The notes beneath the pieces were generated by a model that was given only the letters and a program-made list of their open reading frames with translations, did no database searches and was not told the origin of the DNA. A program made the position numbers and the translations under genes. A DNA stretch of 64,000 bases, taken from the NCBI RefSeq assembly GCF_017406825.1, contig NZ_JAFQXT010000040.1, positions 1 through 64,000 of the forward strand. The letters are read 5' to 3'. This DNA comes from Methanobrevibacter sp. (GTDB lineage: Archaea > Methanobacteriota > Methanobacteria > Methanobacteriales > Methanobacteriaceae). Below, one piece after another: positions 1 through 64,000 of this stretch. How positions within the stretch are numbered: the stretch's first letter is position 1; the number at the start of each line of letters is the position of its first letter.

Positions 1-156
1 ACCTGCTTTGTAACAATAATTTGCATCGACTTTCGAAAAATCCATTTGATCAACAACATTTTGAATAAAATAACACGGATGATCTTTTGGAATCAAATCT
101 CTTAAGTCCAAAGGAACTAATAATTGCTGACCAATTTTATCTTCTCTCAAAACCAT
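1..156 (-). CDS. Transposase N-terminus (IS1182-like), cut by window edge
   Basis: Reading from an ATG at 156 leftwards gives 52 codons with no stop before the window edge. The protein begins MVLREDKIGQQ and continues with PLDLRDLIPKDHPCYFI and NVVDQMDF. This pattern (DLIP-DHP-YFI-VVD) is the N-terminal DUF772 segment of IS1182-type DDE transposases, common in Methanobrevibacter. Only the start of the gene is visible, so activity and the catalytic triad cannot be judged. The 5' end of the element must lie to the right, between 157 and the pyrC stop at 292. Confidence 0.75.
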   Translation of the reverse strand, partial: MVLREDKIGQQLLVPLDLRDLIPKDHPCYFIQNVVDQMDFSKVDANYCYKAG

Positions 157-291
157 AAAAAACACAACCAAAAAGTTAATTAACTCTAATAATAGATTGT
201 ACTTCCTAATATATAAAATTAAAGGATAATAAAATAAGAAAAAAATTTAAACACAAAAATTATGAGTCAGCCTCTTTTTATAAAAAACTAG
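157..291. other. Intergenic DNA holding the transposase promoter and probable IS end
   Basis: This AT-rich stretch separates the truncated transposase from pyrC. On the minus strand a TATA-like TTTATATATT (around 218-227) precedes the transposase ATG, and a perfect palindrome AGTTAATTAACT lies at 174-185. The terminal inverted repeat should lie here, but its partner is outside the window, so it cannot be fixed. No gene was seen. Confidence 0.4.
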
Positions 292-1548
292 TTATATTTT
301 ATTCATTACTATTTTTCCATTAACGACTGTCATTACAGGAAGTCCTTTGTATTCCCAGCCGTCGAATGGGGAGTATTCTGCTTTTGTTTTAAACTCTTCA
401 ATATTGAATCTGCCTTCTCGTTTCAGGTCGATTATTGTAAAATCGGCGTCATATCCGATTTCTATTTTTCCTTTATTGTCCAATCCGTATACTTCAGCGG
501 CATTCTGGCTGAAAATTTTTGGAATTATTTTTAAGTCGATATTTCCCTTGTTCACTTCAGTTAAAAGCAGGGGGGCTACTGTTTCTAGGTTTGGTATTCC
601 CGGTGATGAGTCCCAGGTTCCTTTTGCCTTATCTTCAAGTGTGTGCGGCGCATGATCGGTTCCGATAATTGATTTTTCATCTAAATCGCCAATTCTCACA
701 CTTTTTTCCTTTGGTCTGAGTGGGGGGTTGGTTTTAACGAGTGTTCCATATGTATTGTATGAAGAATTATCGAGCAATAAATGGTGTGGTGTGAATTCCC
801 AACTCACTGGCATACTTTTGCTTGCATTTTTCGCCTGCTTCAATGATTTGCTTGAGCTTAAATGGCAGATATGTAATCGCAAATCATTTTCCCTGGCAAG
901 GTCAATGGCCTGCTTTACAGATTCGTCTTCAGATTGCGCAGGTCTTGCATAAGTATAGTCAATAGCCTCATTTTCTTCTTTTTCCTTCAATTTTGCGGTT
1001 TCACTTTCAACGATTGATTTTTTCTCACAGTGTGTGGCAACAAGACCGTTGTAATCAGTGCTCTTCTTTAAAAGGGATAGATCATGGAATATCCTTTCCA
1101 GGCTTTCATCGCTTTCCAAATCCATGAACACCTTAAATGAGACAGGATGCAGTTCAACCATTTTTTTCATCTCATCCAAAGTATTGTGCCCTGCCTGAAG
1201 TTCAAAATTAACGACGGATTTGGCTTCGGCAATCTGAATCTTTTCTTTCAGGGCTTTGTAGGTATTTGTTTTCGGAACTGTATTGGGCATGTCGATAACT
1301 GTTGTAAAACCTCCATTTGCAGCAGCCTGACTGCCTGTTTTGAAATCTTCTTTTTGGGTTAGTCCAGGATCTCTGAAATGGATATGGGGGTCAATAAATC
1401 CTGGGAATATGTAGTTATTTTTCATGTCCACAGTATTGTCGGCATTGAGGGGTGTTTTTGAAATATTTCTGATTTTGCCGTCTTCAATTCCGATATGGTA
1501 TTCTCCGATTTTATCAACTAACCTACAATTCTTTAAAACCAAATCCAT
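292..1548 (-). CDS. pyrC: Dihydroorotase
   Basis: This enzyme closes carbamoyl-aspartate to dihydroorotate, the third step of pyrimidine synthesis, in the cytoplasm. The product of about 418 residues has the amidohydrolase metal motif HIHFRDPG near residue 55, a later zinc-ligand region ATHCEK, then HICHLSS, and the catalytic Asp motif GTDHAPHT near the C-terminal third, all expected of zinc dihydroorotases. The ATG at 1548 is chosen over an in-frame ATG at 1566 because AGGTGAT lies just upstream of it. The gene stands alone, divergent from the next gene. Family assignment is firm. Confidence 0.93.
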   Translation of the reverse strand: MDLVLKNCRLVDKIGEYHIGIEDGKIRNISKTPLNADNTVDMKNNYIFPGFIDPHIHFRDPGLTQKEDFKTGSQAAANGGFTTVIDMPNTVPKTNTYKALKEKIQIAEAKSVVNFELQAGHNTLDEMKKMVELHPVSFKVFMDLESDESLERIFHDLSLLKKSTDYNGLVATHCEKKSIVESETAKLKEKEENEAIDYTYARPAQSEDESVKQAIDLARENDLRLHICHLSSSKSLKQAKNASKSMPVSWEFTPHHLLLDNSSYNTYGTLVKTNPPLRPKEKSVRIGDLDEKSIIGTDHAPHTLEDKAKGTWDSSPGIPNLETVAPLLLTEVNKGNIDLKIIPKIFSQNAAEVYGLDNKGKIEIGYDADFTIIDLKREGRFNIEEFKTKAEYSPFDGWEYKGLPVMTVVNGKIVMNKI

Positions 1549-1632
1549 GATTATCACCTTAGTCAATTCAATATTTGTATATTCATATTTTTAATGATAA
1601 CTTTTTTTAATTTCAAAGACAAATTTTTTATT

Positions 1633-2715
1633 ATGTCTCTAGTTCGCGATATTCTTAAAAGGGATATGGAATTATTTTACGATGATTTGGATTGTGAGTG
1701 TAAAATTTCCGACTCATCATGTGATGCGATTTTAGTGTCTGATTTCACTGAGTATAATCCTTTACATAACGGTCATTTTCATTGCATGAAAACTGCGAAA
1801 GGCATGTTTCCTGAGTCATTATTTGTAGCTATTGTACCGGGCTTATTTGAGAGAAGTGGTAGGGGCATACCATATATACTGCCAAGGGAAGTTAGGGCAG
1901 AAATTGCAATTTCTGTTGGCGCCGACATTGTTGTTGAAGGTCCGCCAATGGGGATAATGGGATCAGGCCAGTATTCATTATGTCTCTGTAAGATGTTTCA
2001 GGCTTTAAACACGGATTACATTCCTCGAGGTTATAAGCCCGTAGAGGGAATGGATGAAATACTGAAAAGAATCAACAGGGGACATCATGTAGCTTCAAAA
2101 CCCTATAAGGTTATAGATAAAACAACCAATGAAATACTTCTCAATGGAAAACTTGAAGAAGACAATTATGTCATAACCTCATTTTCAAATTCATTATCCA
2201 AAATCGGCTTTGATTATGCAGATAAATTCATTTTTGTTGAAAGGATTGAAGGGGTAAGCGGCACATTAATCCGTGAAAGCATTCAAAAAGATAATTTTGA
2301 TGAAGTAACTGATATGATGCCTAAAAAAACAATCGAAGTATTGAAAAGGGAAATCAAAAACAATTCAATAATCTACGGCATCCGTGATGAGGAAAGTATT
2401 TTGGATACGGCAAATAATTATTCGCTGACGGAGCTGTCCAATCTGAATCTGTTCAATGAGAAATTGGCCAAAAGCATTGCTGAAAACAGACCTTATGATA
2501 ATCTGGAAAGTCTGGAAAATTCCATCTCATTCGGATTTTCATCTCATTTTCGCCAAAGAGTGTTGAGCATCCTAGAAAATCCGATTCCTAAAAAAATAAT
2601 CTCCGAATATATTGACAAATATCCGTCAAATATCCGGGTATTGGCTTATAAAAACAAAGACAGTTTGGAAAAATTTAAAGAAAAAGTCAATAATGAAAAT
2701 GTTTTTCATTATTGA
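1633..2715 (+). CDS. HIGH-type nucleotidyltransferase related to TmcAL (YlbM)
   Basis: The protein of about 360 residues has the nucleotide-binding stretch FTEYNPLHNGH near residues 38-48 and a later VSGTLIRES motif. Both closely match the TmcAL/YlbM family, which in bacteria uses ATP and acetate to form N4-acetylcytidine at the wobble base of elongator tRNA-Met. The length, near 360-400 residues, also fits. Whether this archaeal member makes ac4C or adenylylates another substrate is inference. The ATG at 1633 is preferred because the family-like sequence starts after it, but no clear Shine-Dalgarno is seen. Its last 7 bases overlap the convergent gene. Confidence 0.65.
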   Translation: MSLVRDILKRDMELFYDDLDCECKISDSSCDAILVSDFTEYNPLHNGHFHCMKTAKGMFPESLFVAIVPGLFERSGRGIPYILPREVRAEIAISVGADIVVEGPPMGIMGSGQYSLCLCKMFQALNTDYIPRGYKPVEGMDEILKRINRGHHVASKPYKVIDKTTNEILLNGKLEEDNYVITSFSNSLSKIGFDYADKFIFVERIEGVSGTLIRESIQKDNFDEVTDMMPKKTIEVLKREIKNNSIIYGIRDEESILDTANNYSLTELSNLNLFNEKLAKSIAENRPYDNLESLENSISFGFSSHFRQRVLSILENPIPKKIISEYIDKYPSNIRVLAYKNKDSLEKFKEKVNNENVFHY

Positions 2716-3686
2716 GGGCTTAAAATATTATTAATTACATTCTGAGGGTTTGAAAGCGCGTATATTGCATCCATAAATGTCGGATAAGTAGAATTCAATA
2801 CAAACACATAAATCAAGTAGTAAAGCACAACTAAGATAACAATAATCAGAATAATTGTTAGAAGGATGTCAACAGCGCTCATAGGTTCTTTTTCTTCCTG
2901 ATAATTCAATTTATGGATGTTGCGGGAACCTCTTTTGCCGCCGTCTTTTTCAGCCATCAGTTCCGCCCTGATTCTTGCTTCCATCTCTTCTGGAGTTTCC
3001 TTTTTAGGCTTTTCTTTCAGAAGTGATTCTTCAGCTTTTGGGGCGTATGGCTTTTTAGTCAATGAACCGAATTCCTGTTCATCTTTAGCCAATTGCTCAT
3101 TTAAAGGAACATTTTCATCGAAATACAAATCATCTAGATATTTTTCATATTTGTCTTCCAATTCAGCTCTTGCGCTTGTTGTTTGTGGTTCGTAAGAGTG
3201 ATCAGGATAGATGAATTCTTGTGAACTTTCAGATGGAGTTTCTTTAACTTCAAATTCGTTTTGAGGTTTCTCTTCCATTTGAGGAATATCTTCTTCTTGA
3301 ATATAGGAGGATTCCATGCCTCCTGCATATTCTATGTTGTCCCTGATTTTGTATGGAGAATCATCTTGAATCTGCTTGATTTCAGGAGCCGGAGCCACTT
3401 CTTCTTGCGGTGCATAAGCTTCCTGCTCAACTTGAGGTTGATAAATACTTTCATCAACAGGTTTCTTATCCAGTCTTGGAGGTTCTGGAGTAACAGGTTC
3501 TACAACAGGTGCTGCTTGAGGAGCAGATTCTACTTTATCTTGAATTCCAAGACCTACAATTTTTTCTAAACATTCTTTACAGTAAATTTTACCAGCGATT
3601 TCTAATCCACATTCTTTGCAGATTGATTTTCCACATATGGCACATGTGTCTGTGCCGTCTCTGTCAGGATGATAATAGCATTCCAT
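2709..3686 (-). CDS. Membrane-anchored protein with N-terminal zinc finger
   Basis: The first 45 residues hold a B-box-like zinc finger (CYYHPDRDGTDTCAICGKSIC then CKECLEK), with Cys and His pairs spaced for metal binding. Residues of about 50-260 are acidic, proline- and glutamate-rich and probably disordered. A hydrophobic segment near residues 272-295 (AVDILLTIILII...YVFVL) anchors the C-terminus in the membrane, leaving about 30 residues beyond. The zinc finger probably faces the cytoplasm. No enzymatic domain was recognised. The 3' end overlaps the preceding convergent gene by 7 bases. Confidence 0.7.
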   Translation of the reverse strand: MECYYHPDRDGTDTCAICGKSICKECGLEIAGKIYCKECLEKIVGLGIQDKVESAPQAAPVVEPVTPEPPRLDKKPVDESIYQPQVEQEAYAPQEEVAPAPEIKQIQDDSPYKIRDNIEYAGGMESSYIQEEDIPQMEEKPQNEFEVKETPSESSQEFIYPDHSYEPQTTSARAELEDKYEKYLDDLYFDENVPLNEQLAKDEQEFGSLTKKPYAPKAEESLLKEKPKKETPEEMEARIRAELMAEKDGGKRGSRNIHKLNYQEEKEPMSAVDILLTIILIIVILVVLYYLIYVFVLNSTYPTFMDAIYALSNPQNVINNILSPQ

Positions 3687-3756
3687 AAATTACACACTCA
3701 TAACGAATTAATATATATTAATTTTAATATATTTTTTTTTAGTTATATAAAACTTT

Positions 3757-3987
3757 TCATTGTTTAGTTTTTTCAATTATTTTTTCAACAACGATTTCTG
3801 AAGCGATTAAATCGTCAACCGTTGCTAAAAATGTACCTAATTTTTCACTACTGACGTTATATTCGATTTCATTGTCATTTAATTTAGACTCTAAAAAATT
3901 TTCATTATCGACATCGAGTGATTCAAAAACTAGTTTTGCATTTTTTTCATCAGCATATATGAAAGTGAGATCGCCATTAATCTTCAT
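3757..3987 (-). CDS. pcc1: KEOPS complex subunit Pcc1
   Basis: This small protein of 76 residues resembles archaeal Pcc1, the dimerisation subunit of the KEOPS complex that makes N6-threonylcarbamoyladenosine on tRNAs reading ANN codons. The diagnostic C-terminal stretch is KLGTFLATVDDLIASEIVVEK; the N-terminus forms a short beta-rich half. The ATG at 3987 (MKINGD) is preferred to an upstream one at 4014, which would add a non-conserved hydrophobic stretch. No Shine-Dalgarno is visible, so a leaderless message is possible. It is divergent from rpl10e, an arrangement that links two translation-related genes. Confidence 0.75.
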   Translation of the reverse strand: MKINGDLTFIYADEKNAKLVFESLDVDNENFLESKLNDNEIEYNVSSEKLGTFLATVDDLIASEIVVEKIIEKTKQ

Positions 3988-4107
3988 AATATATAGTATA
4001 TTATTTATTATCATAAAATATTTTTGTGGTCATAATTTCAAAAATATGGTAACCTTTATTAATAACTTAATTAATATATTTAAGTATTCTATTATATTAT
4101 GATATAA

Positions 4108-4118
4108 TTTTTATATAG
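4108..4118 (+). promoter_or_regulatory. TATA box for rpl10e
   Basis: TTTTTATATAG fits the archaeal TATA consensus. Transcription would begin about 25 bases downstream, giving an untranslated leader of roughly 50 bases before the L10e start at 4192. Confidence 0.55.
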
Positions 4119-4191
4119 CTATTATTGTAAAATTCACTATTTTTAGCTATCTTTAATTAAAACATTTTATGTTTATTTCGGAGGAATAATT

Positions 4192-4674
4192 ATGGTTCGT
4201 GCTTATACAAGAAGAGAATATATTAGAAAAAACCCAAATTCAAGAATTGTACAATATGATATGGGTAACTTAAAAGAAGAATTTCCAGTTTCATTAAGTT
4301 TAGCTGTTAAAAAACCGGCTCAAATAAGACACAATTCATTAGAAGCAGCTAGGGTTGCTTCTAACAGATTAATGCAAAGAGCTGCTGGAAGAATGGGATA
4401 CCACTTAAAATTAAGAGTATACCCTCACCAAATCGTAAGGGAAAACCCAATGGCAACCGGTGCAGGAGCAGATAGGGTACAAAGCGGAATGAGAAACGCT
4501 TTCGGTAAACCTATTTCCGTTGAAGCTATCGTCAAAAAAGATCAAAGAATCATCACTATCGATTGTCAGGAAAAGAACTTTGAACAAGCTAAAGTTGCAT
4601 TGAAAAGAGCAGGCATGAAAATGCCGGTTCCATGCAAAATTGTTGTTGACAAAGGCGCAGAATTAATTAAATAG
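4192..4674 (+). CDS. rpl10e: Large ribosomal subunit protein L10e (uL16)
   Basis: The 160-residue protein is the archaeal counterpart of bacterial L16, which sits near the peptidyl-transferase centre and helps place aminoacyl-tRNA. The start [15 protein letters not shown], the basic middle ([14 protein letters not shown]-like, then [15 protein letters not shown]) and the [11 protein letters not shown] loop are typical. A strong GGAGGA precedes the ATG. It is a single-gene unit followed by T-tracts. Confidence 0.95.
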
Positions 4675-4698
4675 ATTATTATTTAATTAATCTTATTT

Positions 4699-4732
4699 CT
4701 CTTTTTTTTAATTTCTAATTTTTTTCCACAAC
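4699..4732 (+). terminator. Oligo-T terminator after rpl10e
   Basis: Two runs of seven or eight T residues lie about 25-50 bases after the L10e stop with no stable hairpin, as expected for archaeal intrinsic termination. Confidence 0.5.
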
Positions 4733-4780
4733 TTTTTTTTCATTAAATATTTAAACGTTAAAAACATATCTAATTATAAT

Positions 4781-4795
4781 ATTGACTTAGTCAAT
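4781..4795. promoter_or_regulatory. Perfect palindrome upstream of ppsA
   Basis: ATTGACTTAGTCAAT is a 6-3-6 perfect inverted repeat lying 35 bases before the ppsA start. A TATA-like TATTTAAA sits about 30 bases upstream at 4747-4754, so the palindrome would lie around the transcription start, a normal place for a repressor site. The binding protein is unknown. Confidence 0.4.
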
Positions 4796-4829
4796 GTAAG
4801 ATAATTTTCAAACCAAGAGGTTATTATTC

Positions 4830-7100
4830 ATGTATGTTGTAAAATTTGAGGATTTATCCAAATCCGACATCGGAATTGCAGGTGGAAAAGGTGCTAATTT
4901 GGGTGAATTAACCCAGGCGGGCATTCCAGTACCACCAGGTTTTGTAGTAACTGCACAAGCTTATGAGTATTTCATGGATGAGGCTGGAATTAATGGAAAA
5001 GTAATGAGCATTCTTGAAGAAACTGACATTAATGACACTAAGGCTCTTCAAGCTGCTGCTGAAGAGATCAAAAAAATCATTGTAGAATCTCCTATTCCAG
5101 AAGATTTAGTCATGTACATTCGTGAATATTATAATGAACTTTGTCAAAGAGTTGGTGAAGATGACACTGATGTAGCAATCAGATCATCTGCAACTGCAGA
5201 AGATTTGCCTGAAGCATCATTTGCAGGCCAACAAGATACTTTCTTGCACGTATCTGGAGATGACGAAGTAATCGAATACATCAGGAAATGCTGGGCTTCA
5301 CTGTTTGAAGCAAGAGCAATTTTCTATCGTGAAGAAAACAATTTCGAACATTCAAAAGTTTACATTGCAGTAGTTGTACAAAAAATGGCAAATGCTGATA
5401 AAGCAGGAGTAATGTTCACTGTTAACCCATCCACTGGAGAAGAAATCGCTTTAATCGAAGGGTCCTGGGGACTTGGAGAATCAGTAGTGTCCGGTGATGT
5501 AACTCCTGATAACTATCAAGTTGATAAAAAGAACAATGAAATCGTCAATGTAACAATCAGTGACAAGAAAGTAATGTACACTAACGATGAAAACGGTACT
5601 AGTGTAAAAGTTGAGGTTCCAGAAGACAAAAGAAAAGAAAGAGTATTGTCAGATGAAGAGCTCATTGAATTGACTGAAATGGGTAAAACAGTCCAAGCTC
5701 ATTACGGCGAACCTATGGATACCGAATGGGCGTTTGAAAAAGACATGCTGTTCTTATTGCAGGCAAGACCAATCACCACATTAGGTGATGTTGAAGCAGA
5801 AACTGAAGATGCTTCCTCCGATTTAGGAGATGTTCTTGTAAGGGGTCTTGGAGCAAGTCCTGGAATGGCTGCAGGTACTGTTAAAATTGTTTTAGACATT
5901 GACGAATTGGATAAAATTAAAGATGGAGACATTATGGTTACAACAATGACCACACCGGATATGGTGCCGGCCATGAGAAGAGCAAGCGGTATCGTAACCG
6001 ATGAAGGTGGAGTAACCTGTCACGCTTCAATCATTTCCCGTGAACTTGGAATTCCTTGCGTTGTAGGAACAGGTGACGCTACAACCACATTAAAAGAAAA
6101 TTCCGGAGTTACCCTGGACGGTAAAAAAGGATTAGTGTTTGATGGAATTACACAAACCAAAGAGGAAGCACCTGTCGCAGCAGGAACCGTTGAAGCGGCT
6201 CCAATTATTACCGTAACTGAAGTAAAAGCTAATGTAAGTATGCCTGAAGCAGCAGAAAAAGCAGCAGCAACAGGCGCTGATGGTGTTGGACTTTTAAGAA
6301 CAGAACATTTAATGTTGACATCAGGTATCCACCCAGGCAAGTTCATTGCTGACGGAAGGGAAGATGAATTGATAGATACAATTGCGGACAACGTCCAGAT
6401 TGTAGCGGACGCATTCTACCCACGGCCTGTATGGTACAGAACATTGGATGCACCTACCGATGAATTCATTACATTGGAAGGTGGAGAAAACGAACCTAGG
6501 GAACACAACCCAATGCTTGGTTGGAGAGGAATCAGAAGAGAACTCGATCAACCTGAAATCCTTAAATGTGAATTCAAAGCCATTAAAAAATTGCACGAAA
6601 AAGGATACACAAACATTGGAATCATGATTCCTTTATCACAAAGTCCGGAAGAACTTGTAAAAGCAAAAGCACTTTGTTCCGAAGTCGGTTTCGAACCTCA
6701 CAAGGATGTTGACTTCGGTATGATGGTTGAAATTCCGGCAGCGGCAATAATGATTGATGAGTACATTAAAGTTGGAATAGACTTTGTAAGTTTAGGAACC
6801 AACGATTTAACTCAATACACACTTGCAGTTGACAGAAACAACGAGTTTGTAGCAAAACACTACTCTGAAGAGCACCCTGCAGTAATGAAACTGATTGAAA
6901 GAACAATTAGAAAATGTGCTGAAGCGGGTGTCAAATGCAGTATCTGTGGTCAAGCAGGCAGTGTACCGCACATTGTTGAAAAACTTGTTGAATTCGGTAT
7001 TTCAAGTGTTTCATCAAACACCGATGCTATTGCTGATGTGAGAAAGACTGTTGCTCGTGCTGAGCAAAAAATTATTCTTGACGCTGCCCGTAAACGTTAA
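4830..7100 (+). CDS. ppsA: Phosphoenolpyruvate synthase
   Basis: This 756-residue enzyme converts pyruvate and ATP to PEP, AMP and phosphate and is the entry to gluconeogenesis in methanogens. The N-terminal ATP-grasp half has [10 protein letters not shown] near residue 20 and [20 protein letters not shown] near residue 115. The phosphohistidine domain carries GGVTCHASI near residue 397. The C-terminal TIM barrel has [15 protein letters not shown] and the catalytic Cys region CSICGQAGS near residue 708. A GAGGT ribosome site precedes the start, and the gene is preceded by a palindrome that may be its operator. Confidence 0.95.
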
Positions 7101-7107
7101 GAATAAT

Positions 7108-7137
7108 CTTTTTATTTCTTTTTTTTATTTTTATTTA
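7108..7137 (+). terminator. Oligo-T terminator after ppsA
   Basis: Three T-rich runs follow the ppsA stop within 40 bases, just before mfnA. They could end or reduce transcription into mfnA. Confidence 0.45.
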
Positions 7138-7155
7138 ATTATAATAGGTTACTTT

Positions 7156-8313
7156 ATGGAAGATAAGCCAATCGATAAACAGGTCATATTAAAAGAGTTA
7201 GAAGAACTTCATAAATTGGACTATGAGTATGCGGATGGCAGAATATTAGGTTCAATGTGTACAGAGGCACATCCATTTGCAAAAGAGGTCTATTGCAAAT
7301 TCTTAGACACTAATCTAGGTGACCCTGGCCTTTTCAAAGGCACAAAACAAATAGAAAATGAAGTTATAAAATCCATTGGAAGATTTTTATCACTTGATAA
7401 TGCTTATGGGAATATTGTAACCGGCGGAACCGAAGCGAATCTTATGGCAATAAGGGCCGCAAGAAATCATGCAAGAAAATATAAAGGAATAACCGATGGG
7501 GAAATTATTATTCCTGAATCTGCTCATTTTTCATTCAAGAAAGCTGCAGACATGTTGAACCTGAAAATCGTTGAAGCGCAATTGGATGAGAATTTCAAGA
7601 TTGATGCGGAATCGGTCAGAAACTCAATCACCGAAAAAACTGTAGCTATCGTAGCAATAGCCGGAACTACCGAATTGGGTCTAATCGATCCGATTGAGGA
7701 GATTTCCAAAATCGCTTTGGAACATAACATTTATTTCCATGTTGATGCTGCCTTCGGAGGTTTTTCAATTCCATTTTTAAAAGAAATTGGATACGATTTG
7801 CCTGTTTTTGATTTTTCACTTGAAGGAGTTTGTTCAATAACCGTTGATCCTCATAAGATGGGACTGGCCCCGATTCCTGCAGGAGGCATAATCTTCAGAT
7901 GTGAGGAGTATCTGGAAGTCATGGCGGTTGATTCTCCGTATCTGACTGTAAAGACACAGTCCACAATTGTAGGAACTCGTCTTGGAGCATCATCTGCTGC
8001 AACATATGCTATAATGAAATACTTTGGAAAAGAAGGGTATTCAAAAATTGCCAATGATTTAATGGAAAATACAAAATTCCTTGCCCGAGGCTTAAAGGAA
8101 TTAGGTTATGAAATAGTTTGCGAACCTGAATTGAATATTGTCGCTTTCAACCATCCTGAAATGCAGACAAATGACCTGGCTGAAAAATTAGAGGGTTTGG
8201 GATGGAAGATTTCTGTTGCCAAATGTCCGGTAGCAATTAGGGTGGTCTTAATGAACCATGTTAAAAGAAATCATTTGGAAGAGTTATTGAAAGATTTAAA
8301 AGACATATTCTAA
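7156..8313 (+). CDS. mfnA: L-tyrosine/L-aspartate decarboxylase
   Basis: This pyridoxal-phosphate enzyme makes tyramine, the first step of methanofuran synthesis. Archaeal members can also decarboxylate aspartate to beta-alanine for coenzyme A. The 385-residue product has the group II decarboxylase features [21 protein letters not shown] and the PLP lysine in [15 protein letters not shown] near residue 233. The ATG at 7156 (MEDKPIDK) matches the usual start; a longer reading would run into the ppsA terminator. The stop overlaps the convergent mptD by 4 bases. Confidence 0.92.
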
Positions 8314-8681
8314 TCTTCAATATCTTCAACATACATTAATGGGTAGTTCAACTCTTCAATGAATTCGATTCTGATTATTGCCGCAACATCATCTACTTTT
8401 GTATGTATCTTGACATCAAGCATATCTCCTGTAAGGGATGTGTAGTCAAATTCAGTCATTGATTCTTCAAGTTTTTCAAAGCTGATTTCAACTTCAACTT
8501 TTTCAATTGCAGGTTGCAAGTTTAAAGATTCTTCCATTGCTCTTTCTAAGCTTTCTTTAGTGTCTTTATTGACGGGGGTTCCAACAAACTGATGGAACAA
8601 GGCACCCATGCTAATGGCGCCTTCAAATATCGCCCTTTCCCTTGGAGTTATATTTGAAAAGTATTCCTTATCAACATCCAT
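8310..8681 (-). CDS. mptD: Archaeal dihydroneopterin aldolase
   Basis: The 123-residue protein matches the archaeal MptD family, which cleaves dihydroneopterin to 6-hydroxymethyl-dihydropterin and glycolaldehyde on the way to tetrahydromethanopterin. The signature is [27 protein letters not shown] near residues 11-37. It begins immediately downstream of the sortase stop, so it is probably the last gene of that transcript. The partner start-of-pathway enzyme MptA is not in this window. Confidence 0.85.
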
Positions 8682-9425
8682 TCACAGTCCTCCATTCAAA
8701 AATATTATCTTATCGTAAATAATCTCAGATGGCATCGGATTGATGTAGCAATAGAATAAAATCGCTGAGATAATCAGTATTGTTGCCAAAATATATATTC
8801 TGTTGTCTTTCGGATAAAAGAAACTGAATACCAATCCTATCGCTAAAAATATTGCTGAAATTATAATTGCATTTGATTCTTGCGGATTATTCTTGAGAAT
8901 CTGGGTGTTTATCGGACCTTTTTCGATCAATTCTCCCTGAATGATTAATCTGTTTTCCGTAGATCCGATCGGGTCGCATGTGATTAGATAAGTCTCATTT
9001 TCATCATTGGCATTGATTTGGTAATCTGCAGGTACAATTGCAGTGTTGACAACGCTATAATTAAGTTCCCCTACTCCCGGCCATTCAAGAAGGAATGTGT
9101 CGCCTATGCCTAGTTCATTCAACCTTAAGAAGGGAGATCCCTGAAGTGTCCTGTGCCCGTATAACAAGACGGGACTTTCAGTAGGAATATTCTCCGCAGG
9201 GTCACTTAAAACGCCCTGATTTAAGGTTTCATTATTAATTTTCTCTTCTACTCCGATTGAGGGAATTATTATTTTTGGGGCATCAATATTTCTTTCCACA
9301 ATTATTTTTGATGAATAATAATTCACTTCCCCCATGGCGTATAATCCGATAATCAATAAACAAATTATCACGATAATTGTTGAGATAGTAGGTTTATCCA
9401 TAGTATCAGTTTTGTTATATCTCAT
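8682..9425 (-). CDS. Archaeal sortase-like transpeptidase
   Basis: The 247-residue membrane protein has an N-terminal transmembrane segment (about residues 13-31), then a sortase domain with the catalytic triad His91 (LLYGHRT), Cys150 (YLITCDP) and Arg159 (ENRLI). Two more hydrophobic segments follow (about 185-204 and 210-228). Sortases cut a C-terminal sorting signal and attach surface proteins to the wall. In an organism with pseudomurein the target could be adhesin-like proteins, which is inference. It lies between a DUF515-like gene and mptD, with almost no spacing. Confidence 0.8.
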   Translation of the reverse strand: MRYNKTDTMDKPTISTIIVIICLLIIGLYAMGEVNYYSSKIIVERNIDAPKIIIPSIGVEEKINNETLNQGVLSDPAENIPTESPVLLYGHRTLQGSPFLRLNELGIGDTFLLEWPGVGELNYSVVNTAIVPADYQINANDENETYLITCDPIGSTENRLIIQGELIEKGPINTQILKNNPQESNAIIISAIFLAIGLVFSFFYPKDNRIYILATILIISAILFYCYINPMPSEIIYDKIIFLNGGL

Positions 9426-9437
9426 ATAATACTTTTC

Positions 9438-10607
9438 TCAATACCGGTATGTCGAGCTTAATTGCGAAACCATCCAGTCCGGCGCTTCGGAAGTGGGGAT
9501 GGTCAAGACAATGCTTTCCATATTATCCAGGACATAATTAACCTTATCTTGCGGAATTTCAATCAGTAGCATATATTGCGCATCCAAATCCCCTAGATTG
9601 ATTTCTCTTTCGTAATTGGATAATTTCACACCGTAATCCTTCAGCATTTGATATGTTTCTTTTTCATCATATCCTTTGACAATCGCACCTTTAATCATTT
9701 CGAGCACATTTGATGAAAAACCCCTTGTGTTCTCTTTAGGATACGTGTTATTTCCTTTTACGGTCATTTTAGTTTTTGAGTATTGCGAATCAATCTCCCC
9801 GTTTTCCTCATATCTCATTATTGATAAAACGGTGCATCCGCTTATTTTGGGGTTGGTGCTGTTTGTGGCGTTGTCATCGGTTGAATTTGAATTTGTGTAT
9901 ATGTCAACGATACTTCCCACTCTTACAAGTCCGGCACCTGCCTGAAGCCTTGAAACCAGAATTGGAACAGACACTGTGTTCGGTTCTTCGAATTTTATTT
10001 GGGATAGGATTGTCGCATCATTTTCGTTGACAATCTCCATGGCTTCTGAAACGGGAAGGATTGTGTTTTCACTTTCATTTTCATAAACCGCCATTGTCCT
10101 ATTGTATTTGTCCATATTCAGATTTATGGACTTTTTGTGAAAGCTTCTCCAATCGCTTGTTGCTTCAATCAGTATATTTATTGCCGATACTTCCTCGGGG
10201 GTTTTGGCTTCGTTGATTCTGTTTTCCAGAATCATTGCATTTGGAGATGTGGTCAGTGCTCCTGTGTACAGGTCATGAAGTTCATTCAGTTTTGTTGTTT
10301 TTGCAAGCGATAATTTTTCCTGTGCAGGCTCATATATTATAAAATAATACATGGAAATGATCAATGTGGCTATAATTATTGTGGTTATAATCACTCCGAT
10401 TTTTCTTTTCTTCTCATTATCACTTATATCTACGGATTTGGGTGATAGATAAACTCCCAATTTATGATTTAATTTTTTAAGTGGTGTTAATTCGTCTTCT
10501 TCTTTTTTATTTGGTTTTGGAAATTCTTCTTGAATCTGATTTTTCAGCTCTTTTGTTTGCTCAAAACCTCTGGGATACAATGGATCTCTTGGTTTTTTAT
10601 TATTCAT
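9438..10607 (-). CDS. DUF515-like membrane protein with SAF/CpaB-like region
   Basis: The 389-residue protein has a charged cytoplasmic N-terminus of about 69 residues, a single transmembrane segment near residues 70-91, and a large external part. A stretch near residues 203-230 (VSVPILVSRLQAGAGLVRVGSIVDIYT) resembles the SAF-type domain of CpaB/RcpC proteins of pilus assembly. Overall it looks like the methanogen family DUF515, of unknown function. It directly precedes the sortase in the same direction (12-base gap), so a joint role in surface-protein handling is plausible but unproven. Confidence 0.6.
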   Translation of the reverse strand: MNNKKPRDPLYPRGFEQTKELKNQIQEEFPKPNKKEEDELTPLKKLNHKLGVYLSPKSVDISDNEKKRKIGVIITTIIIATLIISMYYFIIYEPAQEKLSLAKTTKLNELHDLYTGALTTSPNAMILENRINEAKTPEEVSAINILIEATSDWRSFHKKSINLNMDKYNRTMAVYENESENTILPVSEAMEIVNENDATILSQIKFEEPNTVSVPILVSRLQAGAGLVRVGSIVDIYTNSNSTDDNATNSTNPKISGCTVLSIMRYEENGEIDSQYSKTKMTVKGNNTYPKENTRGFSSNVLEMIKGAIVKGYDEKETYQMLKDYGVKLSNYEREINLGDLDAQYMLLIEIPQDKVNYVLDNMESIVLTIPTSEAPDWMVSQLSSTYRY

Positions 10608-10665
10608 TTTAAATACTCCTTTTAATTCTTAGATGGTTAATTTAATTAATAGGAGTAAAATGGTG

Positions 10666-11361
10666 TTATCTTTTAATTAAATTAATTATTAGGTAATATA
10701 AACAAAATAGGAGCAATAATAATCCTGCCGGATTGATGTTGAATATGCTGATGTTAATTGGGAGGATAATTATCAGGATTAAAATGCAGGATATGCCTAT
10801 TATTATGTGATTGTCAAATTTAGGATACCTGAAATTGCTGATCATTAATAATGAAACAACAACGCTCAATATTAAAGCGATAATCGGATTGAACAGTCCG
10901 CTCAGATATAATGTCGCTATAATGAATGATATTCCAGGAATCGGAAAACCGATGAAGTCATCAGTGTCAATCTTTCCCGCGATTACATTATATCTTGTAA
11001 GCCTTAAAACTCCACAGATAACGATCAATAAACTAACAAGCATCACTGTTATTTCAAAAATGCCTGGGGTGGTGTTAATGCAGGTATAAATAAATATAGC
11101 AGGTGCAGCTCCGAATGAAATTATATCTGATAGTGAATCGATATTTTTTCCGAAGCCCAAATCATCATGCCTATCTGTTTTTCGTGCTACCCAACCATCT
11201 ACTGAGTCAAACATGATTGCAATAATCATAAGGATTGCAGACAGTCCAAAATTATGATTTATTGAACAGATTATTGATAGGAATCCGGAACTCATATTCA
11301 ACAGGGATATGATGTCTGATATTGCAATGAAACTTTTTATGTCAGTATCTGTAATACTCAT
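10666..11361 (-). CDS. pssA: Archaetidylserine synthase (CDP-alcohol phosphatidyltransferase)
   Basis: This 231-residue integral membrane enzyme would transfer serine to CDP-archaeol, giving archaetidylserine. The CDP-alcohol phosphotransferase motif is present: DSVDGWVAR at residues 52-60, then Gly71, Asp75 and Asp79, two residues longer than the classical spacing, followed by ISFGAAPA. About six to seven further hydrophobic segments follow. The sequence is closer to serine transferases than to glycerol-phosphate types. GGAGTTAAAAT precedes the ATG. It heads the minus-strand group that continues to the DUF515-like gene and the sortase. Confidence 0.82.
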   Translation of the reverse strand: MSITDTDIKSFIAISDIISLLNMSSGFLSIICSINHNFGLSAILMIIAIMFDSVDGWVARKTDRHDDLGFGKNIDSLSDIISFGAAPAIFIYTCINTTPGIFEITVMLVSLLIVICGVLRLTRYNVIAGKIDTDDFIGFPIPGISFIIATLYLSGLFNPIIALILSVVVSLLMISNFRYPKFDNHIIIGISCILILIIILPINISIFNINPAGLLLLLFCLYYLIINLIKR

Positions 11362-11761
11362 ATTTTAACTCCAGTAATAGTTTTATTTTCCTTTCTTATT
11401 AAATTATGCTTTAATTTTACCTCAATTTAACTTATACACTCATATAATTTAATAGAAATGTTATTTTTTTAAATACAACCTAATACTTAATATTATCAAT
11501 ATATGTTAAAGTATTTTTGTTTTAAGTGATTAATTTTGTTTTGTTTAATTATTACGAATTTTTTTTTAAAAATAAAGAATTAAAGATAAAATATATATAA
11601 TAATATTTTTAATAAATATTAATTGTTAGACTTTAAAAAATAGCTATAAATTCCATTTTTTAAGTATTAAATGGCGTAATTATTTTACTAAATTTGGTAT
11701 TTTTAAATTGTTTTTATCGTTATTTGAAAAGAAGTAATATTAATGAATTGCGAGTAGTTAA
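11362..11761. other. AT-rich divergent intergenic region
   Basis: These 400 bases separate pssA from the mreB operon. I see several TATA-like stretches (for example AAATATATATAATAAT near 11588-11603) and one small inverted repeat CCATTT-N10-AAATGG near 11655-11676, but no coding sequence, tRNA or structured RNA. It probably carries both divergent promoters. Confidence 0.5.
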
Positions 11762-12400
11762 ATGATTGAAGATAATATACGTATTCTCAGGCAAGCTGCA
11801 AAATACACCACATCCGAGAATTATCAAATTCAAAAGGATTGGTGTGTGATTGCGGGAAATGTTGATTTAATTGATGATATGGCTTATAAAGCCATCGCTT
11901 CAAATCATAAAATCAACATATTGTTCAGGGAACATGTAATTCTTAAGGATGGCAGTTTCGACAAGAAATTTGATTTCATCATGCTTCATGGAAACTCATT
12001 GATCTTCAATGATTTTAAAAACGAAACTCAAAAACGCGGTGGAGCATTCATTCAGATTTCAAAAACTTATCTGAATGAAGAACCTAATATGATGGTATTT
12101 GTGGGTCCCGATAATGTAATCAGGAACACAGTGTCCGTTATTGATAAATCCAATATATCGATTTCAATCATTAAAGAGTCTCAAACCACTAATTTCATTG
12201 ATATAGATCTTAGCAGTGATGTTAGGTTGCCAAACTTCATTAAGTCTGCTCTTAAACCATTCTACAATGCGAATGAAATTGTTCTGTCAACAATTTTAAT
12301 TTCCATTGAAAGAGATGGTGATGTTGGAAAAGTTCAAAGCATAGCTACATCTAATAAAATTTTCGTTATCGATTTCAGAGACATTGTAACGGAGGATTAA
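11762..12400 (+). CDS. Protein of unknown function, co-transcribed with mreB
   Basis: The 212-residue soluble protein has no motif I recognise. It begins MIEDNIRILRQAAKY and has alternating hydrophobic and charged stretches that suggest a mixed alpha/beta fold, without membrane segments or cysteine clusters. It ends two bases before the start of the MreB-like gene, and the ribosome site of mreB (GGAGG) lies inside its last codons, so the two are almost certainly translated from one message. A role linked to the actin-like filament is therefore likely by context only. Confidence 0.7.
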   Translation: MIEDNIRILRQAAKYTTSENYQIQKDWCVIAGNVDLIDDMAYKAIASNHKINILFREHVILKDGSFDKKFDFIMLHGNSLIFNDFKNETQKRGGAFIQISKTYLNEEPNMMVFVGPDNVIRNTVSVIDKSNISISIIKESQTTNFIDIDLSSDVRLPNFIKSALKPFYNANEIVLSTILISIERDGDVGKVQSIATSNKIFVIDFRDIVTED

Positions 12401-12402
12401 TC

Positions 12403-13476
12403 ATGAATATTTTTGGAAATGAAGAGGAAATACCACAAACTGAAGACACTAAAGTTATCAGTAACAGTTTAGGAATTGATTTAGGAACTTTAAATACTGT
12501 AATTGCAAAACCATCAGGGGATAAATTTGATTTATACCAAATTCCTTCTGTTGTTGCAGTTAAAAAAGATGATCCGACTGAAGTTTTAGCGGTTGGTGAA
12601 GAAGCTAAAAGAATGCTTGGAAGAACTCCTGAAGATATTCTTGCAGTCAGACCTTTGAAAAAAGGAGTCATTGAAAATGTTGCACAGGCACAGGCATTAC
12701 TCATTAAAGCGATGCAAATCGGTATTAATGAAGGCGAAACTGTAGGAAGAATTGTCATAGGTATTCCTGGAGATGCATCCGAAGTTGAAAAAAATGCTGC
12801 AGAAGAAATCGGAAGAAAAGCCGGAGCACAAAACATTTTAGTAATCAGTGAAGGATTGGCCGCAGCCATTGGTGCAGGTTTGCCTATAGCAGAACCGAAC
12901 GGCACTATGGTTATAGATATTGGTGCAGGTTCAACCGACATTGTAATCATTTCTCTTGGCGGCATCAATGATATTGAAACTGTTAGATGTGGTGGAGACG
13001 ATATAGATGCTAAAATTGTTGAACTTGTAGCAGAAAGATACGATGTAGCGATAGGTATTCATGATGCGGAAGCTGCAAAAATTGAAGTTGGAATGATTCA
13101 CTGTTCCGAACAAATTGAAAATTTAAGTGTTGAAGTAATCGGTAAATCCTTAGAGACTAACAGACCTAAAAAGGTCGTAATCGATTCAATGCTCGTTGCA
13201 GATGCGGTAGAACCATACATGCAAAAGATTGTTGACGGATTAAATGTGATTTTAGAAAGATTGTCCCCTGAATTAATGATGGGCGTTTACAACAATTCTG
13301 TTGCAGTCGGAGGAAGTTCAAGACTTCGCGGATTAAAAGAAAGAGTCTTTGATGAAATTTCCATACCAATAGAAATTTCTGAAGATCCAATGACAGTTGT
13401 AGCGAAAGGTACTGCCATTGTTGCCGCTGAACCTTTAGCATTAGAACCTGAAGTCCGTCTTAGGGCTATGAAATAA
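12403..13476 (+). CDS. mreB: MreB-like actin-family protein
   Basis: The 357-residue protein has the actin/Hsp70 ATPase motifs: phosphate 1 GIDLGTLNT near residue 25, phosphate 2 VIDIGAGSTDIVIISLGG near residue 170, and the adenosine motif GGSSRLRGL near residue 305. The VVAVKKDDPTEVLAVGEEAKRMLGR section is typical of MreB, the rod-shape filament protein. Such proteins occur in pseudomurein-containing methanogens, where a role in wall growth is inferred. It follows the preceding unknown gene by 2 bases. The C-terminal tail after the last actin motif is short. Confidence 0.88.
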   Translation: MNIFGNEEEIPQTEDTKVISNSLGIDLGTLNTVIAKPSGDKFDLYQIPSVVAVKKDDPTEVLAVGEEAKRMLGRTPEDILAVRPLKKGVIENVAQAQALLIKAMQIGINEGETVGRIVIGIPGDASEVEKNAAEEIGRKAGAQNILVISEGLAAAIGAGLPIAEPNGTMVIDIGAGSTDIVIISLGGINDIETVRCGGDDIDAKIVELVAERYDVAIGIHDAEAAKIEVGMIHCSEQIENLSVEVIGKSLETNRPKKVVIDSMLVADAVEPYMQKIVDGLNVILERLSPELMMGVYNNSVAVGGSSRLRGLKERVFDEISIPIEISEDPMTVVAKGTAIVAAEPLALEPEVRLRAMK

Positions 13477-13479
13477 ATT

Positions 13480-13516
13480 TATTTTATTTCTCTTCTTTTT
13501 TTTATTATTTTTTTTG
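13480..13516 (+). terminator. T-tract terminator after mreB
   Basis: Several T-runs of up to nine lie directly after the mreB stop and before rnhB, with no stable stem-loop, matching archaeal oligo-T termination. Confidence 0.45.
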
Positions 13517-13522
13517 ATTTTT

Positions 13523-14137
13523 ATGGATATTTTAGGCATTGATGAGGCAGGCAGAGGATCTGTTTTGGGACCTCTGGTTATTGCAGGCGTAATTATTCCT
13601 GAAAAGATGGAAAAAGTTCTTGAAAGAATGGGCGTCAAGGATTCAAAGAAATTAAATCCAAATCGCCGAACTATCCTGTCCCGTAAATTGAAGAAAATGT
13701 TTGAATATGACATCATCGTTATAACTGCTCGTGAAATTGACGAGATGAGGGCGGATGGCATTAATCTTAATGAGATAGAAAAGAATGCGATGGAAGAATT
13801 AATTTTAAGGTTAAATCCTGAAAAGGCCATTGTTGATGCTGTTGATGTGAAGGCCGAAAGATTTCAGGAAAATCTTAGAAAAGACACAGGATTTGATGTT
13901 ATAGCCGAACACAAAGCGGATGATAATTATATTCAAGTTGGTGCCGCTTCCATTATCGCAAAGGCTGAAAGGGATGCCCAGATTGCGGATATCAATAAGG
14001 AATTCATTAAATCCGGAGGGATTGGTTCCGGTTATCCGTCAGACCCGACAACAAAAAAATTCCTAAGCAATTACACATATGATGAAATGCCCGATTTTGT
14101 TAGGAGGTCATGGAATACGGTGGCTAAAATGAAATAA
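13523..14137 (+). CDS. rnhB: Ribonuclease HII
   Basis: This enzyme of 204 residues cuts RNA of RNA-DNA hybrids and removes ribonucleotides from DNA. The start MDILGIDEAGRGSVLGPLVIAG holds the first catalytic Asp and Glu (DEAGRG); further acidic residues are in KKLNPNRR-following IVDAVD and in the EHKADDNY motif near residue 130, the standard type 2 RNase H set. The end SGYPSDPTTKKFL is typical. The ATG at 13523 fits the conserved start. No Shine-Dalgarno is visible because the upstream DNA is a T-tract. Confidence 0.93.
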   Translation: MDILGIDEAGRGSVLGPLVIAGVIIPEKMEKVLERMGVKDSKKLNPNRRTILSRKLKKMFEYDIIVITAREIDEMRADGINLNEIEKNAMEELILRLNPEKAIVDAVDVKAERFQENLRKDTGFDVIAEHKADDNYIQVGAASIIAKAERDAQIADINKEFIKSGGIGSGYPSDPTTKKFLSNYTYDEMPDFVRRSWNTVAKMK

Positions 14138-14236
14138 TTCCAAAAATCGCCTATTTTTCAATAAATATTTAAGTATATGTATTAATAAAATATTCTTATA
14201 AATGATTTTTTGATAATTATATGATAAGGGATAACT

Positions 14237-15076
14237 ATGATTACTGAGTATATTATGCCTTTTATTGATGGAATAATGGATATCTTTACTCAGGGAGGAA
14301 TTATCACGTACATAATCCTCTTTGTAGGTATTTACGGTTTGATTATTTCATTAAGAAAAATTGCATATCTTAAAAAGATTAGTAAAGTCGATACCACTGA
14401 AATATTCGGTGTAGTAACAGCATCAATGGAGAGAGGAGGTGCTGTCGAAGCTTTAAAACAGATTAACGGTTTTAAAAATCCTATTTCTAAAATTGTTTCC
14501 GAAACTTTGAAAATCGGTTATAAAAATAAGACAGAAGTTGAGGAAAGTATGGAACAGATTTTCATTGTTGAAGTTGCTAAAATGACCAAAGGATTAAATA
14601 CCCTCAAGACTTTAACTGAACTTGCTCCATTTTTGGGTTTGATCGGTACTGTTATAGGTATCTGGATGACTTTCAAATCATTGGGTGTTCATCCTGATTC
14701 CGCTGCAATGGCGGAAGGTATCTATGTGGCTTTGACAACTACTATCATGGGTCTTTTAGTGGCTATTGTGTTATTGCCTATGCATACTTATATCCAAACT
14801 CTCATTGAGGCGGAAATGGATAAGATTGAACTTGCTACAAAAATGACCAATTGGGGATTCGCAGTTGTAAAAGTCAGAGTCGATTCCAATGTCGAATGTG
14901 CTCTTGAAGCTTTACAAGAGGCAGATGGTGTCGTTAACACCAGGCTGATTTCGGATCCTTATGCAAACATTAAGGTTTCGTTCAAGCCAAGTATGCTGGA
15001 TAAAAGTATCGCAAATATTATTTTAGAGAAATGTAATGTTAATGCTGAGATTACTGAAAGTAAACTAAGACAATAA
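14237..15076 (+). CDS. MotA/TolQ/ExbB-family proton channel protein
   Basis: The 279-residue protein has a hydrophobic segment near residues 15-38, a cytoplasmic region, then two close segments near 132-156 and 165-188 (ELAPFLGLIGTVIGIWMTFKSLG and VALTTTIMGLLVAIVLLP), the hallmark of the ExbB/TolQ channel. A C-terminal extension of about 80 residues is unusual for ExbB and is soluble. In bacteria these use proton flow to energise envelope proteins. The next gene, 9 bases downstream, encodes the ExbD-like partner. Its client in this single-membrane archaeon is unknown. Confidence 0.85.
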   Translation: MITEYIMPFIDGIMDIFTQGGIITYIILFVGIYGLIISLRKIAYLKKISKVDTTEIFGVVTASMERGGAVEALKQINGFKNPISKIVSETLKIGYKNKTEVEESMEQIFIVEVAKMTKGLNTLKTLTELAPFLGLIGTVIGIWMTFKSLGVHPDSAAMAEGIYVALTTTIMGLLVAIVLLPMHTYIQTLIEAEMDKIELATKMTNWGFAVVKVRVDSNVECALEALQEADGVVNTRLISDPYANIKVSFKPSMLDKSIANIILEKCNVNAEITESKLRQ

Positions 15077-15085
15077 GGTGATTGC

Positions 15086-15499
15086 ATGGCGATTGATGTA
15101 AAAAAACATAAGAAAAAGTTTTTAGATCAAAAACCAAGTATCAATTTAGTTCCTTTCATTGATATTTTATTCACAATAATGATTTTCTTAGTGGTTACAA
15201 GTAATTTTTCAGCTACTGATTTTCAAGCGGACGCTGCAGACGATGTTGAAGATGGCGGCGGAAAGCCTAATGTCACTGATGTTTCTGGGGACCAGGAATA
15301 TTATGTGGTGCCGGTGGCCAATTTGCATAAGGTTACCGTCAATGGCCAGGACAGGTCGGATGCGATTTCGGGAAGTTCTGTAGCTGTACATGCAAATGTT
15401 ATTGATAACGGTCAAGTTATTATTAAACCGGGTGAAATCATCATTGAAACCCCATCAGGAGTTTCAGTAAATGATGCCGTAATACGTCCGGAACTTTAA
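15086..15499 (+). CDS. ExbD/TolR-like protein
   Basis: The 137-residue protein has a short basic cytoplasmic start, one transmembrane segment near residues 19-42 (INLVPFIDILFTIMIFLVV) holding the conserved proton-carrying aspartate at residue 26, and a C-terminal external domain. Pairing with the ExbB-like gene 9 bases upstream supports a proton-driven complex. The external part differs from classical ExbD: an acidic linker is followed by a beta-rich region ending in VNDAVIRPEL, and no TonB-like gene is visible nearby. A GGTGAT ribosome site lies before the ATG. Confidence 0.82.
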   Translation: MAIDVKKHKKKFLDQKPSINLVPFIDILFTIMIFLVVTSNFSATDFQADAADDVEDGGGKPNVTDVSGDQEYYVVPVANLHKVTVNGQDRSDAISGSSVAVHANVIDNGQVIIKPGEIIIETPSGVSVNDAVIRPEL

Positions 15500-15515
15500 A
15501 AATTGAGGAATGAAA

Positions 15516-16142
15516 ATGTATACAGGAAGAATTCTATCAGCAGGTATGAATAGTGAAGGTAAACCTTTTGTGGCATACAGGGTATCAAGCAGGTCATTTC
15601 CTAATAGAAAATGCATGAATCATGACGATCATGCGGCTGTTGTTCCAATAGAAGGTTTTGAAAAGGACATTTATAAGAACGCTTATATCTCTTACAATTC
15701 TATTAAAATTGTGGATGATAAAATAGTTGTTTCAAACGGTTCTCAAACCGATGTCATAGCGGATAAAATCGCTGTGGGAATGAATATCAGGGATGCAATG
15801 GCATATTCATTACTTACCATGGATTATGAAAAAGACGATTATAACACTCCAAGAATTGCCGCAGCTGTCACATCCACAGACAATGAGGATGAATATGAGT
15901 GTTATATAGGCATTGTAAACGATAATAAAATTTTAGTCGAACAGGTTCCATATGGTGAAGCAGCATTCATTTCAACATATGGCAGCCAGGTGCCCGACAA
16001 AGTCGATTTTGAAGCTAAAACTTCCGAGGAAGCTGCAAAATACATTTTTGACGAGGGCGTTTTTGCAAATTATGAAAAACCGGTCACATCATGTGCCGCC
16101 GTTTTTGATGGAAAATGGACTACTGCAGTCTATAATCCATAA
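15516..16142 (+). CDS. purO: Archaeal IMP cyclohydrolase
   Basis: PurO closes FAICAR to inosine monophosphate, the last step of purine synthesis in many archaea, replacing bacterial PurH. The start [31 protein letters not shown] is diagnostic, and the length of 208 residues fits. The ATG at 15516 is preferred over one six bases upstream because TGAGGA has suitable spacing to it. It follows the ExbD-like gene by 16 bases and may share its transcript, although the functions are unrelated. Confidence 0.92.
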
Positions 16143-16177
16143 TTTTTTCTTTTTTTTAAAACTATCAGATGATTATT

Positions 16178-16942
16178 ATGAGTATTGAATTATTTGGATT
16201 AGAGAATATTCCTATTGTTGACGGCAATAGCGACATTTCTCGAATTATAAAGGAAGCTGTTGAAAAACAGGGTTGCGGTTTAAATCATGGAGACATTGTT
16301 TTAATTGCCGAAACCTTAATTTCAAAAGCTGAAGAAAATTTCATCATTTTAGATGATTTGAATCCTTCCGATTTGGCTGTTGAACTTGCAGAAAAAGCCG
16401 ACAAGGACCCGAAACTGGTTGAAGCTATTCTGAATGAATCTAATGAAGTTGTCCGCGTAGGCCCTAAATTCATCATAACTGAAACAAAACAGGGATTTGT
16501 CTGTGCCAATGCGGGTATCGATGAGTCAAATGTCGGGGACGGTCTGGCCACTCCAATGCCAAAGGATGCGGATAAATCCGCATGCAAGATTCGCGAATTT
16601 TTAGAAAATGAATTCGATGAAGAAATTGCAGTAATAATCACTGACACCCAGGGAAGGGCATTCAGATTCGGAGCTATCGGGACTGCAATAGGCTGTTCCG
16701 GAATTTCACCTATCTGGAAACGTGTCGGTGAAAAAGATTTATACGGCAGGGAACTGGAAACAACTGAAATTGCAACCTGCGATGAATTGTCCGCAGCGGC
16801 ATCCCTTATTATGGGACAGGCTGATGAAGGACTCCCAGTTGTTATTATCCGAGGATTCGAAAGCTTTGATATTTTGAGAAACACTGATTCAAATATTAAA
16901 CCTGTTTTAATGCCAAAAGAAGCGGACGTATTTAGGAAGTAG
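16178..16942 (+). CDS. cofE: Coenzyme F420:L-glutamate ligase
   Basis: CofE adds glutamates to F420-0 in a GTP-dependent reaction, finishing the F420 side chain. The 254-residue product has the family stretches [15 protein letters not shown] near residue 40, [10 protein letters not shown] near 115, [23 protein letters not shown] near 155 and [13 protein letters not shown] near the end. It lies 5 bases before cofD, so the two F420 genes form an operon. The ATG at 16178 fits the usual start. Confidence 0.93.
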
Positions 16943-16947
16943 ATCTC

Positions 16948-17853
16948 ATGATTACTGTATTATCTGGAGGAACAGGCACTCCAAAACTACTTCAAGGCCT
17001 TAAGGAAATTGTGGATCCCGGAGATTTGACAATTATCGTAAACACTTTGGAAAACAATTATTTTTCCGGCGTTTATGTCTCAGCAGACATTGACACTGTT
17101 TTATATACGATGTCAGATATGATAAATGACGAATTCTGGTATGGAGTTAAGGATGACACATTCATCACTCATGAAAGGCTTGAGGAGTTGGGCTGCGGCG
17201 AATTGCTGAGAATAGGGGATATCGACCGCGCTACAAAAATACAAAAGACCCAGCTGATGCAAAAGCATGGCCTTAAAAAAGCATGCGAAATTCAGGCAAG
17301 AAATATGGGAATCGAATCCAGAATCCTGCCGATGAGTGAAGAGCAGTCCGACATCAAGATAGTCACTGACATCGGCGAGTTGGAATTCCATGATTTCTTA
17401 ATCAAATACCAGTCCGAACCGGAAGTTCTGGATTTAAAGTTTTCCGAAGTCAGTCCGGCTGAAGGAATCATTGATGCGATTAGAAACTCCGATGCAGTAA
17501 TTATAGGACCGTCAAATCCGATAACTTCAATTTCACCAATAATATCTCTTGAAGGCGTTCGTGAAGCATTAAAGGATGCTCATGTTATTGCCGTTTCACC
17601 TATCATAGGTTCTGATGCAGTTTCAGGTCCGGCAAGCAAATTCATGGAAGCTTTAGGCGTTGAAGTTTCTTCAGCAGGTGTTGCAAAATTATATCAGGAT
17701 TTTTTAGACAACATTGTCATTGACAATAAAGATTCCAATCTGAAATCACAATTAAATCAAATAGTTAATAAGGTAACAGTTACAAATACAATAATGAATA
17801 GTTTAGATGCTAAGAAAAATTTAGCACAAATTATTATAGATAGTATTCCTTAG
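16948..17853 (+). CDS. cofD: 2-phospho-L-lactate transferase
   Basis: CofD joins the activated lactyl/enolpyruvyl-guanosine group to the deazaflavin Fo, making F420-0 or its dehydro form. The 301-residue protein starts ITVLSGGTGTPKLLQGL, the nucleotide-binding loop of the family, followed by ADIDTVLYTMSDMINDE and GDIDRATKIQKTQLM. The later GPSNPITSISPII stretch is also typical. It follows cofE by 5 bases. In this organism F420 carries electrons from hydrogenase to the methanogenesis reductases. Confidence 0.93.
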   Translation: MITVLSGGTGTPKLLQGLKEIVDPGDLTIIVNTLENNYFSGVYVSADIDTVLYTMSDMINDEFWYGVKDDTFITHERLEELGCGELLRIGDIDRATKIQKTQLMQKHGLKKACEIQARNMGIESRILPMSEEQSDIKIVTDIGELEFHDFLIKYQSEPEVLDLKFSEVSPAEGIIDAIRNSDAVIIGPSNPITSISPIISLEGVREALKDAHVIAVSPIIGSDAVSGPASKFMEALGVEVSSAGVAKLYQDFLDNIVIDNKDSNLKSQLNQIVNKVTVTNTIMNSLDAKKNLAQIIIDSIP

Positions 17854-17874
17854 TAAGAAAGAGGCGATTAGTAA

Positions 17875-18636
17875 ATGATACAAATGACTTTAATACAAAT
17901 TGACAATTATGGTCCTTGGACTGTAACTCCAAAGCCAAGAACTGAATCTGATTTACAGATGTTGCAGGCGAACTTATTTGCAGACTTGAACAATCATTTC
18001 GGAAACAAAAAAGGATTAGTTTTCTTTACAAGATTCGACAACCTGCTTGCAGTTTCAAACGGTTTAAATGAAGAGGATCATTTAAGAATTCAAAGGTCAA
18101 TTAGAAACAGATACCCAATCACTGTAAGTATGGGTGTTGGCGCTGCTGAAACTCCTCATGAAGCTCAAAAATTGGCAACAATTGCTCTTCAAAAGGCAGG
18201 AAGCGCTCAATCAGGGGAAAGAAAAGAAATTTTGGCTGTTGACAGTTTGGTAAGTGAAGAGGACAGTTTTGTTCAGGCAGCCCACATTGACATTAACAGC
18301 GTCACAGAAACCTTAACAGACATTGAATCAGCTTTTGACACTAGTTTCATGGTTAACAAGGCTCAACATTACCTGATGACAAAATTGATTAAAAAAGGTG
18401 CATTGCTGTTCTTCATCGGTGGGGATAACTTCATGTCTCCGTGCAACGGTTTATCCGAACAGGAAATTGAGGACATTATGGTTGAAATCGATGAAGAGAT
18501 AGGTATCAAACTTAAAGCAGGTATCGGCAGAGGTAAAAACGCTGAAGATGCAGCTTACATGGCCGATATTGGCCTTGAAGAAATCAGGGCACACAATAAT
18601 GAAATGTGGACTTGGGTTGTTGAAAAAGAATACTGA
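17875..18636 (+). CDS. gch3: GTP cyclohydrolase III
   Basis: This archaeal enzyme opens GTP to formylamino-ribosylamino-pyrimidinone phosphate, feeding riboflavin and, through it, the deazaflavin Fo. The 253-residue protein starts [19 protein letters not shown]-like and contains the duplicated nucleotide-cyclase-like halves ([14 protein letters not shown] near residue 60 and [14 protein letters not shown] near 185), characteristic of the family. GAGGCGAT precedes the ATG at 17875; a second ATG three codons on is possible. It sits right after cofD, in keeping with F420 supply. Confidence 0.9.
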
Positions 18637-18641
18637 GGAAT

Positions 18642-19376
18642 ATGATGATTAGGGTAGTTGCTCCAATGGCCGGAATAACTAACGCCGAATTCCTGAACAA
18701 GGTTATTCCATACGGTTTTGATGTAGCTACCTTGGGCGGATACAGTCTAGACGCCCCTACAATCGATGCAAGTAGGAAAATTATTGAAAGGGGAAGAGGG
18801 GAATTTGATTTTCCTCTAAATGAAATTTTTTCACATATTGAAAATGAAGTTGATTCTATAAAGAAAGTTCACAAAGGTGTTAAAGTCTCGGCCAATGTGC
18901 GCGCAACAACTACACGGCCAATCATTGATGTGGGAAATATTAGGGATTTGGACATTGTTGAAATTAATTGTCATTGTCGCCAAAAGGAAATAATGGATAT
19001 TGGCTGTGGTCAGGAAATGTTGAATCGTCAGGATTTAGGCGATTTCATATCAGAAGTTGCAGATAATGTGGACAGTGAAGTTTCGGTTAAAATAAGAGCC
19101 AACGTTGAAGGGACCGACACTTTAGAATTGGCCGGTTTAATTGAGGATGCAGGTGCGGATTATCTTCACATTGACGCCATGAGGAAGGGCGTTTTTGAAG
19201 CGGACTGGAAACTTTTATCTGAAATCTGCAATAATGTAAATATTAAGGTTATCGGAAATAATTCTGTTAACAGTCAAGCAAATCTCCAAAAAATGATTGA
19301 TACCGGTGTTGATGGATTTTCAATCGCTCGTTCACTTATTTCAGGAAAACTTGATTTTGATATTGCTGGTTTTTAA
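18642..19376 (+). CDS. NifR3/Dus-like TIM-barrel protein of methanogens
   Basis: The 244-residue protein begins with VVAPMAGITNAEF, the flavin-binding start of the Dus (tRNA-dihydrouridine synthase) barrel, and ends with the phosphate-binding ISARSL-like region GFSIARSLISG. Between them VSANVRATT, HIDAMRKGVF and KVIGNNSV follow the barrel order. The region where Dus enzymes carry their catalytic NxGCP cysteine reads EINCHCRQKE instead, so it is probably not a normal Dus. Such barrels are fused to the marker-9 domain in some methanogens; here that domain is encoded at 21865-22347. Function unknown. Confidence 0.75.
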   Translation: MMIRVVAPMAGITNAEFLNKVIPYGFDVATLGGYSLDAPTIDASRKIIERGRGEFDFPLNEIFSHIENEVDSIKKVHKGVKVSANVRATTTRPIIDVGNIRDLDIVEINCHCRQKEIMDIGCGQEMLNRQDLGDFISEVADNVDSEVSVKIRANVEGTDTLELAGLIEDAGADYLHIDAMRKGVFEADWKLLSEICNNVNIKVIGNNSVNSQANLQKMIDTGVDGFSIARSLISGKLDFDIAGF

Positions 19377-19449
19377 TTTTTTTAAAACAATTGTTATTAG
19401 AAAGTATTATTAATAGATTAAAATAAAAATTATTTCAATAGGTGATTAC

Positions 19450-21048
19450 ATGGATTTTATAACTCTTAAGAATATTACCAAAACCTTTGATGATGTTGAT
19501 GTTCTTAAAGATATTAATTTAAAGATTAACGAAGGTGAAACTTTAGGTATATTGGGACGTAGTGGAAGCGGTAAATCCGTTTTAATCAACATGCTTAGAG
19601 GGACTAAAGAATACAAACCGGATTCAGGAAATATCATAATGAATCTCGCTGTCTGTCCGGACTGTTTGGCTGTAGAATCCCCGTCTCATGTCGGTGAAAC
19701 ATGCCATTGTGGCGGAACATATGAAGCTAAAGAAGTTGATTTCTTCAATGCTGAAAGGAAATTATTTGCAAGTATCAAAAGAAGGATTTCCATCATGCTG
19801 CAACGTAACTTCGCTTTATATGATGAAGAGACTGTTATTGAAAATGTAATGAGGGCAATGCCTGAAGATGTCGAATATGAAGAAGGATTATATTCAGCAT
19901 TAGAATTATTGGAAATGGTTCAGATGAACCACAGGATCACTCACGTCGCTCGTGATTTAAGTGGTGGGGAAAAACAGAGAGTTGTACTTGCAAGGCAGCT
20001 TGCTAAAAACCCAATGATGTTTTTAGCAGACGAACCGACCGGTACATTGGATCCTCAAACAGCAGTGAAACTCCACAATACATTAAAAGAAGGTGTCAAA
20101 GATGAAGGCATCACTATGTTAATCACTTCTCACTGGCCTGAAGTTATGACTGAACTTGCAGATAATGTAATATGGTTAGAAAATGGTCAAATAAAGGAAG
20201 AAGGAGAACCCCATGTAGTTGTAGACCATTTCATGGAAACAGTTCCTGTTCCTAAAAAACCTGAAGTCCCTGAGTTCGGCGAACCTGAAGTTGTACTCGA
20301 AGATGTTAAAAAACATTACTACTCTATTGAAAGAGGAGTAGTTAAAGCTGTTGATGGAATTAGTTTAACAATCAATAAAGAGGAAATTTTCGGATTGGTA
20401 GGTTTAAGCGGTTCCGGTAAAACTACCACAACCAGAATGTTGATGGGATTGACCGAACCAAGTAGCGGAGACATTAAAATCAAACTTGGTGACGAATGGA
20501 TTGACATGACAAAAGTAGGCCCTCTTAACCGTGGCCGTATCATGCCTTATATTGGTTTATTGCACCAGGAATATTCATTATATCCTCACAGAACAATCTT
20601 GGGTAACCTGACTGATGCAATCAGTTTAGATTTGCCTGCCGAATTCGGTAAGATTCAAGCTATTCATGCTTTGGTTACTGTAGGATTCGATGAAAAGGAC
20701 GCTACATTGATTCTAGACAAATATCCTGATCAGTTAAGTGTAGGAGAAAAGCATAGGATTGCTCTGGCACAGGTTTTAATCAAAGAGCCTAAGCTCATAG
20801 TTTTGGATGAGCCAACAGGTACAATGGACCCTATTACTCGTGTTAACGTTACCGATTCAATTCTAAAAGCACGTGCCGAATTGGAACAGACATTCATAAT
20901 CGTTTCCCACGATATGGATTTCGTATTGGATGTATGTGACAGGGCCGCTTTGATGAGAGGAGGAAAACTCCTTGATGTCGGCACTCCTGAAGAAATAGTT
21001 GATCAGTTAACTCCTGATGAGAAAGAAGATATGCTTAAAGACAGATAG
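19450..21048 (+). CDS. atwA: Methyl-coenzyme M reductase system component A2
   Basis: AtwA is the ATP-binding protein needed for reductive activation of the nickel centre of methyl-CoM reductase. The 532-residue protein has two ABC ATPase domains: Walker A GRSGSGKS near residue 35 with signature LSGGEKQR near 177, and GLSGSGKT near 318 with signature LSVGEKHR near 428. Between the first Walker A and signature is a methanogen-specific insert with CPDC and CHCGG, probably a zinc or iron-sulfur site. AGGTGAT precedes the start. No membrane partner gene is adjacent, consistent with a soluble role. Confidence 0.92.
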
Positions 21049-21051
21049 TCT

Positions 21052-21720
21052 TTAATCATTCAATCTTTTTTTTATTTTTTTCCAATCCGGGCAGAATTCG
21101 TCCATTAACTTTTTGAAATTTTTTCCGTGATTAAATTCTATCAGATGGCACAATTCATGTATCATCACATATTCCAAACATTCTTTGTCTTTTTTTGCAA
21201 GATTCAAATTTAGAGTAATCCTGCCGTCCCTTTTGCAGTTTCCCCAGTTTTTCATTTTACGGACATTGACGCTTGCAGGTGTTCTTCCAACTATTTTTGT
21301 GCATTTATCCAAGACAGGTGGGATGGCCATCTTCAGTTCTTGGCGGTAAAATTCATCCAGTATGCTTTTTCTCTTTTCAATCGTACTTCTTTTAGGTACA
21401 GGCAGATAAAGCATATCATCTTTAACAAATGCTTTTTTGATTTTCAAATTGGAAATTAATTGCAATGCATATTCATCGCCCCATAGGGGGTGTTTTTCAC
21501 CGTTTGCATATTTTAAGGGGGATTTTATATCATTTTCCAAAATATATTTTTGCTTTTTTAAAATCCAATCTTTCTTTGATTTGATGAAGCTTATAATGTC
21601 TTCATCAGGAACAAACAATGGTGCGGACACCTTAACTTCCCCATTTGGGGGCAAAATGCGAATATACATGTTTTTGATATTCTTTTTTTCAACAGTGACG
21701 GTAATGTTTTCTATCTTCAT
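21052..21720 (-). CDS. YgjP-like zinc metallopeptidase domain protein
   Basis: This 222-residue protein contains the DUF45/YgjP domain, with a zinc-binding HELCHLIEFNHG motif near residue 188 and the preceding NWGNCKRDGRITLNLNL stretch that is typical of the family. Peptidase activity is assumed from the motif. The substrate is unknown, although bacterial relatives often accompany restriction or helicase genes, which are not present here. The ATG at 21720 (MKIENITV) is preferred over one 24 bases upstream. It converges on atwA, with stops 4 bases apart. Confidence 0.82.
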   Translation of the reverse strand: MKIENITVTVEKKNIKNMYIRILPPNGEVKVSAPLFVPDEDIISFIKSKKDWILKKQKYILENDIKSPLKYANGEKHPLWGDEYALQLISNLKIKKAFVKDDMLYLPVPKRSTIEKRKSILDEFYRQELKMAIPPVLDKCTKIVGRTPASVNVRKMKNWGNCKRDGRITLNLNLAKKDKECLEYVMIHELCHLIEFNHGKNFKKLMDEFCPDWKKIKKRLND

Positions 21721-21864
21721 TTCATTAAAAAATAAGATTGACAAAATATTTAAATTTTTTTTATATGCTAATCCATAAAAAAGATTATATATTCTATCTT
21801 TAAATAAATTATATTAATATTTTAAATTAATTCAGAGAAATGAAAATTAATTTGGAGGATTGTT

Positions 21865-22347
21865 ATGACTTGGGAAGATGCACCATCTCATATTTGTAGA
21901 GGAGGAGATGTAAGAGGACTCGCTTTTTGCTGTCCGCCAATTAAACCATGCCCAGTTTTAAATGCATTACAGGAAGTCAATTTAACTCCACAGGAGTTTG
22001 TTGACATCAAGATTCAATTCGGTAAAGAAACTAGATTAGGTGAAGGGGCAGGGACCTGTTTCGGATCACTTGTTTGGTGTTGCAAACCGTCAAAGCCTTG
22101 CCCTTTAAGAGACATGACTTTAAGGAATATGGGAATGAGTCATGACGAGTATTTGGATTTAAAAAAGCAGTTATCTGAAAGATTGGTGGGAGTTCAAAAA
22201 CCTACTCCCGATAAGAGGGCTGAAGCATTGGCCGAAACATTCAATGTGTCCAAGATTGAAGCCATGAATGTTTTGACTGACTGTAACAATGATTTGAGAG
22301 CTGCAGTAAAAGTATTGCATGCAAAATCTCTTGAAAATTCTGATTAA
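21865..22347 (+). CDS. Methanogenesis marker protein 9 with C-terminal UBA-like segment
   Basis: The first 85 residues match the methanogen-only marker 9 domain: eight cysteines, with two copies of a [FW]CCxxxKPC motif (FCCPPIKPC and WCCKPSKPC) plus one Cys before each. This is a likely metal or iron-sulfur site. The C-terminal 50 residues ([17 protein letters not shown]...AAVKVLH) look like a UBA/CUE-type three-helix domain. The function is unknown but its distribution follows methanogenesis. A strong GGAGGA precedes the ATG. It is followed after one base by the siroheme-synthase-like gene, suggesting joint expression with tetrapyrrole enzymes. Confidence 0.85.
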
Positions 22348-22348
22348 A

Positions 22349-22975
22349 ATGGATTGGACATCTATTTATCTAAAAACTTCAAATCTGAATGTTTTTATTT
22401 TAGGCACTGGCGAAGTAGCAACAAGGCGTGCAAACAGATTCTTAGACCATGGAGCTAATGTTAAATTGGCTGGAGGCAATTTGGATATGGGACTGTCTGA
22501 TAAAGGTGCCGAATTATGTTCCGTTGATGATGTTGACAAGTTAGTTGAATGGGCTGACCTGGTCGTTGTTGCAAGCGGTGATGAAGATTTGTCAGAGCAT
22601 GTTTCTGAAATTTCAGGAGACAAATTGATAAATAGGGCCGATTATCCGGATAAAGGTAATGTTATTGTTCCTACAAGTTTCAGCATAGGTGATGTGGAGA
22701 TATCTATTTTTACTAACGGAAAAAGCCCGTTGATGGCTCGCCAGTTAAGGAAAAAGATTCAATCAATAATAACTGATGAGGACATTATCGAAATAGAGCT
22801 TCAGGATTATACAAGATTAAGATTAAAGGATGTCATTGAAGACCAGAAGGAAAGGCGGGAATATCTTTATCAAATTTTTGAGAATGAAAAAATCAACGAT
22901 TTAGTTAAAAATAATCAGATTGATGATGCTAAAATTTACATTGACAATTTAATAAGGGGATTAAATGATACTTAA
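22349..22975 (+). CDS. Precorrin-2 dehydrogenase / sirohydrochlorin synthase, Met8-like
   Basis: The 208-residue protein oxidises precorrin-2 to sirohydrochlorin with NAD+. It has the Rossmann motif LGTGEVATRRANRFLDHGA near residue 17, VVVASGDEDL near 74, and NRADYPDKGNVIVPTSFSIGDVEISIFTNGKSP near 105, the expected order for the SirC/Met8 family. Sirohydrochlorin is the branch point to siroheme and to coenzyme F430, the nickel cofactor of methyl-CoM reductase. The start codon follows the previous stop by one base, and the end overlaps hemA by 11 bases: a tight operon. Confidence 0.88.
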   Translation: MDWTSIYLKTSNLNVFILGTGEVATRRANRFLDHGANVKLAGGNLDMGLSDKGAELCSVDDVDKLVEWADLVVVASGDEDLSEHVSEISGDKLINRADYPDKGNVIVPTSFSIGDVEISIFTNGKSPLMARQLRKKIQSIITDEDIIEIELQDYTRLRLKDVIEDQKERREYLYQIFENEKINDLVKNNQIDDAKIYIDNLIRGLNDT

Positions 22976-24164
22976 TTTAAGAGTTGACCATAAGATAGCA
23001 GATATCCAGTCAATGGAAAACATTTCCAAGGATATGGATGAATTGTTTAGGCAATTGCAGGAAAAATATTCCATTGGGGAATATGTTGAAATTTCCACCT
23101 GCAATAGAAAGGAGTACTACATCAACAATGATTTCATAAATGAGGATGATGAATTGCTGTCTCATGAAAACCAGAGTATCATAATAGAATACGGCCAGTC
23201 TGCGGTTATGCATTTGCTGAGAATGACTTCAGGTTTGGAATCCATGATTGTTGGAGAAGACCAGATCCTGGGCCAGGTTAAGGATGCAAAACACAAGGCT
23301 GTCAAAAACCATCATTGCGGAAAGTCCCTTGACGCAGTCTTTACAAAGGCGATTCACGTGGGTCAGGTTGTCAGAAACAAGACCAATATCAACAAGGGTG
23401 CGGTATCAATAGGTTCTGCTGCAATAGATTTGGCCGAAAAGCACATCGGAAAGTTGGATGACAAGTCCGTGCTGGTTATTGGTGCGGGCAAAATGGGCAA
23501 ACTGGTTGCAAAGGCATTGGCTGAAAAGGACCTGCATGCAATCTTCGTCGCTAACCGTACTTTTTATGTAGCAGTTGAACTTGCTAAGGATTTGGGTGGT
23601 GAAGCGATACTTTTCAATGATTTGGAGAAATATCTTGCCACAGCAGATCTGGTAATCAGCGCCACAAGCGCTCCCCATCCGATTATCACTAAAGAACGCC
23701 TTTTGGGCATCGATATGGATTATGAGAACTTGATGATTGTTGACATTGCAAATCCAAGAGACATTTCTGATGATGTTCGCGAACTTGGGGTCAAATCATT
23801 CAACATTGATGATTTGCGTGAGATTGCAGATGAGAATACTCAACTTAGAATTAAGGAATTCGGTGAAGCCGAAAACATCATCAATGACGAGTTCATTTTA
23901 CTTAAAGAATCGTTCAAAATAATGGAAGTTGATGAGATGCTTGGTAATTTAAGAGCATCTATGGAAGAGATAAGACAACGTGAAACTCAAAAAGCATCCG
24001 TGAAGTTGGCAGATGTAGATGGTAGTGTCAAAATTCTCGATAATTTAACTAATTCTATAGTGAATAAGATATTTTACGATATCTCAAAAAATGTTAAAAA
24101 AGCTGCAAAAGAAGAGAATAAAGATGTTATCGATGCGGCCGAGTATATATTTGATTTCAATTAA
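22965..24164 (+). CDS. hemA: Glutamyl-tRNA reductase
   Basis: HemA reduces glutamyl-tRNA to glutamate-1-semialdehyde, the committed step of tetrapyrrole synthesis by the C5 route. The 399-residue protein has the catalytic cysteine in ISTCNRKEYY near residue 45, the SGLESMIVGEDQILGQVKDA region near 92, the NADPH Rossmann motif VIGAGKMGKLVAKAL near 170 and a C-terminal helical dimerisation domain. It overlaps the 3' end of the Met8-like gene. Together they supply the ring for F430 and cobamides. Confidence 0.95.
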   Translation: MILNLRVDHKIADIQSMENISKDMDELFRQLQEKYSIGEYVEISTCNRKEYYINNDFINEDDELLSHENQSIIIEYGQSAVMHLLRMTSGLESMIVGEDQILGQVKDAKHKAVKNHHCGKSLDAVFTKAIHVGQVVRNKTNINKGAVSIGSAAIDLAEKHIGKLDDKSVLVIGAGKMGKLVAKALAEKDLHAIFVANRTFYVAVELAKDLGGEAILFNDLEKYLATADLVISATSAPHPIITKERLLGIDMDYENLMIVDIANPRDISDDVRELGVKSFNIDDLREIADENTQLRIKEFGEAENIINDEFILLKESFKIMEVDEMLGNLRASMEEIRQRETQKASVKLADVDGSVKILDNLTNSIVNKIFYDISKNVKKAAKEENKDVIDAAEYIFDFN

Positions 24165-24168
24165 ATTT

Positions 24169-25326
24169 TTACTCAAACATTCCTTTAACATCAGTATTTT
24201 TAATTTTGGTATTATTTAATGCATATTCAATGTTTTTCATGGTGATTATTTCTGAGTCATTTGATATTGCATTGTGGAGTGATGTTTTCAGTATCTTCTC
24301 TTTGATGTCCCTGCCGGACAGTCCTTTTGTAATCTTTACAATTTTTTCCAAATCCAAATCGTAATCCAGAGGCATGGTATTGAGATTATTTTCTAAAATA
24401 TGCAACCTCTCATCATCATCAGGTAATTTGAATTCAATTTCCTCTTCAAACCTGCTTCTCACACCCAAATCCAGACTGTTTTGGTTGTTGGTAGCGCCAA
24501 TTGTTATAACTGATTTATTCTCTTCAATTCCATCCATTTCAGTCAAAAGTGCGTTGACGATTTCTGAAACGTCCCCTCTGATTGATTGGAATGACCTGTG
24601 AAGTGCAATTGCATCTATTTCATCGATAAAAATTATTGACGGCGCGTTTTCTGAAGCTTTTTTAAACAGATCATGAATCTTGGATGAGGCATCTCCGACA
24701 TGCTCTCCAATTAATGAGGTTGCCTTAACCAGGTATAACGGTACATCGAGTTCATTTGACAGGGCCTTTACAAGCATGGTTTTACCGGTTCCTGGAAGGC
24801 CGTAAAATAAAATGTTTTTTGGAGCCCAAGGTCCAAACCTTTCAGGATTTTCCAAATATTTTGCAATGACTTTAACTTTGGCCTTGGCGTTTTCCTGACC
24901 GACTATATCATCAAGAGTGATATCTGATTTAACCTTGTTATCAGTGTTCTTTTCAATTTTATCGGTAATGATTTTGATTTTAGTGCTTTCAGAGATAATT
25001 GAGTTATTCGGTTTTGCAGTCACGATTTCAAAACCATAATCGGGGATTATTTTTTGGTCGAACAGATGTGATTTTTCACGAACAACCAAACCCAACCACT
25101 GTTCACGGGCATATTCCTCAAATAAATCGATGTTTTTTATTTCGATATCCTCATCCATTAATGCAAAATCAAATGGATAGCCAACTGGTCTGATTACAAC
25201 CAATTCAGCATAGTCTTTATCGTCAGTTTCGATTTTTGAGGTTTTTTGTGTTGCTGTTTTGATTTCTGGTTTTTTGTTGTTGCTTTTCAAATTTTTATCT
25301 CCGATTTTTTTCTTACATCTTAACAT
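24169..25326 (-). CDS. AAA-family ATPase (CDC48/PAN-like module)
   Basis: The protein of about 385 residues has an N-terminal region of about 140 residues with no recognised fold, then a single AAA module: DITLDDIVGQENAK, Walker A YGLPGTGKT, Walker B IIFIDEIDAIAL, sensor GATNNQNSLD and arginine finger region RSRFEEEIEF. It resembles CDC48/proteasome-activating nucleotidases but lacks their coiled coil and OB domain. The substrate is unknown. The ATG at 25326 is preferred because the one at 25359 leaves only 22 bases to the divergent gene. It converges on hemA with stops 4 bases apart. Confidence 0.8.
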   Translation of the reverse strand: MLRCKKKIGDKNLKSNNKKPEIKTATQKTSKIETDDKDYAELVVIRPVGYPFDFALMDEDIEIKNIDLFEEYAREQWLGLVVREKSHLFDQKIIPDYGFEIVTAKPNNSIISESTKIKIITDKIEKNTDNKVKSDITLDDIVGQENAKAKVKVIAKYLENPERFGPWAPKNILFYGLPGTGKTMLVKALSNELDVPLYLVKATSLIGEHVGDASSKIHDLFKKASENAPSIIFIDEIDAIALHRSFQSIRGDVSEIVNALLTEMDGIEENKSVITIGATNNQNSLDLGVRSRFEEEIEFKLPDDDERLHILENNLNTMPLDYDLDLEKIVKITKGLSGRDIKEKILKTSLHNAISNDSEIITMKNIEYALNNTKIKNTDVKGMFE

Positions 25327-25381
25327 TAGTTTTAATGATTTAAATATTTGTTGTAACATATTATTTGTGAGGTCAACTTAC

Positions 25382-26443
25382 ATGAGTTTCAGAACAAAAA
25401 GAGTATTATTCATAACTCCATTCTATATGCTGTTCGAGTTTTTCCTGCTTAAATATATTGGGCTATTTGTTGGAGGACTTAACGATATTTATTTGCTTTT
25501 AATAACAATTCTAATAGGTCTAAACCATTTTTTACCAATGCTATTTGAAGCTCGCAAATCCCGCAGAGTAACTCGAATCTTAACAACCCTTGATGGGGTG
25601 TGGATGTGGGCATCGGTCATGTTCTTTTTTGATTTAATTGCGATTTATTCAATTGGAAGTTTTATAGCATTGTCGATGACTGTAAATGTTTTATTGTTAT
25701 CGATTGTACCAATCCTGGGAGTTTATAGCTATTGGAGAGCCCATAAATTGGTGGTTCATGAAAAAACATTGATTTTCACTAATCTGGAAAGGGACATTAA
25801 CATCGCACATCTCTCAGATGTGCATTTCGGGTCTGTGCGTCACAGGAAAATAATCTCTGATATCAAAGACAAACTGAATACGTTGGATTGTGAGTTGGCA
25901 ATTATTTCAGGGGATTTGGCTGACGGTTCGTCTGTTGTTGAGGAAGATGATTTCATGGCTTTTAAGGATGTCAAGATGCCCGTAATATTCACTCCCGGAA
26001 ATCATGATTACTATCCGGGCATTGAAAATGTAATAAAAGCATGCAAAAAAGCGGGAATCATTGTTTTGAACAATGAATCGGTGGAATTCGAATGCTTAAA
26101 TATTTATGGCAGGTCTTATAGTATTGAGGATACTGGCATTCCGGAAGTCGACAAGTCATCAATCAGGCCGGGCATGCTGAACATAATCAATTATCATGTG
26201 CCATATCATTGGGATTGGTTTTCTGATTTGGGCTTTGATATTCAATTGTCCGGCCACACCCATGGGGGACAGTTTTATCCGGTGGTTTGGTTTGGAAATC
26301 TGATGTTTGGATATAATATGGGTCTGTTCAGGAATAAATCAGGTGGGTATTTGCATGTAACAACAGGTGTCGGGTCCATGGACACTCCTATGAGATGGGG
26401 TACCGATTCCGAAATTGTTGTTTTGAAATTAAAAAAACAGTAA
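25382..26443 (+). CDS. Membrane-bound calcineurin-like metallophosphoesterase
   Basis: The 353-residue protein has about four hydrophobic segments in the first 120 residues, followed by a calcineurin-like phosphoesterase with the five metal motifs in order: HLSDVHFG, SGDLADG, GNHDYY, NYHVPYH and SGHTHGGQ. This is the YkuE-like group with an N-terminal membrane anchor. Bacterial relatives act on envelope lipids or nucleotides; the substrate here is unknown. The ATG at 25382 is preceded by GTGAGGT. A TTTAAATA element lies at 25339-25346, inside the intergenic gap. Confidence 0.83.
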   Translation: MSFRTKRVLFITPFYMLFEFFLLKYIGLFVGGLNDIYLLLITILIGLNHFLPMLFEARKSRRVTRILTTLDGVWMWASVMFFFDLIAIYSIGSFIALSMTVNVLLLSIVPILGVYSYWRAHKLVVHEKTLIFTNLERDINIAHLSDVHFGSVRHRKIISDIKDKLNTLDCELAIISGDLADGSSVVEEDDFMAFKDVKMPVIFTPGNHDYYPGIENVIKACKKAGIIVLNNESVEFECLNIYGRSYSIEDTGIPEVDKSSIRPGMLNIINYHVPYHWDWFSDLGFDIQLSGHTHGGQFYPVVWFGNLMFGYNMGLFRNKSGGYLHVTTGVGSMDTPMRWGTDSEIVVLKLKKQ

Positions 26444-26451
26444 CTTTTTTC

Positions 26452-26497
26452 AAGAACATATCTAGTTATTATGTTGTTGTATAGTTGGAATGTTCTT
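26452..26497. promoter_or_regulatory. Inverted repeat upstream of the winged-helix gene
   Basis: AAGAACAT (26452-26459) and ATGTTCTT (26490-26497) form a perfect 8-base inverted repeat with a 30-base spacer that holds a further ATGTT. It lies upstream of a TATA box TTTAAATA (26518-26525). It could be a regulator-binding site or the tail structure of the upstream gene. Confidence 0.3.
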
Positions 26498-26559
26498 TTT
26501 CTAAAATTGTATATAACTTTAAATATTTTTCTTGATTTATTATTTATGGGGGAATTATC

Positions 26560-26820
26560 ATAGATGATGAAACATTAAAGGTATTTGCATACATTACTAT
26601 TTCTACATACCGATCAAAGGCTTTAAAAGCATTGCAGGAATATGATAAAACTCCAACTCAGATTGCTAATGATTCAGATATTAGAATGAGCCATATATCA
26701 AATGTATTGAAAGAATTAAAGGATTGTGGCGTTGCTGAATGTATTAATGAGAATGAGCGCAAGAACAGAATCTACAGATTAACTCCTCTTGGCAGGGATA
26801 TTGTAAAAAATTTGGATTAA
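26560..26820 (+). CDS. Small winged-helix regulator, apparently starting at ATA
   Basis: From codon 26560 the frame reads I/M-DDETLKVFAYITISTYRSKALKAL, then TQIANDSDIRMSHISNVLKELK and RKNRIYRLTPLGRDIV, an 86-residue winged helix-turn-helix like the one at 62198-62449. That paralogue starts ATG-GAT-GAT-GAT; here the equivalent codon is ATA followed by GAT-GAT-GAA. GGGGGAAT ends 6 bases upstream, well placed for this codon. The only ATGs nearby are out of frame (26564). A shorter TTG start at 26632 would remove helix 1. I favour the ATA start or a mutated ATG. Confidence 0.65.
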   Translation: MDDETLKVFAYITISTYRSKALKALQEYDKTPTQIANDSDIRMSHISNVLKELKDCGVAECINENERKNRIYRLTPLGRDIVKNLD

Positions 26821-26863
26821 GGATATCATACTTTTTTTAATAAGTTTTATCAAATAATTATTT

Positions 26864-27373
26864 ATGACTCTTCAGGATAACCATAATCACTTTTGTATAT
26901 ATTGTGGGGCAAAGTTAGTGCCAAATCAGCATTTCTGCTCACAATGCGGCAGGGAAGTTTATCATGATCCCAATGAGGAAACAGTTAAAGTTCCCTCAAA
27001 GTTCGAATCACAGGTAAATGAAATAGAGCAGGAATACAATTCAAAACAAGCCAAAGCCACAGAACTAGTTGGAAAATTGTTCGACCCTACACATATGTCC
27101 TATTCCAAGTTCACAAACGCAATTAAAAAATCCAATCAGTTATTCGCCAATCAGTTAAAGATAACCCAAAGGATGATGGAATTGGAGAGTAATGAAGTGG
27201 TCGAGGCTGAAATCGAGAAAAAAATAGTAACATTAAACACTTTCGTTGATAAAATGGAAGACTTAATAAATGAATTGGTTATCCAGCTAAGTTCAAATAA
27301 AGATGATAATGATGATATAAATGATTTATTCAAGGACATGGATGATTTGATAGGCTCCGTCAAAGACTATTAG
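26864..27373 (+). CDS. Zinc-ribbon protein with coiled-coil C-terminus
   Basis: The first 30 residues hold a double-CxxC zinc ribbon (CIYCGAKL and CSQCGREV). The rest, of about 135 residues, is charged and helical (VNEIEQEYNSKQAKATELVGKL, then TQRMMELESNEVVEAEIEKKI), which suggests a coiled coil, and ends in an acidic stretch rich in Asp. No catalytic motif or membrane segment was found. It follows the winged-helix gene by 43 bases, mirroring the zinc-ribbon protein next to the winged-helix gene at 62 kb. The function is unknown. Confidence 0.7.
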   Translation: MTLQDNHNHFCIYCGAKLVPNQHFCSQCGREVYHDPNEETVKVPSKFESQVNEIEQEYNSKQAKATELVGKLFDPTHMSYSKFTNAIKKSNQLFANQLKITQRMMELESNEVVEAEIEKKIVTLNTFVDKMEDLINELVIQLSSNKDDNDDINDLFKDMDDLIGSVKDY

Positions 27374-28206
27374 ATCATCTCTTCATATATCTCTTTCATT
27401 TTTAATGCGTCAATGTCACGTTCGGGTGTCTCGCAAATAATGTTTGCCTTCCAGCCGTTATCAATCAGATTAGCCAGCAGATCCCTGATATTCGGACCGT
27501 ATTCATCACTTTCATCCAGGGTATGATGTTTAACTTCACCGCCTTTTCCATATTCGATTGTTGTAAAATGGCAGTGCAGCATGTCAATGTCCAGATTATC
27601 TTCAATTATTGAGAATATGCAGTTATAATCCTCTTTTTTATTTAAGAATCCTCTGCCGCGAGCATGGACATGGGCAAAATCGATTGTAGGCTCGAAATGG
27701 TCGAATGTTGCACATAGCTCAACAACTTCCCTGACATTTCCAAGCTGTGTGCGTTTGCCTGTGGTTTCGGGAGCGAAGGTAAACTCTTCAATTCCTTCAG
27801 CTTCAAGTTCTTCAAACAGCCTTTCAACAGTATTTTTTGATATTTCCATGGCCTTTTCAGGTTTCCTGTTCAAATAAGCTCCAGGATGGAATACCAGGCG
27901 GTATGCTCCCATCCATTCCCCTGCACGGGCAGCTGCGATTAAATGGCCAATGCTCTTGTCAAGTTTTTCCTCTTCCTTTGCGCACAAATTTATATAGTAT
28001 GGGGCGTGCATTGAAACAAGAATGTCATGTTTTTGGGATTCTTTTTTAAGGGTGGTTGCTGCCTTTTCGCCAATTCTAACTCCATATGGGCTTTGATATT
28101 CGTAAGAATTCAGTCCCTCATCACTGATGTATTTCGGGGCTTTATATGCTGCTCCCTTGTAATTGACGGGACTTCCGGCAGGTCCAAAAAATACTCTGTT
28201 TTTCAT
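27370..28206 (-). CDS. Endonuclease IV-like TIM-barrel protein
   Basis: The 278-residue protein follows the endonuclease IV (Nfo) order of metal ligands: SMHAPY, VFHPGAY, FAPETTG, TIDFAHVHARG, HCHFT and ICETP at the end. Nfo cuts abasic sites in DNA. The ligand segment that reads D-R-H in E. coli Nfo appears here as EVKHH, so one zinc-binding Asp may be absent or displaced. It could be a repair nuclease or a related sugar isomerase-fold enzyme. The stop overlaps the end of the convergent zinc-ribbon gene by 4 bases. Confidence 0.75.
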   Translation of the reverse strand: MKNRVFFGPAGSPVNYKGAAYKAPKYISDEGLNSYEYQSPYGVRIGEKAATTLKKESQKHDILVSMHAPYYINLCAKEEEKLDKSIGHLIAAARAGEWMGAYRLVFHPGAYLNRKPEKAMEISKNTVERLFEELEAEGIEEFTFAPETTGKRTQLGNVREVVELCATFDHFEPTIDFAHVHARGRGFLNKKEDYNCIFSIIEDNLDIDMLHCHFTTIEYGKGGEVKHHTLDESDEYGPNIRDLLANLIDNGWKANIICETPERDIDALKMKEIYEEMI

Positions 28207-28239
28207 TTTAAATCAAAAAAATAGTAAAAAAGAGGGAAT

Positions 28240-29256
28240 TTATAATATTCCCATAGCTTTGTTGGTTTTGGCAATTGATTTTTCGTTATCGCTTTCCATT
28301 TCAAGAAGTGCACGAATAGCATCAATGTTTTCAGGTATTACATCAGATTCCTGATGCACCGCTTGCATGTAGAACAGTTCGTTTCCAACCACGTTGATTG
28401 ATTCTTTCCAAACCGGGATTTCATATAAGTCATTTCTGCTTCTTCCAAGTTCTTTTGCATATTCCATCAGTTCCGCAGTTGAGCCTAAACCTTCCTCAGC
28501 GGAAACGACAATCACTCTGGAACGTTTTTCTAATGCTTCAATAATCTCTTCGGTTTCAATATCGTTGTTGATTTCAACCATGATGTTGTGCTGGTGCATT
28601 AAAGTGGTTGGCACGAGCAATGCCATTGTTGTCACATCAATGCCTTTCATAACGGTTTTCACATCAGGGCCGTGGTGAGATGGCACTTTTGGAGGATTTG
28701 GAACAATAGCGTTGATTGGTCCTTTTTTGACTTCAGATGGGTCTGATCCTCTTCTAACCATTACTGCTCTGACTTTTTTGATATCTGCTATCGGGTCGAT
28801 TGTAGATAATGTACGGGTCAAACCGGTTGTGTTACATGAAACAACTCTGGTGTAATCCTTGCCGTAAGAGTCATCATAATTGGAAATAGCATTGAATGAA
28901 AGGCCGGTCAGTTCATGGTCTTCTCCACCTTGGTAGATGGCTTTCACACCAGCTTTTTTATACATTTCAAGGTTTTGCGGACCGATACTTCCAGGAGTAC
29001 AGTCAACAACAACATCTGCTTCCTGAATCATTTCTTCAACGGTTCCAGCTATTTCAATTCCCGCATCTTTGAATAATTGTTCTCTTTCAGGAATTCCAAT
29101 GTATAACGGATAGCCTTTTTCCTCAACAGCAGTTCTTGCTTCATAGTTTGGTCTAGTTTTACTTACACCAATGATTTTCATATCATCTTGAGCAGAAACA
29201 GCATCTGCCACTCTTTTACCGATGGTTCCATAACCATTAATTGCAACAGTTTTCAT
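28240..29256 (-). CDS. gap: Archaeal NAD(P)-dependent glyceraldehyde-3-phosphate dehydrogenase
   Basis: This enzyme interconverts glyceraldehyde-3-phosphate and 1,3-bisphosphoglycerate, mainly in the gluconeogenic direction in methanogens. The 338-residue protein starts [18 protein letters not shown] (nucleotide binding), carries the catalytic cysteine in [13 protein letters not shown] near residue 140, and has the archaeal HHGPDVKTV and PTTLMHQHN stretches. Length and motifs fit the archaeal type II family. A GGGAT site lies before the ATG. Confidence 0.94.
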
Positions 29257-29363
29257 TTTAATCCCTTTTTTTATAATAATTTTTAGAAATATTATTATAT
29301 GAGTTTAAATTTATTCTTTAACTTATTTAAAATTTGATATTTGACTTCACGTTTTCCATTAAG

Positions 29364-29371
29364 TATTTAAA
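29364..29371 (+). promoter_or_regulatory. TATA box of the alpha/beta hydrolase, leaderless geometry
   Basis: TATTTAAA is centred about 26 bases before the ATG at 29394 and no Shine-Dalgarno lies between, so transcription would begin at or near the start codon. Confidence 0.5.
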
Positions 29372-29393
29372 AGATTGGAATAAATTGTAAAAT

Positions 29394-30155
29394 ATGAATT
29401 TAAATTGCAAAGTTGAAGGAAGCGGCATACCATTGGTTTTTATTCATGGCCTGTCAGATAATTTGTTATATTGGGAATTTTTAGCAAGCAATCTTAAAGG
29501 CGATTTTCAGATTATACGATTTGATTTAAGGGGTCATGGTGAATCTGAACTTGGTAGTGATGAAATCACTATAGACACTTATGTTGAAGACTTGAATGGT
29601 CTTTTGGAGGAGCTAAATATTTCAAATGCAAATCTAATCGGATTTTCATTAGGAGGTGCCATTGCACAGAGCTTCACAATCAAATATCCCGATAAAGTGG
29701 ATTCTCTTGTGTTGATGTCCAGCTTTTATAAGGCGGACCAGCATTCATTTGAGGTCATTACTCAGTTTAAAAAGACATTAGCCAATAGTTTCGGCGAATT
29801 TTTCGACTATATCCTGCCATTGATTTTATGTCCGGAGGTTATTGAGGAAAATAAAGAGGAATTGATGGTTCTTAAGGAAATGGCTTCATTAAATGCTAAT
29901 GTGGATGCGTTTATTAAGGCGGTAGATGTGAGCTTGGACTTCAATATTGAAAATGAGATTTCTAAAATCAATGTCCCGACACTGGTTTTGGCCGGAAAAT
30001 ATGATGGGGTATTCTTGTTGGAATCACATAAAGATCTTCAAAGGCAAATTGAAAATTCTGAACTGATAGTTTTTGATAATGTAAAACACAATATTTTAAT
30101 CGGCGAAAATAACGAGAAAATATTGGATATTTTAAAAAGTTTTTATAAAAAATAA
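29394..30155 (+). CDS. Alpha/beta-hydrolase
   Basis: The 253-residue protein has the alpha/beta-hydrolase plan: oxyanion region FIHGLSDN near residue 18, DLRGHGES near 46, nucleophile elbow IGFSLGGA with Ser near residue 87, the acid in LAGKYDGVF and the His in VKHNILIG near the end. The substrate cannot be told from sequence; relatives include carboxylesterases and lactonases. The start seems leaderless, with a TATA box about 26 bases upstream. It is convergent with the copper genes and shares a hairpin at its end. Confidence 0.85.
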   Translation: MNLNCKVEGSGIPLVFIHGLSDNLLYWEFLASNLKGDFQIIRFDLRGHGESELGSDEITIDTYVEDLNGLLEELNISNANLIGFSLGGAIAQSFTIKYPDKVDSLVLMSSFYKADQHSFEVITQFKKTLANSFGEFFDYILPLILCPEVIEENKEELMVLKEMASLNANVDAFIKAVDVSLDFNIENEISKINVPTLVLAGKYDGVFLLESHKDLQRQIENSELIVFDNVKHNILIGENNEKILDILKSFYKK

Positions 30156-30158
30156 GAA

Positions 30159-30179
30159 AAAGTAGAATTATTCTACTTT
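30159..30179. terminator. Bidirectional hairpin between hydrolase and copZ-like gene
   Basis: AAAGTAGAA-TTA-TTCTACTTT is a perfect 9-base stem with a 3-base loop. It includes the last codons and stop of the copper chaperone and lies 4 bases after the hydrolase stop. T-runs are poor, so it may act in RNA stability more than in termination. Confidence 0.4.
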
Positions 30180-30371
30180 GAATCCTGCTTCTTCAACAGC
30201 TTCGTTAATGTCTGCGTCGCTTACGTCGCCGGACATTGTAATTTTAGTGATTCCGGAATCCAAATCTGCTTTTGCGTCTTCAATTCCGTCAATGTCTTTT
30301 AGACATAGTTCTACAGCATTTACGCATGATGGGCAGTGCATGCCCACTACTTTAATTTCTTTTTCAGCCAT
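30168..30371 (-). CDS. CopZ-like heavy-metal chaperone (HMA domain)
   Basis: This 67-residue protein is one HMA domain with the metal motif GMHCPSC near residue 12 and the C-terminal INEAVEEAGF of the ferredoxin-like fold. It would carry Cu(I) in the cytoplasm to the P-type ATPase encoded just upstream on the same strand, which lacks its own HMA domain. GGTGAG precedes the ATG at 30371. It is the last gene of the csoR-copA-copZ group. Confidence 0.85.
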   Translation of the reverse strand: MAEKEIKVVGMHCPSCVNAVELCLKDIDGIEDAKADLDSGITKITMSGDVSDADINEAVEEAGFKVE

Positions 30372-30400
30372 ATTTCTCACCTAATTATTGATAGTTAATA

Positions 30401-32257
30401 TTATGTCATCGCTTTATTTATAGTTTTAGTTATGCCTAACTTTTTTGCTCTTGTGTAATCTTTTTTTGAAATTTTGTAATTGGTCAATGTTGCTGAGTAC
30501 ACTATTACGATGACAGATCCGATATTGTGAATCAACGCCCCTTCAATTGGGTTTAGGATTCCAAGTATCGCCAATCCCATTGCAAGGATATTGACGATTA
30601 ATGCAAAGGTTATGGCAATATTTATGGTTCTTACGGTTTTTCTAGCAATTCCAATTAAATGAGGAAGATCTCCGATGTTGTCATTAATTAATGCTATGTT
30701 CGCCGCTTCAACTGACACATCACTTCCGATATCCCCCATTGCAATTCCAACATTGGCTTTTTTGAGTGAGGGGGCATCATTTATTCCATCTCCAATCATA
30801 GCAACTTTATGTCCGAGTAGTTGTTCATTTTTAATGTATTCCATTTTATCTTCAGGTAAACAGTTTGATATGACATTTCGAATTTTGATTTCATTTGCGA
30901 TAAGTTCTGCGGTTTTTTCATTATCTCCTGTAAGCAGTGTTGTCTTAACCCTCAATCTTTTTAGGTTTCTGATTGTTTCTTTTGAATTTTCGCGCAGGGT
31001 ATCTGCAAGTTGCACTTTCCCGATATATTCTGAGTCTTTGGCAACGAAAATCTCTGTTTTATTAGTTTTTTCTTCCACTACTTCAATATTCTGGGAATTA
31101 AGCAGTTTTTTGTTCCCGGCTATTATTTTTGAGCCGCTGATGTTTCCACTCACTCCCATGCCCAAATGCATTTCAAATTCATCGATTTCTGCCAGTTCAT
31201 TGCCTTTATAATAACTGACAATGGCTTTGGCCAGAGGATGTTCTGATCTGGATTCCAGTGAAGCTAAAAGATACATCATCTCTTCGGGATTTTTTGAAAC
31301 TACATTAACTACTTTTGGGATGCCATATGTTAGTGTTCCTGTTTTATCGAATACTAATTCACTAACATATGCCAGTTCCTCTAAAGATTCTCCGTCCTTC
31401 ACCAATATTCCATATCTTGCCAGATTTCCAATTGAAGCCATAATCGCTGTTGGAGTTGCAAGAACCAATGCACATGGGCAGAATACTACTAAAATGGTAA
31501 CTGACCTTATTATTTCAAAGGTGAATAAATATGTCAGAACTGCTGCTGTGAAGGCTATAACAACAATCATTGTAGCCCACTTGTCAGCTTGGCGAACGAT
31601 ATTTGCGTTTTCAGGTGATGAAGATTCAACCAGTCTGATTAATTTTTGAATGGAACTGTCTTTGCTTGATTTTGTTGATTTCATTGTGAATGAACCGTAA
31701 AGGTTAATAGTTCCGCTGTATACCTCATCGCCGACGCTTTTATCAACAGGCAATGATTCGCCTGTCAATGTGGCCTGGTCTATTGATGTTTTTCCATTGA
31801 CTATTACTCCATCGGTAGGTATGCTTTCTCCGGGAAGCACCTTTAAAATGTCCCCTATCTCTACTTTTTCAACTGGTATCCTTTTTTCGATTCCATTTTT
31901 AATTATTGTAGTAACTTGCGGAGTCATTTTAACAAGTTTTTCAATTTTTTCACGAGTTTTTGATACGGTGTATTCTTCTAAAAATCCTCCAATAGCCATA
32001 ATCGTCGCAATTTCTCCAGCGGCAAATACTTCGCCGATTATGATTGATGCAACAATAGCTATTGTAACTAGTAGATCTGCCTTAATATCAAATTCTGCAA
32101 TCATCCCTTCAACACATTCTTTAAATATTGGTATTCCACATAATAGTACTGCAATCCAAGCCAGATAGTCAAAGGATAGAATAAAACTTGATATTACGCT
32201 GATTATTGAAATGACTATTAGCAGTATGTCTTTTTTTTCATTTTGTGTCAAGTTCAT
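30401..32257 (-). CDS. Copper-type P1B ATPase, without N-terminal metal domain
   Basis: The 618-residue membrane pump has the P1B features: the metal-site motif CPC in FCPCALVLATP near residue 262, phosphorylation site DKTGTLT near 305, SEHPLA in the nucleotide domain and GDGINDAP near 500. CPC points to Cu(I)/Ag(I), though some members carry other metals. The usual N-terminal HMA domain is absent and is encoded separately 30 bases downstream. The ATG at 32257 (MNLTQNEK) has GGAG upstream. A CsoR-type operator lies at 32281-32298. Confidence 0.9.
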   Translation of the reverse strand: MNLTQNEKKDILLIVISIISVISSFILSFDYLAWIAVLLCGIPIFKECVEGMIAEFDIKADLLVTIAIVASIIIGEVFAAGEIATIMAIGGFLEEYTVSKTREKIEKLVKMTPQVTTIIKNGIEKRIPVEKVEIGDILKVLPGESIPTDGVIVNGKTSIDQATLTGESLPVDKSVGDEVYSGTINLYGSFTMKSTKSSKDSSIQKLIRLVESSSPENANIVRQADKWATMIVVIAFTAAVLTYLFTFEIIRSVTILVVFCPCALVLATPTAIMASIGNLARYGILVKDGESLEELAYVSELVFDKTGTLTYGIPKVVNVVSKNPEEMMYLLASLESRSEHPLAKAIVSYYKGNELAEIDEFEMHLGMGVSGNISGSKIIAGNKKLLNSQNIEVVEEKTNKTEIFVAKDSEYIGKVQLADTLRENSKETIRNLKRLRVKTTLLTGDNEKTAELIANEIKIRNVISNCLPEDKMEYIKNEQLLGHKVAMIGDGINDAPSLKKANVGIAMGDIGSDVSVEAANIALINDNIGDLPHLIGIARKTVRTINIAITFALIVNILAMGLAILGILNPIEGALIHNIGSVIVIVYSATLTNYKISKKDYTRAKKLGITKTINKAMT

Positions 32258-32280
32258 TTTCAACAACTCCGAGGTATGGA

Positions 32281-32298
32281 TATACCCTATGGGGTATA
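32281..32298. promoter_or_regulatory. CsoR-type operator upstream of copA-like gene
   Basis: TATACCCTATGGGGTATA is an 18-base near-palindrome with a G-tract and an A/T flank, the pattern of CsoR operators. It is 24 bases before the start of the ATPase gene and is followed by the csoR-like gene upstream. Confidence 0.65.
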
Positions 32299-32316
32299 AA
32301 GTTATTTTAAAAAAAA

Positions 32317-32589
32317 TTAAAGTCTGGAGTAGTATTCCAATATTGAGGAAATATCTCCTAAGGCTTCATCGGAATCTCCATCTTCAATAGCTTCCTTTAC
32401 ACAATGTTCGAGGTGACCTTCAACGATAATGTGCCCTACTTTATGTAATGCGGATTTTGATGCATTAACCTGCATTAATATCTGTTCACAGGGAATGTCT
32501 TCATCAATCATACGATCGATTGCATTCAGTTGGCCGATGATTTTTTTAAGTCTTCTGTGTAAATTTGCACTATCCATACATTCTTTCAT
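32317..32589 (-). CDS. csoR: CsoR/FrmR-family metal-sensing repressor
   Basis: The 90-residue all-helical protein has the copper-sensor ligand set Cys34, His59 and Cys63 in CEQILMQVN and EGHLEHC, matching CsoR of other organisms. The N-terminal HRRLKKIIGQLNAI is the DNA-contact helix. CsoR proteins bind DNA without metal and let go when Cu(I) binds. Here it would repress itself and the pump through sites at 32281-32298 and 32602-32619. Confidence 0.88.
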   Translation of the reverse strand: MKECMDSANLHRRLKKIIGQLNAIDRMIDEDIPCEQILMQVNASKSALHKVGHIIVEGHLEHCVKEAIEDGDSDEALGDISSILEYYSRL

Positions 32590-32601
32590 AATAACACATC
32601 C

Positions 32602-32619
32602 TATACCTATAGGGGTATA
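32602..32619. promoter_or_regulatory. CsoR-type operator upstream of csoR
   Basis: TATACCTATAGGGGTATA is a second 18-base near-palindrome, closely related to the one before the ATPase gene. It lies 13 bases upstream of the csoR start and just downstream of a TATA-like TTTATATAA (about 32632-32640 on the minus strand), so binding would block initiation. Confidence 0.6.
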
Positions 32620-32691
32620 TGATTTTTTTATTATATAAATGTTGGGATTTGAAAAATTTAAAAAATAAAAAAAAGGAGGAAAAGTTTAAAT

Positions 32692-33789
32692 TTAATTCTG
32701 ATTTTCCATTTCCTCAAATTTAGCTGGGAAATATGTATCTACAACATATTCAAGCCCATACTTGGAAAAAGATTGTTGTTCTGCTTTTTTACCGATCTTA
32801 AGCATCTTTTTAATTTCTGTCTGCCAGAAATCATTTTTATACCTCGGGTCTTTGGAAAGCTCTTTAAGCCTTAATACATCAACAGGTTTGAGATCATCAG
32901 TAGGCAATTCATAATTGATAATGTCTGATGCTGTTACTCCAATGAATTTGGCATCAGGAGTTGCAAGATCGTGATTAACGTGCGCTAATTTTGCACTTCC
33001 TGAAATGATTACCTGTGCGATGTGGAATCCCCAAGGGTCTCCGTCGTTACAGATGTATACTGGCAGATTCAATTCTTCATTAACTCTTTTAATGAATCTT
33101 CTTGTTGCACGGGCAGCTTGTCCTTTAAGTCCCACAATCAAACAATTGAATCTCTCATGAGCATTTTCCTGAACCAACCTGTGGAACATTCCCATGGTTT
33201 CCACAGCCAATACCTTGTCAACATTATGGTCTAAAAAGTCGACTTGGTCAATTGTTGGAGAGATGGTATAACCTGATTTTCCCATTTTTGCAGCATTGAT
33301 TTCAACTTCATCAAATAATGTAAGGTCCCCGTAAACGGATGCTCCGTCTTCTTCAGGCATTAAACCTAAATCCTCACGAGTAGTTCCCAGAGTCACCTCC
33401 AAGTCTTCCCCTACAATGTTGGATTCTTGCTGTGATTTAAAACTTATTCCCCAACCTTCGGAAACGTAATACATTTCCCTGATTGTTGCTGTTTTTTCAC
33501 GTGCCACAAGGTCCTTACAGAAATTAGCCACATAAACCATCTGACCCAATTTTCTGATTTGTTTAACATTTCCCAAAGATCTTCTACCGTATCTATCCCC
33601 TAATACGTAGTATCTTTTGGCGTCATCATAAACAATGTTTCCGGTACCACGGGATGGAACTTTAATGTTAGGCACTTGATTTTTTTCAATCTCTTCAATA
33701 ATTTCCTGGCCTAATCCTTTTAATTTGTTGTAGGTGTATTCTTTCCTAAGTTCTTTATGTGATTTTTCGTCTTGTTTAACTTTTGCCAT
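32692..33789 (-). CDS. top6A: DNA topoisomerase VI subunit A
   Basis: This is the Spo11-related DNA-cutting subunit of the archaeal type IIB topoisomerase, which relaxes and decatenates DNA. The 365-residue protein carries the active Tyr in [13 protein letters not shown] (Tyr107 or Tyr108) in the winged-helix domain, and the Toprim acidic motif [14 protein letters not shown] near residue 245. It starts 9 bases after the subunit B stop with GGTGAT before the ATG, so the two subunits are co-translated. Confidence 0.95.
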
Positions 33790-33798
33790 CTAAATCAC

Positions 33799-35505
33799 CT
33801 AATCCTCAAAACCGTCATCGATATCATCTTCAATGAAATTGTCTAATGTGGAATTACCCTCTTCGACGGCATGTCCAAATTCATCGACTTCTTCCATGAT
33901 GATTGCGTCAAGTTCTTCTTCTTCCTCTTCTTCTTCAACTGTTTCCCCAAGCAATTCTGCAAGAGCCCTTTTGGTAACTTTTGCAAGCACTTCCTGATAT
34001 TCAGGAACTCCAGTTTCACCAAGTTTTGCAGCTTCTTCGATAATGACCGGAACGTATTCCTCGAATACTTTGGAACGTTGTTCTTTTTCTTTAGCTGCTC
34101 TTTTAGCCCTAATATGTTTTTGCAATTTACGGGCCAGTTTCATGGTGGCCTGTCTGATTTCATGAACGATTTCAGGTTCTGGAGATACGCTTTGCTTTCC
34201 AGTTGAGAGGTACGGTACCTGAGTTGAAATAATATTTACAAATAAGGTTAATGGAGTGTTGTCCATGTCTTTCAAGCCATAACGTTTCCAATCGATACTT
34301 TTAAGTGCTTCTGTGATGGCACAGCTTCCTGCATCAAATGTTAATGGAACTCTGTTTGCAAATCTCATAATCTCTGATTTTCTCTGTTCGTTAACGACTC
34401 TTCCGGCATTTCCTCCATAAGCAAGACCCGCTTCAATAATGAATGAAACCCCTCCTGCATAGGTAACAGGTTTTCTTGTAATTGTTGCTACAAATTCAGG
34501 TTTAAGGATTTGTTTCATACCCTTTTCGATTTGCTCGGATCCGATTGGTATAAGTCCATCAGTTGGCGGAGCCATGAATTTCATTTTCTTAAAGCAGTGA
34601 ACGATTGCTTCCGCTTCCTGGAATGTCATGGCCTTAGGACGTTTGTTCATGTCGATTCCAGTTATCTCTGCGATTTCATCAGCCCTTTTGTTTGACATTC
34701 TTGACAATGAAGAGGTCAGCATACTCTTGTATCTTCTGCTGTCGGTATTTTGCGCCATGGTCATCAAGTCATCTGCACTTACACCTTTAGGGTGTGGCAG
34801 GACTTCTTTTGGCTGTACCGGAACAACATCTGCTGCCCTTTTAAAGATGTATTTATGTCCTGAAGGGTCTCTGAATGTGATTCTTGCATGAGGGTTACCG
34901 ATCATGGTTCTTCTGATGTATTCGAATGCACCTTGTTCTGCAAGGGAGTATGATACTTCCTTGAATTGCAATTCGATACATACCCCGGTACTTTCAGCAG
35001 GGTAGTCTTCCCTTTCCATTAGAATTCCGCGGTTGTTTTTAACGTCCATCTGGAATTTCATTTTCACTCCTTTAATTTCACCGCCTTCCTTGTAGCATGA
35101 AATTACGCGAGCAGGCTTACCTGTGGTCATTTGGGATAGGAGTACACAACCACTACAACCTAAACCTTGCTGTCCTCTGGATTGGATGTTTCTGAATTTA
35201 GATCCTGCAAACATCATACAGTATACCTGCATAACGTAGTCTTCAGGAATTCCCGGCCCATTATCTTTGTGTCTTAAAATATAATGTTCCTTGTCAACAC
35301 GTTTTAATTCGATGTCGATATCAGGCAAGATTCCGGCTTCTTCACATGCATCAAAACTGTTAGTAATCAATTCGTGGAATACGATGGTTAAAGAACGGAT
35401 TTTACCAGTGAATCCCAACATCTGCTTGTTTTTTCTAAAGAATTCAGATGGGGTTAATCTTTGAAAGTCCTCTTCCCAATCTAATCCTAGTTGTTGTTGG
35501 TCCAA
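33799..35505 (-). CDS. top6B: DNA topoisomerase VI subunit B, TTG start
   Basis: This is the GHKL ATPase subunit. Of 568 residues, the N-terminal domain has [14 protein letters not shown] near residue 50 and [11 protein letters not shown] near 100, then the G2 region QQGLGCSGC near 130; the transducer domain follows. The C-terminal 40 residues are strongly acidic (many Glu and Asp), which is unusual but seen in some methanogens. The start is TTG at 35505, with AAGGAGG about 8 bases upstream and no better ATG. Confidence 0.94.
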
Positions 35506-35854
35506 AATTTTTTCCTCCTTGTAAATTTCATATATTTAAATTTATCATGATAGTCCATATAAATAAATTGAGAGAGAGCATTTGAAAAGTAATATTTTTA
35601 CCCTACCCTATCTAATTCATCTAAATGTATGGAGAAATAATAATTTAAAAATATGTAGAAAATATAGTATTTGCACTACACTATCTATATAAGTTGGTCA
35701 AAGTATATAAAACTTTTCAAGTATTGGTATAATTTTTAAAGCAAAATGTTATTATTATTGATTTGGTTCTGTAATATTTCTTTGATATGATTTTTTAGTG
35801 ATGTGGAAAAATTTTCAATTGTGTTAAAAAATAATAATGTAGGAGATTAAACTC
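35506..35854. other. Intergenic region upstream of top6B with two copies of a 12-base motif
   Basis: No gene, tRNA or structured RNA was seen in these 349 bases. CTACCCTATCTA at 35603-35614 and CTACACTATCTA at 35676-35687 differ by one base. The second overlaps a TATA-like stretch. On the minus strand another TATA-like element, TTTAAATATATG, sits about 30 bases before the top6B ribosome site. Confidence 0.4.
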
Positions 35855-36472
35855 CTAATAATCTTTTTCATCAAATTCAATGCCGTCCCTGAATTCGATT
35901 TTATCCTCTTCAATTCCGACAAGGTCTTTGAATTCCTTCATTTTCAATGAATCCTTCTTATGTTCTAAAAATCCATAAACGGATTTGTGTCTTGATCCGT
36001 TCAAAATCATTTCAATAGCTTCCTTTGCAATCATGATGTTGTCCATTTCACCAATCAATGAAACTGTTTTGCCATAGACCGCCATGTCAACTTCGGCCAT
36101 TTCCATGATTATTTCACGAGTCTTGCCGTCTTTACCAATGATTCTGCCTTTATGTCTTGCAAGTGCCTTTTTGGATTTGCCGATGTATAACGGCAGACTG
36201 ATAACTTCCAAATAAATATCATCACTGATAAGTTTCATCGCTACTTCCGGATTAAATCCTCTAGCTATTGCTTTAACGATATGATTTGCATTCCATACTC
36301 CCAATGGATCTTCCATATCATCGCTTGGTGTGATATAAACTGTGCCTTCATCGCTATCAATGTCCAGTATTGTTCCGGTTATTTTTTCAATGGACTTCTT
36401 AACATTACCATTGCTTCCAATCAATGCCCCCACTCTATTTTGGGGTATTTTTAAATAATCTGTTTCTGGCAT
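35855..36472 (-). CDS. KH-domain RNA-binding protein (Pno1/Dim2-like)
   Basis: The 205-residue protein has two KH domains: one with RVGALIGSNGNVKKSIEKITG near residue 10 and one with HKGRIIGKDGKTREIIMEMA near residue 105 (GSNG and GKDG loops). It matches archaeal Dim2/Pno1, an 18S/16S rRNA processing factor of the small subunit. GGTGAT precedes the ATG. It follows Rio1 and aIF1A on the same strand, a known archaeal grouping of ribosome-assembly genes. Confidence 0.87.
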   Translation of the reverse strand: MPETDYLKIPQNRVGALIGSNGNVKKSIEKITGTILDIDSDEGTVYITPSDDMEDPLGVWNANHIVKAIARGFNPEVAMKLISDDIYLEVISLPLYIGKSKKALARHKGRIIGKDGKTREIIMEMAEVDMAVYGKTVSLIGEMDNIMIAKEAIEMILNGSRHKSVYGFLEHKKDSLKMKEFKDLVGIEEDKIEFRDGIEFDEKDY

Positions 36473-36510
36473 AAAATATCACCTTTAATATTAGTTGGTC
36501 ATTATAATTA

Positions 36511-37284
36511 TTAAAATTTAGGATTAACATATTCCCAAACTTCTTCAAAACTGGTTTTAACACCAAGTTTTGAATATTCCCTTACGAGGGTGTTTATGTC
36601 CCTTTCAAGCAGTTCCTTTGAAATTGGATTGTCCAACACAACGGATTGTGAAACGTCAATAATTACAGGTTCTTCATTCAAATTCAGGATGTTGTAATTG
36701 GACAGGTCTCCATGAACCAGCTTTGCATCGTTAACAAACATCTTCAACTGAACCAGTAGCTTATTCCAGAATTCTTCCGGCTCTTGCGGCAGCTGATTTT
36801 TGACGGGTTGTGCAGGATTTCCGTCTTCATCGCCAATAAACTCAATTAGCAGAACGTTATTTGAACTTGTAATCGGTTCGGGAACATTAACTCCAGCAGT
36901 GTGTAGGCGGGTCAGGTTTTTAAACTCTTTTGTTACCCATGAATATATGATTTTCCTTTTGTTTTTAGTTTTAACATTGAATCTTGGATCTCCTTTAAGG
37001 TAGTAATCCATTTTTTTAAAATCGGATGTGGCGATTCTGTATATTTTCACGGCCACAAATTTTTCGTCATCGGTTATGCCGGTTAAAACGTTCGCTTCCT
37101 TTCCGGTACTTATGGCACCGTTCAAAACATCAATGTATCCCTGGTTGGCTAATTTGTATAGTGTTTCTAATGTGATTTTATCAAAAATTTCATTCCCTGT
37201 CTTTCTCTCGGAATTGTCCTTTCTTCTTTTTTCAGAATGAATTTTTTGATGTTTTGCATCGGCTTTAGCGACTTTTGGGTCCAT
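36511..37284 (-). CDS. rio1: RIO1-type atypical protein kinase
   Basis: Rio1 is an ATPase/kinase of late small-subunit maturation. The 257-residue protein has the RIO ATP-binding loop STGKEANVL near residue 60, KIYRIATSDFK near 78, and the catalytic loop LVHGDLSNYNIL near 190 followed by IIDVSQSVV with the metal Asp. The Rio1 type is supported by the STGKEA and SDFKxxxxY segments. The ATG at 37284 (MDPKVAK) is preferred to an upstream TTG. It sits 27 bases after aIF1A. Confidence 0.9.
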   Translation of the reverse strand: MDPKVAKADAKHQKIHSEKRRKDNSERKTGNEIFDKITLETLYKLANQGYIDVLNGAISTGKEANVLTGITDDEKFVAVKIYRIATSDFKKMDYYLKGDPRFNVKTKNKRKIIYSWVTKEFKNLTRLHTAGVNVPEPITSSNNVLLIEFIGDEDGNPAQPVKNQLPQEPEEFWNKLLVQLKMFVNDAKLVHGDLSNYNILNLNEEPVIIDVSQSVVLDNPISKELLERDINTLVREYSKLGVKTSFEEVWEYVNPKF

Positions 37285-37311
37285 CAAAATCAAAAAAATA
37301 AGTAAATGTGA

Positions 37312-37617
37312 CTACATTTTCAAGTAGCCTTTTCTTTCAAGCCAGTTTGACTCTGTTTTTGTGTATCTCCAGATTACATCCGCTTTTTCATCAGATTGGA
37401 AATCCCATGGTTTTACAAGGATTACGTCTCCTTCACGAATCCAAATACGTTTTTTCATTTTTCCAGGGATTCTGGTCATTCTAATATTGCCGTCAGCACA
37501 TCTGACTTTTAATTTTCCGTGTCCCATAATTTGTTCAACTACGCCAGGGATTTCCCCTTTTTTAGGGGTTCTTACCCTTCTGTACTCTTGTTGTTGGTTT
37601 TGATTAGGCTTAGACAA
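37312..37617 (-). CDS. eif1A: Translation initiation factor aIF1A, TTG start
   Basis: aIF1A binds the A site of the small subunit during start-codon selection. The 101-residue protein is an OB fold with RRVRTPKKGEIPGVVEQIMG and the RIPGKMKKRIWIREGDVILVKPW stretch, both typical. The N-terminus is glutamine-rich and basic. The start is TTG at 37617 with GGAGGAG about 8 bases upstream and no alternative ATG. It leads the Rio1-KH group. Confidence 0.93.
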   Translation of the reverse strand: MSKPNQNQQQEYRRVRTPKKGEIPGVVEQIMGHGKLKVRCADGNIRMTRIPGKMKKRIWIREGDVILVKPWDFQSDEKADVIWRYTKTESNWLERKGYLKM

Positions 37618-37727
37618 ATACTCTCCTCCAAAATAAAATATTATAATTCTTCCATTAGATTAAATTATTTATATTTATATCAATATATTATATATTAATT
37701 TATTGGATTTTATTATTTTGTGATAGT

Positions 37728-38951
37728 ATGGGAACTGAATTTTTAAAAATTAAGGAATGTGATGAAGCTATTGATATCATTCAAAATTTATTTGATGAAA
37801 ATCTAAAATCTGAAAGTGAAGAAATCCCAGTTGATGAGGCTTACGGCAGAATATTGTTTGAAGACGTCTACTCTCGAATGGATTTTCCTCCTTTTGATAA
37901 GGCGCTGAAAGACGGCTTTGCAATACTTTCAAGCGATAGTTTCGGTGCATCTGAAGAGTCTCCGAATACTCTGGAAGTCATTGACTTTTTGGAAGCCGGC
38001 GCAACCACAGACAAGAAAGTCGAGAAGGGCAGATGCATTGAAATCAGTACAGGCGCTGCAATGCCTGAAGGTGCTGATGCAGTGGTCATGGTCGAATATG
38101 CGGAAAAATTCGACGATAAAGTTAACCTGCTGACAACTGCAACCCCCACACAGGACGTTGCAAAAAAAGGCTCCGACATTGAGGAAGGTAACCTGATTCT
38201 TGAAAAAGGCGATTTCTTGAATCCCGGAAAGATTGGCGTTTTGCTCTCACAGGGTTTTGAAACCATTGAAGTTTACAAAAAACCTAGTGTAGGCATACTT
38301 TCGTCAGGAAATGAAATTACTCTTCAAGGTGAAGAGTTAAAATACGGAAAAATCTATGATGTCAATGGCGGAATGATTAAAAACGATGCCATTTCATGTG
38401 GTGCCGATGCAAAATTTTTAGGCGTTATGAGAGACGACTATGATGAGGTAAAGGAAAAGATAACAGACTCATTAAAAGAGGTGGATGTATTGTTCTGTTC
38501 TGGAGGAACATCTGCCGGTTTAGGCGATGTCTTGAAGCATGTTTTGGATGAATTGGGAGAGGTTCATATCCATGGAATATCTGTTCAACCGGGAAAACCA
38601 ACCATCGTCGGAGTTATTGACGGCAAGATTGTCATTGGTCTTCCGGGCAATCCCGTATCAGCATTAATGATATTCAATGCATTTGTGGCAGAACCATTAA
38701 CAAAATTGGCCGGAATAGAGAAAGACTTTGAAATGAAAGTCGTTAAAGGTAAAATCACAAAAAGAATCCACTCACAGGTTGGTAGAATGCAATATCAGTT
38801 GGTTAAAGTCGATGGTAGCAATATCCAACCGATATTTAAAGATTCAGGAGCAATATTTTCCCTATCCACTGCTGACGGATATGTGAAAATTCCAAAATTG
38901 GTCGAGCTTGTTGATGAGGGTGAAGAAGTAGAAGTTTATTTATTCAATTAA
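37728..38951 (+). CDS. moeA: Molybdopterin molybdenumtransferase
   Basis: MoeA inserts molybdate (or tungstate) into adenylylated molybdopterin, needed for formylmethanofuran and formate dehydrogenases. The 407-residue protein has the MoeA domain set: VDEAYGRIL near residue 30, DGFAI, GAAMPEGADAVVMVE near 110, the MogA-like domain with GILSSGNE and FCSGGTSAGLGD near 250, VQPGKP and GLPGNPVSA near 305, then the C-terminal beta domain. No partner gene is adjacent. Confidence 0.92.
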   Translation: MGTEFLKIKECDEAIDIIQNLFDENLKSESEEIPVDEAYGRILFEDVYSRMDFPPFDKALKDGFAILSSDSFGASEESPNTLEVIDFLEAGATTDKKVEKGRCIEISTGAAMPEGADAVVMVEYAEKFDDKVNLLTTATPTQDVAKKGSDIEEGNLILEKGDFLNPGKIGVLLSQGFETIEVYKKPSVGILSSGNEITLQGEELKYGKIYDVNGGMIKNDAISCGADAKFLGVMRDDYDEVKEKITDSLKEVDVLFCSGGTSAGLGDVLKHVLDELGEVHIHGISVQPGKPTIVGVIDGKIVIGLPGNPVSALMIFNAFVAEPLTKLAGIEKDFEMKVVKGKITKRIHSQVGRMQYQLVKVDGSNIQPIFKDSGAIFSLSTADGYVKIPKLVELVDEGEEVEVYLFN

Positions 38952-38978
38952 GATTATAATTTTAAGTAGGTGTAAAAA

Positions 38979-39440
38979 ATGGATTATGATGTAAAAGTAA
39001 TTCCAGAACAAAAATTAGCGGTAATCAATTGCAAAACTCCAATTGAAGATTTGGAAATATTTCTTAACATATTAATGGAATGGGTGGAAACTGAAGAGAT
39101 TATGACTGATGGAGATCCATTCATTGTTTATTTCTCACCAAGACATGAAGTAAATCAGGGTGATGTTGTTTATGATGTCAGCATTCCGCTCAAAGAGGAT
39201 GCTGATGAAACCGACAGAATTCGTGTTGTCGATATGATAGAAAACAAGGTTTTGGCAGGCACACACTTCGGCCCGACCGATACAATCATGGACACTTACG
39301 CCGAATTGGTTAAAATCTCTCAAGCTAACCATTATGATATCATCGGATCACCTAAAGAGGTTTTGATTAAAGGTTTCCATAATTGCGATAATCCCGATGA
39401 GTATATAACTGAAATTCAATTGCCTATCATTGAAATGTAG
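38979..39440 (+). CDS. GyrI-like ligand-binding domain protein
   Basis: The 153-residue protein looks like a stand-alone GyrI/AraC-effector-binding domain: an N-terminal DVKVIPEQKLAVINC strand, PFIVYFSP, the paired VYDVSIPLKED and the VLAGTHFGPTDTIMDTYAEL helix typical of the fold. Such domains bind small hydrophobic molecules or DNA gyrase. There is no DNA-binding domain here. It is 27 bases after moeA with GTAGGTG before the ATG, and 8 bases before a coiled-coil gene. Confidence 0.68.
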   Translation: MDYDVKVIPEQKLAVINCKTPIEDLEIFLNILMEWVETEEIMTDGDPFIVYFSPRHEVNQGDVVYDVSIPLKEDADETDRIRVVDMIENKVLAGTHFGPTDTIMDTYAELVKISQANHYDIIGSPKEVLIKGFHNCDNPDEYITEIQLPIIEM

Positions 39441-39448
39441 GTGGAATT

Positions 39449-39700
39449 ATGGCTAAAAAAGAGGAATATGATTTAGAAAAAGAAGTTGAAAGATTGTCCC
39501 GCCAATCAAAAATCAACATGAACCAGTCTGAATATTCTTTTAATAAACGTTTAAAAAGACTAGAAAAGGACATTGAAAAAATAATGGATGATAAAGTTAA
39601 ATTATTCGATGAAAATAAAAGATTGACTGAAGATTATTTGACAATTGAAAATGACACATCCACAATTGACAGATATAGAGAAAAATTGAAGAAAATCTAA
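39449..39700 (+). CDS. Small coiled-coil protein of unknown function
   Basis: The 83-residue protein is nearly all charged and helical, with heptad-like leucines and isoleucines (NKRLKRLEKDIEKIMDDKVKL) and no cysteines or hydrophobic membrane stretch. It follows the GyrI-like gene by 8 bases with AGGTGGAATT before the ATG, so it is co-expressed with it. I do not recognise a family. Confidence 0.6.
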   Translation: MAKKEEYDLEKEVERLSRQSKINMNQSEYSFNKRLKRLEKDIEKIMDDKVKLFDENKRLTEDYLTIENDTSTIDRYREKLKKI

Positions 39701-39714
39701 TTTTTCTCCTTTTT

Positions 39715-41022
39715 TTATTGTCCGACGACCCTTAAACTATGAACCAGTAATTTAGGAATGATGTATGAGCCATATTGTTTTATTTCAGATTTTAAACCTT
39801 CAACGTCTTTCATGATTTCAAAGATATTTCCGGAAATCATGGCCTTATTGATAGGGTCACTTATTTCACCATTTTCTATTTTAAAAGCGTTGCTTGCCTC
39901 CACTGAAAAATCACCTGAAATAGGATTTGCGGTATGGGCTCCCAACACGCTGGTTGTCAGAACGCCGCTGCCGATTTCTCCCAAATCCTTCATTTCGCTG
40001 AATTCAAATTCAAGATTTGTTGGTGAAATCATAGGTGTGGTCAAATAGGAACCTCTAAGCCCGTTTGATGTGCTTTTGACCCCTTCACAATTTGCGGTGT
40101 AAATGTCATAGATAAAGGAGTTCAAAATTCCGTCTTTGATTAGGTCGGTTTTTTTAGATGCTGTTCCCTCATCATCACATTTTGAGGTAAACATTCCTTT
40201 ATCAAGCAGAGGGTTGTCAATGATGGATAGTGAGGCATTTGCGATTTCCTCACCCAACTTATCTTTTAGGATGGATCTTCCCCTCATTACATTTTCACCG
40301 TTAAACGCACTCATGAATGTTGACAGCAATCCTGTTGCGGCATAATAATCAAGCACAACATCATAGTCTCCAGTTTCAACAGGTTTTGTGTTAAGTGAAC
40401 TTTTGGCCAGATCACAGACTTCATTTGCCAGTTTTTCACCGTCGATATCTAAAAACCTTGAACTTTCCGAATTGTATGCGGTAGCAATCTCCCCATCTTT
40501 CTGCAGGGTTACGGATAATCCTAAACCAAATCCAGTTCCCTCATTTTTGATTGAAACTCCATTCGAATTCACAATCAATGATTTGCCCGCGCTGGCGCTG
40601 AAACCGGAACCGGTAACCTCACATCCGGATTCAACAGCAACATCTATTGTGCCTTTCAATAATTCAACGGATTCATCAAGGCTCAAATCATTAAATTTAT
40701 TATCATAAACCTTTTTAACTTCGCTTACTTTTTCCACTTCGGCAAATGCGTAATTTTCATCAACTTTTGTCAGTTTTGTGTTTTCAATTGCTTTTAGGGC
40801 TGTTTGTGTTGCTTGTTCCATATTGGAGGTAAATGCAAAGCCTTGTCTGTTGTCTTTGATTACCCTTACTCCAACACCTAATTCAATTTCTTCTTTTGCA
40901 AAGTTCAATTCATCCTTAAGCGAATCTAATTGGATGATTTTTGATTCATCAATGTAGATTTCGTAAGCGTCGCATTTGCTTTGAATTGTTTTTTTCACAT
41001 CTTCTGCAATTTCATATATCAT
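39715..41022 (-). CDS. pmbA: TldE/PmbA-family protein
   Basis: The 435-residue protein matches the TldE (PmbA) half of the TldD/E protease. Typical stretches are GVGVRVIKDNRQGFAFTS near residue 50, SGFSASAGKSLIVNSNGV near 140 and NGLRGSYLTTPMISPTNL near 330. TldE lacks the HExxxH zinc motif of TldD, and none is seen here, so it would act with a TldD encoded elsewhere. The ATG at 41022 (MIYEIAED) is preferred to an upstream start that overlaps the preceding gene. Confidence 0.86.
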   Translation of the reverse strand: MIYEIAEDVKKTIQSKCDAYEIYIDESKIIQLDSLKDELNFAKEEIELGVGVRVIKDNRQGFAFTSNMEQATQTALKAIENTKLTKVDENYAFAEVEKVSEVKKVYDNKFNDLSLDESVELLKGTIDVAVESGCEVTGSGFSASAGKSLIVNSNGVSIKNEGTGFGLGLSVTLQKDGEIATAYNSESSRFLDIDGEKLANEVCDLAKSSLNTKPVETGDYDVVLDYYAATGLLSTFMSAFNGENVMRGRSILKDKLGEEIANASLSIIDNPLLDKGMFTSKCDDEGTASKKTDLIKDGILNSFIYDIYTANCEGVKSTSNGLRGSYLTTPMISPTNLEFEFSEMKDLGEIGSGVLTTSVLGAHTANPISGDFSVEASNAFKIENGEISDPINKAMISGNIFEIMKDVEGLKSEIKQYGSYIIPKLLVHSLRVVGQ

Positions 41023-41029
41023 ATTATCA

Positions 41030-41734
41030 CTAAAGGGCAAATTTTTCAATAGCTTCGGCCACACCGTCCCCAAAGAAGTTTTCACAGACGTAGGTACTCA
41101 TTTCCTTTAATTTGTCGTCGGCATTTCCAACAGCTATTTTATATCCAACCTCTTTTAGGAAATCCTCATCGTTCTGGCTGTCTCCGATTGCCATTACATT
41201 TTCCATGTTTATTCCGTTTCTTTCACATAGATATTTGAGTGAAGTTCCTTTATTAACTCTTTTATCTGTAATGTGAAGTGCAAAACCGCTGTCGTAGATT
41301 TCAAGCTGGTCCAAATATTTGAAATCTTCCAGTGCGTCTTCCAATTCTTTTTTGTCAATTGTTTTGTAGAATACTGTTTCGGTTAATCTGTACATGTTGT
41401 CATGGGAAGCGTGTTTGTCGAATTTGTCAGCCAGTTTTTCTTTTAAGTGGTCTTCAGCAGATGTTACAAAGTCTCTTTCGACCATGGTTTCAACGGCATT
41501 GTTGTTTTCACCTTCTTTAAATACGATTCCTCCATTTTCTGCAACCAGTCCTCCGCTACATCCTATCAGCACTTCTGCGGCATATGCATAGTTAACCACA
41601 TTTCCGGTCACAATTATTGTGGGGATTCCTGCCGCTTCAGCTTTTCTTAAGGCTTCGATGGCGGATATGCAGATTTGTCTTTTTTCGTCGGTTATTGTCC
41701 CGTCTATGTCTACTGCTATTGCTTCAATTGTCAT
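41030..41734 (-). CDS. HAD-family phosphatase (archaeal phosphoglycolate phosphatase type)
   Basis: The 234-residue protein starts AIAVDIDGTITD, the HAD nucleophile motif, with ISAIEALRKAEAAGIPTIIVTGN (motif II), a C2B cap, and VMAIGDSQNDEDFL (motif IV). These match the Thermoplasma-type phosphoglycolate phosphatase of archaea. AGAGGAT precedes the ATG. It lies between hypD (1-base gap) and pmbA (7-base gap), so the three genes form an operon. Confidence 0.87.
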   Translation of the reverse strand: MTIEAIAVDIDGTITDEKRQICISAIEALRKAEAAGIPTIIVTGNVVNYAYAAEVLIGCSGGLVAENGGIVFKEGENNNAVETMVERDFVTSAEDHLKEKLADKFDKHASHDNMYRLTETVFYKTIDKKELEDALEDFKYLDQLEIYDSGFALHITDKRVNKGTSLKYLCERNGINMENVMAIGDSQNDEDFLKEVGYKIAVGNADDKLKEMSTYVCENFFGDGVAEAIEKFAL

Positions 41735-41735
41735 T

Positions 41736-42788
41736 TTATCCTCTTGAATATCTGTGCGCAATGTTGCATGTTCCTTCCTTACTTACCATGCATGCTCCGA
41801 TTGGGTGTAACGGGTTGCATGCTTTTCTGAACAGCTTGCAGTCTTCAGGTCTTGCAAGGCCTCTTAGAATAGGTCCGCAGATACATCCTTTTGGAGCTTC
41901 ATTAACATCCTTAACTTCAATATCATATTTTTCACGGGCATTGAAGTCGCTGAATTCCTTTTTAACTTCCAAAATGGAATTAGGTATTTTTGGAAATCCT
42001 CTCCATTCCCTTGATGTCACATCAAAGACCTGTTCAATCATGTCTGTTGCGATTACATTTCCTTCTTCTTTCACTGCTCTTTTGTATTCGTTTTCAATTT
42101 TCGGTGTTTCGTTTTTCATTTGTCTTAAAATCATATAAACTGACATCAATATGTCCAATGGATTGAATCCTGCCACAGCTTGCGGAATTCCGTAATCGGT
42201 TGAGAAATATTCGAATGGTTTGGTACCAATAATGGTGCAGACATGTCCTGGCTGAATCAGTGCGTTCAATGTTGTCTCTCCAGAGTTGATTAAAAAATCA
42301 ATTGCAGGTGGAATTAAACGATGACATGAGAGCACTGAAAAGTTTTCAGGAGGTGTTGCAAGCAGTTCCGCTGCAGTTGTAGGAGCGGTAGTTTCAAAAC
42401 CTGCTGAAATAAAAGCAACATCATTATCCACTTTTTCAGCTATCTCAATAGCCCTGTTGATTCCATAAACTACTCTGACGTCTCCACCTTCAGCTTTTGC
42501 ATCTGCAAGGGACCTTTCTGAGCCCGGAACTCTTAGCATATCTCCAAAGGTGGTTATTGTAACTCCCTTGTCAATGAGTTCCAATGCTTCGTCAATTTCA
42601 CGTGATGGAACGACACAAACAGGACAGCCTGGTCCTGCAATGATTTCTACTTCCTCAGGAAGCAGGCTTCTAATCCCATTTTCCATAATTGTGTGTTCGT
42701 GGGATCCACAAACGTGCATTATTTTAACGGGTGTTGATAATTCGTTAATTTTATCTATTAATTTTTTTGACATTTCTTTCATACTCAT
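41736..42788 (-). CDS. hypD: Hydrogenase maturation protein HypD
   Basis: HypD is the iron-sulfur scaffold on which the Fe(CN)2CO group of [NiFe]-hydrogenases is built with HypC and HypE. The 350-residue protein has IMHVCGSHEHTIMENGIR near residue 24, GPGCPVCV near 54 with the CxxC, GFETTAPTTAA near 130, GFNPLDILMSV near 212, and the C-terminal iron-sulfur cluster region with CICGPILRG, CKLF, CNPLHPIGACM. GGTGTTAC precedes the ATG. It heads a three-gene unit. Confidence 0.95.
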   Translation of the reverse strand: MSMKEMSKKLIDKINELSTPVKIMHVCGSHEHTIMENGIRSLLPEEVEIIAGPGCPVCVVPSREIDEALELIDKGVTITTFGDMLRVPGSERSLADAKAEGGDVRVVYGINRAIEIAEKVDNDVAFISAGFETTAPTTAAELLATPPENFSVLSCHRLIPPAIDFLINSGETTLNALIQPGHVCTIIGTKPFEYFSTDYGIPQAVAGFNPLDILMSVYMILRQMKNETPKIENEYKRAVKEEGNVIATDMIEQVFDVTSREWRGFPKIPNSILEVKKEFSDFNAREKYDIEVKDVNEAPKGCICGPILRGLARPEDCKLFRKACNPLHPIGACMVSKEGTCNIAHRYSRG

Positions 42789-42861
42789 TGTAACACCGAA
42801 GATTTAATATTATATCATTACTATATTTAATATTGTATTAATTAAATTTTATGGGATAGTT

Positions 42862-44529
42862 ATGTATAACAATAATAAAATTTTGGTAGTTATTCCTGCA
42901 AGGGGAGGTTCAAAGGGAATTCCCCGTAAAAACATCCGTTTATTGGATAACAAGCCTTTAATTTCATATTCCATTGGCATTGCAAAGTCATCAGAATATG
43001 TTGATGATATTGTGGTAACTACTGATGATTCTGAAATTGCATTGCTATCGGAAAAGTTTGGAGCAAGTGTAATAAGGCGTTCTGAAGAACTATCTGGGGA
43101 TGAAGTTCCACTCGATCCGGTTATATATGATGCATTAGTGAAAAAAGAAAAATTGGCCTTAGACGAGTATGATATTGTAATTACGCTACAGCCAACTTCA
43201 CCATTATTAAAACCGTCAACTTTAGACAAGGCTATTGAGAAATTTGAAGATTTTGGCGTTGATAGCGTTCTTTCAGTTGTGGATGATAGGCATTTGAGCT
43301 GGGGATATGATGAGAATAATGACAGTTATTTCCCAAATTACATAGAAAGGAAAAACAGACAATTCTTGCCTAAGGATTTCAGGGAAACCGGAGCTATACT
43401 TGCCAGCCGCAGACAGTTTGTAAATGAGATGTCCCGTCTTGGAACCAATATCGATTTGATTGAAGTGTCCCGTGAGGAAAGTGTGGACATCGACAATTAT
43501 GAGGATTGGTGGATTGCTGAAAATTATCTGCAAAAGAAAAAAATAGCCATTGTTGTCAATGCTTATGATGAGATTGGAACCAGCTATATTTATCGATGTT
43601 TATCAATTGCTTCAAGATTGATTTTCCATGATGTCTTATTTTTGCTTGATGAGGCTCATCAGCTTGGAATCGACATCATAGAAAATTATAACTATCCGTT
43701 ACAGCTTTATGATGGAAAGGATGATTTAGTAAATAAATTAAGAGAATATTCCCCTCAAATTGTTATCAATGACATTCTGGATACTTCAGAGGAATATATT
43801 TCCATTTTAAAAGAGGAAGGATATTTCGTTGTCAATTTTGAGGATTTGGGTGCTGGTACTAAAGTGGCGGATGTTGTTTTTGATGCATTATATGAGCATG
43901 AAATTGGTCAGCAAAGCAATATTTTCACAGGGTACAAGTACTATGTTTTAAGAGATGAGTTCTACTTCCAGCCTCACAAGATTATCACACAAAAAGTAAA
44001 CAATGTTCTAATTGCCTTCAGCGGCAATGACCAGAATAACCTAACTGAAAAGGTTCTTGAATCTATTCTATCAACTAATTTTGATGGAAGAATTAATGTT
44101 GTTGTGGGAGTAGGTTATGATGATGTTGAAGGGCTGGTTGAGAAGTATGAATATAATCCGGCTATTCAGATTTATAAGAATGTTCCAAATATCAGTGAAT
44201 TCATGTTTAAAGCTGATGTTGTATTTACTTCAGCGGGAAAGACAATGTATGAGATTTGCTCACTAGGAGTTCCGACAATTTGCTTATGTAAGGATGAACG
44301 TGAAATCACCCATGTCTTTGCAAATGAGAGCAATGGTTTTATTAATATGGGATTGGGTGAAGCTATTGAAAGGCAGGACATAATTGAAACATTCATTAAA
44401 GTAGTTAATGATTATGAATTAAGAGTTGAAATGAATAAGAAAATGTTGGCCATAGATTTAAAAAACGGCTTTGAGAACGTTTGGTCTGTTATTAGCGAGG
44501 AATACAGGAAATTTTTATTAAAGAGGTAG
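42862..44529 (+). CDS. CMP-nonulosonate synthetase fused to PseG-like GT-B domain
   Basis: Residues 1-230 form an acylneuraminate cytidylyltransferase: VIPARGGSKGIPRKNIRLLD near residue 9 (CTP loop), LQPTSPLL near 109 and RETGAIL near 173. Residues from about 233 on form a PseG-like GT-B domain, with FSGNDQNNLTEKVLE and VFTSAGKTMYEICSLGVPTICLC. The GxGHxxRCL motif that carries the catalytic His in PseG reads GTSYIYRCL, so the hydrolase may be inactive. Expected reaction of the first half: CTP plus a sialic-acid-type sugar to CMP-sugar. NeuB follows 3 bases downstream. Confidence 0.85.
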   Translation: MYNNNKILVVIPARGGSKGIPRKNIRLLDNKPLISYSIGIAKSSEYVDDIVVTTDDSEIALLSEKFGASVIRRSEELSGDEVPLDPVIYDALVKKEKLALDEYDIVITLQPTSPLLKPSTLDKAIEKFEDFGVDSVLSVVDDRHLSWGYDENNDSYFPNYIERKNRQFLPKDFRETGAILASRRQFVNEMSRLGTNIDLIEVSREESVDIDNYEDWWIAENYLQKKKIAIVVNAYDEIGTSYIYRCLSIASRLIFHDVLFLLDEAHQLGIDIIENYNYPLQLYDGKDDLVNKLREYSPQIVINDILDTSEEYISILKEEGYFVVNFEDLGAGTKVADVVFDALYEHEIGQQSNIFTGYKYYVLRDEFYFQPHKIITQKVNNVLIAFSGNDQNNLTEKVLESILSTNFDGRINVVVGVGYDDVEGLVEKYEYNPAIQIYKNVPNISEFMFKADVVFTSAGKTMYEICSLGVPTICLCKDEREITHVFANESNGFINMGLGEAIERQDIIETFIKVVNDYELRVEMNKKMLAIDLKNGFENVWSVISEEYRKFLLKR

Positions 44530-44532
44530 TGA

Positions 44533-45570
44533 ATGAATATATTTAATAGATATCCTTATTTGATTGCCGATATTGATGTTAACTTTTATGACATTGCCGG
44601 AAAGGAAGGCATGTCAGATATGGCTGCTGCAAAATTCATGATTGATGAAGCAAAGGAATGCGGCATAGATGCGGTTAAATTTCAGTCATTCAAAACAGAA
44701 ACATTAATATCAAAAAATTACCCAAACGATTTGAAATTATCTGAAACACCCGCTTCATATAAAAAATTTGATAAGTTCGGTGTTGGAGAGTATAGGGAGC
44801 TTGCCGAGTATTGTCAACAGATAGGAATCAAATTTTTATCAACTCCCTTTGATTTTGAGTCTGCAGATTACTTGGATGAGTTTATGGATATTTATAAAAT
44901 ATCATCTTCAGATTTAACAAATATTCCTTTCATTAAACATATAGCAAGTAAAAATAAGCCTATTATACTTTCAACAGGAGCCGCCACATTGAACGAAATC
45001 AAGCAGGCTGTAAATGCTATTGAAGAAGTTTCTACTGTGGATATTGCGATTATGCATTCTGTATCATCCTACCCTACTGAATATGAGGATGCAAATCTGT
45101 TAATGATTAAGGATTTAGTTAAAAATTTTCCAGGTTATGAAATAGGCTATTCTGACAACACTAAGCCAGATAAGGACATGGTGGTCTTAACAACTGCTTA
45201 TAATTATGGTGCACGCATTCTAGAAAAACCTTTTACTACTGATAAGAATTTGTCAGGCAATGCCCATTGCTATTCAATGGATCCTGATGATGTCATCAAA
45301 TTAAAATGGAATTTATTGTTTTTATCTAAAATTAATGGTATGAGAAATAAGCAGCCGGTTATCTGTGAATCTTCATCAAGACGTTATGCAAGAAGGTCAA
45401 TTGTTGCAATCAGAGACATTAAAAAGGGAGAAGCTATATCTGCCGATGATTTGACTTTCAAACGTCCTGGAACTGGAATTTCTCCATCAAGAATAGGTGA
45501 AATTATTGGAAAAACAGTTAAAGATGATATTCTGGAAGATACTCTGCTTGATTTTGATATGGTTGAATGA
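44533..45570 (+). CDS. neuB: Nonulosonic acid synthase (NeuB-type)
   Basis: The 345-residue enzyme condenses PEP with a six-carbon amino sugar to form a sialic-acid-type sugar. The TIM barrel has DAVKFQSFKTETL near residue 50, STPFDFESADYL near 100 and KISSSDLTNIPF near 135; the C-terminal 60 residues are an SAF (antifreeze-like) domain with RSIVAIRDIKKGEAISADDL. It follows the fused synthetase by 3 bases. Whether the product is Neu5Ac, legionaminic or pseudaminic acid cannot be told from this sequence. Confidence 0.9.
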   Translation: MNIFNRYPYLIADIDVNFYDIAGKEGMSDMAAAKFMIDEAKECGIDAVKFQSFKTETLISKNYPNDLKLSETPASYKKFDKFGVGEYRELAEYCQQIGIKFLSTPFDFESADYLDEFMDIYKISSSDLTNIPFIKHIASKNKPIILSTGAATLNEIKQAVNAIEEVSTVDIAIMHSVSSYPTEYEDANLLMIKDLVKNFPGYEIGYSDNTKPDKDMVVLTTAYNYGARILEKPFTTDKNLSGNAHCYSMDPDDVIKLKWNLLFLSKINGMRNKQPVICESSSRRYARRSIVAIRDIKKGEAISADDLTFKRPGTGISPSRIGEIIGKTVKDDILEDTLLDFDMVE

Positions 45571-45583
45571 TTTTGGTGTTTAA

Positions 45584-46999
45584 ATGACAGTAAGCGTTAA
45601 AGAAATTTGTGAAGTACTTTTTGATTTGGAAGAAAAGTATGATCTAAACTATCAGGAAATTCAGGGCTGTTTCGCATGGCAGATGATGAGATTCTCTGTT
45701 TATCTTGAGCTTACAAAGAAATTAGGCATTTTTGGTGCAGTTCAACAAAGACAACTATCTCTTTTTGATAAAGTCAAATCATTCATCCCCTTTTTAAAAA
45801 ATAGTTTGCTTTTCAATCCCCTCAGCGGAAATTATACAAAGGATATTCTGATTTTTGACCATCCTAGAAAAGTGATTTTCGAAGATGAATTTGTTGATAT
45901 CTACAGTTATTTTATAGTTGACTTTATTAAGGGCAATTATTCATTTGAAGTGTTGGAATCAACATATTTCAATGAACATTTTACCAAAAGGCAGGATTAT
46001 ATTAAATACCTAGATAGGATTGAATTGGGTTCATATATTTATAAGAAACGCAATAAGCTCGAATTCACTCCTTCAGAAAAAAAATTAATAAATGACATCA
46101 AGATGGAGCTTAAGAATGCATTTGATGTGGATGTCGATATTGAGAGCATATTGACAAGGAAAATTCTAAATTTCCAATATGATTATGAGATGTATACTGA
46201 ATTGTTTAAAAAAAGAAATCCTAAAATGGTTTTTGTAGTGGTGGCTTATCTAAATCAGGCTATTGTTGCGGCTGCAAAAGACTTGGGGATTGATGCAATT
46301 GAATTGCAACATGGAACAATTTCAGATTATCATTTAGGTTATTCATATCCTCCAAAAACAAGAAAAAGAGGAGAAATTGTATATTTCCCAAATAAGATAT
46401 TTTCTTTTGGAGATTATTGGATAAATGATGAAACATCCCCAATATCCAAGCAAAATGTCATTCCTATCGGATTTCCATATTTTGAAGTCCAATCTAAGGA
46501 TTTTATCAATATTAAACCTCATGATAATCAAATATTATTCATATCCCAGGGAGCTATAGGCAAATATCTGTCAAAATTGGCATATGAATTCGCATGTGAA
46601 ATGAAGGATTTCAAAATTGTCTATAAATTACATTCTGGGGAATACGAAACCTGGAGGGAAAATTATCCATATCTTTTGAATGATTTGGAAAATTTTGAAG
46701 TGATTGACAATAGTGAAATTCCATTATATCAGTTATTTGCAGAATCCAGTTATCAAGTTGGGGCATTTTCAACGGCCATCTACGAAGGCTTGATGTTTAA
46801 TTGCAAAACATTCATTGTTGATGTTCCGGGTATAGAGCATATCTCAGATTTAATTGACAATGGTTATGTATGCAAAATCACTGATAGCGCCGATTTGATT
46901 GGTATGTTGGACACATTCTCTCCAAAGGATTATGATAAAGATTTCTTTTTCAAAAATTTTGACACCTCTCTATTTAATGAGGTGATTGACAATGAATGA
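45584..46999 (+). CDS. Probable GT-B glycosyltransferase in the nonulosonate cassette
   Basis: The 471-residue soluble protein has no firmly recognised family. Features suggest GT-B or capsule-type transferase: AIELQHGTISDYHLGYSYP near residue 245, a KLHSGEYETW stretch near 352 and YQVGAFSTAIYEGLMF near 395, resembling the nucleotide-sugar end of GT-B enzymes. It sits between neuB and the flippase, overlapping the latter by 8 bases. The best guess is the transferase that uses the CMP-nonulosonate made by the two genes upstream; this is inference. Confidence 0.6.
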   Translation: MTVSVKEICEVLFDLEEKYDLNYQEIQGCFAWQMMRFSVYLELTKKLGIFGAVQQRQLSLFDKVKSFIPFLKNSLLFNPLSGNYTKDILIFDHPRKVIFEDEFVDIYSYFIVDFIKGNYSFEVLESTYFNEHFTKRQDYIKYLDRIELGSYIYKKRNKLEFTPSEKKLINDIKMELKNAFDVDVDIESILTRKILNFQYDYEMYTELFKKRNPKMVFVVVAYLNQAIVAAAKDLGIDAIELQHGTISDYHLGYSYPPKTRKRGEIVYFPNKIFSFGDYWINDETSPISKQNVIPIGFPYFEVQSKDFINIKPHDNQILFISQGAIGKYLSKLAYEFACEMKDFKIVYKLHSGEYETWRENYPYLLNDLENFEVIDNSEIPLYQLFAESSYQVGAFSTAIYEGLMFNCKTFIVDVPGIEHISDLIDNGYVCKITDSADLIGMLDTFSPKDYDKDFFFKNFDTSLFNEVIDNE

Positions 47000-48428
47000 G
47001 TATGCCAATTTCATAAAGAGGATTGGGGTAGTGGGTATTGCAAATATATTGATCTCCCTAAGTGGATTGATATTTATTCCAATTATTACAAAAAGTTTCT
47101 CGACTGCCGATTATGGGGTTTGGGCACAGGTCAATACATTTGTCTCATTGATTCCAAATTTTGTCAATTTGGGTCTTCCATATACAATGGTTAGGTTTTT
47201 ATCGGCTGAAAAGGACCCTGCTATTATCAGACAATCCTTTTATTCAATGTTGCTGTTAGTTTTAGCTTCAACATTAATCATGAGCGCAGTATTTCTAATA
47301 TTCTCAAATCAGATTGCCGCTGCATTGTTTGATGGAAGCATGCAAATAATGTATATTGTTATTGCAATGTCATTTTTCGCATGTTTGGATGTTATGCTGT
47401 TAAGCTATTTCAGAACATTCCAGCAAATACTTATCTATTCAACATTTTTAGTATTGCAGACTTATATCGGAGTGGTATTCAGCATTATCTTAACTTGGAT
47501 GCATCAGCCTATTGATATAGTTATTTTAGGACGTTTCTTCGGATTCTTCTTCGTATTTGTTGCAATGGCTATTCTAATTGTACGGGAATTGGGAATCACT
47601 ACAAAATTCAAGAGTTTGAAGGAGGAATTGAAATTCGCCATTCCGACAGTTCCGAATAGTGTCTCTTCATGGGTAGTGGATTCAAGCGACAAATTAGTAA
47701 TAGGTGTTTTCCTCGGTTCTGCAGCAGTAGGATGCTATTCTCCGGGTTATGCATTGGGGAATCTTCTTATAATGTTTTTAACTCCATTTGCAGTGTTGCT
47801 TCCTGCAGTGTTGCCGGAATATTATGAAAAAGGGGACATGGCTACGGTCAATACATTTTTAACCTATTCCATGAAATATTATCTTTTAATTACTATTCCT
47901 GCATGTGTCGGCATAAGTTTGCTTTCAAAACCTCTGCTGTATATGTTGACCACAACCATTATTGCGGACAACGGTTTTATGATAACTCCAGTAGTTGCAC
48001 TTGGAGCAGTATTTATGGGAATTTATGGAATTGTTAACAATATCATCATTTTAGAGAAAAGAACAACAATTTTAGCACATATATGGATTGCAGTAGCAAT
48101 TCTAAACGTTGTTTTAAATATCTTGGCCGTGCCGTATATTGGAATTTATGGTGCAGGTCTTACAACTTTGCTTTGCTATTTCTTTGCATTTGCAGTAACT
48201 CTAATTTATTCCAAAAAATATGCTAGCTTGCCTTTTGATTATAAATCAATTGTTAAAATAATAGTGTCATCAGTTATTATGGGCATTTTTGTATTCATTG
48301 CTAATCCAACAGGAATCATTAATATCTTAATTGTTATTGCTGTTGCCGCAGTGATTTACTTTGTAGCCCTGATTCTATTAAAAGGAATAGATAAAAAAGA
48401 AGTTGATTTGATCAAAAGCATGATTTAA
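46992..48428 (+). CDS. Wzx-type polysaccharide flippase
   Basis: The 478-residue integral membrane protein has about 12-14 hydrophobic helices, starting FIKRIGVVGIANILISLSGLIFIPIITKSFSTADYGVWAQVN, the typical start of the oligosaccharide flippase (MATE-like MOP) family. It would move lipid-linked glycans across the membrane. The ATG at 46992 has AGGTGAT at good spacing and overlaps the previous gene by 8 bases. Its stop overlaps the convergent acyltransferase by 4 bases. Confidence 0.85.
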   Translation: MNEYANFIKRIGVVGIANILISLSGLIFIPIITKSFSTADYGVWAQVNTFVSLIPNFVNLGLPYTMVRFLSAEKDPAIIRQSFYSMLLLVLASTLIMSAVFLIFSNQIAAALFDGSMQIMYIVIAMSFFACLDVMLLSYFRTFQQILIYSTFLVLQTYIGVVFSIILTWMHQPIDIVILGRFFGFFFVFVAMAILIVRELGITTKFKSLKEELKFAIPTVPNSVSSWVVDSSDKLVIGVFLGSAAVGCYSPGYALGNLLIMFLTPFAVLLPAVLPEYYEKGDMATVNTFLTYSMKYYLLITIPACVGISLLSKPLLYMLTTTIIADNGFMITPVVALGAVFMGIYGIVNNIIILEKRTTILAHIWIAVAILNVVLNILAVPYIGIYGAGLTTLLCYFFAFAVTLIYSKKYASLPFDYKSIVKIIVSSVIMGIFVFIANPTGIINILIVIAVAAVIYFVALILLKGIDKKEVDLIKSMI

Positions 48429-48916
48429 TGGAATTTGCCTTCTTTTTTCAATTTTTCGTAGTGGTCAATATCACGATATTTGAATACCTTTGCAGGATGC
48501 CCTCCAGCTATTCCATATTTTTCAATGTCTTTGACTACGGTACTTCCGGCCTGGATTATCGCTCCTTCTCCAATTCTTACGCCTGGAAGTATTGTAACGC
48601 GATTTCCCAGCCATACGTTATCTTCAATAATCACGTCTTTGGAGATGATGGTGTCATCATATGGAATCGCATTTCCTTTATCGTAATTGTGGATGCTTGT
48701 GATTATCATGCACTCGATGCCTGAATGGAAATTGTCCCCGATGATTACATTGCCTTTTCCTTGAATTTTCATTCCATTAAAATTAACATTATTGCCTAAA
48801 GTGGTATTTGGCGTAACATAGCTTTCACCATTTACCTTAAGGTTATTCCCATAGCTTTTTGCAACCTTTTGGCATCTATGCAGATAAAATTTTTTCTTAA
48901 ATTTGTCAAAAATCAT
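48425..48916 (-). CDS. Hexapeptide-repeat acyltransferase
   Basis: The 163-residue protein has a left-handed beta-helix with repeats such as NNVNFNGMKIQGKGNVIIGDNF and DVIIEDNVWLGNRVTILPGVRIGEGAIIQAGSTVVKD, characteristic of maltose/CysE-type O-acetyltransferases; the motif VTPNTTLG sets the first coil. The C-terminal GIAGGHPAKVFKYRD is the usual acetyl-CoA tail. It probably acetylates a surface sugar. It converges on the flippase with a 4-base overlap. Confidence 0.85.
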   Translation of the reverse strand: MIFDKFKKKFYLHRCQKVAKSYGNNLKVNGESYVTPNTTLGNNVNFNGMKIQGKGNVIIGDNFHSGIECMIITSIHNYDKGNAIPYDDTIISKDVIIEDNVWLGNRVTILPGVRIGEGAIIQAGSTVVKDIEKYGIAGGHPAKVFKYRDIDHYEKLKKEGKFH

Positions 48917-48934
48917 GTTATCTAAAAAAAGAAA

Positions 48935-50461
48935 TTAAATTTCTGCAGAACAGTCTGCAGAATATTTACTGAGTAAAACAGCGCATTTGTCAATAGTCTC
49001 TTGGTCTAACTTAATAGTGCTGGTTTTGATTTGATTTAATAATTCTTCAATGAATAAATCTTCATCAGTAAGAGGCATATTTATAACAACGACTTCGTTG
49101 TTAATAAATCCGACTAATGGTTCAACAAAGCAATTTCTGATGTTGTTTTCATTTAAGAAGTTAATCAAATCTTCTCCTAGAGACAATGCTTTTTGTTTTA
49201 TTTTGTTGTCCTGTGAAAATTTGGCTTGTTTAGTTGTGTATCTGAATCTTCTTTCGGATCCGTAGTTTGGAATTTCTTCCATCTTCTCTTCATTATTATC
49301 AGTAGCACCAATCATATTCAGGTTTTCATTTTCGGATTCTAACCTGAGTTTAGGATTGTATTTTTGTGATAATAAAGCATAGATTCCAGTCGGACCGACA
49401 ACTACGTGGTTAATACCGGAAGAAGCAGTTGGAAGTTTAAGATTATAGAAAACATAGTATTCATCAGAAAGGGTTAACAAATGTTCTCTGATAATTCTTG
49501 TTCTTTCTTCAACCTGTTTAACATCTCTTGTCTTGTAAATTCCATAACATAATAAAATTACACCAACAAACAATGCAATGATACCTATACCGCTGTTGAT
49601 AAGCAATATTTCAATAACACTCATTATAAATATCAAACCGCCGATAATTAGGATGGTGTTGTTCATATTCAAGCCGCTCACATCAAGTTCATCAGCTTCT
49701 TTAAGGGAAGTTTTGCTTGGCACCAGATCATCTTCCCCAGGCTCTTTCATATTTAGTTTACTCAAGAAACCTTCGGATGAATCCTGTTTATCAGTATTCG
49801 GATAATATACATTCATTCCTTTAAAGAATTCGTTTTTAAGGAACTCTTTTAAAATATCATAATCGTCTGTTTTTGGAATAGCAAACTCTTTCCCGAATTT
49901 AGATAAAACAGTATCTGGAATTGTTGTTCTAGCGGTTTTGCCTGAATTTTCCTCTTCAAGTTCTTGTTCACGTTTTTCGGTGTCAGCAATTTGCAGCATA
50001 TGTTCTTCTGAAAAGAAATCACCGATTTTTTCAGTAAATGACTTCAAAGAGCGTTCAGGTTCTTCATTTGTTAATTCTTCAGATGTTGGTTTGTTTACTT
50101 GTGAGTTTTCTCTAATGGTTTCAAGCTCTTTTTTCCTTTCTTCAAGATATTTATCTAATTCCTTGTTCATTTCATCATCTAAATATCTCAAAGAGCCTCC
50201 GCAACTATCACATTCATAATCAAGTATGCTGTCGCTACTTTTAATTTTATATTTTAATCCACAATCTTCACACTGGACGATATATGAATTACTATTCCTG
50301 AATGTGTCTGTAAAGAGGGAATTTTTCTTAGTTTCGCCATCAGCATAGTTTTCTAAGTATTCTAAGTCCCCTGCACATGAAGAACACTCAAATGTTGTGA
50401 TATCGTCATCATCATCGAGTTGGTATTTTGCACCACAGTTCTTACAGCATACAACTTTCAT
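48935..50461 (-). CDS. Membrane protein with two zinc ribbons and a degenerate NERD domain
   Basis: Residues 1-95 contain two four-cysteine zinc ribbons (CCKNCGAKYQ...CSSCAGDL, then CEDCGLKYK...CDSCGGSL). A charged middle part leads to a pair of hydrophobic segments near residues 272-308. The C-terminal third resembles the NERD nuclease-related domain (EYYVFYNLKLPTASSGINHVVVGPTGIYALLSQKY), but the family's IDH and ETK residues appear as INH and SQK, so nuclease activity is doubtful. GAGGAT precedes the ATG. No neighbour points to its function. Confidence 0.65.
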   Translation of the reverse strand: MKVVCCKNCGAKYQLDDDDDITTFECSSCAGDLEYLENYADGETKKNSLFTDTFRNSNSYIVQCEDCGLKYKIKSSDSILDYECDSCGGSLRYLDDEMNKELDKYLEERKKELETIRENSQVNKPTSEELTNEEPERSLKSFTEKIGDFFSEEHMLQIADTEKREQELEEENSGKTARTTIPDTVLSKFGKEFAIPKTDDYDILKEFLKNEFFKGMNVYYPNTDKQDSSEGFLSKLNMKEPGEDDLVPSKTSLKEADELDVSGLNMNNTILIIGGLIFIMSVIEILLINSGIGIIALFVGVILLCYGIYKTRDVKQVEERTRIIREHLLTLSDEYYVFYNLKLPTASSGINHVVVGPTGIYALLSQKYNPKLRLESENENLNMIGATDNNEEKMEEIPNYGSERRFRYTTKQAKFSQDNKIKQKALSLGEDLINFLNENNIRNCFVEPLVGFINNEVVVINMPLTDEDLFIEELLNQIKTSTIKLDQETIDKCAVLLSKYSADCSAEI

Positions 50462-50523
50462 TCTTATCCTCTTAAAATTGCTTTTATGATATTACTTTTT
50501 TATTTCTATTATTATATATGTTT

Positions 50524-51696
50524 CTAATATCCATCAATGCAATTTTTATAAATGCCTTCAATTTGCTTTGAAACCTTATTCCAATCATATTCATTCTCTA
50601 TTAATTCTCGTCCTGTTTTTCCGAATTTTTCACATAGTTTTTCATCATTTAAGAGTGTTTTCATGCATTCGGATAAGTCTTCTTCATCAAATTCACATGT
50701 TAAGCCCACATTATCCTTTACCCATGTATGAATATGATTGTTTTTTGTTAAAATAAGAGGCTTTGAACATGCCATGGCTTCAAGCCCGCTGGTTGTAAAT
50801 GATTCGTATCTGGAAGGCATGACAAAAATGTCGCAATCAGTTAAGGCTTCGATCTTATCTTTTCCGGTTAAAACTCCTGGGAATATGACTTTGTCGCTTA
50901 AACCATACTTCTCAATTTGCTTTTCAAGCTCATCCTTAAACCCGTAGTCTCCTCCGACAATCGCCAATTTCACGTTTTCATTTTTGATTTGGCTGAAACT
51001 GTCGATTAACAAATCGAGTCCTTTTATTTTGTGGATTCTTCCTAAAAATAAGATTAATTTTTCATTTTCATTAATTCCATACTTTGTTTTAAAATTGCCC
51101 TTATCCGGCAAGTTTTTGTATTCATCCAGGTTTATTCCCAAAGGGACTATCTCGATTCTATCTTCGCCAACCCCCATTTTCGAATATTGTTCCTTTTCGA
51201 TTTCAGTCAGGGCAAAGACTTTCGATGCGTCATATAATATGTCAAATCCCCAAAGCTTATCGAAAATTTCTTTCAGCTGTTCTTTTTGGAAGAAAGGCAG
51301 CACTGATCCGTGAGCTTGCAGAACGTATGGAATGTTATTCTTTTCAGCATATCTGTGGGTTGCAATGGCCAGGGAGTGCCTGTGTTCATGAATGTGTATT
51401 ATATCAAAATCAGCAATGCTTTTTCTAAGATAATTAACTGAACTGAGCGGGGTATCGATTGTCAGTTTGTTTTTAACAGTGTTTGAGATGTTTTTAAAGT
51501 AGAATACTTTAATTCCGTCAACGTCAACATTGTAATTGTTATCAAATTTCAGTCTCTCATTACAGCTGTCAGTGGTATAAACAGTAACGTCATGTCCATT
51601 TTCCACTTGCTTTTTTGCAATTTGATAGGATGCGTTCACAACCCCTCCATGTGAAAAACAGGGGGCGAATGAAGGCACTACATGTAAAATTTTCAT
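50524..51696 (-). CDS. GT4-family glycosyltransferase
   Basis: The 390-residue enzyme has the GT-B plan: an N-terminal MKILHVVPSFAPCFSHGGVV acceptor domain, the donor domain with LILFLGRIHKIKGLDLLIDSF near residue 195, and the EX7E-type motif in FVMPSRYESFTTSGLEAMACSKP near 290. It would add a hexose-like sugar to a lipid-linked or surface glycan. The ATG is one base after the stop of the upstream membrane gene, so they are co-expressed. Confidence 0.88.
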   Translation of the reverse strand: MKILHVVPSFAPCFSHGGVVNASYQIAKKQVENGHDVTVYTTDSCNERLKFDNNYNVDVDGIKVFYFKNISNTVKNKLTIDTPLSSVNYLRKSIADFDIIHIHEHRHSLAIATHRYAEKNNIPYVLQAHGSVLPFFQKEQLKEIFDKLWGFDILYDASKVFALTEIEKEQYSKMGVGEDRIEIVPLGINLDEYKNLPDKGNFKTKYGINENEKLILFLGRIHKIKGLDLLIDSFSQIKNENVKLAIVGGDYGFKDELEKQIEKYGLSDKVIFPGVLTGKDKIEALTDCDIFVMPSRYESFTTSGLEAMACSKPLILTKNNHIHTWVKDNVGLTCEFDEEDLSECMKTLLNDEKLCEKFGKTGRELIENEYDWNKVSKQIEGIYKNCIDGY

Positions 51697-51697
51697 T

Positions 51698-53269
51698 TTA
51701 AACACTTTTTTCATATATATAGACATTGTTAATATTTTTTATTTCAGTATAATTTGTCACATTAGTCAGTACCTTGTTCGATATATAGTAAGTGGCGTTG
51801 CTTCCATCGATAATGTCTTCGGCGTCGCTTTCTATTGCCAGAAGATTTCCTCCCAGCCACCAGTTGAACGCCCTTACGTTGTACACTCCGATAGAGATGT
51901 TTTCATAATCGGGGTTATTGTCGATAATGTAATGGGAAACATCTTCCACTGTTTTAAATTCGTCTGTTGGTTCAAATGTATATGTGAATGCGAAAGCCTG
52001 AACCATAAACAAGACAATCAGAACAATCGGCATTACATTTTTGTTGATTTTCAGATGTTTATTGATAGTGTCGATTGAAAGCAGAACAAAGTATATTGCG
52101 GCCGGGAATATCGGCAGCATATATCTGTTCACCTTTATTGTGTAATAACTGAAGAATATGATATTTGAAAATATCCATGCAAGCATGAAATATTCTGTTT
52201 TGTTTTCGCTGTCTTTTCCCATAAAGTAAAGGCCAATCAAAACAAGAAGTGTTGTAACAACGGAACTTATTCTTGTAAAACTTATTATCGCCCCTATAAA
52301 AAATGCAAGTGGGATAATGTCTTTTTTTTCAACATTCCTTCTGTGTTCAAATATCCATAATCCCATTCCAATTATCAATATCGCCATCACTGCCCAAGCT
52401 AGCGGGGTGGGACTTTCCAAAATTGGATTTCCGTCGATGACGGTATGGAAATTTGAGATGAAATTAATGAAATTGGCCGCATAGTAACTTACATTTGTAT
52501 TATAGGCGGGATCGTTCTGTGAGCCTTGAGCTCCACTAAATCCGTCAGAAATCTGAGTTCCCGCAGCGAAATGCCCATTTCCCATTATCATTATTGCAGA
52601 TAAGGTAATGATCATCAAGAGAACCCCTATTCCTATTCCCTTTGCGATGTATTTCAAGTCATTTTTATCAATTTCAAATCCTTTTTCATAAACATAATAA
52701 AGTGCGATGGCGGGCAAGGTCAATAAGATTGTGTATCTTGTAAAAACCCCCAATACAACGAATATTATCGCATATTGGTAAAATTTGGGATTATCATCAA
52801 TTGCAATAACTGCAAGTAATACTATCCAGATTATCATTGACACTGCAGGAATATCCAAAGTTCCGTTAGCCAGCCATGTGAGGTACAGTGTTAATGAGCA
52901 GTACATTACAGTGCCTGTCAGGCTCAGATTTTCATCAAAATATCTTTTAAGCAGCAAGTAAAAACCGATATTTCCGAAAACCGCAAAGGCTCCAGTCACT
53001 ATATAGATTGCCTGCTTATCCACGAATCCCAAGTCAAAGAATATTGAGGTCAAAAAGCAAATCAGCGGAGATAAATATATTGTTCCTGTTGATCTGATGT
53101 TTGTCCCGGTATAGTAAAGGGCATTCAAAAGATAGACATACACATCGGAACAGTAAATTCCAAGATTATCATTGAAATTAATGTAGTATCCAACAAGAAT
53201 AATGCTATAAATCAGAATAAATAGCAGATAATATTTGTCTTTTTGCTTTATATTGAATTGCTCAAACAT
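51698..53269 (-). CDS. GT39/PMT-like membrane glycosyltransferase
   Basis: The 523-residue protein has about 11-13 membrane segments, with the acidic first-loop region DNLGIYCSDVYVYLLNALYYTG near residue 33 that is typical of lipid-phosphate-sugar-dependent (PMT/ArnT) transferases. A C-terminal non-membrane domain of about 90 residues faces outside. It probably uses dolichyl-phosphate-linked sugars for surface glycans. It lies directly upstream of a GT4 enzyme on the same strand. Confidence 0.75.
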   Translation of the reverse strand: MFEQFNIKQKDKYYLLFILIYSIILVGYYINFNDNLGIYCSDVYVYLLNALYYTGTNIRSTGTIYLSPLICFLTSIFFDLGFVDKQAIYIVTGAFAVFGNIGFYLLLKRYFDENLSLTGTVMYCSLTLYLTWLANGTLDIPAVSMIIWIVLLAVIAIDDNPKFYQYAIIFVVLGVFTRYTILLTLPAIALYYVYEKGFEIDKNDLKYIAKGIGIGVLLMIITLSAIMIMGNGHFAAGTQISDGFSGAQGSQNDPAYNTNVSYYAANFINFISNFHTVIDGNPILESPTPLAWAVMAILIIGMGLWIFEHRRNVEKKDIIPLAFFIGAIISFTRISSVVTTLLVLIGLYFMGKDSENKTEYFMLAWIFSNIIFFSYYTIKVNRYMLPIFPAAIYFVLLSIDTINKHLKINKNVMPIVLIVLFMVQAFAFTYTFEPTDEFKTVEDVSHYIIDNNPDYENISIGVYNVRAFNWWLGGNLLAIESDAEDIIDGSNATYYISNKVLTNVTNYTEIKNINNVYIYEKSV

Positions 53270-53306
53270 CGTTACTATTTTTCTTTATAAATTTATTTAA
53301 ATATTA

Positions 53307-54152
53307 TCAGATAATTGACCCCAGTGCAAAGGATAGGAAAGCTATCAACATTCCGATTTTCAAAAATTTAGACGATTTGTGCGCTGTAGCTTCATCTTGT
53401 GATTTTAAAATTAAAACTGCGGAATAAATAAATAATATCACTGCGATTGCAATTATGGCCAGGTACAATATTCCAAAAATATGATAAATGAATAATAAAG
53501 GGCATAACGCACAGTCAACAACGATAAGAATGGCGGCAAGCATCGCAGGGATTTTTTTACCTATCATGATAGGTAAAGTCCTGGCGCCGTCTTTTTTATC
53601 CCCTTCCACATCTTCAATATCCTTGACAATCTCACGTGCAGTTGTCATTACAAAGGCAAAGAATCCTAAAAATATGGAGGTAGTTATGATATCTGGATTG
53701 TTTATGGTGAATCCTCCAAAAACAAATCCGAAACCTGTCATGAATCCCACAGCCAGGTTTCCAATTAATGGAGTTGTTTTCAATTTATATGCATATAGAT
53801 AAAGAATAGCATCAGCAATTAAAACAATAATAAACGGAATCCAATTTGAGGTCAGATAACTGATTAAAAATCCGCACACTGTTCCTGCGAAAAATAGGAA
53901 ATATGCATAATTCTTTCCATTCTTAAGGGAAATTCTTCCAGATGGTATAGGCCTTTCAGGCTTATTGATCAAATCAATCTTGTAATCAAAATAATCATTA
54001 ATAACATTTCCGGCAGCGGTTTCAAAAAATACTGCAATCATCGCAAGAATAATAGGTATGCTGATTGTTCTGTCGATAATGGCCACCAAGATTATTGAAA
54101 TCGCTCCCATTAAAGCATTTCCCGGTCTTAAAATTTCTATATATGGATTCAT
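53307..54152 (-). CDS. Digeranylgeranylglyceryl phosphate synthase (UbiA family)
   Basis: This membrane prenyltransferase adds the second geranylgeranyl chain to geranylgeranylglyceryl phosphate, the second ether bond of archaeal lipids. The 281-residue protein has the two Asp-rich motifs NDYFDYKIDLINKPERPIPSG near residue 51 and KDIEDVEGDKKDGARTLP near 170 in a frame of about eight helices. The sequence fits the archaeal DGGGP synthase type. GAGGAAG precedes the ATG. Its start overlaps the upstream glycosyltransferase stop by 4 bases. Confidence 0.87.
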   Translation of the reverse strand: MNPYIEILRPGNALMGAISIILVAIIDRTISIPIILAMIAVFFETAAGNVINDYFDYKIDLINKPERPIPSGRISLKNGKNYAYFLFFAGTVCGFLISYLTSNWIPFIIVLIADAILYLYAYKLKTTPLIGNLAVGFMTGFGFVFGGFTINNPDIITTSIFLGFFAFVMTTAREIVKDIEDVEGDKKDGARTLPIMIGKKIPAMLAAILIVVDCALCPLLFIYHIFGILYLAIIAIAVILFIYSAVLILKSQDEATAHKSSKFLKIGMLIAFLSFALGSII

Positions 54153-55411
54153 ATAACTTCCTCAAGGATTTTTGAAAAATTCATTGCAGTGTTTTTAAGA
54201 GAATAGTTTTCTGCAAATTCATTTCCGCTATATTTTAGCTCGTTTTTATTATATTTAGTGTAATAATCATAAATAGCTTTTTTGCATTCTTCAACATTGG
54301 ACACATGATATCCAATATTTGTCTCATCGATCAAATCTTTAAGAGAGCCTTCCCTGTATCCTATTGACAGGACAGGTTTTTTACAGCCCATGCAATCATA
54401 GATTTTTCCGGGGATGAACATTTTTTCCGATTCGTTCATCCATGAGATTAACAGTAAGACATCCGAATTCATTTGCCGTTTGAGAACTTCATTTTGAGTA
54501 ATCTTCCCATGAATCATGACATTGTTCTCGATACCGTACTTCTGTGAAAGTTCCCGGAGATTTGTGGTTTCCCCATAAAAGTCGACAGAGATTTCATCAC
54601 TGCCCACTTTATTTTCTCCAATCAGCTGACTGATGGCATCGAATAATATTGAAGGGTCTCTTTTCCCGTTGTAAAGTGATCCCGCATAAATCAGCGTCAA
54701 TTTTTCACTTTTGCTTGTTTGTTCTATCTTTTCAAAGTCTTGCGGGTCATAACCTGATACGACTGAAACGATTTTCTTGTTCGGATGTATGGTTTGCAGG
54801 GTCTGCTTTGCAAGTGATGTGGTTGTTGCAAGGGCGTCAACGCTTTCGAATGTCTGCATTTCCAATCTCTTTTCAAAATGCTTTCTAATGACATTATGTT
54901 GTATATACGGATTCAGATTCCACAAATCCCTCAAATCGGCCACCCATGGAATATCATATTTTTCCTTTAAATCATGGGCAATTAAATGTGAAGTGACTGG
55001 AGAAGAAGTTGACAATATCGCATCAACCTTTTCATTTTCGATAATCTCGCTGGCCGCTTCAATTGCAGGTTCTTTCCAATATTTTGCACCGTCAGGATAT
55101 GCAAAAAGTTCTCCTGCAACAGATATTGACTTGGAGATAAGTTTATTTGTCTGGTCTCGGCTGCTCACTTCCCGTTTTCTGCCTGTGGTGGTGGATTTGC
55201 GCATAAATTTTGATATCATGTCCTGATAATCGGTTTCGATAACTCTTACATTATCTATTTCAACGGTCTCGTTGGATGTTCTCGGCACAATCACGATTGG
55301 TTGCCAACCGAATGAGGGCAGGTATTTTGAAACACCCCTTATTCTCTTTGATGCAATTCCAGTATCATGATTGTAATTAAATGCGATATATAGGACTTTT
55401 TTCATTTTCAT
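54149..55411 (-). CDS. GT4-family glycosyltransferase
   Basis: The 420-residue GT-B protein starts KVLYIAFNYNHDTGIASKRI, with DGAKYWKEPAI, IHGKITQNEVLKRQM near residue 295 and GKIYDCMGCKKPVLSIGYREGSL near 335 of the donor side. It belongs to the broad group of surface-glycan transferases. AAGGA lies about 10 bases before the ATG at 55411; an upstream ATG at 55432 is also in frame. The first gene of the 53-55 kb minus-strand group, it is divergent from licD. Confidence 0.82.
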   Translation of the reverse strand: MKMKKVLYIAFNYNHDTGIASKRIRGVSKYLPSFGWQPIVIVPRTSNETVEIDNVRVIETDYQDMISKFMRKSTTTGRKREVSSRDQTNKLISKSISVAGELFAYPDGAKYWKEPAIEAASEIIENEKVDAILSTSSPVTSHLIAHDLKEKYDIPWVADLRDLWNLNPYIQHNVIRKHFEKRLEMQTFESVDALATTTSLAKQTLQTIHPNKKIVSVVSGYDPQDFEKIEQTSKSEKLTLIYAGSLYNGKRDPSILFDAISQLIGENKVGSDEISVDFYGETTNLRELSQKYGIENNVMIHGKITQNEVLKRQMNSDVLLLISWMNESEKMFIPGKIYDCMGCKKPVLSIGYREGSLKDLIDETNIGYHVSNVEECKKAIYDYYTKYNKNELKYSGNEFAENYSLKNTAMNFSKILEEVI

Positions 55412-55676
55412 ATCATAAAATTCCTTATTCATTTTAAAATAATCTAATAATTAATTCTTTGGTTAAAATACAATAAACAGTTTATATTCATAATTTTGGA
55501 TTGTTGTAAATAAATATTTAACTGTCCCAATTGGTTTAAATGATTTCCCATACTTTTATATATCTCATTGAATTAAATAATATTTAAAAAAATAATTCGA
55601 AGTTTATTTTTCATTTCATTAATTGAAAATAATATTTCTTAAAAGAAAGCTATTTTTAATTGATATTGGGGGAAAT

Positions 55677-56693
55677 ATGAGTTTAGAAGATTATTATTTC
55701 AAACTTCCGGATTTTATAAAATTCAATCCGAAAATCCTAAAATTAAGTTTCGATATTACAGACAGGCTAAAAAAAGCCAACGGAGTATCTCCTCAGGATT
55801 ATCTATTGGAATTGTCATTGGAAAGTGATGAGATTAAGGAATTTCGCCGCAAATTTCATGTTTTATATGCGGAGTTGCTGATTTTCATTGATAATGTCGC
55901 TGAAAAGCATGGCATCGATTACTGGTTAGGTTTTGGTTCCCTTTTAGGTGCTGTAAGGCATGGCGGATTCATTCCATGGGATGATGACATTGATTTGGTC
56001 GCTCTTCGAAATGATTATAATAAATTCATCGAAGTCCTGCCTACAGAAATCGAAAAATATAACTTAAAGGAGCATTGCGGTTTAACATTGCTTTTGGAAA
56101 ACAGGAAAAATTATTTTGACGGATTCAATAGCGTTTATGATATTCGGGATAAAAGCGGGGAGCATATTATAGATGGAAAATATAACTTTTTGCAAATCGC
56201 ATGGCTAAGGCCGTATATAAAAATAGACATTTTCCCTTATGATTTCCTGTTGGATGATGATCTGGAAAACTTTTCCGATAAGTTCACGCCTGTCCAGTAT
56301 AAATTTTATCATGACTTATTAAATAATAAAGTCAAATTCCATGATGAACTCAAGTCTCTGAGAAAGAAAGTCGGATTTACGGATTCTAAAACAAAGCACT
56401 TTTCAGAAACTTTTGAAGGGATTCCTCACTGGAAAATAAAAATCTTCGATTACGATAAAATTTTTCCTTTAAGTTCCATAGAATTTGAAGGACTCAATTT
56501 TAAAAGCCCTAAAGACTGTGATCATTATCTCACTCAGTTGTTTGGCCCTAACTATATGGAATTTCCTGAAGTAATTGAAAATCACGATACTTTTGCAGTA
56601 ATAAAGAGCCAATTCAATTCCAAAGAGGAAATGGATGAGTCTTTTGATGATGCGATTAAATTTTTAAGAAATGTCAATGAAATTTTCGAATAA
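55677..56693 (+). CDS. LicD-family protein
   Basis: The 338-residue protein has the LicD nucleotidyltransferase-fold signature WLGFGSLLGAVRHGGFIPWDDDIDL near residue 80, which carries the metal-binding Asp pair. LicD proteins transfer phosphocholine or related phospho-alcohol groups to surface glycans. A relatively long C-terminal part (about 200 residues) has no clear motif. GGGGGAAAT precedes the ATG at 55677. It lies upstream of the inositol-phosphate synthase gene on the same strand, with an 86-base gap. Confidence 0.82.
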   Translation: MSLEDYYFKLPDFIKFNPKILKLSFDITDRLKKANGVSPQDYLLELSLESDEIKEFRRKFHVLYAELLIFIDNVAEKHGIDYWLGFGSLLGAVRHGGFIPWDDDIDLVALRNDYNKFIEVLPTEIEKYNLKEHCGLTLLLENRKNYFDGFNSVYDIRDKSGEHIIDGKYNFLQIAWLRPYIKIDIFPYDFLLDDDLENFSDKFTPVQYKFYHDLLNNKVKFHDELKSLRKKVGFTDSKTKHFSETFEGIPHWKIKIFDYDKIFPLSSIEFEGLNFKSPKDCDHYLTQLFGPNYMEFPEVIENHDTFAVIKSQFNSKEEMDESFDDAIKFLRNVNEIFE

Positions 56694-56721
56694 TGTATTG
56701 AAAATAATAAATTATATAAAG

Positions 56722-56736
56722 TGTATTACAAATACA
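56722..56736. promoter_or_regulatory. Palindrome in the inositol-phosphate synthase promoter
   Basis: TGTATT-ACA-AATACA is a perfect 6-3-6 inverted repeat, followed by a second partial copy (GTGTATTATAAAT at 56742-56754). A TATA-like ATTATATAA lies just upstream (56711-56719), so the repeat sits at the probable transcription start. Confidence 0.4.
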
Positions 56737-56779
56737 TAATAGTGTATTATAAATTATTAAATATTAGCTGGTGTTATAA

Positions 56780-57874
56780 TTGAATAAGATTAAAATAGCA
56801 ATTGTAGGATTGGGGAATTGCGCAAGTTCCTTAATTCAAGGAATTCATTATTATGATGGTAAAAATCCAGAAGATGCAATAGGATTAATGCATTGGGATA
56901 TTGGGGGATATACTCCGAGCGATATTGAAGTAGTTGCAGCTTTTGATGTAGATGCAAGAAAAGTCGGGAAAACTATTGATGAGGCAATATTTGCTAAACC
57001 AAACTGCACTACCGTATTCCAAAAGGACATCCCTAAATATGATGTTAAAGTATGCATGGGCCATGTATTGGATGGTGTAGCAGAACACATGTCAAATTAT
57101 GACGATGAATACACTTTTGTGGTAAGTGACGCTGAACCTGTTGATGTAGTTTCAGTACTAAAAGACAGCGGTGCCGAAATATTGGTAAACTACTTGCCTG
57201 TAGGTTCTGAAGAGGCCGCAAGATATTATGCACAATGCGCTCTTGATGCAGGTGTCGCATATGTTAACTGTATGCCAGTATTCATTGTAAGTGATGATGA
57301 ATGGGATGCTAAATTCAGAGAAAAAGGAATTCCTATTGTTGGAGACGATATTAAAGCTCAAATCGGTGCTACTATCACTCACAGAACACTAGCTAGTTTA
57401 TTCATGGATAGGGGTGTAAAGTTAGACAGAACCTATCAAATCAATACTGGTGGTAACACTGACTTCTTGAATATGCTTAACCGTGAAAGATTGGATTCCA
57501 AAAAAGAATCAAAAACAGAAGCTGTTCAATCCGTATTGACAGAAAGGATGGACGATCGTGACATCCACATCGGACCTAGTGATTACGTCCCATGGCAAAA
57601 TGACAATAAGCTGTGCTTCCTCAGAATGGAAGGCCGCACATTCGGTGATGTTCCAATGAACATCGAATTAAGATTGAGTGTTGAAGACTCTCCGAACTCA
57701 GCCGGATGCGTAATCGATGCGGTAAGATGCTGTAAAATCGGTTTAGAAAGAGGAATTGGTGGTCAATTAACTTCAATTTCTTCATACACAATGAAACACC
57801 CTCCAATTCAATTCACTGATGATGAAGCATATGAAAATGTTGAAAAATTCATTTCTGGCGAATTAGAAAGATAA
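56780..57874 (+). CDS. ino1: Inositol-3-phosphate synthase, TTG start
   Basis: This enzyme makes myo-inositol-3-phosphate from glucose-6-phosphate with NAD+, feeding the inositol head group of archaeal phospholipids. The 364-residue protein begins KIKIAIVGLGNCASSLIQGIHYY (Rossmann motif) and has VVSDAEPVDVVSVL near residue 115 and DDIKAQIGATITHRTLASLF near 195, plus TGGNTDFLNML, the archaeal Ino1 signatures. The start is TTG at 56780 after GGTGTTATAA. It follows licD and could share the lipid/glycan role. Confidence 0.92.
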   Translation: MNKIKIAIVGLGNCASSLIQGIHYYDGKNPEDAIGLMHWDIGGYTPSDIEVVAAFDVDARKVGKTIDEAIFAKPNCTTVFQKDIPKYDVKVCMGHVLDGVAEHMSNYDDEYTFVVSDAEPVDVVSVLKDSGAEILVNYLPVGSEEAARYYAQCALDAGVAYVNCMPVFIVSDDEWDAKFREKGIPIVGDDIKAQIGATITHRTLASLFMDRGVKLDRTYQINTGGNTDFLNMLNRERLDSKKESKTEAVQSVLTERMDDRDIHIGPSDYVPWQNDNKLCFLRMEGRTFGDVPMNIELRLSVEDSPNSAGCVIDAVRCCKIGLERGIGGQLTSISSYTMKHPPIQFTDDEAYENVEKFISGELER

Positions 57875-57900
57875 TTTTTCAATTTTCTTACTTTTTTTTT

Positions 57901-57924
57901 AATAGATATTTTTCAATATCTATT
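57901..57924 (+). terminator. Perfect hairpin after ino1
   Basis: AATAGATATT-TTTC-AATATCTATT is a 10-base stem with a 4-base loop, about 27 bases after the ino1 stop, between two T-rich runs. It is AT-only, so stability is modest; it may end the transcript or serve as an operator-like repeat upstream of pycB. Confidence 0.45.
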
Positions 57925-58068
57925 GCACATTTCTTTTTTTGCAATTTTCACGATTTTTTCAAGATTGCCTATTAAATCTTTATAATTTATATAATAATAA
58001 AGACATATATTATAGTTGGATAATTTAAGATTACTTTATAAATGAAAAATTTGAAAGAGGTGTAATTA

Positions 58069-59781
58069 ATGGCAAAAGTGAGAATTACTGAAACAGCACT
58101 TCGTGATGCTCACCAATCTTTACTTGCAACTAGGATGAGGACCAGGGACATGATTCCTATTGCTGAAGAGATGGATAAAGTTGGATATTTCTCTGTAGAA
58201 GCTTGGGGTGGAGCAACTTTTGATACATGCATAAGATATTTGAATGAAGATCCATGGGAAAGATTAAGAAACCTAAAATCCGAATTTAACAATACCCCAA
58301 TTCAAATGCTTTTGAGGGGACAAAACTTAGTGGGCTATAAACACTATCCTGATGATGTAGTAACAAAATTCGTTGAAAAATCCTATGAAAATGGAGTGGA
58401 TATCTTCAGGATTTTCGACGCTTTAAATGATATCCGTAACATGGAAAAATCAATTAAGGTAGCTAAAGCTCAAGGAGCACATGTTCAAGGAACAATAAGT
58501 TATACCATAAGCCCGGTACATACCTTAGACGATTTCGTCAACCTGGCAAAAGAGTTGGAAGCGCTTGAATGTGATTCAGTGGCAATTAAGGATATGGCTG
58601 GTTTAATAACTCCTACTGCAGCTTATGATTTGGTAAGTGCCCTTAAAGAAGAAACCGATTTGCTTGTAGATTTGCATTGTCACTGCACTAGTGGTATGAC
58701 CCCTATCAGTTACTACGCCGCTTGCCAAGCGGGTGTAGATATTTTAGATACAGCTATTTCACCTCTCGCTTGGGGTACAAGTCAGCCTCCAACTGAAAGT
58801 ATCGTTGCGGCACTTCAAGGAACAGATTTCGATACTGAATTGGACTTAAAATTATTGACAGTCATTAAAAAATACTTTGAGGACATTAAGGAGAAATACT
58901 CAGGTATTCTCGATCCGATATCCGAAAGTGTTGATACTGATGTATTATTATATCAAATTCCTGGAGGAATGCTTTCAAACCTCATTTCCCAACTCAAAGA
59001 GCAAAATGCGCTTGACAGATACAATGACGTATTGGATGAAATGCCTCGTGTAAGAAAAGATATGGGATATCCGCCTCTCGTTACACCAACAAGTCAAATT
59101 GTAGGTATCCAATCCGTAATGAACGTATTGGGTGGAGAAAGATACAAAACCGTATCCAATGAGGTTAAAGAGTATATGAAAGGAATGTACGGCAAATCTC
59201 CGGCACCAGTTGATCCTGAAATATCTAAAAGGATTATTGGTGATGAAGAGGTAATTACCTGCAGGCCTGCAGATTTGCTCGAACCTGAATTCGACAAGTT
59301 CAAATCCGAAGGTGAAGAAAAAGGATTCGTAAAATCTGATGAAGATGCTTTAACTTATGCTTTATATCCTCCAATCGCTCCAAAATTCCTTAAAGGGGAA
59401 GCCGAAGAGGAAGAACTCAAACCTGTCCGTGCGATTTCCGATGATGAGGGAATTGGAATACCAACCCAATATAATGTTGAAGTTGATGGAGACGTATATG
59501 AAGTTAAAATCATGCCTACCGGATTTATGGAAATTGAACAAACCAATTCTGGAAACTTCAAACCGGTTGAAGGAGCAGTTCCTTCACCAATGCAAGGTAT
59601 GGTAATCAAACTCAACGTAAACGTTGGGGATAAAGTTACACAAGGATCCACTATTGCTGTAATCGAAGCTATGAAGATGGAAAACGACATTCAATCAGAA
59701 GTTGATGGTGTTGTTGAAGATATTTTCGTAGAACCTGGTGATGCAGTAAGCATTGGAGATACTTTAATGGTAATCAAATAG
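58069..59781 (+). CDS. pycB: Pyruvate carboxylase subunit B
   Basis: This is the carboxyl-transferase and biotin-carrier subunit of archaeal two-subunit pyruvate carboxylase, making oxaloacetate for biosynthesis. The 570-residue protein starts VRITETALRDAHQSLLATRM (metal and substrate site), with KDMAGLITP near residue 178 and HCHCTSGM near 202 in the TIM barrel. The C-terminal biotinyl domain carries the attachment lysine at residue 536 in EAMKMEND, 35 residues from the end. GAGGTG precedes the ATG. Subunit A is not in the window. Confidence 0.94.
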   Translation: MAKVRITETALRDAHQSLLATRMRTRDMIPIAEEMDKVGYFSVEAWGGATFDTCIRYLNEDPWERLRNLKSEFNNTPIQMLLRGQNLVGYKHYPDDVVTKFVEKSYENGVDIFRIFDALNDIRNMEKSIKVAKAQGAHVQGTISYTISPVHTLDDFVNLAKELEALECDSVAIKDMAGLITPTAAYDLVSALKEETDLLVDLHCHCTSGMTPISYYAACQAGVDILDTAISPLAWGTSQPPTESIVAALQGTDFDTELDLKLLTVIKKYFEDIKEKYSGILDPISESVDTDVLLYQIPGGMLSNLISQLKEQNALDRYNDVLDEMPRVRKDMGYPPLVTPTSQIVGIQSVMNVLGGERYKTVSNEVKEYMKGMYGKSPAPVDPEISKRIIGDEEVITCRPADLLEPEFDKFKSEGEEKGFVKSDEDALTYALYPPIAPKFLKGEAEEEELKPVRAISDDEGIGIPTQYNVEVDGDVYEVKIMPTGFMEIEQTNSGNFKPVEGAVPSPMQGMVIKLNVNVGDKVTQGSTIAVIEAMKMENDIQSEVDGVVEDIFVEPGDAVSIGDTLMVIK

Positions 59782-59877
59782 ATTACTTTCTATTTTTCTT
59801 TTTTTAATAAGTTATTTTGAGATTACTGCTGGATTTATATATTTTCATAATTAAAGAATAGTTATGGTGTGATGATT

Positions 59878-60879
59878 ATGAAGGATATTTTTGATGAATG
59901 TCAATTTGGAGATTTGAAACTTAAGGGAAGAGTTGTAAGAACAGGTACCTGGGAAACAGAAACCGAGGAAGGGGGATTTCTCTCACCGGCAATATTCGAC
60001 AGATACGAAAAGATTGCAAGTTCCGGTACCGGTTTAATAATATCAGAGATTTTTGCACTTGATTATAAGGACAGATTTGCCCCATACTCTTCAAGTTTAA
60101 ATTATAAGGGTTTCATTAAAGATTATAAGATAATAAGTGAAATCTGTCATGATAATGATGTTCCCATTCTAGGACAGTTGGCGTTTTTTTACTATGATGA
60201 CGGGGACAATCAAAAGGCCGAAGCCAATGACCTGACACTTGAAGGAATAAGAAAGCTCCAGGCAGAAGTTATCATGGCCGCTAAGAAATTTTCATTTGCC
60301 GGTTTTGACGGTATTCAGATAAACATGGGTAATAATTTCTATTTGACCCGTTTCATCAATCCTTATTTTAACCAAAGGGAAGATCAATACGGTGGAAGTA
60401 CCGAAAACCGTGTGAGAATAGCATCAGAAATCATTAAGGTCATTAAAAAGACTATGGATATGCATGTAAGCATCAGGATCAATCCATGGGACGTGAGAAA
60501 TGGAGGAATTACTGCTGATGAAAGTATTGCTATTGCAAAGGAACTTGAAAAGGCAGGTGCAGACAGTATTCAGTTGACTGCACGTACAATTTCATTCCTT
60601 TATGACGGTGCTGAAAAAAATCCATTTCTGGTATATGTTGACAGATTGATTGATGAAATTGACATTCCAGTTATTTTAGGCGGAAACTCAAGGGATATGG
60701 CCTCAATGAATGATGTTTTAAACCATACTGATGTGGAGTTCATGTCAATGTCCAAGCCGTTTGTGGCGCAGGCTAATTTTTTAGCGGATTGGAAAGCGAA
60801 TGGCGAAGGGGTTTCCATTTGTCAAAGCTGCAATAACTGTTACTCTAAAAAGACCAGCACATGTTTTAAGTATGAATGA
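59878..60879 (+). CDS. Old Yellow Enzyme-like NADH:flavin oxidoreductase
   Basis: The 333-residue barrel matches the OYE family: GTWETETEEGG near residue 24, FAGFDGIQINMGNNFYLTRFINPYFNQREDQYGGSTENRVR near residue 142 (FMN site) and ISIRINP-like HVSIRINPWD near 198. The C-terminus has four cysteines (ICQSCNNCYSKKTSTC), as in the iron-sulfur-bearing branch, but the domain beyond them is missing, so the protein ends at the cluster. The substrate is unknown. The ATG at 59878 has GGTG at suitable spacing. Confidence 0.83.
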   Translation: MKDIFDECQFGDLKLKGRVVRTGTWETETEEGGFLSPAIFDRYEKIASSGTGLIISEIFALDYKDRFAPYSSSLNYKGFIKDYKIISEICHDNDVPILGQLAFFYYDDGDNQKAEANDLTLEGIRKLQAEVIMAAKKFSFAGFDGIQINMGNNFYLTRFINPYFNQREDQYGGSTENRVRIASEIIKVIKKTMDMHVSIRINPWDVRNGGITADESIAIAKELEKAGADSIQLTARTISFLYDGAEKNPFLVYVDRLIDEIDIPVILGGNSRDMASMNDVLNHTDVEFMSMSKPFVAQANFLADWKANGEGVSICQSCNNCYSKKTSTCFKYE

Positions 60880-60932
60880 TTTTCATATTTTTTTGATTGA
60901 ACTCTTCGACTTCTAGTTGAGGAGTTTCAAGT

Positions 60933-61106
60933 TCATATTTTTTCCATAGATTTCAGATAACTGTCATTGATTTCTTTAGCCAGCTCATCATTTCCTTCAA
61001 TAATCGGACCGGTATAGTCGCAATCCCTACAGATACATTGTGACCAGTTCTGTGGAATAATCCAGTCAACGTTTCTGGATCCGCATCTTGGACAAATTTT
61101 ATGCAT
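60933..61106 (-). CDS. Tiny zinc-ribbon protein
   Basis: A 57-codon frame encodes MHKICPRCGSRNVDWIIP, then CICRDCDYTGP and an acidic helix, with two CxxC pairs forming one zinc ribbon. AGGTGAT lies 6 bases before the ATG at 61106 (an earlier ATG is at 61109), so it looks like a genuine gene. It is only 57-58 residues long and easily missed. It is divergent from the M48 protease gene, with which it shares the promoter region. The function is unknown, but the double zinc ribbon suggests an RNA- or protein-binding module. Confidence 0.75.
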   Translation of the reverse strand: MHKICPRCGSRNVDWIIPQNWSQCICRDCDYTGPIIEGNDELAKEINDSYLKSMEKI

Positions 61107-61156
61107 CATATTATCACCTAATTAAGAGTTATAGCATTCATATATTAAAAAAGTTT

Positions 61157-61175
61157 TTATACACAAAGTGTTAAT
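61157..61175 (+). promoter_or_regulatory. 19-base motif shared with the VWA gene promoter
   Basis: TTATACACAAAGTGTTAAT lies 11 bases before the M48 start and matches TTATACACAAAGTATTAAC at 63211-63229 at 17 of 19 positions. It holds the small inverted repeat ACAC-AAA-GTGT. It overlaps the likely core promoter, so it may be the site of the winged-helix regulator encoded downstream. Confidence 0.5.
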
Positions 61176-61185
61176 AAAATATAGT

Positions 61186-62187
61186 ATGGCAAAGGATGAT
61201 AGAAGCAGCATAAATCCATTCACCGGAAAATCACATTTTGATATGGTAAATGACGATAAGTTTCTTCAGCAGTCATATAATGAATATTATGAAATGATTA
61301 ATAAATCACAACTTCTTGACAATACTCAGGATGGCCAAATCGTTAGAAATGTAGCCATTAAATTGATTCAGGCTGTTGAAAACTATTTATCCAAAATCGG
61401 CAGATTGGATTATGTTGAAGATTATTATGACTGGGATTTTCATTTGGTTGCAGACAATACCGTAAATGCCTTTTGCATGCCTGGAGGAAAGATTGTAATG
61501 TTTTCAGGCATTCTGTCTGTTGCAAATACTGAAGAAAGGGTTGCATTTATTTTAGGTCATGAAATGGCTCATGCACTTCTTGACCATGCAAGAACAAGAA
61601 TCAGTGCTCAGAATGCCCAGAACGCCTTGACTTCCGCAGCATGGGTCGGCAGCATTGCAATGGACTTGTTTGGCCTGGGAGCCCTTGGTTCATTAACCCG
61701 GGCCGCTACCAATGTTGCTAGTGTCGGTTCCCAGTTCTTGCTGATTAACCCGTGGGGAAGGGACCAGGAGCTTGAAGCCGATAGATTGGGCATGATGATA
61801 ATTCACTGGGCGGGTTATGACATTTCACATATTCCTGTATTTTGGGAGGCGATGTCTTCCAAAAATTCGAATGAGCATGATTTTTTCTCAACTCACCCGG
61901 CTGATTCTAAAAGAATCGCTGCTATGAATGATTTAATCTATGAAATAGAAAATCAGAAAGATTTCTATTCACAACCTGTAATAGGCAATCCCTCAAAACC
62001 TAAAGGGGATTTTAAGAGTTTAAATGGAAGTAAAAATTGTCCGAAATGCGGGGCTCAGGCAGCCGGTGATGATCAGTTCTGCACTAATTGCGGAGCCAAA
62101 TTTGAAGATGTGTTGAAATGCAGCAGATGCGGGGCTTCTGTAAATAAGGGAGATTCCTTTTGCATGAACTGCGGCAACAAAATTTAG
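61186..62187 (+). CDS. M48-family metallopeptidase with C-terminal zinc ribbons
   Basis: The 333-residue protein has an M48 domain: ILGHEMAHALLDHA (HExxH zinc site) near residue 130, and a third ligand in QELEADRLGM near 200. A hydrophobic stretch near 155-185 may associate with membrane. The C-terminus carries two zinc ribbons (CPKCGAQ...CTNCGAK and CSRCGAS...CMNCGNK). The ATG at 61186 is about 27 bases after a TATA-like TTTTTATA, giving a nearly leaderless message. The winged-helix gene starts 10 bases after its stop, so they are one operon. Confidence 0.87.
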   Translation: MAKDDRSSINPFTGKSHFDMVNDDKFLQQSYNEYYEMINKSQLLDNTQDGQIVRNVAIKLIQAVENYLSKIGRLDYVEDYYDWDFHLVADNTVNAFCMPGGKIVMFSGILSVANTEERVAFILGHEMAHALLDHARTRISAQNAQNALTSAAWVGSIAMDLFGLGALGSLTRAATNVASVGSQFLLINPWGRDQELEADRLGMMIIHWAGYDISHIPVFWEAMSSKNSNEHDFFSTHPADSKRIAAMNDLIYEIENQKDFYSQPVIGNPSKPKGDFKSLNGSKNCPKCGAQAAGDDQFCTNCGAKFEDVLKCSRCGASVNKGDSFCMNCGNKI

Positions 62188-62197
62188 AGGGATATTT

Positions 62198-62449
62198 ATG
62201 GATGATGATGTAGTTAGATATGTTAATAAGTCGACTTACAGGTCCCGTACTTTAAAGGCTATAGGTGATGATATTAAGATTCCTAAAGAGATTGCCAAGG
62301 ACAGCGATATTTTACAGAGCCATATTTCCAATGTTTTAAGAGAGCTAAAGGAAAAAAATCTTGTGGAATGTCTTAATCCAAAAAGCAGGAAAGGGCGTCT
62401 TTATAGATTGTCTGAAGAGGGACTGGAAGTCTTGGATAAAATCAAATGA
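62198..62449 (+). CDS. Small winged-helix transcription regulator
   Basis: The 83-residue protein is a winged helix-turn-helix: STYRSRTLKAIGDD, EIAKDSDILQSHISNVLRELKEK (recognition helix) and the wing RKGRLYRLSEEG. It is about half identical to the gene at 26560-26820. There is no ligand domain. GAGGGAT precedes the ATG. As the second gene of the M48 operon it is a good candidate to regulate its own promoter and that of the VWA gene, which both contain the same motif. Confidence 0.85.
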   Translation: MDDDVVRYVNKSTYRSRTLKAIGDDIKIPKEIAKDSDILQSHISNVLRELKEKNLVECLNPKSRKGRLYRLSEEGLEVLDKIK

Positions 62450-62650
62450 ATGTTTTATTCAAAACCAATACTTGCAGGTTATTTTCAATCTTTTTTCTCA
62501 TGTCTAAATGGGAGTATGTCTTGAAGAAATCCTTAATGGGAACATGATGAAATATAAATATGTTATGAGGGACTTTTTTGGCTGGGGGTGGAAGTCACTT
62601 TTTGCATATTTTTTTTTAATTTTTTTCATCATTTTCAATTTTTTTCATAA
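62450..62650. other. Non-coding stretch between the M48 operon and the adhesin remnant
   Basis: This AT-rich DNA holds a short ATG frame of 45 codons (62547-62684: a basic start, then a run of Phe, Ile and Leu) but no ribosome site, homology or codon pattern that convinces me it is a gene. It looks like decayed sequence upstream of the adhesin fragment. Confidence 0.4.
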
Positions 62651-63030
62651 AAACCTGATTATTATAAATACACTGCTAAGGTAACTTTCAACGGAAATGA
62701 TAATTATACCAATTCAACCAAATCTATTAAGGTCACAGTTAAAAAGGCCACTCCTAAACTGACAGCCAAAAAGAAAACTTTCAAAAGATCTGTTAAAGTC
62801 AAGAAGTACACAATTGTTCTCAAGGACAATCGGGGAAAAGCTATCAAAAAAGCAAAAATTACTCTGAAAGTCAAAGGAAAAACATATGCTGCAATAACCG
62901 GCAACATGGAAAGGCCATTTTAAAAATCACCAAACTGACCAAAAAGGGCACTTTCAATGCAAAAATAATCTATAAGGGAAACAAGTACTTTAGAAATGTG
63001 GCAAAAACAGTCAAAATCAAAGTTAGATAA
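62651..63030 (+). pseudogene. C-terminal remnant of an adhesin-like protein, frameshifted
   Basis: From 62651 the frame reads an Ig-like repeat tail (YTAKVTFNGNDNYTNSTKS, then VTVKKATPKLTAKKKTF and KVKKYTIVLKD) typical of Methanobrevibacter adhesin-like proteins. It stops at 62921-62923. Near 62905 the reading continues in another frame (GKAILKITKLTKKGTFNAKI, YKGNKYFRNVAKTVKIKVR), ending with TAA at 63030. One base lost there would explain it. The upstream part, with signal peptide and repeats, is absent, so it is a dead fragment. Confidence 0.8.
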
Positions 63031-63199
63031 GGAGTAAAATCCTTATTTTTCATTTTTTTTATTCACATGTCCTGATTTTTTTTAAAGATTTCTTAACCAA
63101 TGTTTTGAAACAACTGTTTTCATAAGCATTATTCAAACAGGTGAAAATACTTTTTTTTAATATTATCAAAAACTTTAAATACTATTAGTTGTTAATATA

Positions 63200-63229
63200 T
63201 TGTGTGTAAGTTATACACAAAGTATTAAC
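63200..63229. promoter_or_regulatory. VWA promoter operator: 21-base palindrome plus shared motif
   Basis: TTGTGTGTAAGTTATACACAA (63200-63220) is a near-perfect palindrome with 10-base arms and one mismatch. It runs into TTATACACAAAGTATTAAC (63211-63229), the same motif as at 61157. A TATA box TTTAAATA lies at 63174-63181, so the palindrome falls at the transcription start. Confidence 0.55.
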
Positions 63230-63253
63230 TTAAAATTAACAGGAAGTGAAAAA

Positions 63254-63868
63254 ATGAAAGAAATGCCATCATGTGAAAATTTGGATTTAATTTTTGTAAT
63301 GGACCGCAGCGGTTCAATGAGCGGTTCAGAAGAAGATACAATCGGAGGATTCAACTCATTCATTCAAAGGGAAAAAGACAAAAACCTAAACACTCGTGTA
63401 ACTACAGTCCTTTTTGACGATCAATATGAAGTGTTGTACAAAAGAAAACCGATTAATGAAGTGGATGAACTTACACGCAACGAATACTGGGTAAGAGGAT
63501 GCACAGCACTTTTGGATGCAATCGGAAAAACAATTAACACTTTAGACAGGGAAATCGACAACAAAGTATTATTTGTAATCATGACAGATGGGATGGAAAA
63601 CGCTTCCCGCGAATTTTCAAAAGAAAAAATAAGAAACCTAATAGGCAACCATAACTGGGAATTCATCTACATCGGTGCAGATATAGATTCCTACACCGAA
63701 GCAGGAAACATAGGAATTAAAAGAACTCACACCGCAAATTATAGAAAAACAAGGGAAGGGTTCCAGGAAGTGTTCCTTTCTATGGCAGATGCCACAGATT
63801 CTTTAAGAGAAGACATGAGTCTAGATGAAACTAATTGGAAATCAAGACTTGAAAAATATGACGATTAG
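63254..63868 (+). CDS. VWA-domain protein
   Basis: The 204-residue protein is one von Willebrand A domain with the metal site (MIDAS) DRSGSMS near residue 17, the Thr in GCTALLDAIG near residue 80 and the Asp in IMTDGMEN near 110. There is no signal peptide or membrane segment, so it is probably cytoplasmic. VWA proteins bind partners through a metal ion, often with AAA ATPases; none is adjacent. AGGAAGTG precedes the ATG. Its promoter has a palindromic site shared in part with the M48 operon. Confidence 0.87.
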   Translation: MKEMPSCENLDLIFVMDRSGSMSGSEEDTIGGFNSFIQREKDKNLNTRVTTVLFDDQYEVLYKRKPINEVDELTRNEYWVRGCTALLDAIGKTINTLDREIDNKVLFVIMTDGMENASREFSKEKIRNLIGNHNWEFIYIGADIDSYTEAGNIGIKRTHTANYRKTREGFQEVFLSMADATDSLREDMSLDETNWKSRLEKYDD

Positions 63869-64000
63869 TCATATTCCCAATTTTTTAAATGCTCGTTTCC
63901 GCCTCATGCAACTTTCGCAAACACCGCAGGGTTCAATTTCCCCTTTATAACAGGAATAACTCAACTCGATTGGAGCACCAATTTCAACACCCAATCCAAC
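63869..64000 (-). CDS. queC: 7-cyano-7-deazaguanine synthase QueC, C-terminal end
   Basis: The last 43 residues are visible; the start lies beyond the window edge. They include LSYSCYKG, then [16 protein letters not shown], the zinc site of QueC, which converts carboxy-deazaguanine to preQ0. In archaea preQ0 is used to make the archaeosine base of tRNA. The stop abuts the convergent VWA gene stop. Confidence 0.9.

Follow-up and report, generated by a model that had tools for sequence, protein, structure and literature searches.

The best-known complexes of the TolQR/ExbBD type, in which adjacent genes encode a three-transmembrane (TM) A subunit with two channel threonines and a one-TM B subunit with a channel aspartate (TolQ-TolR and ExbB-ExbD; PF01618 and PF02472), span two membranes in their work. 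In methanogens, DUF2162-ExbB-DUF2149 triads (PF09930, PF01618, and PF09919) likewise place an ExbB-family subunit ahead of a one-TM-like partner. The available text of PMC12505986 describes non-flagellar A subunits of a bacterial “generic ion transporter” that carry N- or C-terminal additions of unknown function. The role of archaeal MreB “remains to be examined,” according to the accessible portion of PMC7613921. PMC11915815, as far as its text was available, describes a cluster C of pseudomurein archaea in which MreB (OG0000094) invariably follows OG0001176 downstream, and which also holds an RcpC/CpaB-like protein and sortase E. Neither “ExbB” nor “Methanosphaera” appears in the main text of that paper, and in the literature accessible to us we found no account of the ExbB/ExbD-like pair described below or of a loss of mreB in Methanosphaera.

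Here, we analyzed positions 11762 to 15499 of the window, a 64,000-nucleotide stretch of Methanobrevibacter sp. DNA. The first-pass annotation had read this region as a plus-strand run of an unknown gene, mreB, rnhB, and genes for ExbB-like and ExbD-like proteins. All five open reading frames are present there, and the Pfam matches bear out that reading for the last four; for the first gene, profile search returned no Pfam or NCBIfam match. The features, with the gene that follows, are these:

11762..12400, plus strand: unk212, whose 212-aa product is modelled as a tandem pair of ACT-like ferredoxin folds
12403..13476, plus strand: mreB, actin-like (PF06723, 320 bits, E 1.7e-95)
13514..14137, plus strand: rnhB, ribonuclease HII (PF01351, 191 bits; TIGR00729, 223 bits, above its cutoff)
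14237..15076, plus strand: exbB-like gene, A subunit of the MotA/TolQ/ExbB family with three TM segments and a C-terminal extension (PF01618, 98.6 bits)
14822..15073, plus strand: C-terminal extension of the ExbB-like protein, predicted HMA-type ferredoxin-like fold without CxxC (model pLDDT, 84.2)
15086..15499, plus strand: exbD-like gene, B subunit with one TM helix bearing Asp26 and an outer part of ~80 residues (PF02472, 32.6 bits)
15510..16142, plus strand: purO, IMP cyclohydrolase (PF07826, 221 bits)

Gaps are 2 bp between unk212 and mreB, 99 bp between rnhB and exbB, 9 bp between exbB and exbD, and 10 bp between exbD and purO, and the run continues past position 15499 through purO, cofE, cofD, a GTP cyclohydrolase III gene (gch3), and dus-like and atwA-like genes, the last two named by eye. 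The listed start of rnhB is TTG, with an in-frame ATG three codons downstream. This ExbB type was found in 130 of 151 Methanobacteriota genomes. Given its presence in 16 of 19 genera and a gene order that is repeated in most of the loci examined, the arrangement is far above chance.

The match of the ExbB-like protein to PF01618 (cutoff, 22.9 bits) spans residues 81 to 198, three hydropathy peaks mark its TM segments, and a profile search with it retrieves TolQ, ExbB, and MotA chains. T138 and T169, which align to TolQ motifs and which we take to be the two channel threonines of the A-subunit family, are invariant in all 24 aligned sequences. The ExbD-like protein has one TM segment by hydropathy and matches PF02472 (cutoff, 25.4 bits) over residues 15 to 58 only (profile positions 4 to 47 of 128); all 22 aligned sequences share its D26, in agreement with the earlier statement that the ExbD aspartate is conserved. 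The predicted ion-channel chemistry of the pair is conserved; the residues behind the earlier suggestion of likely proton flow are thus in place, and it is from them that we infer the flow itself. The predicted outer part of the B subunit is short and, by sequence, unlike that of known ExbD: hhalign paired only 33 columns with a canonical archaeal ExbD, and, in contrast to TolQ-TolR and ExbB-ExbD, this part is unmatched by sequence. The pair also misses the NCBIfam equivalog cutoffs for tolQ (53.7 against 221 bits), exbB (34.2 against 206.2), tolR (18.2 against 127.3), and exbD.

As the first-pass annotation had noted, ~80 residues of the ExbB-like protein extend beyond the PF01618 match, and this addition further sets it apart from TolQ and ExbB. 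HMA chains head both the Foldseek and the VIA-align lists for the extension model (Z, 11.2; rmsd, 2.1; 72 residues), and by this modelling the extension is predicted to have an HMA-type ferredoxin-like fold. For 24 members, the list of 16 Pfam families at E values up to 5 does not include HMA itself. A CxxC motif is missing from all 24 aligned members, which also share no invariant cysteine, and we rejected metal binding as the default function on that ground. The unusual point of this ExbB is therefore a modelled HMA-fold domain that lacks CxxC; under the usual topology of the family, it is presumably cytoplasmic. Extra domains are likewise a feature of the bacterial “generic ion transporter” A subunits, but the available text of PMC12505986 treats bacteria and does not mention an HMA-like addition.

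Two DUF2162-ExbB-DUF2149 triads lie elsewhere in the same genome. They differ from the pair at this locus in having a DUF2162 membrane protein and DUF2149, in lacking a PF02472 match and an HMA-like extension, and in sharing only 23 to 29% identity. Among 392 Halobacteriota genomes, 22 matches were found, several of which resemble the triad kind on inspection; none reaches beyond profile position 202 and so none covers the extension. Of the two groups, only Methanobacteriota yielded this ExbB type. The matches in 86 plasmid records all cover less than 80% of the ExbB-like protein. An anti-phage, Zorya-like motor was rejected as a candidate, the four proteins having no PADLOC match at an E value of 0.01.

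The gene that truly travels with mreB is unk212, directly upstream. Across the 151 Methanobacteriota genomes, 115 have both unk212 and MreB and 31 have neither; the five discordant assemblies (MreB only in G104, G130, and G150; unk212 only in G137 and G141) are all incomplete, at 62 to 83% completeness. mreB is immediately downstream of unk212 in 112 of the 113 genomes with both on the same contig, the exception (G046) having them 6.8 kb apart. Both are missing from all 20 genomes of putative Methanosphaera (genus g3), probably through one event, so the genome count overstates the weight of the co-loss and adjacency is the stronger evidence. Judged by position, unk212 is OG0001176 and the present locus matches cluster C, as far as the available text of PMC11915815 allows the comparison; the placement of MreB downstream of a single orthologue group is thus already published there. 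OG0001176 is labelled a coiled-coil protein in that source, whereas Foldseek and VIA searches with our model of unk212 (pLDDT, 81.7; no TM segments by hydropathy) bring up ferredoxin-like chains, with tandem ACT chains leading the Foldseek list. These are common folds, and we draw no functional inference from them. Like the SerB2 ACT pair, 1u8s, and 2nyi, unk212 appears to have two ferredoxin-like folds in tandem, but the likeness holds at the level of fold family only (8 to 12% identity; whole-chain TM score, 0.27 to 0.29 of the query), and for 26 unk212 members, the list of 17 Pfam families at E values up to 1 does not include ACT. MreB itself exceeds the PF06723 cutoff of 27 bits and falls below the NCBIfam subfamily cutoffs (PRK13927, 275.4 against 293; TIGR00904, 259.9 against 365.75), which makes it a divergent member.

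Synteny across Methanobacteriota, proposed earlier as a check on a joint MreB and ExbB/ExbD function, gave a divided answer: the order recurs in most loci, but mreB and exbB-exbD part in both directions. Among the 151 genomes, 105 have both ExbB and MreB, 25 have ExbB only, 13 have MreB only, and 8 have neither, with paralogue-level matches in G102, G121, and G096 (E 5.5e-8 to 1.5e-7) scored as absent. In G002, G050, and G096, counted among the 13, contigs end near mreB or rnhB and the absence of exbB was not taken as real loss; G057 lacks exbB and also purO, which probably reflects a locus that the assembly did not capture. All 20 putative Methanosphaera genomes retain exbB, and five loci (L051, L052, L066, L068, and L069) read CDP-OH gene-rnhB-exbB-exbD-purO, with unk212 and mreB gone from the middle. 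Conversely, the complete genome of putative Methanothermus fervidus (G120) has unk212-mreB-rnhB at one site and purO-cofE-cofD-gch3-dus-atwA at another, and a profile search of the genome found no exbB or exbD. In genus g13, mreB is kept, ExbB is found in none of six genomes and ExbD in none of five, and purO is present in five of five without exbB or exbD adjoining; unk212-mreB stands in all four loci fetched, with rnhB alongside in three. (The GC content of nine g13 loci is 26.4%.) Of the 96 genomes with both on the same contig, 82 carry mreB and exbB in one orientation and no more than 3 kb apart, a closeness that may leave room for a loose or optional link; in the other 14 they lie on opposite strands, 2 to 3 kb or 10 to 11 kb apart. 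exbB is inverted or relocated away from mreB in two genera. Through the rearrangements observed, purO stays beside exbB-exbD, and in L034, L035, and L072 the three are flipped as a single block.

Since the units dissociate in both directions, a shared machine is not required, and we favor two independent units side by side, with a probability of roughly 0.7: a cytoskeletal pair, unk212-mreB, and an ion-driven complex, exbB-exbD, that would work without MreB. In the first unit, MreB would act with the small soluble unk212 protein, and the pair would be tied to cell shape. In the second, exbB and exbD, with purO and probably the downstream coenzyme genes, would encode a TolQR/ExbBD-type membrane complex in which ions may pass where ExbD Asp26 meets the ExbB threonine pair, turning or shifting ExbD against an ExbB ring. 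On the cytoplasmic side, the HMA-like domains would assemble into a ring, either to hold a partner or to tune the channel, and the outer part of ExbD would extend outside the membrane to act on some wall or surface component as its client.

Alternatively, the pair could be an ion-gated sensor or regulator whose HMA-like ring relays the state of the membrane to enzymes in the cytoplasm, perhaps the products of the neighboring purine and coenzyme genes. The tight spacing and joint movement with purO, the predicted binding-domain fold on what is presumably the cytoplasmic face, and the short outer part of ExbD all fit such a role, but G120 keeps purO, cofE, and cofD without exbB or exbD, g13 keeps purO likewise, and the motor family's channel residues are retained; we consider it unlikely. 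A gene order simply frozen since an ancestor, and functionally meaningless even for unk212-mreB, would accommodate the conservation of cofE, cofD, gch3, dus, and atwA alongside without obvious common function. It is, however, distinctly improbable, for unk212-mreB outlasts changed surroundings in G120, g13, and genus g5 and was lost as a pair in g3. Least credible is the proposal of the first-pass annotation that MreB and the motor work as a single machine in pseudomurein growth or filament movement. The same-direction proximity and the finding of this ExbB in the pseudomurein phylum only point toward it, but ExbB without MreB in g3, MreB with neither ExbB nor ExbD in G120 and g13, and the opposite-strand genomes, as comparative evidence, argue strongly against it.

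Of the occurrence that the first-pass annotation named as refuting its proposal, one half was seen: the ExbB/ExbD-like pair occurs in archaea without MreB, though all of these still belong to the pseudomurein phylum. Methanothermus has pseudomurein, according to the available text of PMC3035299, so the pair appears unnecessary for such a wall.

Beyond the two-unit reading, we tentatively suggest, as a possibility rather than an expectation, a wall- or surface-acting ion motor peculiar to pseudomurein methanogens, with cytoplasmic HMA-like docking domains on an ExbB ring and an outer domain of its own on ExbD, working at a single membrane and independently of MreB, next to a two-protein MreB/tandem ACT-like system lost with the rod-to-coccus change in Methanosphaera. 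A single conserved partner of MreB, lost alongside it from a coccoid genus that nests within rod-shaped ones, would offer a direct test of archaeal MreB function. If the ion-motor reading is true, an outer-membrane-free archaeal form with an added cytoplasmic domain would mean that the TolQR/ExbBD scaffold has uses that need no outer membrane.

The first-pass annotation placed five genes in one plus-strand run, and all five are encoded as it stated:

11762-15499, + strand: genes for unk212 (a 212-aa protein, 11762..12400), MreB, RnhB, the ExbB-like protein, and the ExbD-like protein, in this order

Within the run, unk212 and mreB are spaced by 2 bp, a 99-bp AT-rich gap separates rnhB from exbB, and the spacings from exbB to exbD and from exbD to purO are 9 bp and 10 bp. 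Because of this spacing, exbB may be the first gene of a separate unit running on into purO and coenzyme genes. Positions 16169-21048 hold cofE, cofD, GTP cyclohydrolase III, dus-like, and atwA-like genes, an order kept in most genera and in G120, a genome that we take as Methanothermus fervidus. An apparent surface-sugar cluster at 42862-48916 includes NeuA-like, NeuB-like, flippase-like, and acyltransferase-like genes, named by eye.

We searched one set of 151 Methanobacteriota genomes for ExbB and unk212 by profile and for MreB by sequence (E 1e-25). MreB was present in 118, unk212 in 117, and the window-type ExbB in 130 (133 matches minus three scoring at paralogue level). The distribution of unk212 follows that of MreB closely (both, 115; neither, 31; MreB only, 3; unk212 only, 2), and the five discordant assemblies are 62 to 83% complete, whereas ExbB departs from MreB far more often (both, 105; ExbB only, 25; MreB only, 13; neither, 8). 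Therefore, the companion of MreB across genomes is unk212, not ExbB. Gene order was also recorded: of the 113 genomes with both genes on one contig, 112 have mreB directly 3' of unk212 and in the same orientation, the sole exception being G046 (contig C184, locus L040), where the genes are 6.8 kb apart. Of 96 genomes, 82 have exbB no more than 3 kb downstream of mreB and co-directional with it; exbB is on the opposite strand at 2 to 3 kb in 11 and at 10 to 11 kb in 3. In the inverted loci fetched (L034, L035, and L072), exbB-exbD-purO flips as one block.

ExbB is kept without MreB in genus g3, which contains G020 (taken as M. stadtmanae) and is thus inferred to be Methanosphaera. There, ExbB occurs in 20/20 genomes and MreB and unk212 in 0/20 each, with eight genomes named as misses and the remaining 12 scored absent from their lack among the matches. 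The g3 loci retain rnhB-exbB-exbD-purO, and the stretch that separates the CDP-OH gene and rnhB no longer carries unk212 or mreB. PMC13135261 describes Methanosphaera as coccoid and nested within rod-shaped Methanobacterium. Five g3 loci (L051, L052, L066, L068, and L069) contain folB, a DUF515/RcpC-like gene, and the CDP-OH gene; a sortase gene, which adjoins the locus elsewhere, was not detected in them. Outside g3, G101 (genus g17, L043; 84% complete) has ExbB and lacks both MreB and unk212, so either the two were lost a second time or the assembly has a gap there.

The converse also occurs. G120 carries unk212-mreB-rnhB at one site and purO-cofE-cofD-gch3-dus-atwA at another, with no match to ExbB or ExbD; a pseudomurein wall is present in M. 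fervidus, according to PMC3035299. In g13, a further Methanobacteriota genus, MreB was found in 5/6 genomes, ExbB in 0/6, and ExbD in 0/5 searched; purO was found in 5/5 searched, with exbB/exbD not beside it within the fetched stretches. Since MreB and ExbB/ExbD each persist alone, the proposal that they form a single machine driving pseudomurein growth or filament movement is not supported.

The ExbB-like protein is a PF01618 member that matched TolQ, ExbB, and MotA chains. Its Thr138 and Thr169, aligned with the TolQ channel threonines, are invariant in 24/24 sequences, and the ExbD aspartate noted as conserved in the first-pass annotation is likewise invariant (Asp26, 22/22); we take these three residues to have channel roles. 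The Pfam ExbD match is confined to residues 15-58, and 33 columns aligned with a canonical-looking ExbD beside ExbB on a Halobacteriota contig. The outer part of the ExbD-like protein is conserved within the group and is therefore probably functional.

Modelled alone (pLDDT 84.2), the C-terminal 84 residues of the ExbB-like protein most resemble heavy-metal-associated (HMA) domains (Foldseek E 3.7e-4, TM 0.71; VIA Z 11.2, rmsd 2.1 over 72 residues). This domain, presumably cytoplasmic given the family's usual topology, lacks CxxC and yields no Pfam HMA match, so docking is a more likely role than metal binding. In Halobacteriota, weak ExbB-profile matches (E 1.7e-10 to 8e-6) occurred in 22/392 genomes, none extending beyond profile position 202. 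Among 12 of these loci, labelled by eye from genes of one strand only, L128, L132, L137, and L138 resemble DUF2162-ExbB-DUF2149 triads and L127 resembles canonical ExbB-ExbD. Two triads of this kind occur in the genome that contains the window (contigs C36 and C46; L002 and L003) and are putative further ion-driven complexes. ExbB and DUF2149 exceed the Pfam cut-off in both; DUF2162 exceeds it in one triad and falls short in the other. Thus, within the genomes searched, the HMA-bearing ExbB was seen only in Methanobacteriota. The exbB/exbD pair is best read as an ion-driven TolQR/ExbBD-type complex with an unusual cytoplasmic domain.

The unk212 model contains two ferredoxin-like units (pLDDT 81.7), and its Foldseek list is topped by tandem ACT chains at 8 to 12% identity. 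PMC11915815 reports that MreB is linked to OG0001176, which is encoded upstream of it in a cluster that also includes sortase E and an RcpC/CpaB-like protein; OG0001176 is described there as a coiled coil, with a suggested role in cell shape or gene regulation. By position alone, we take OG0001176 to be unk212, and it is the link between unk212 and MreB that merits testing.
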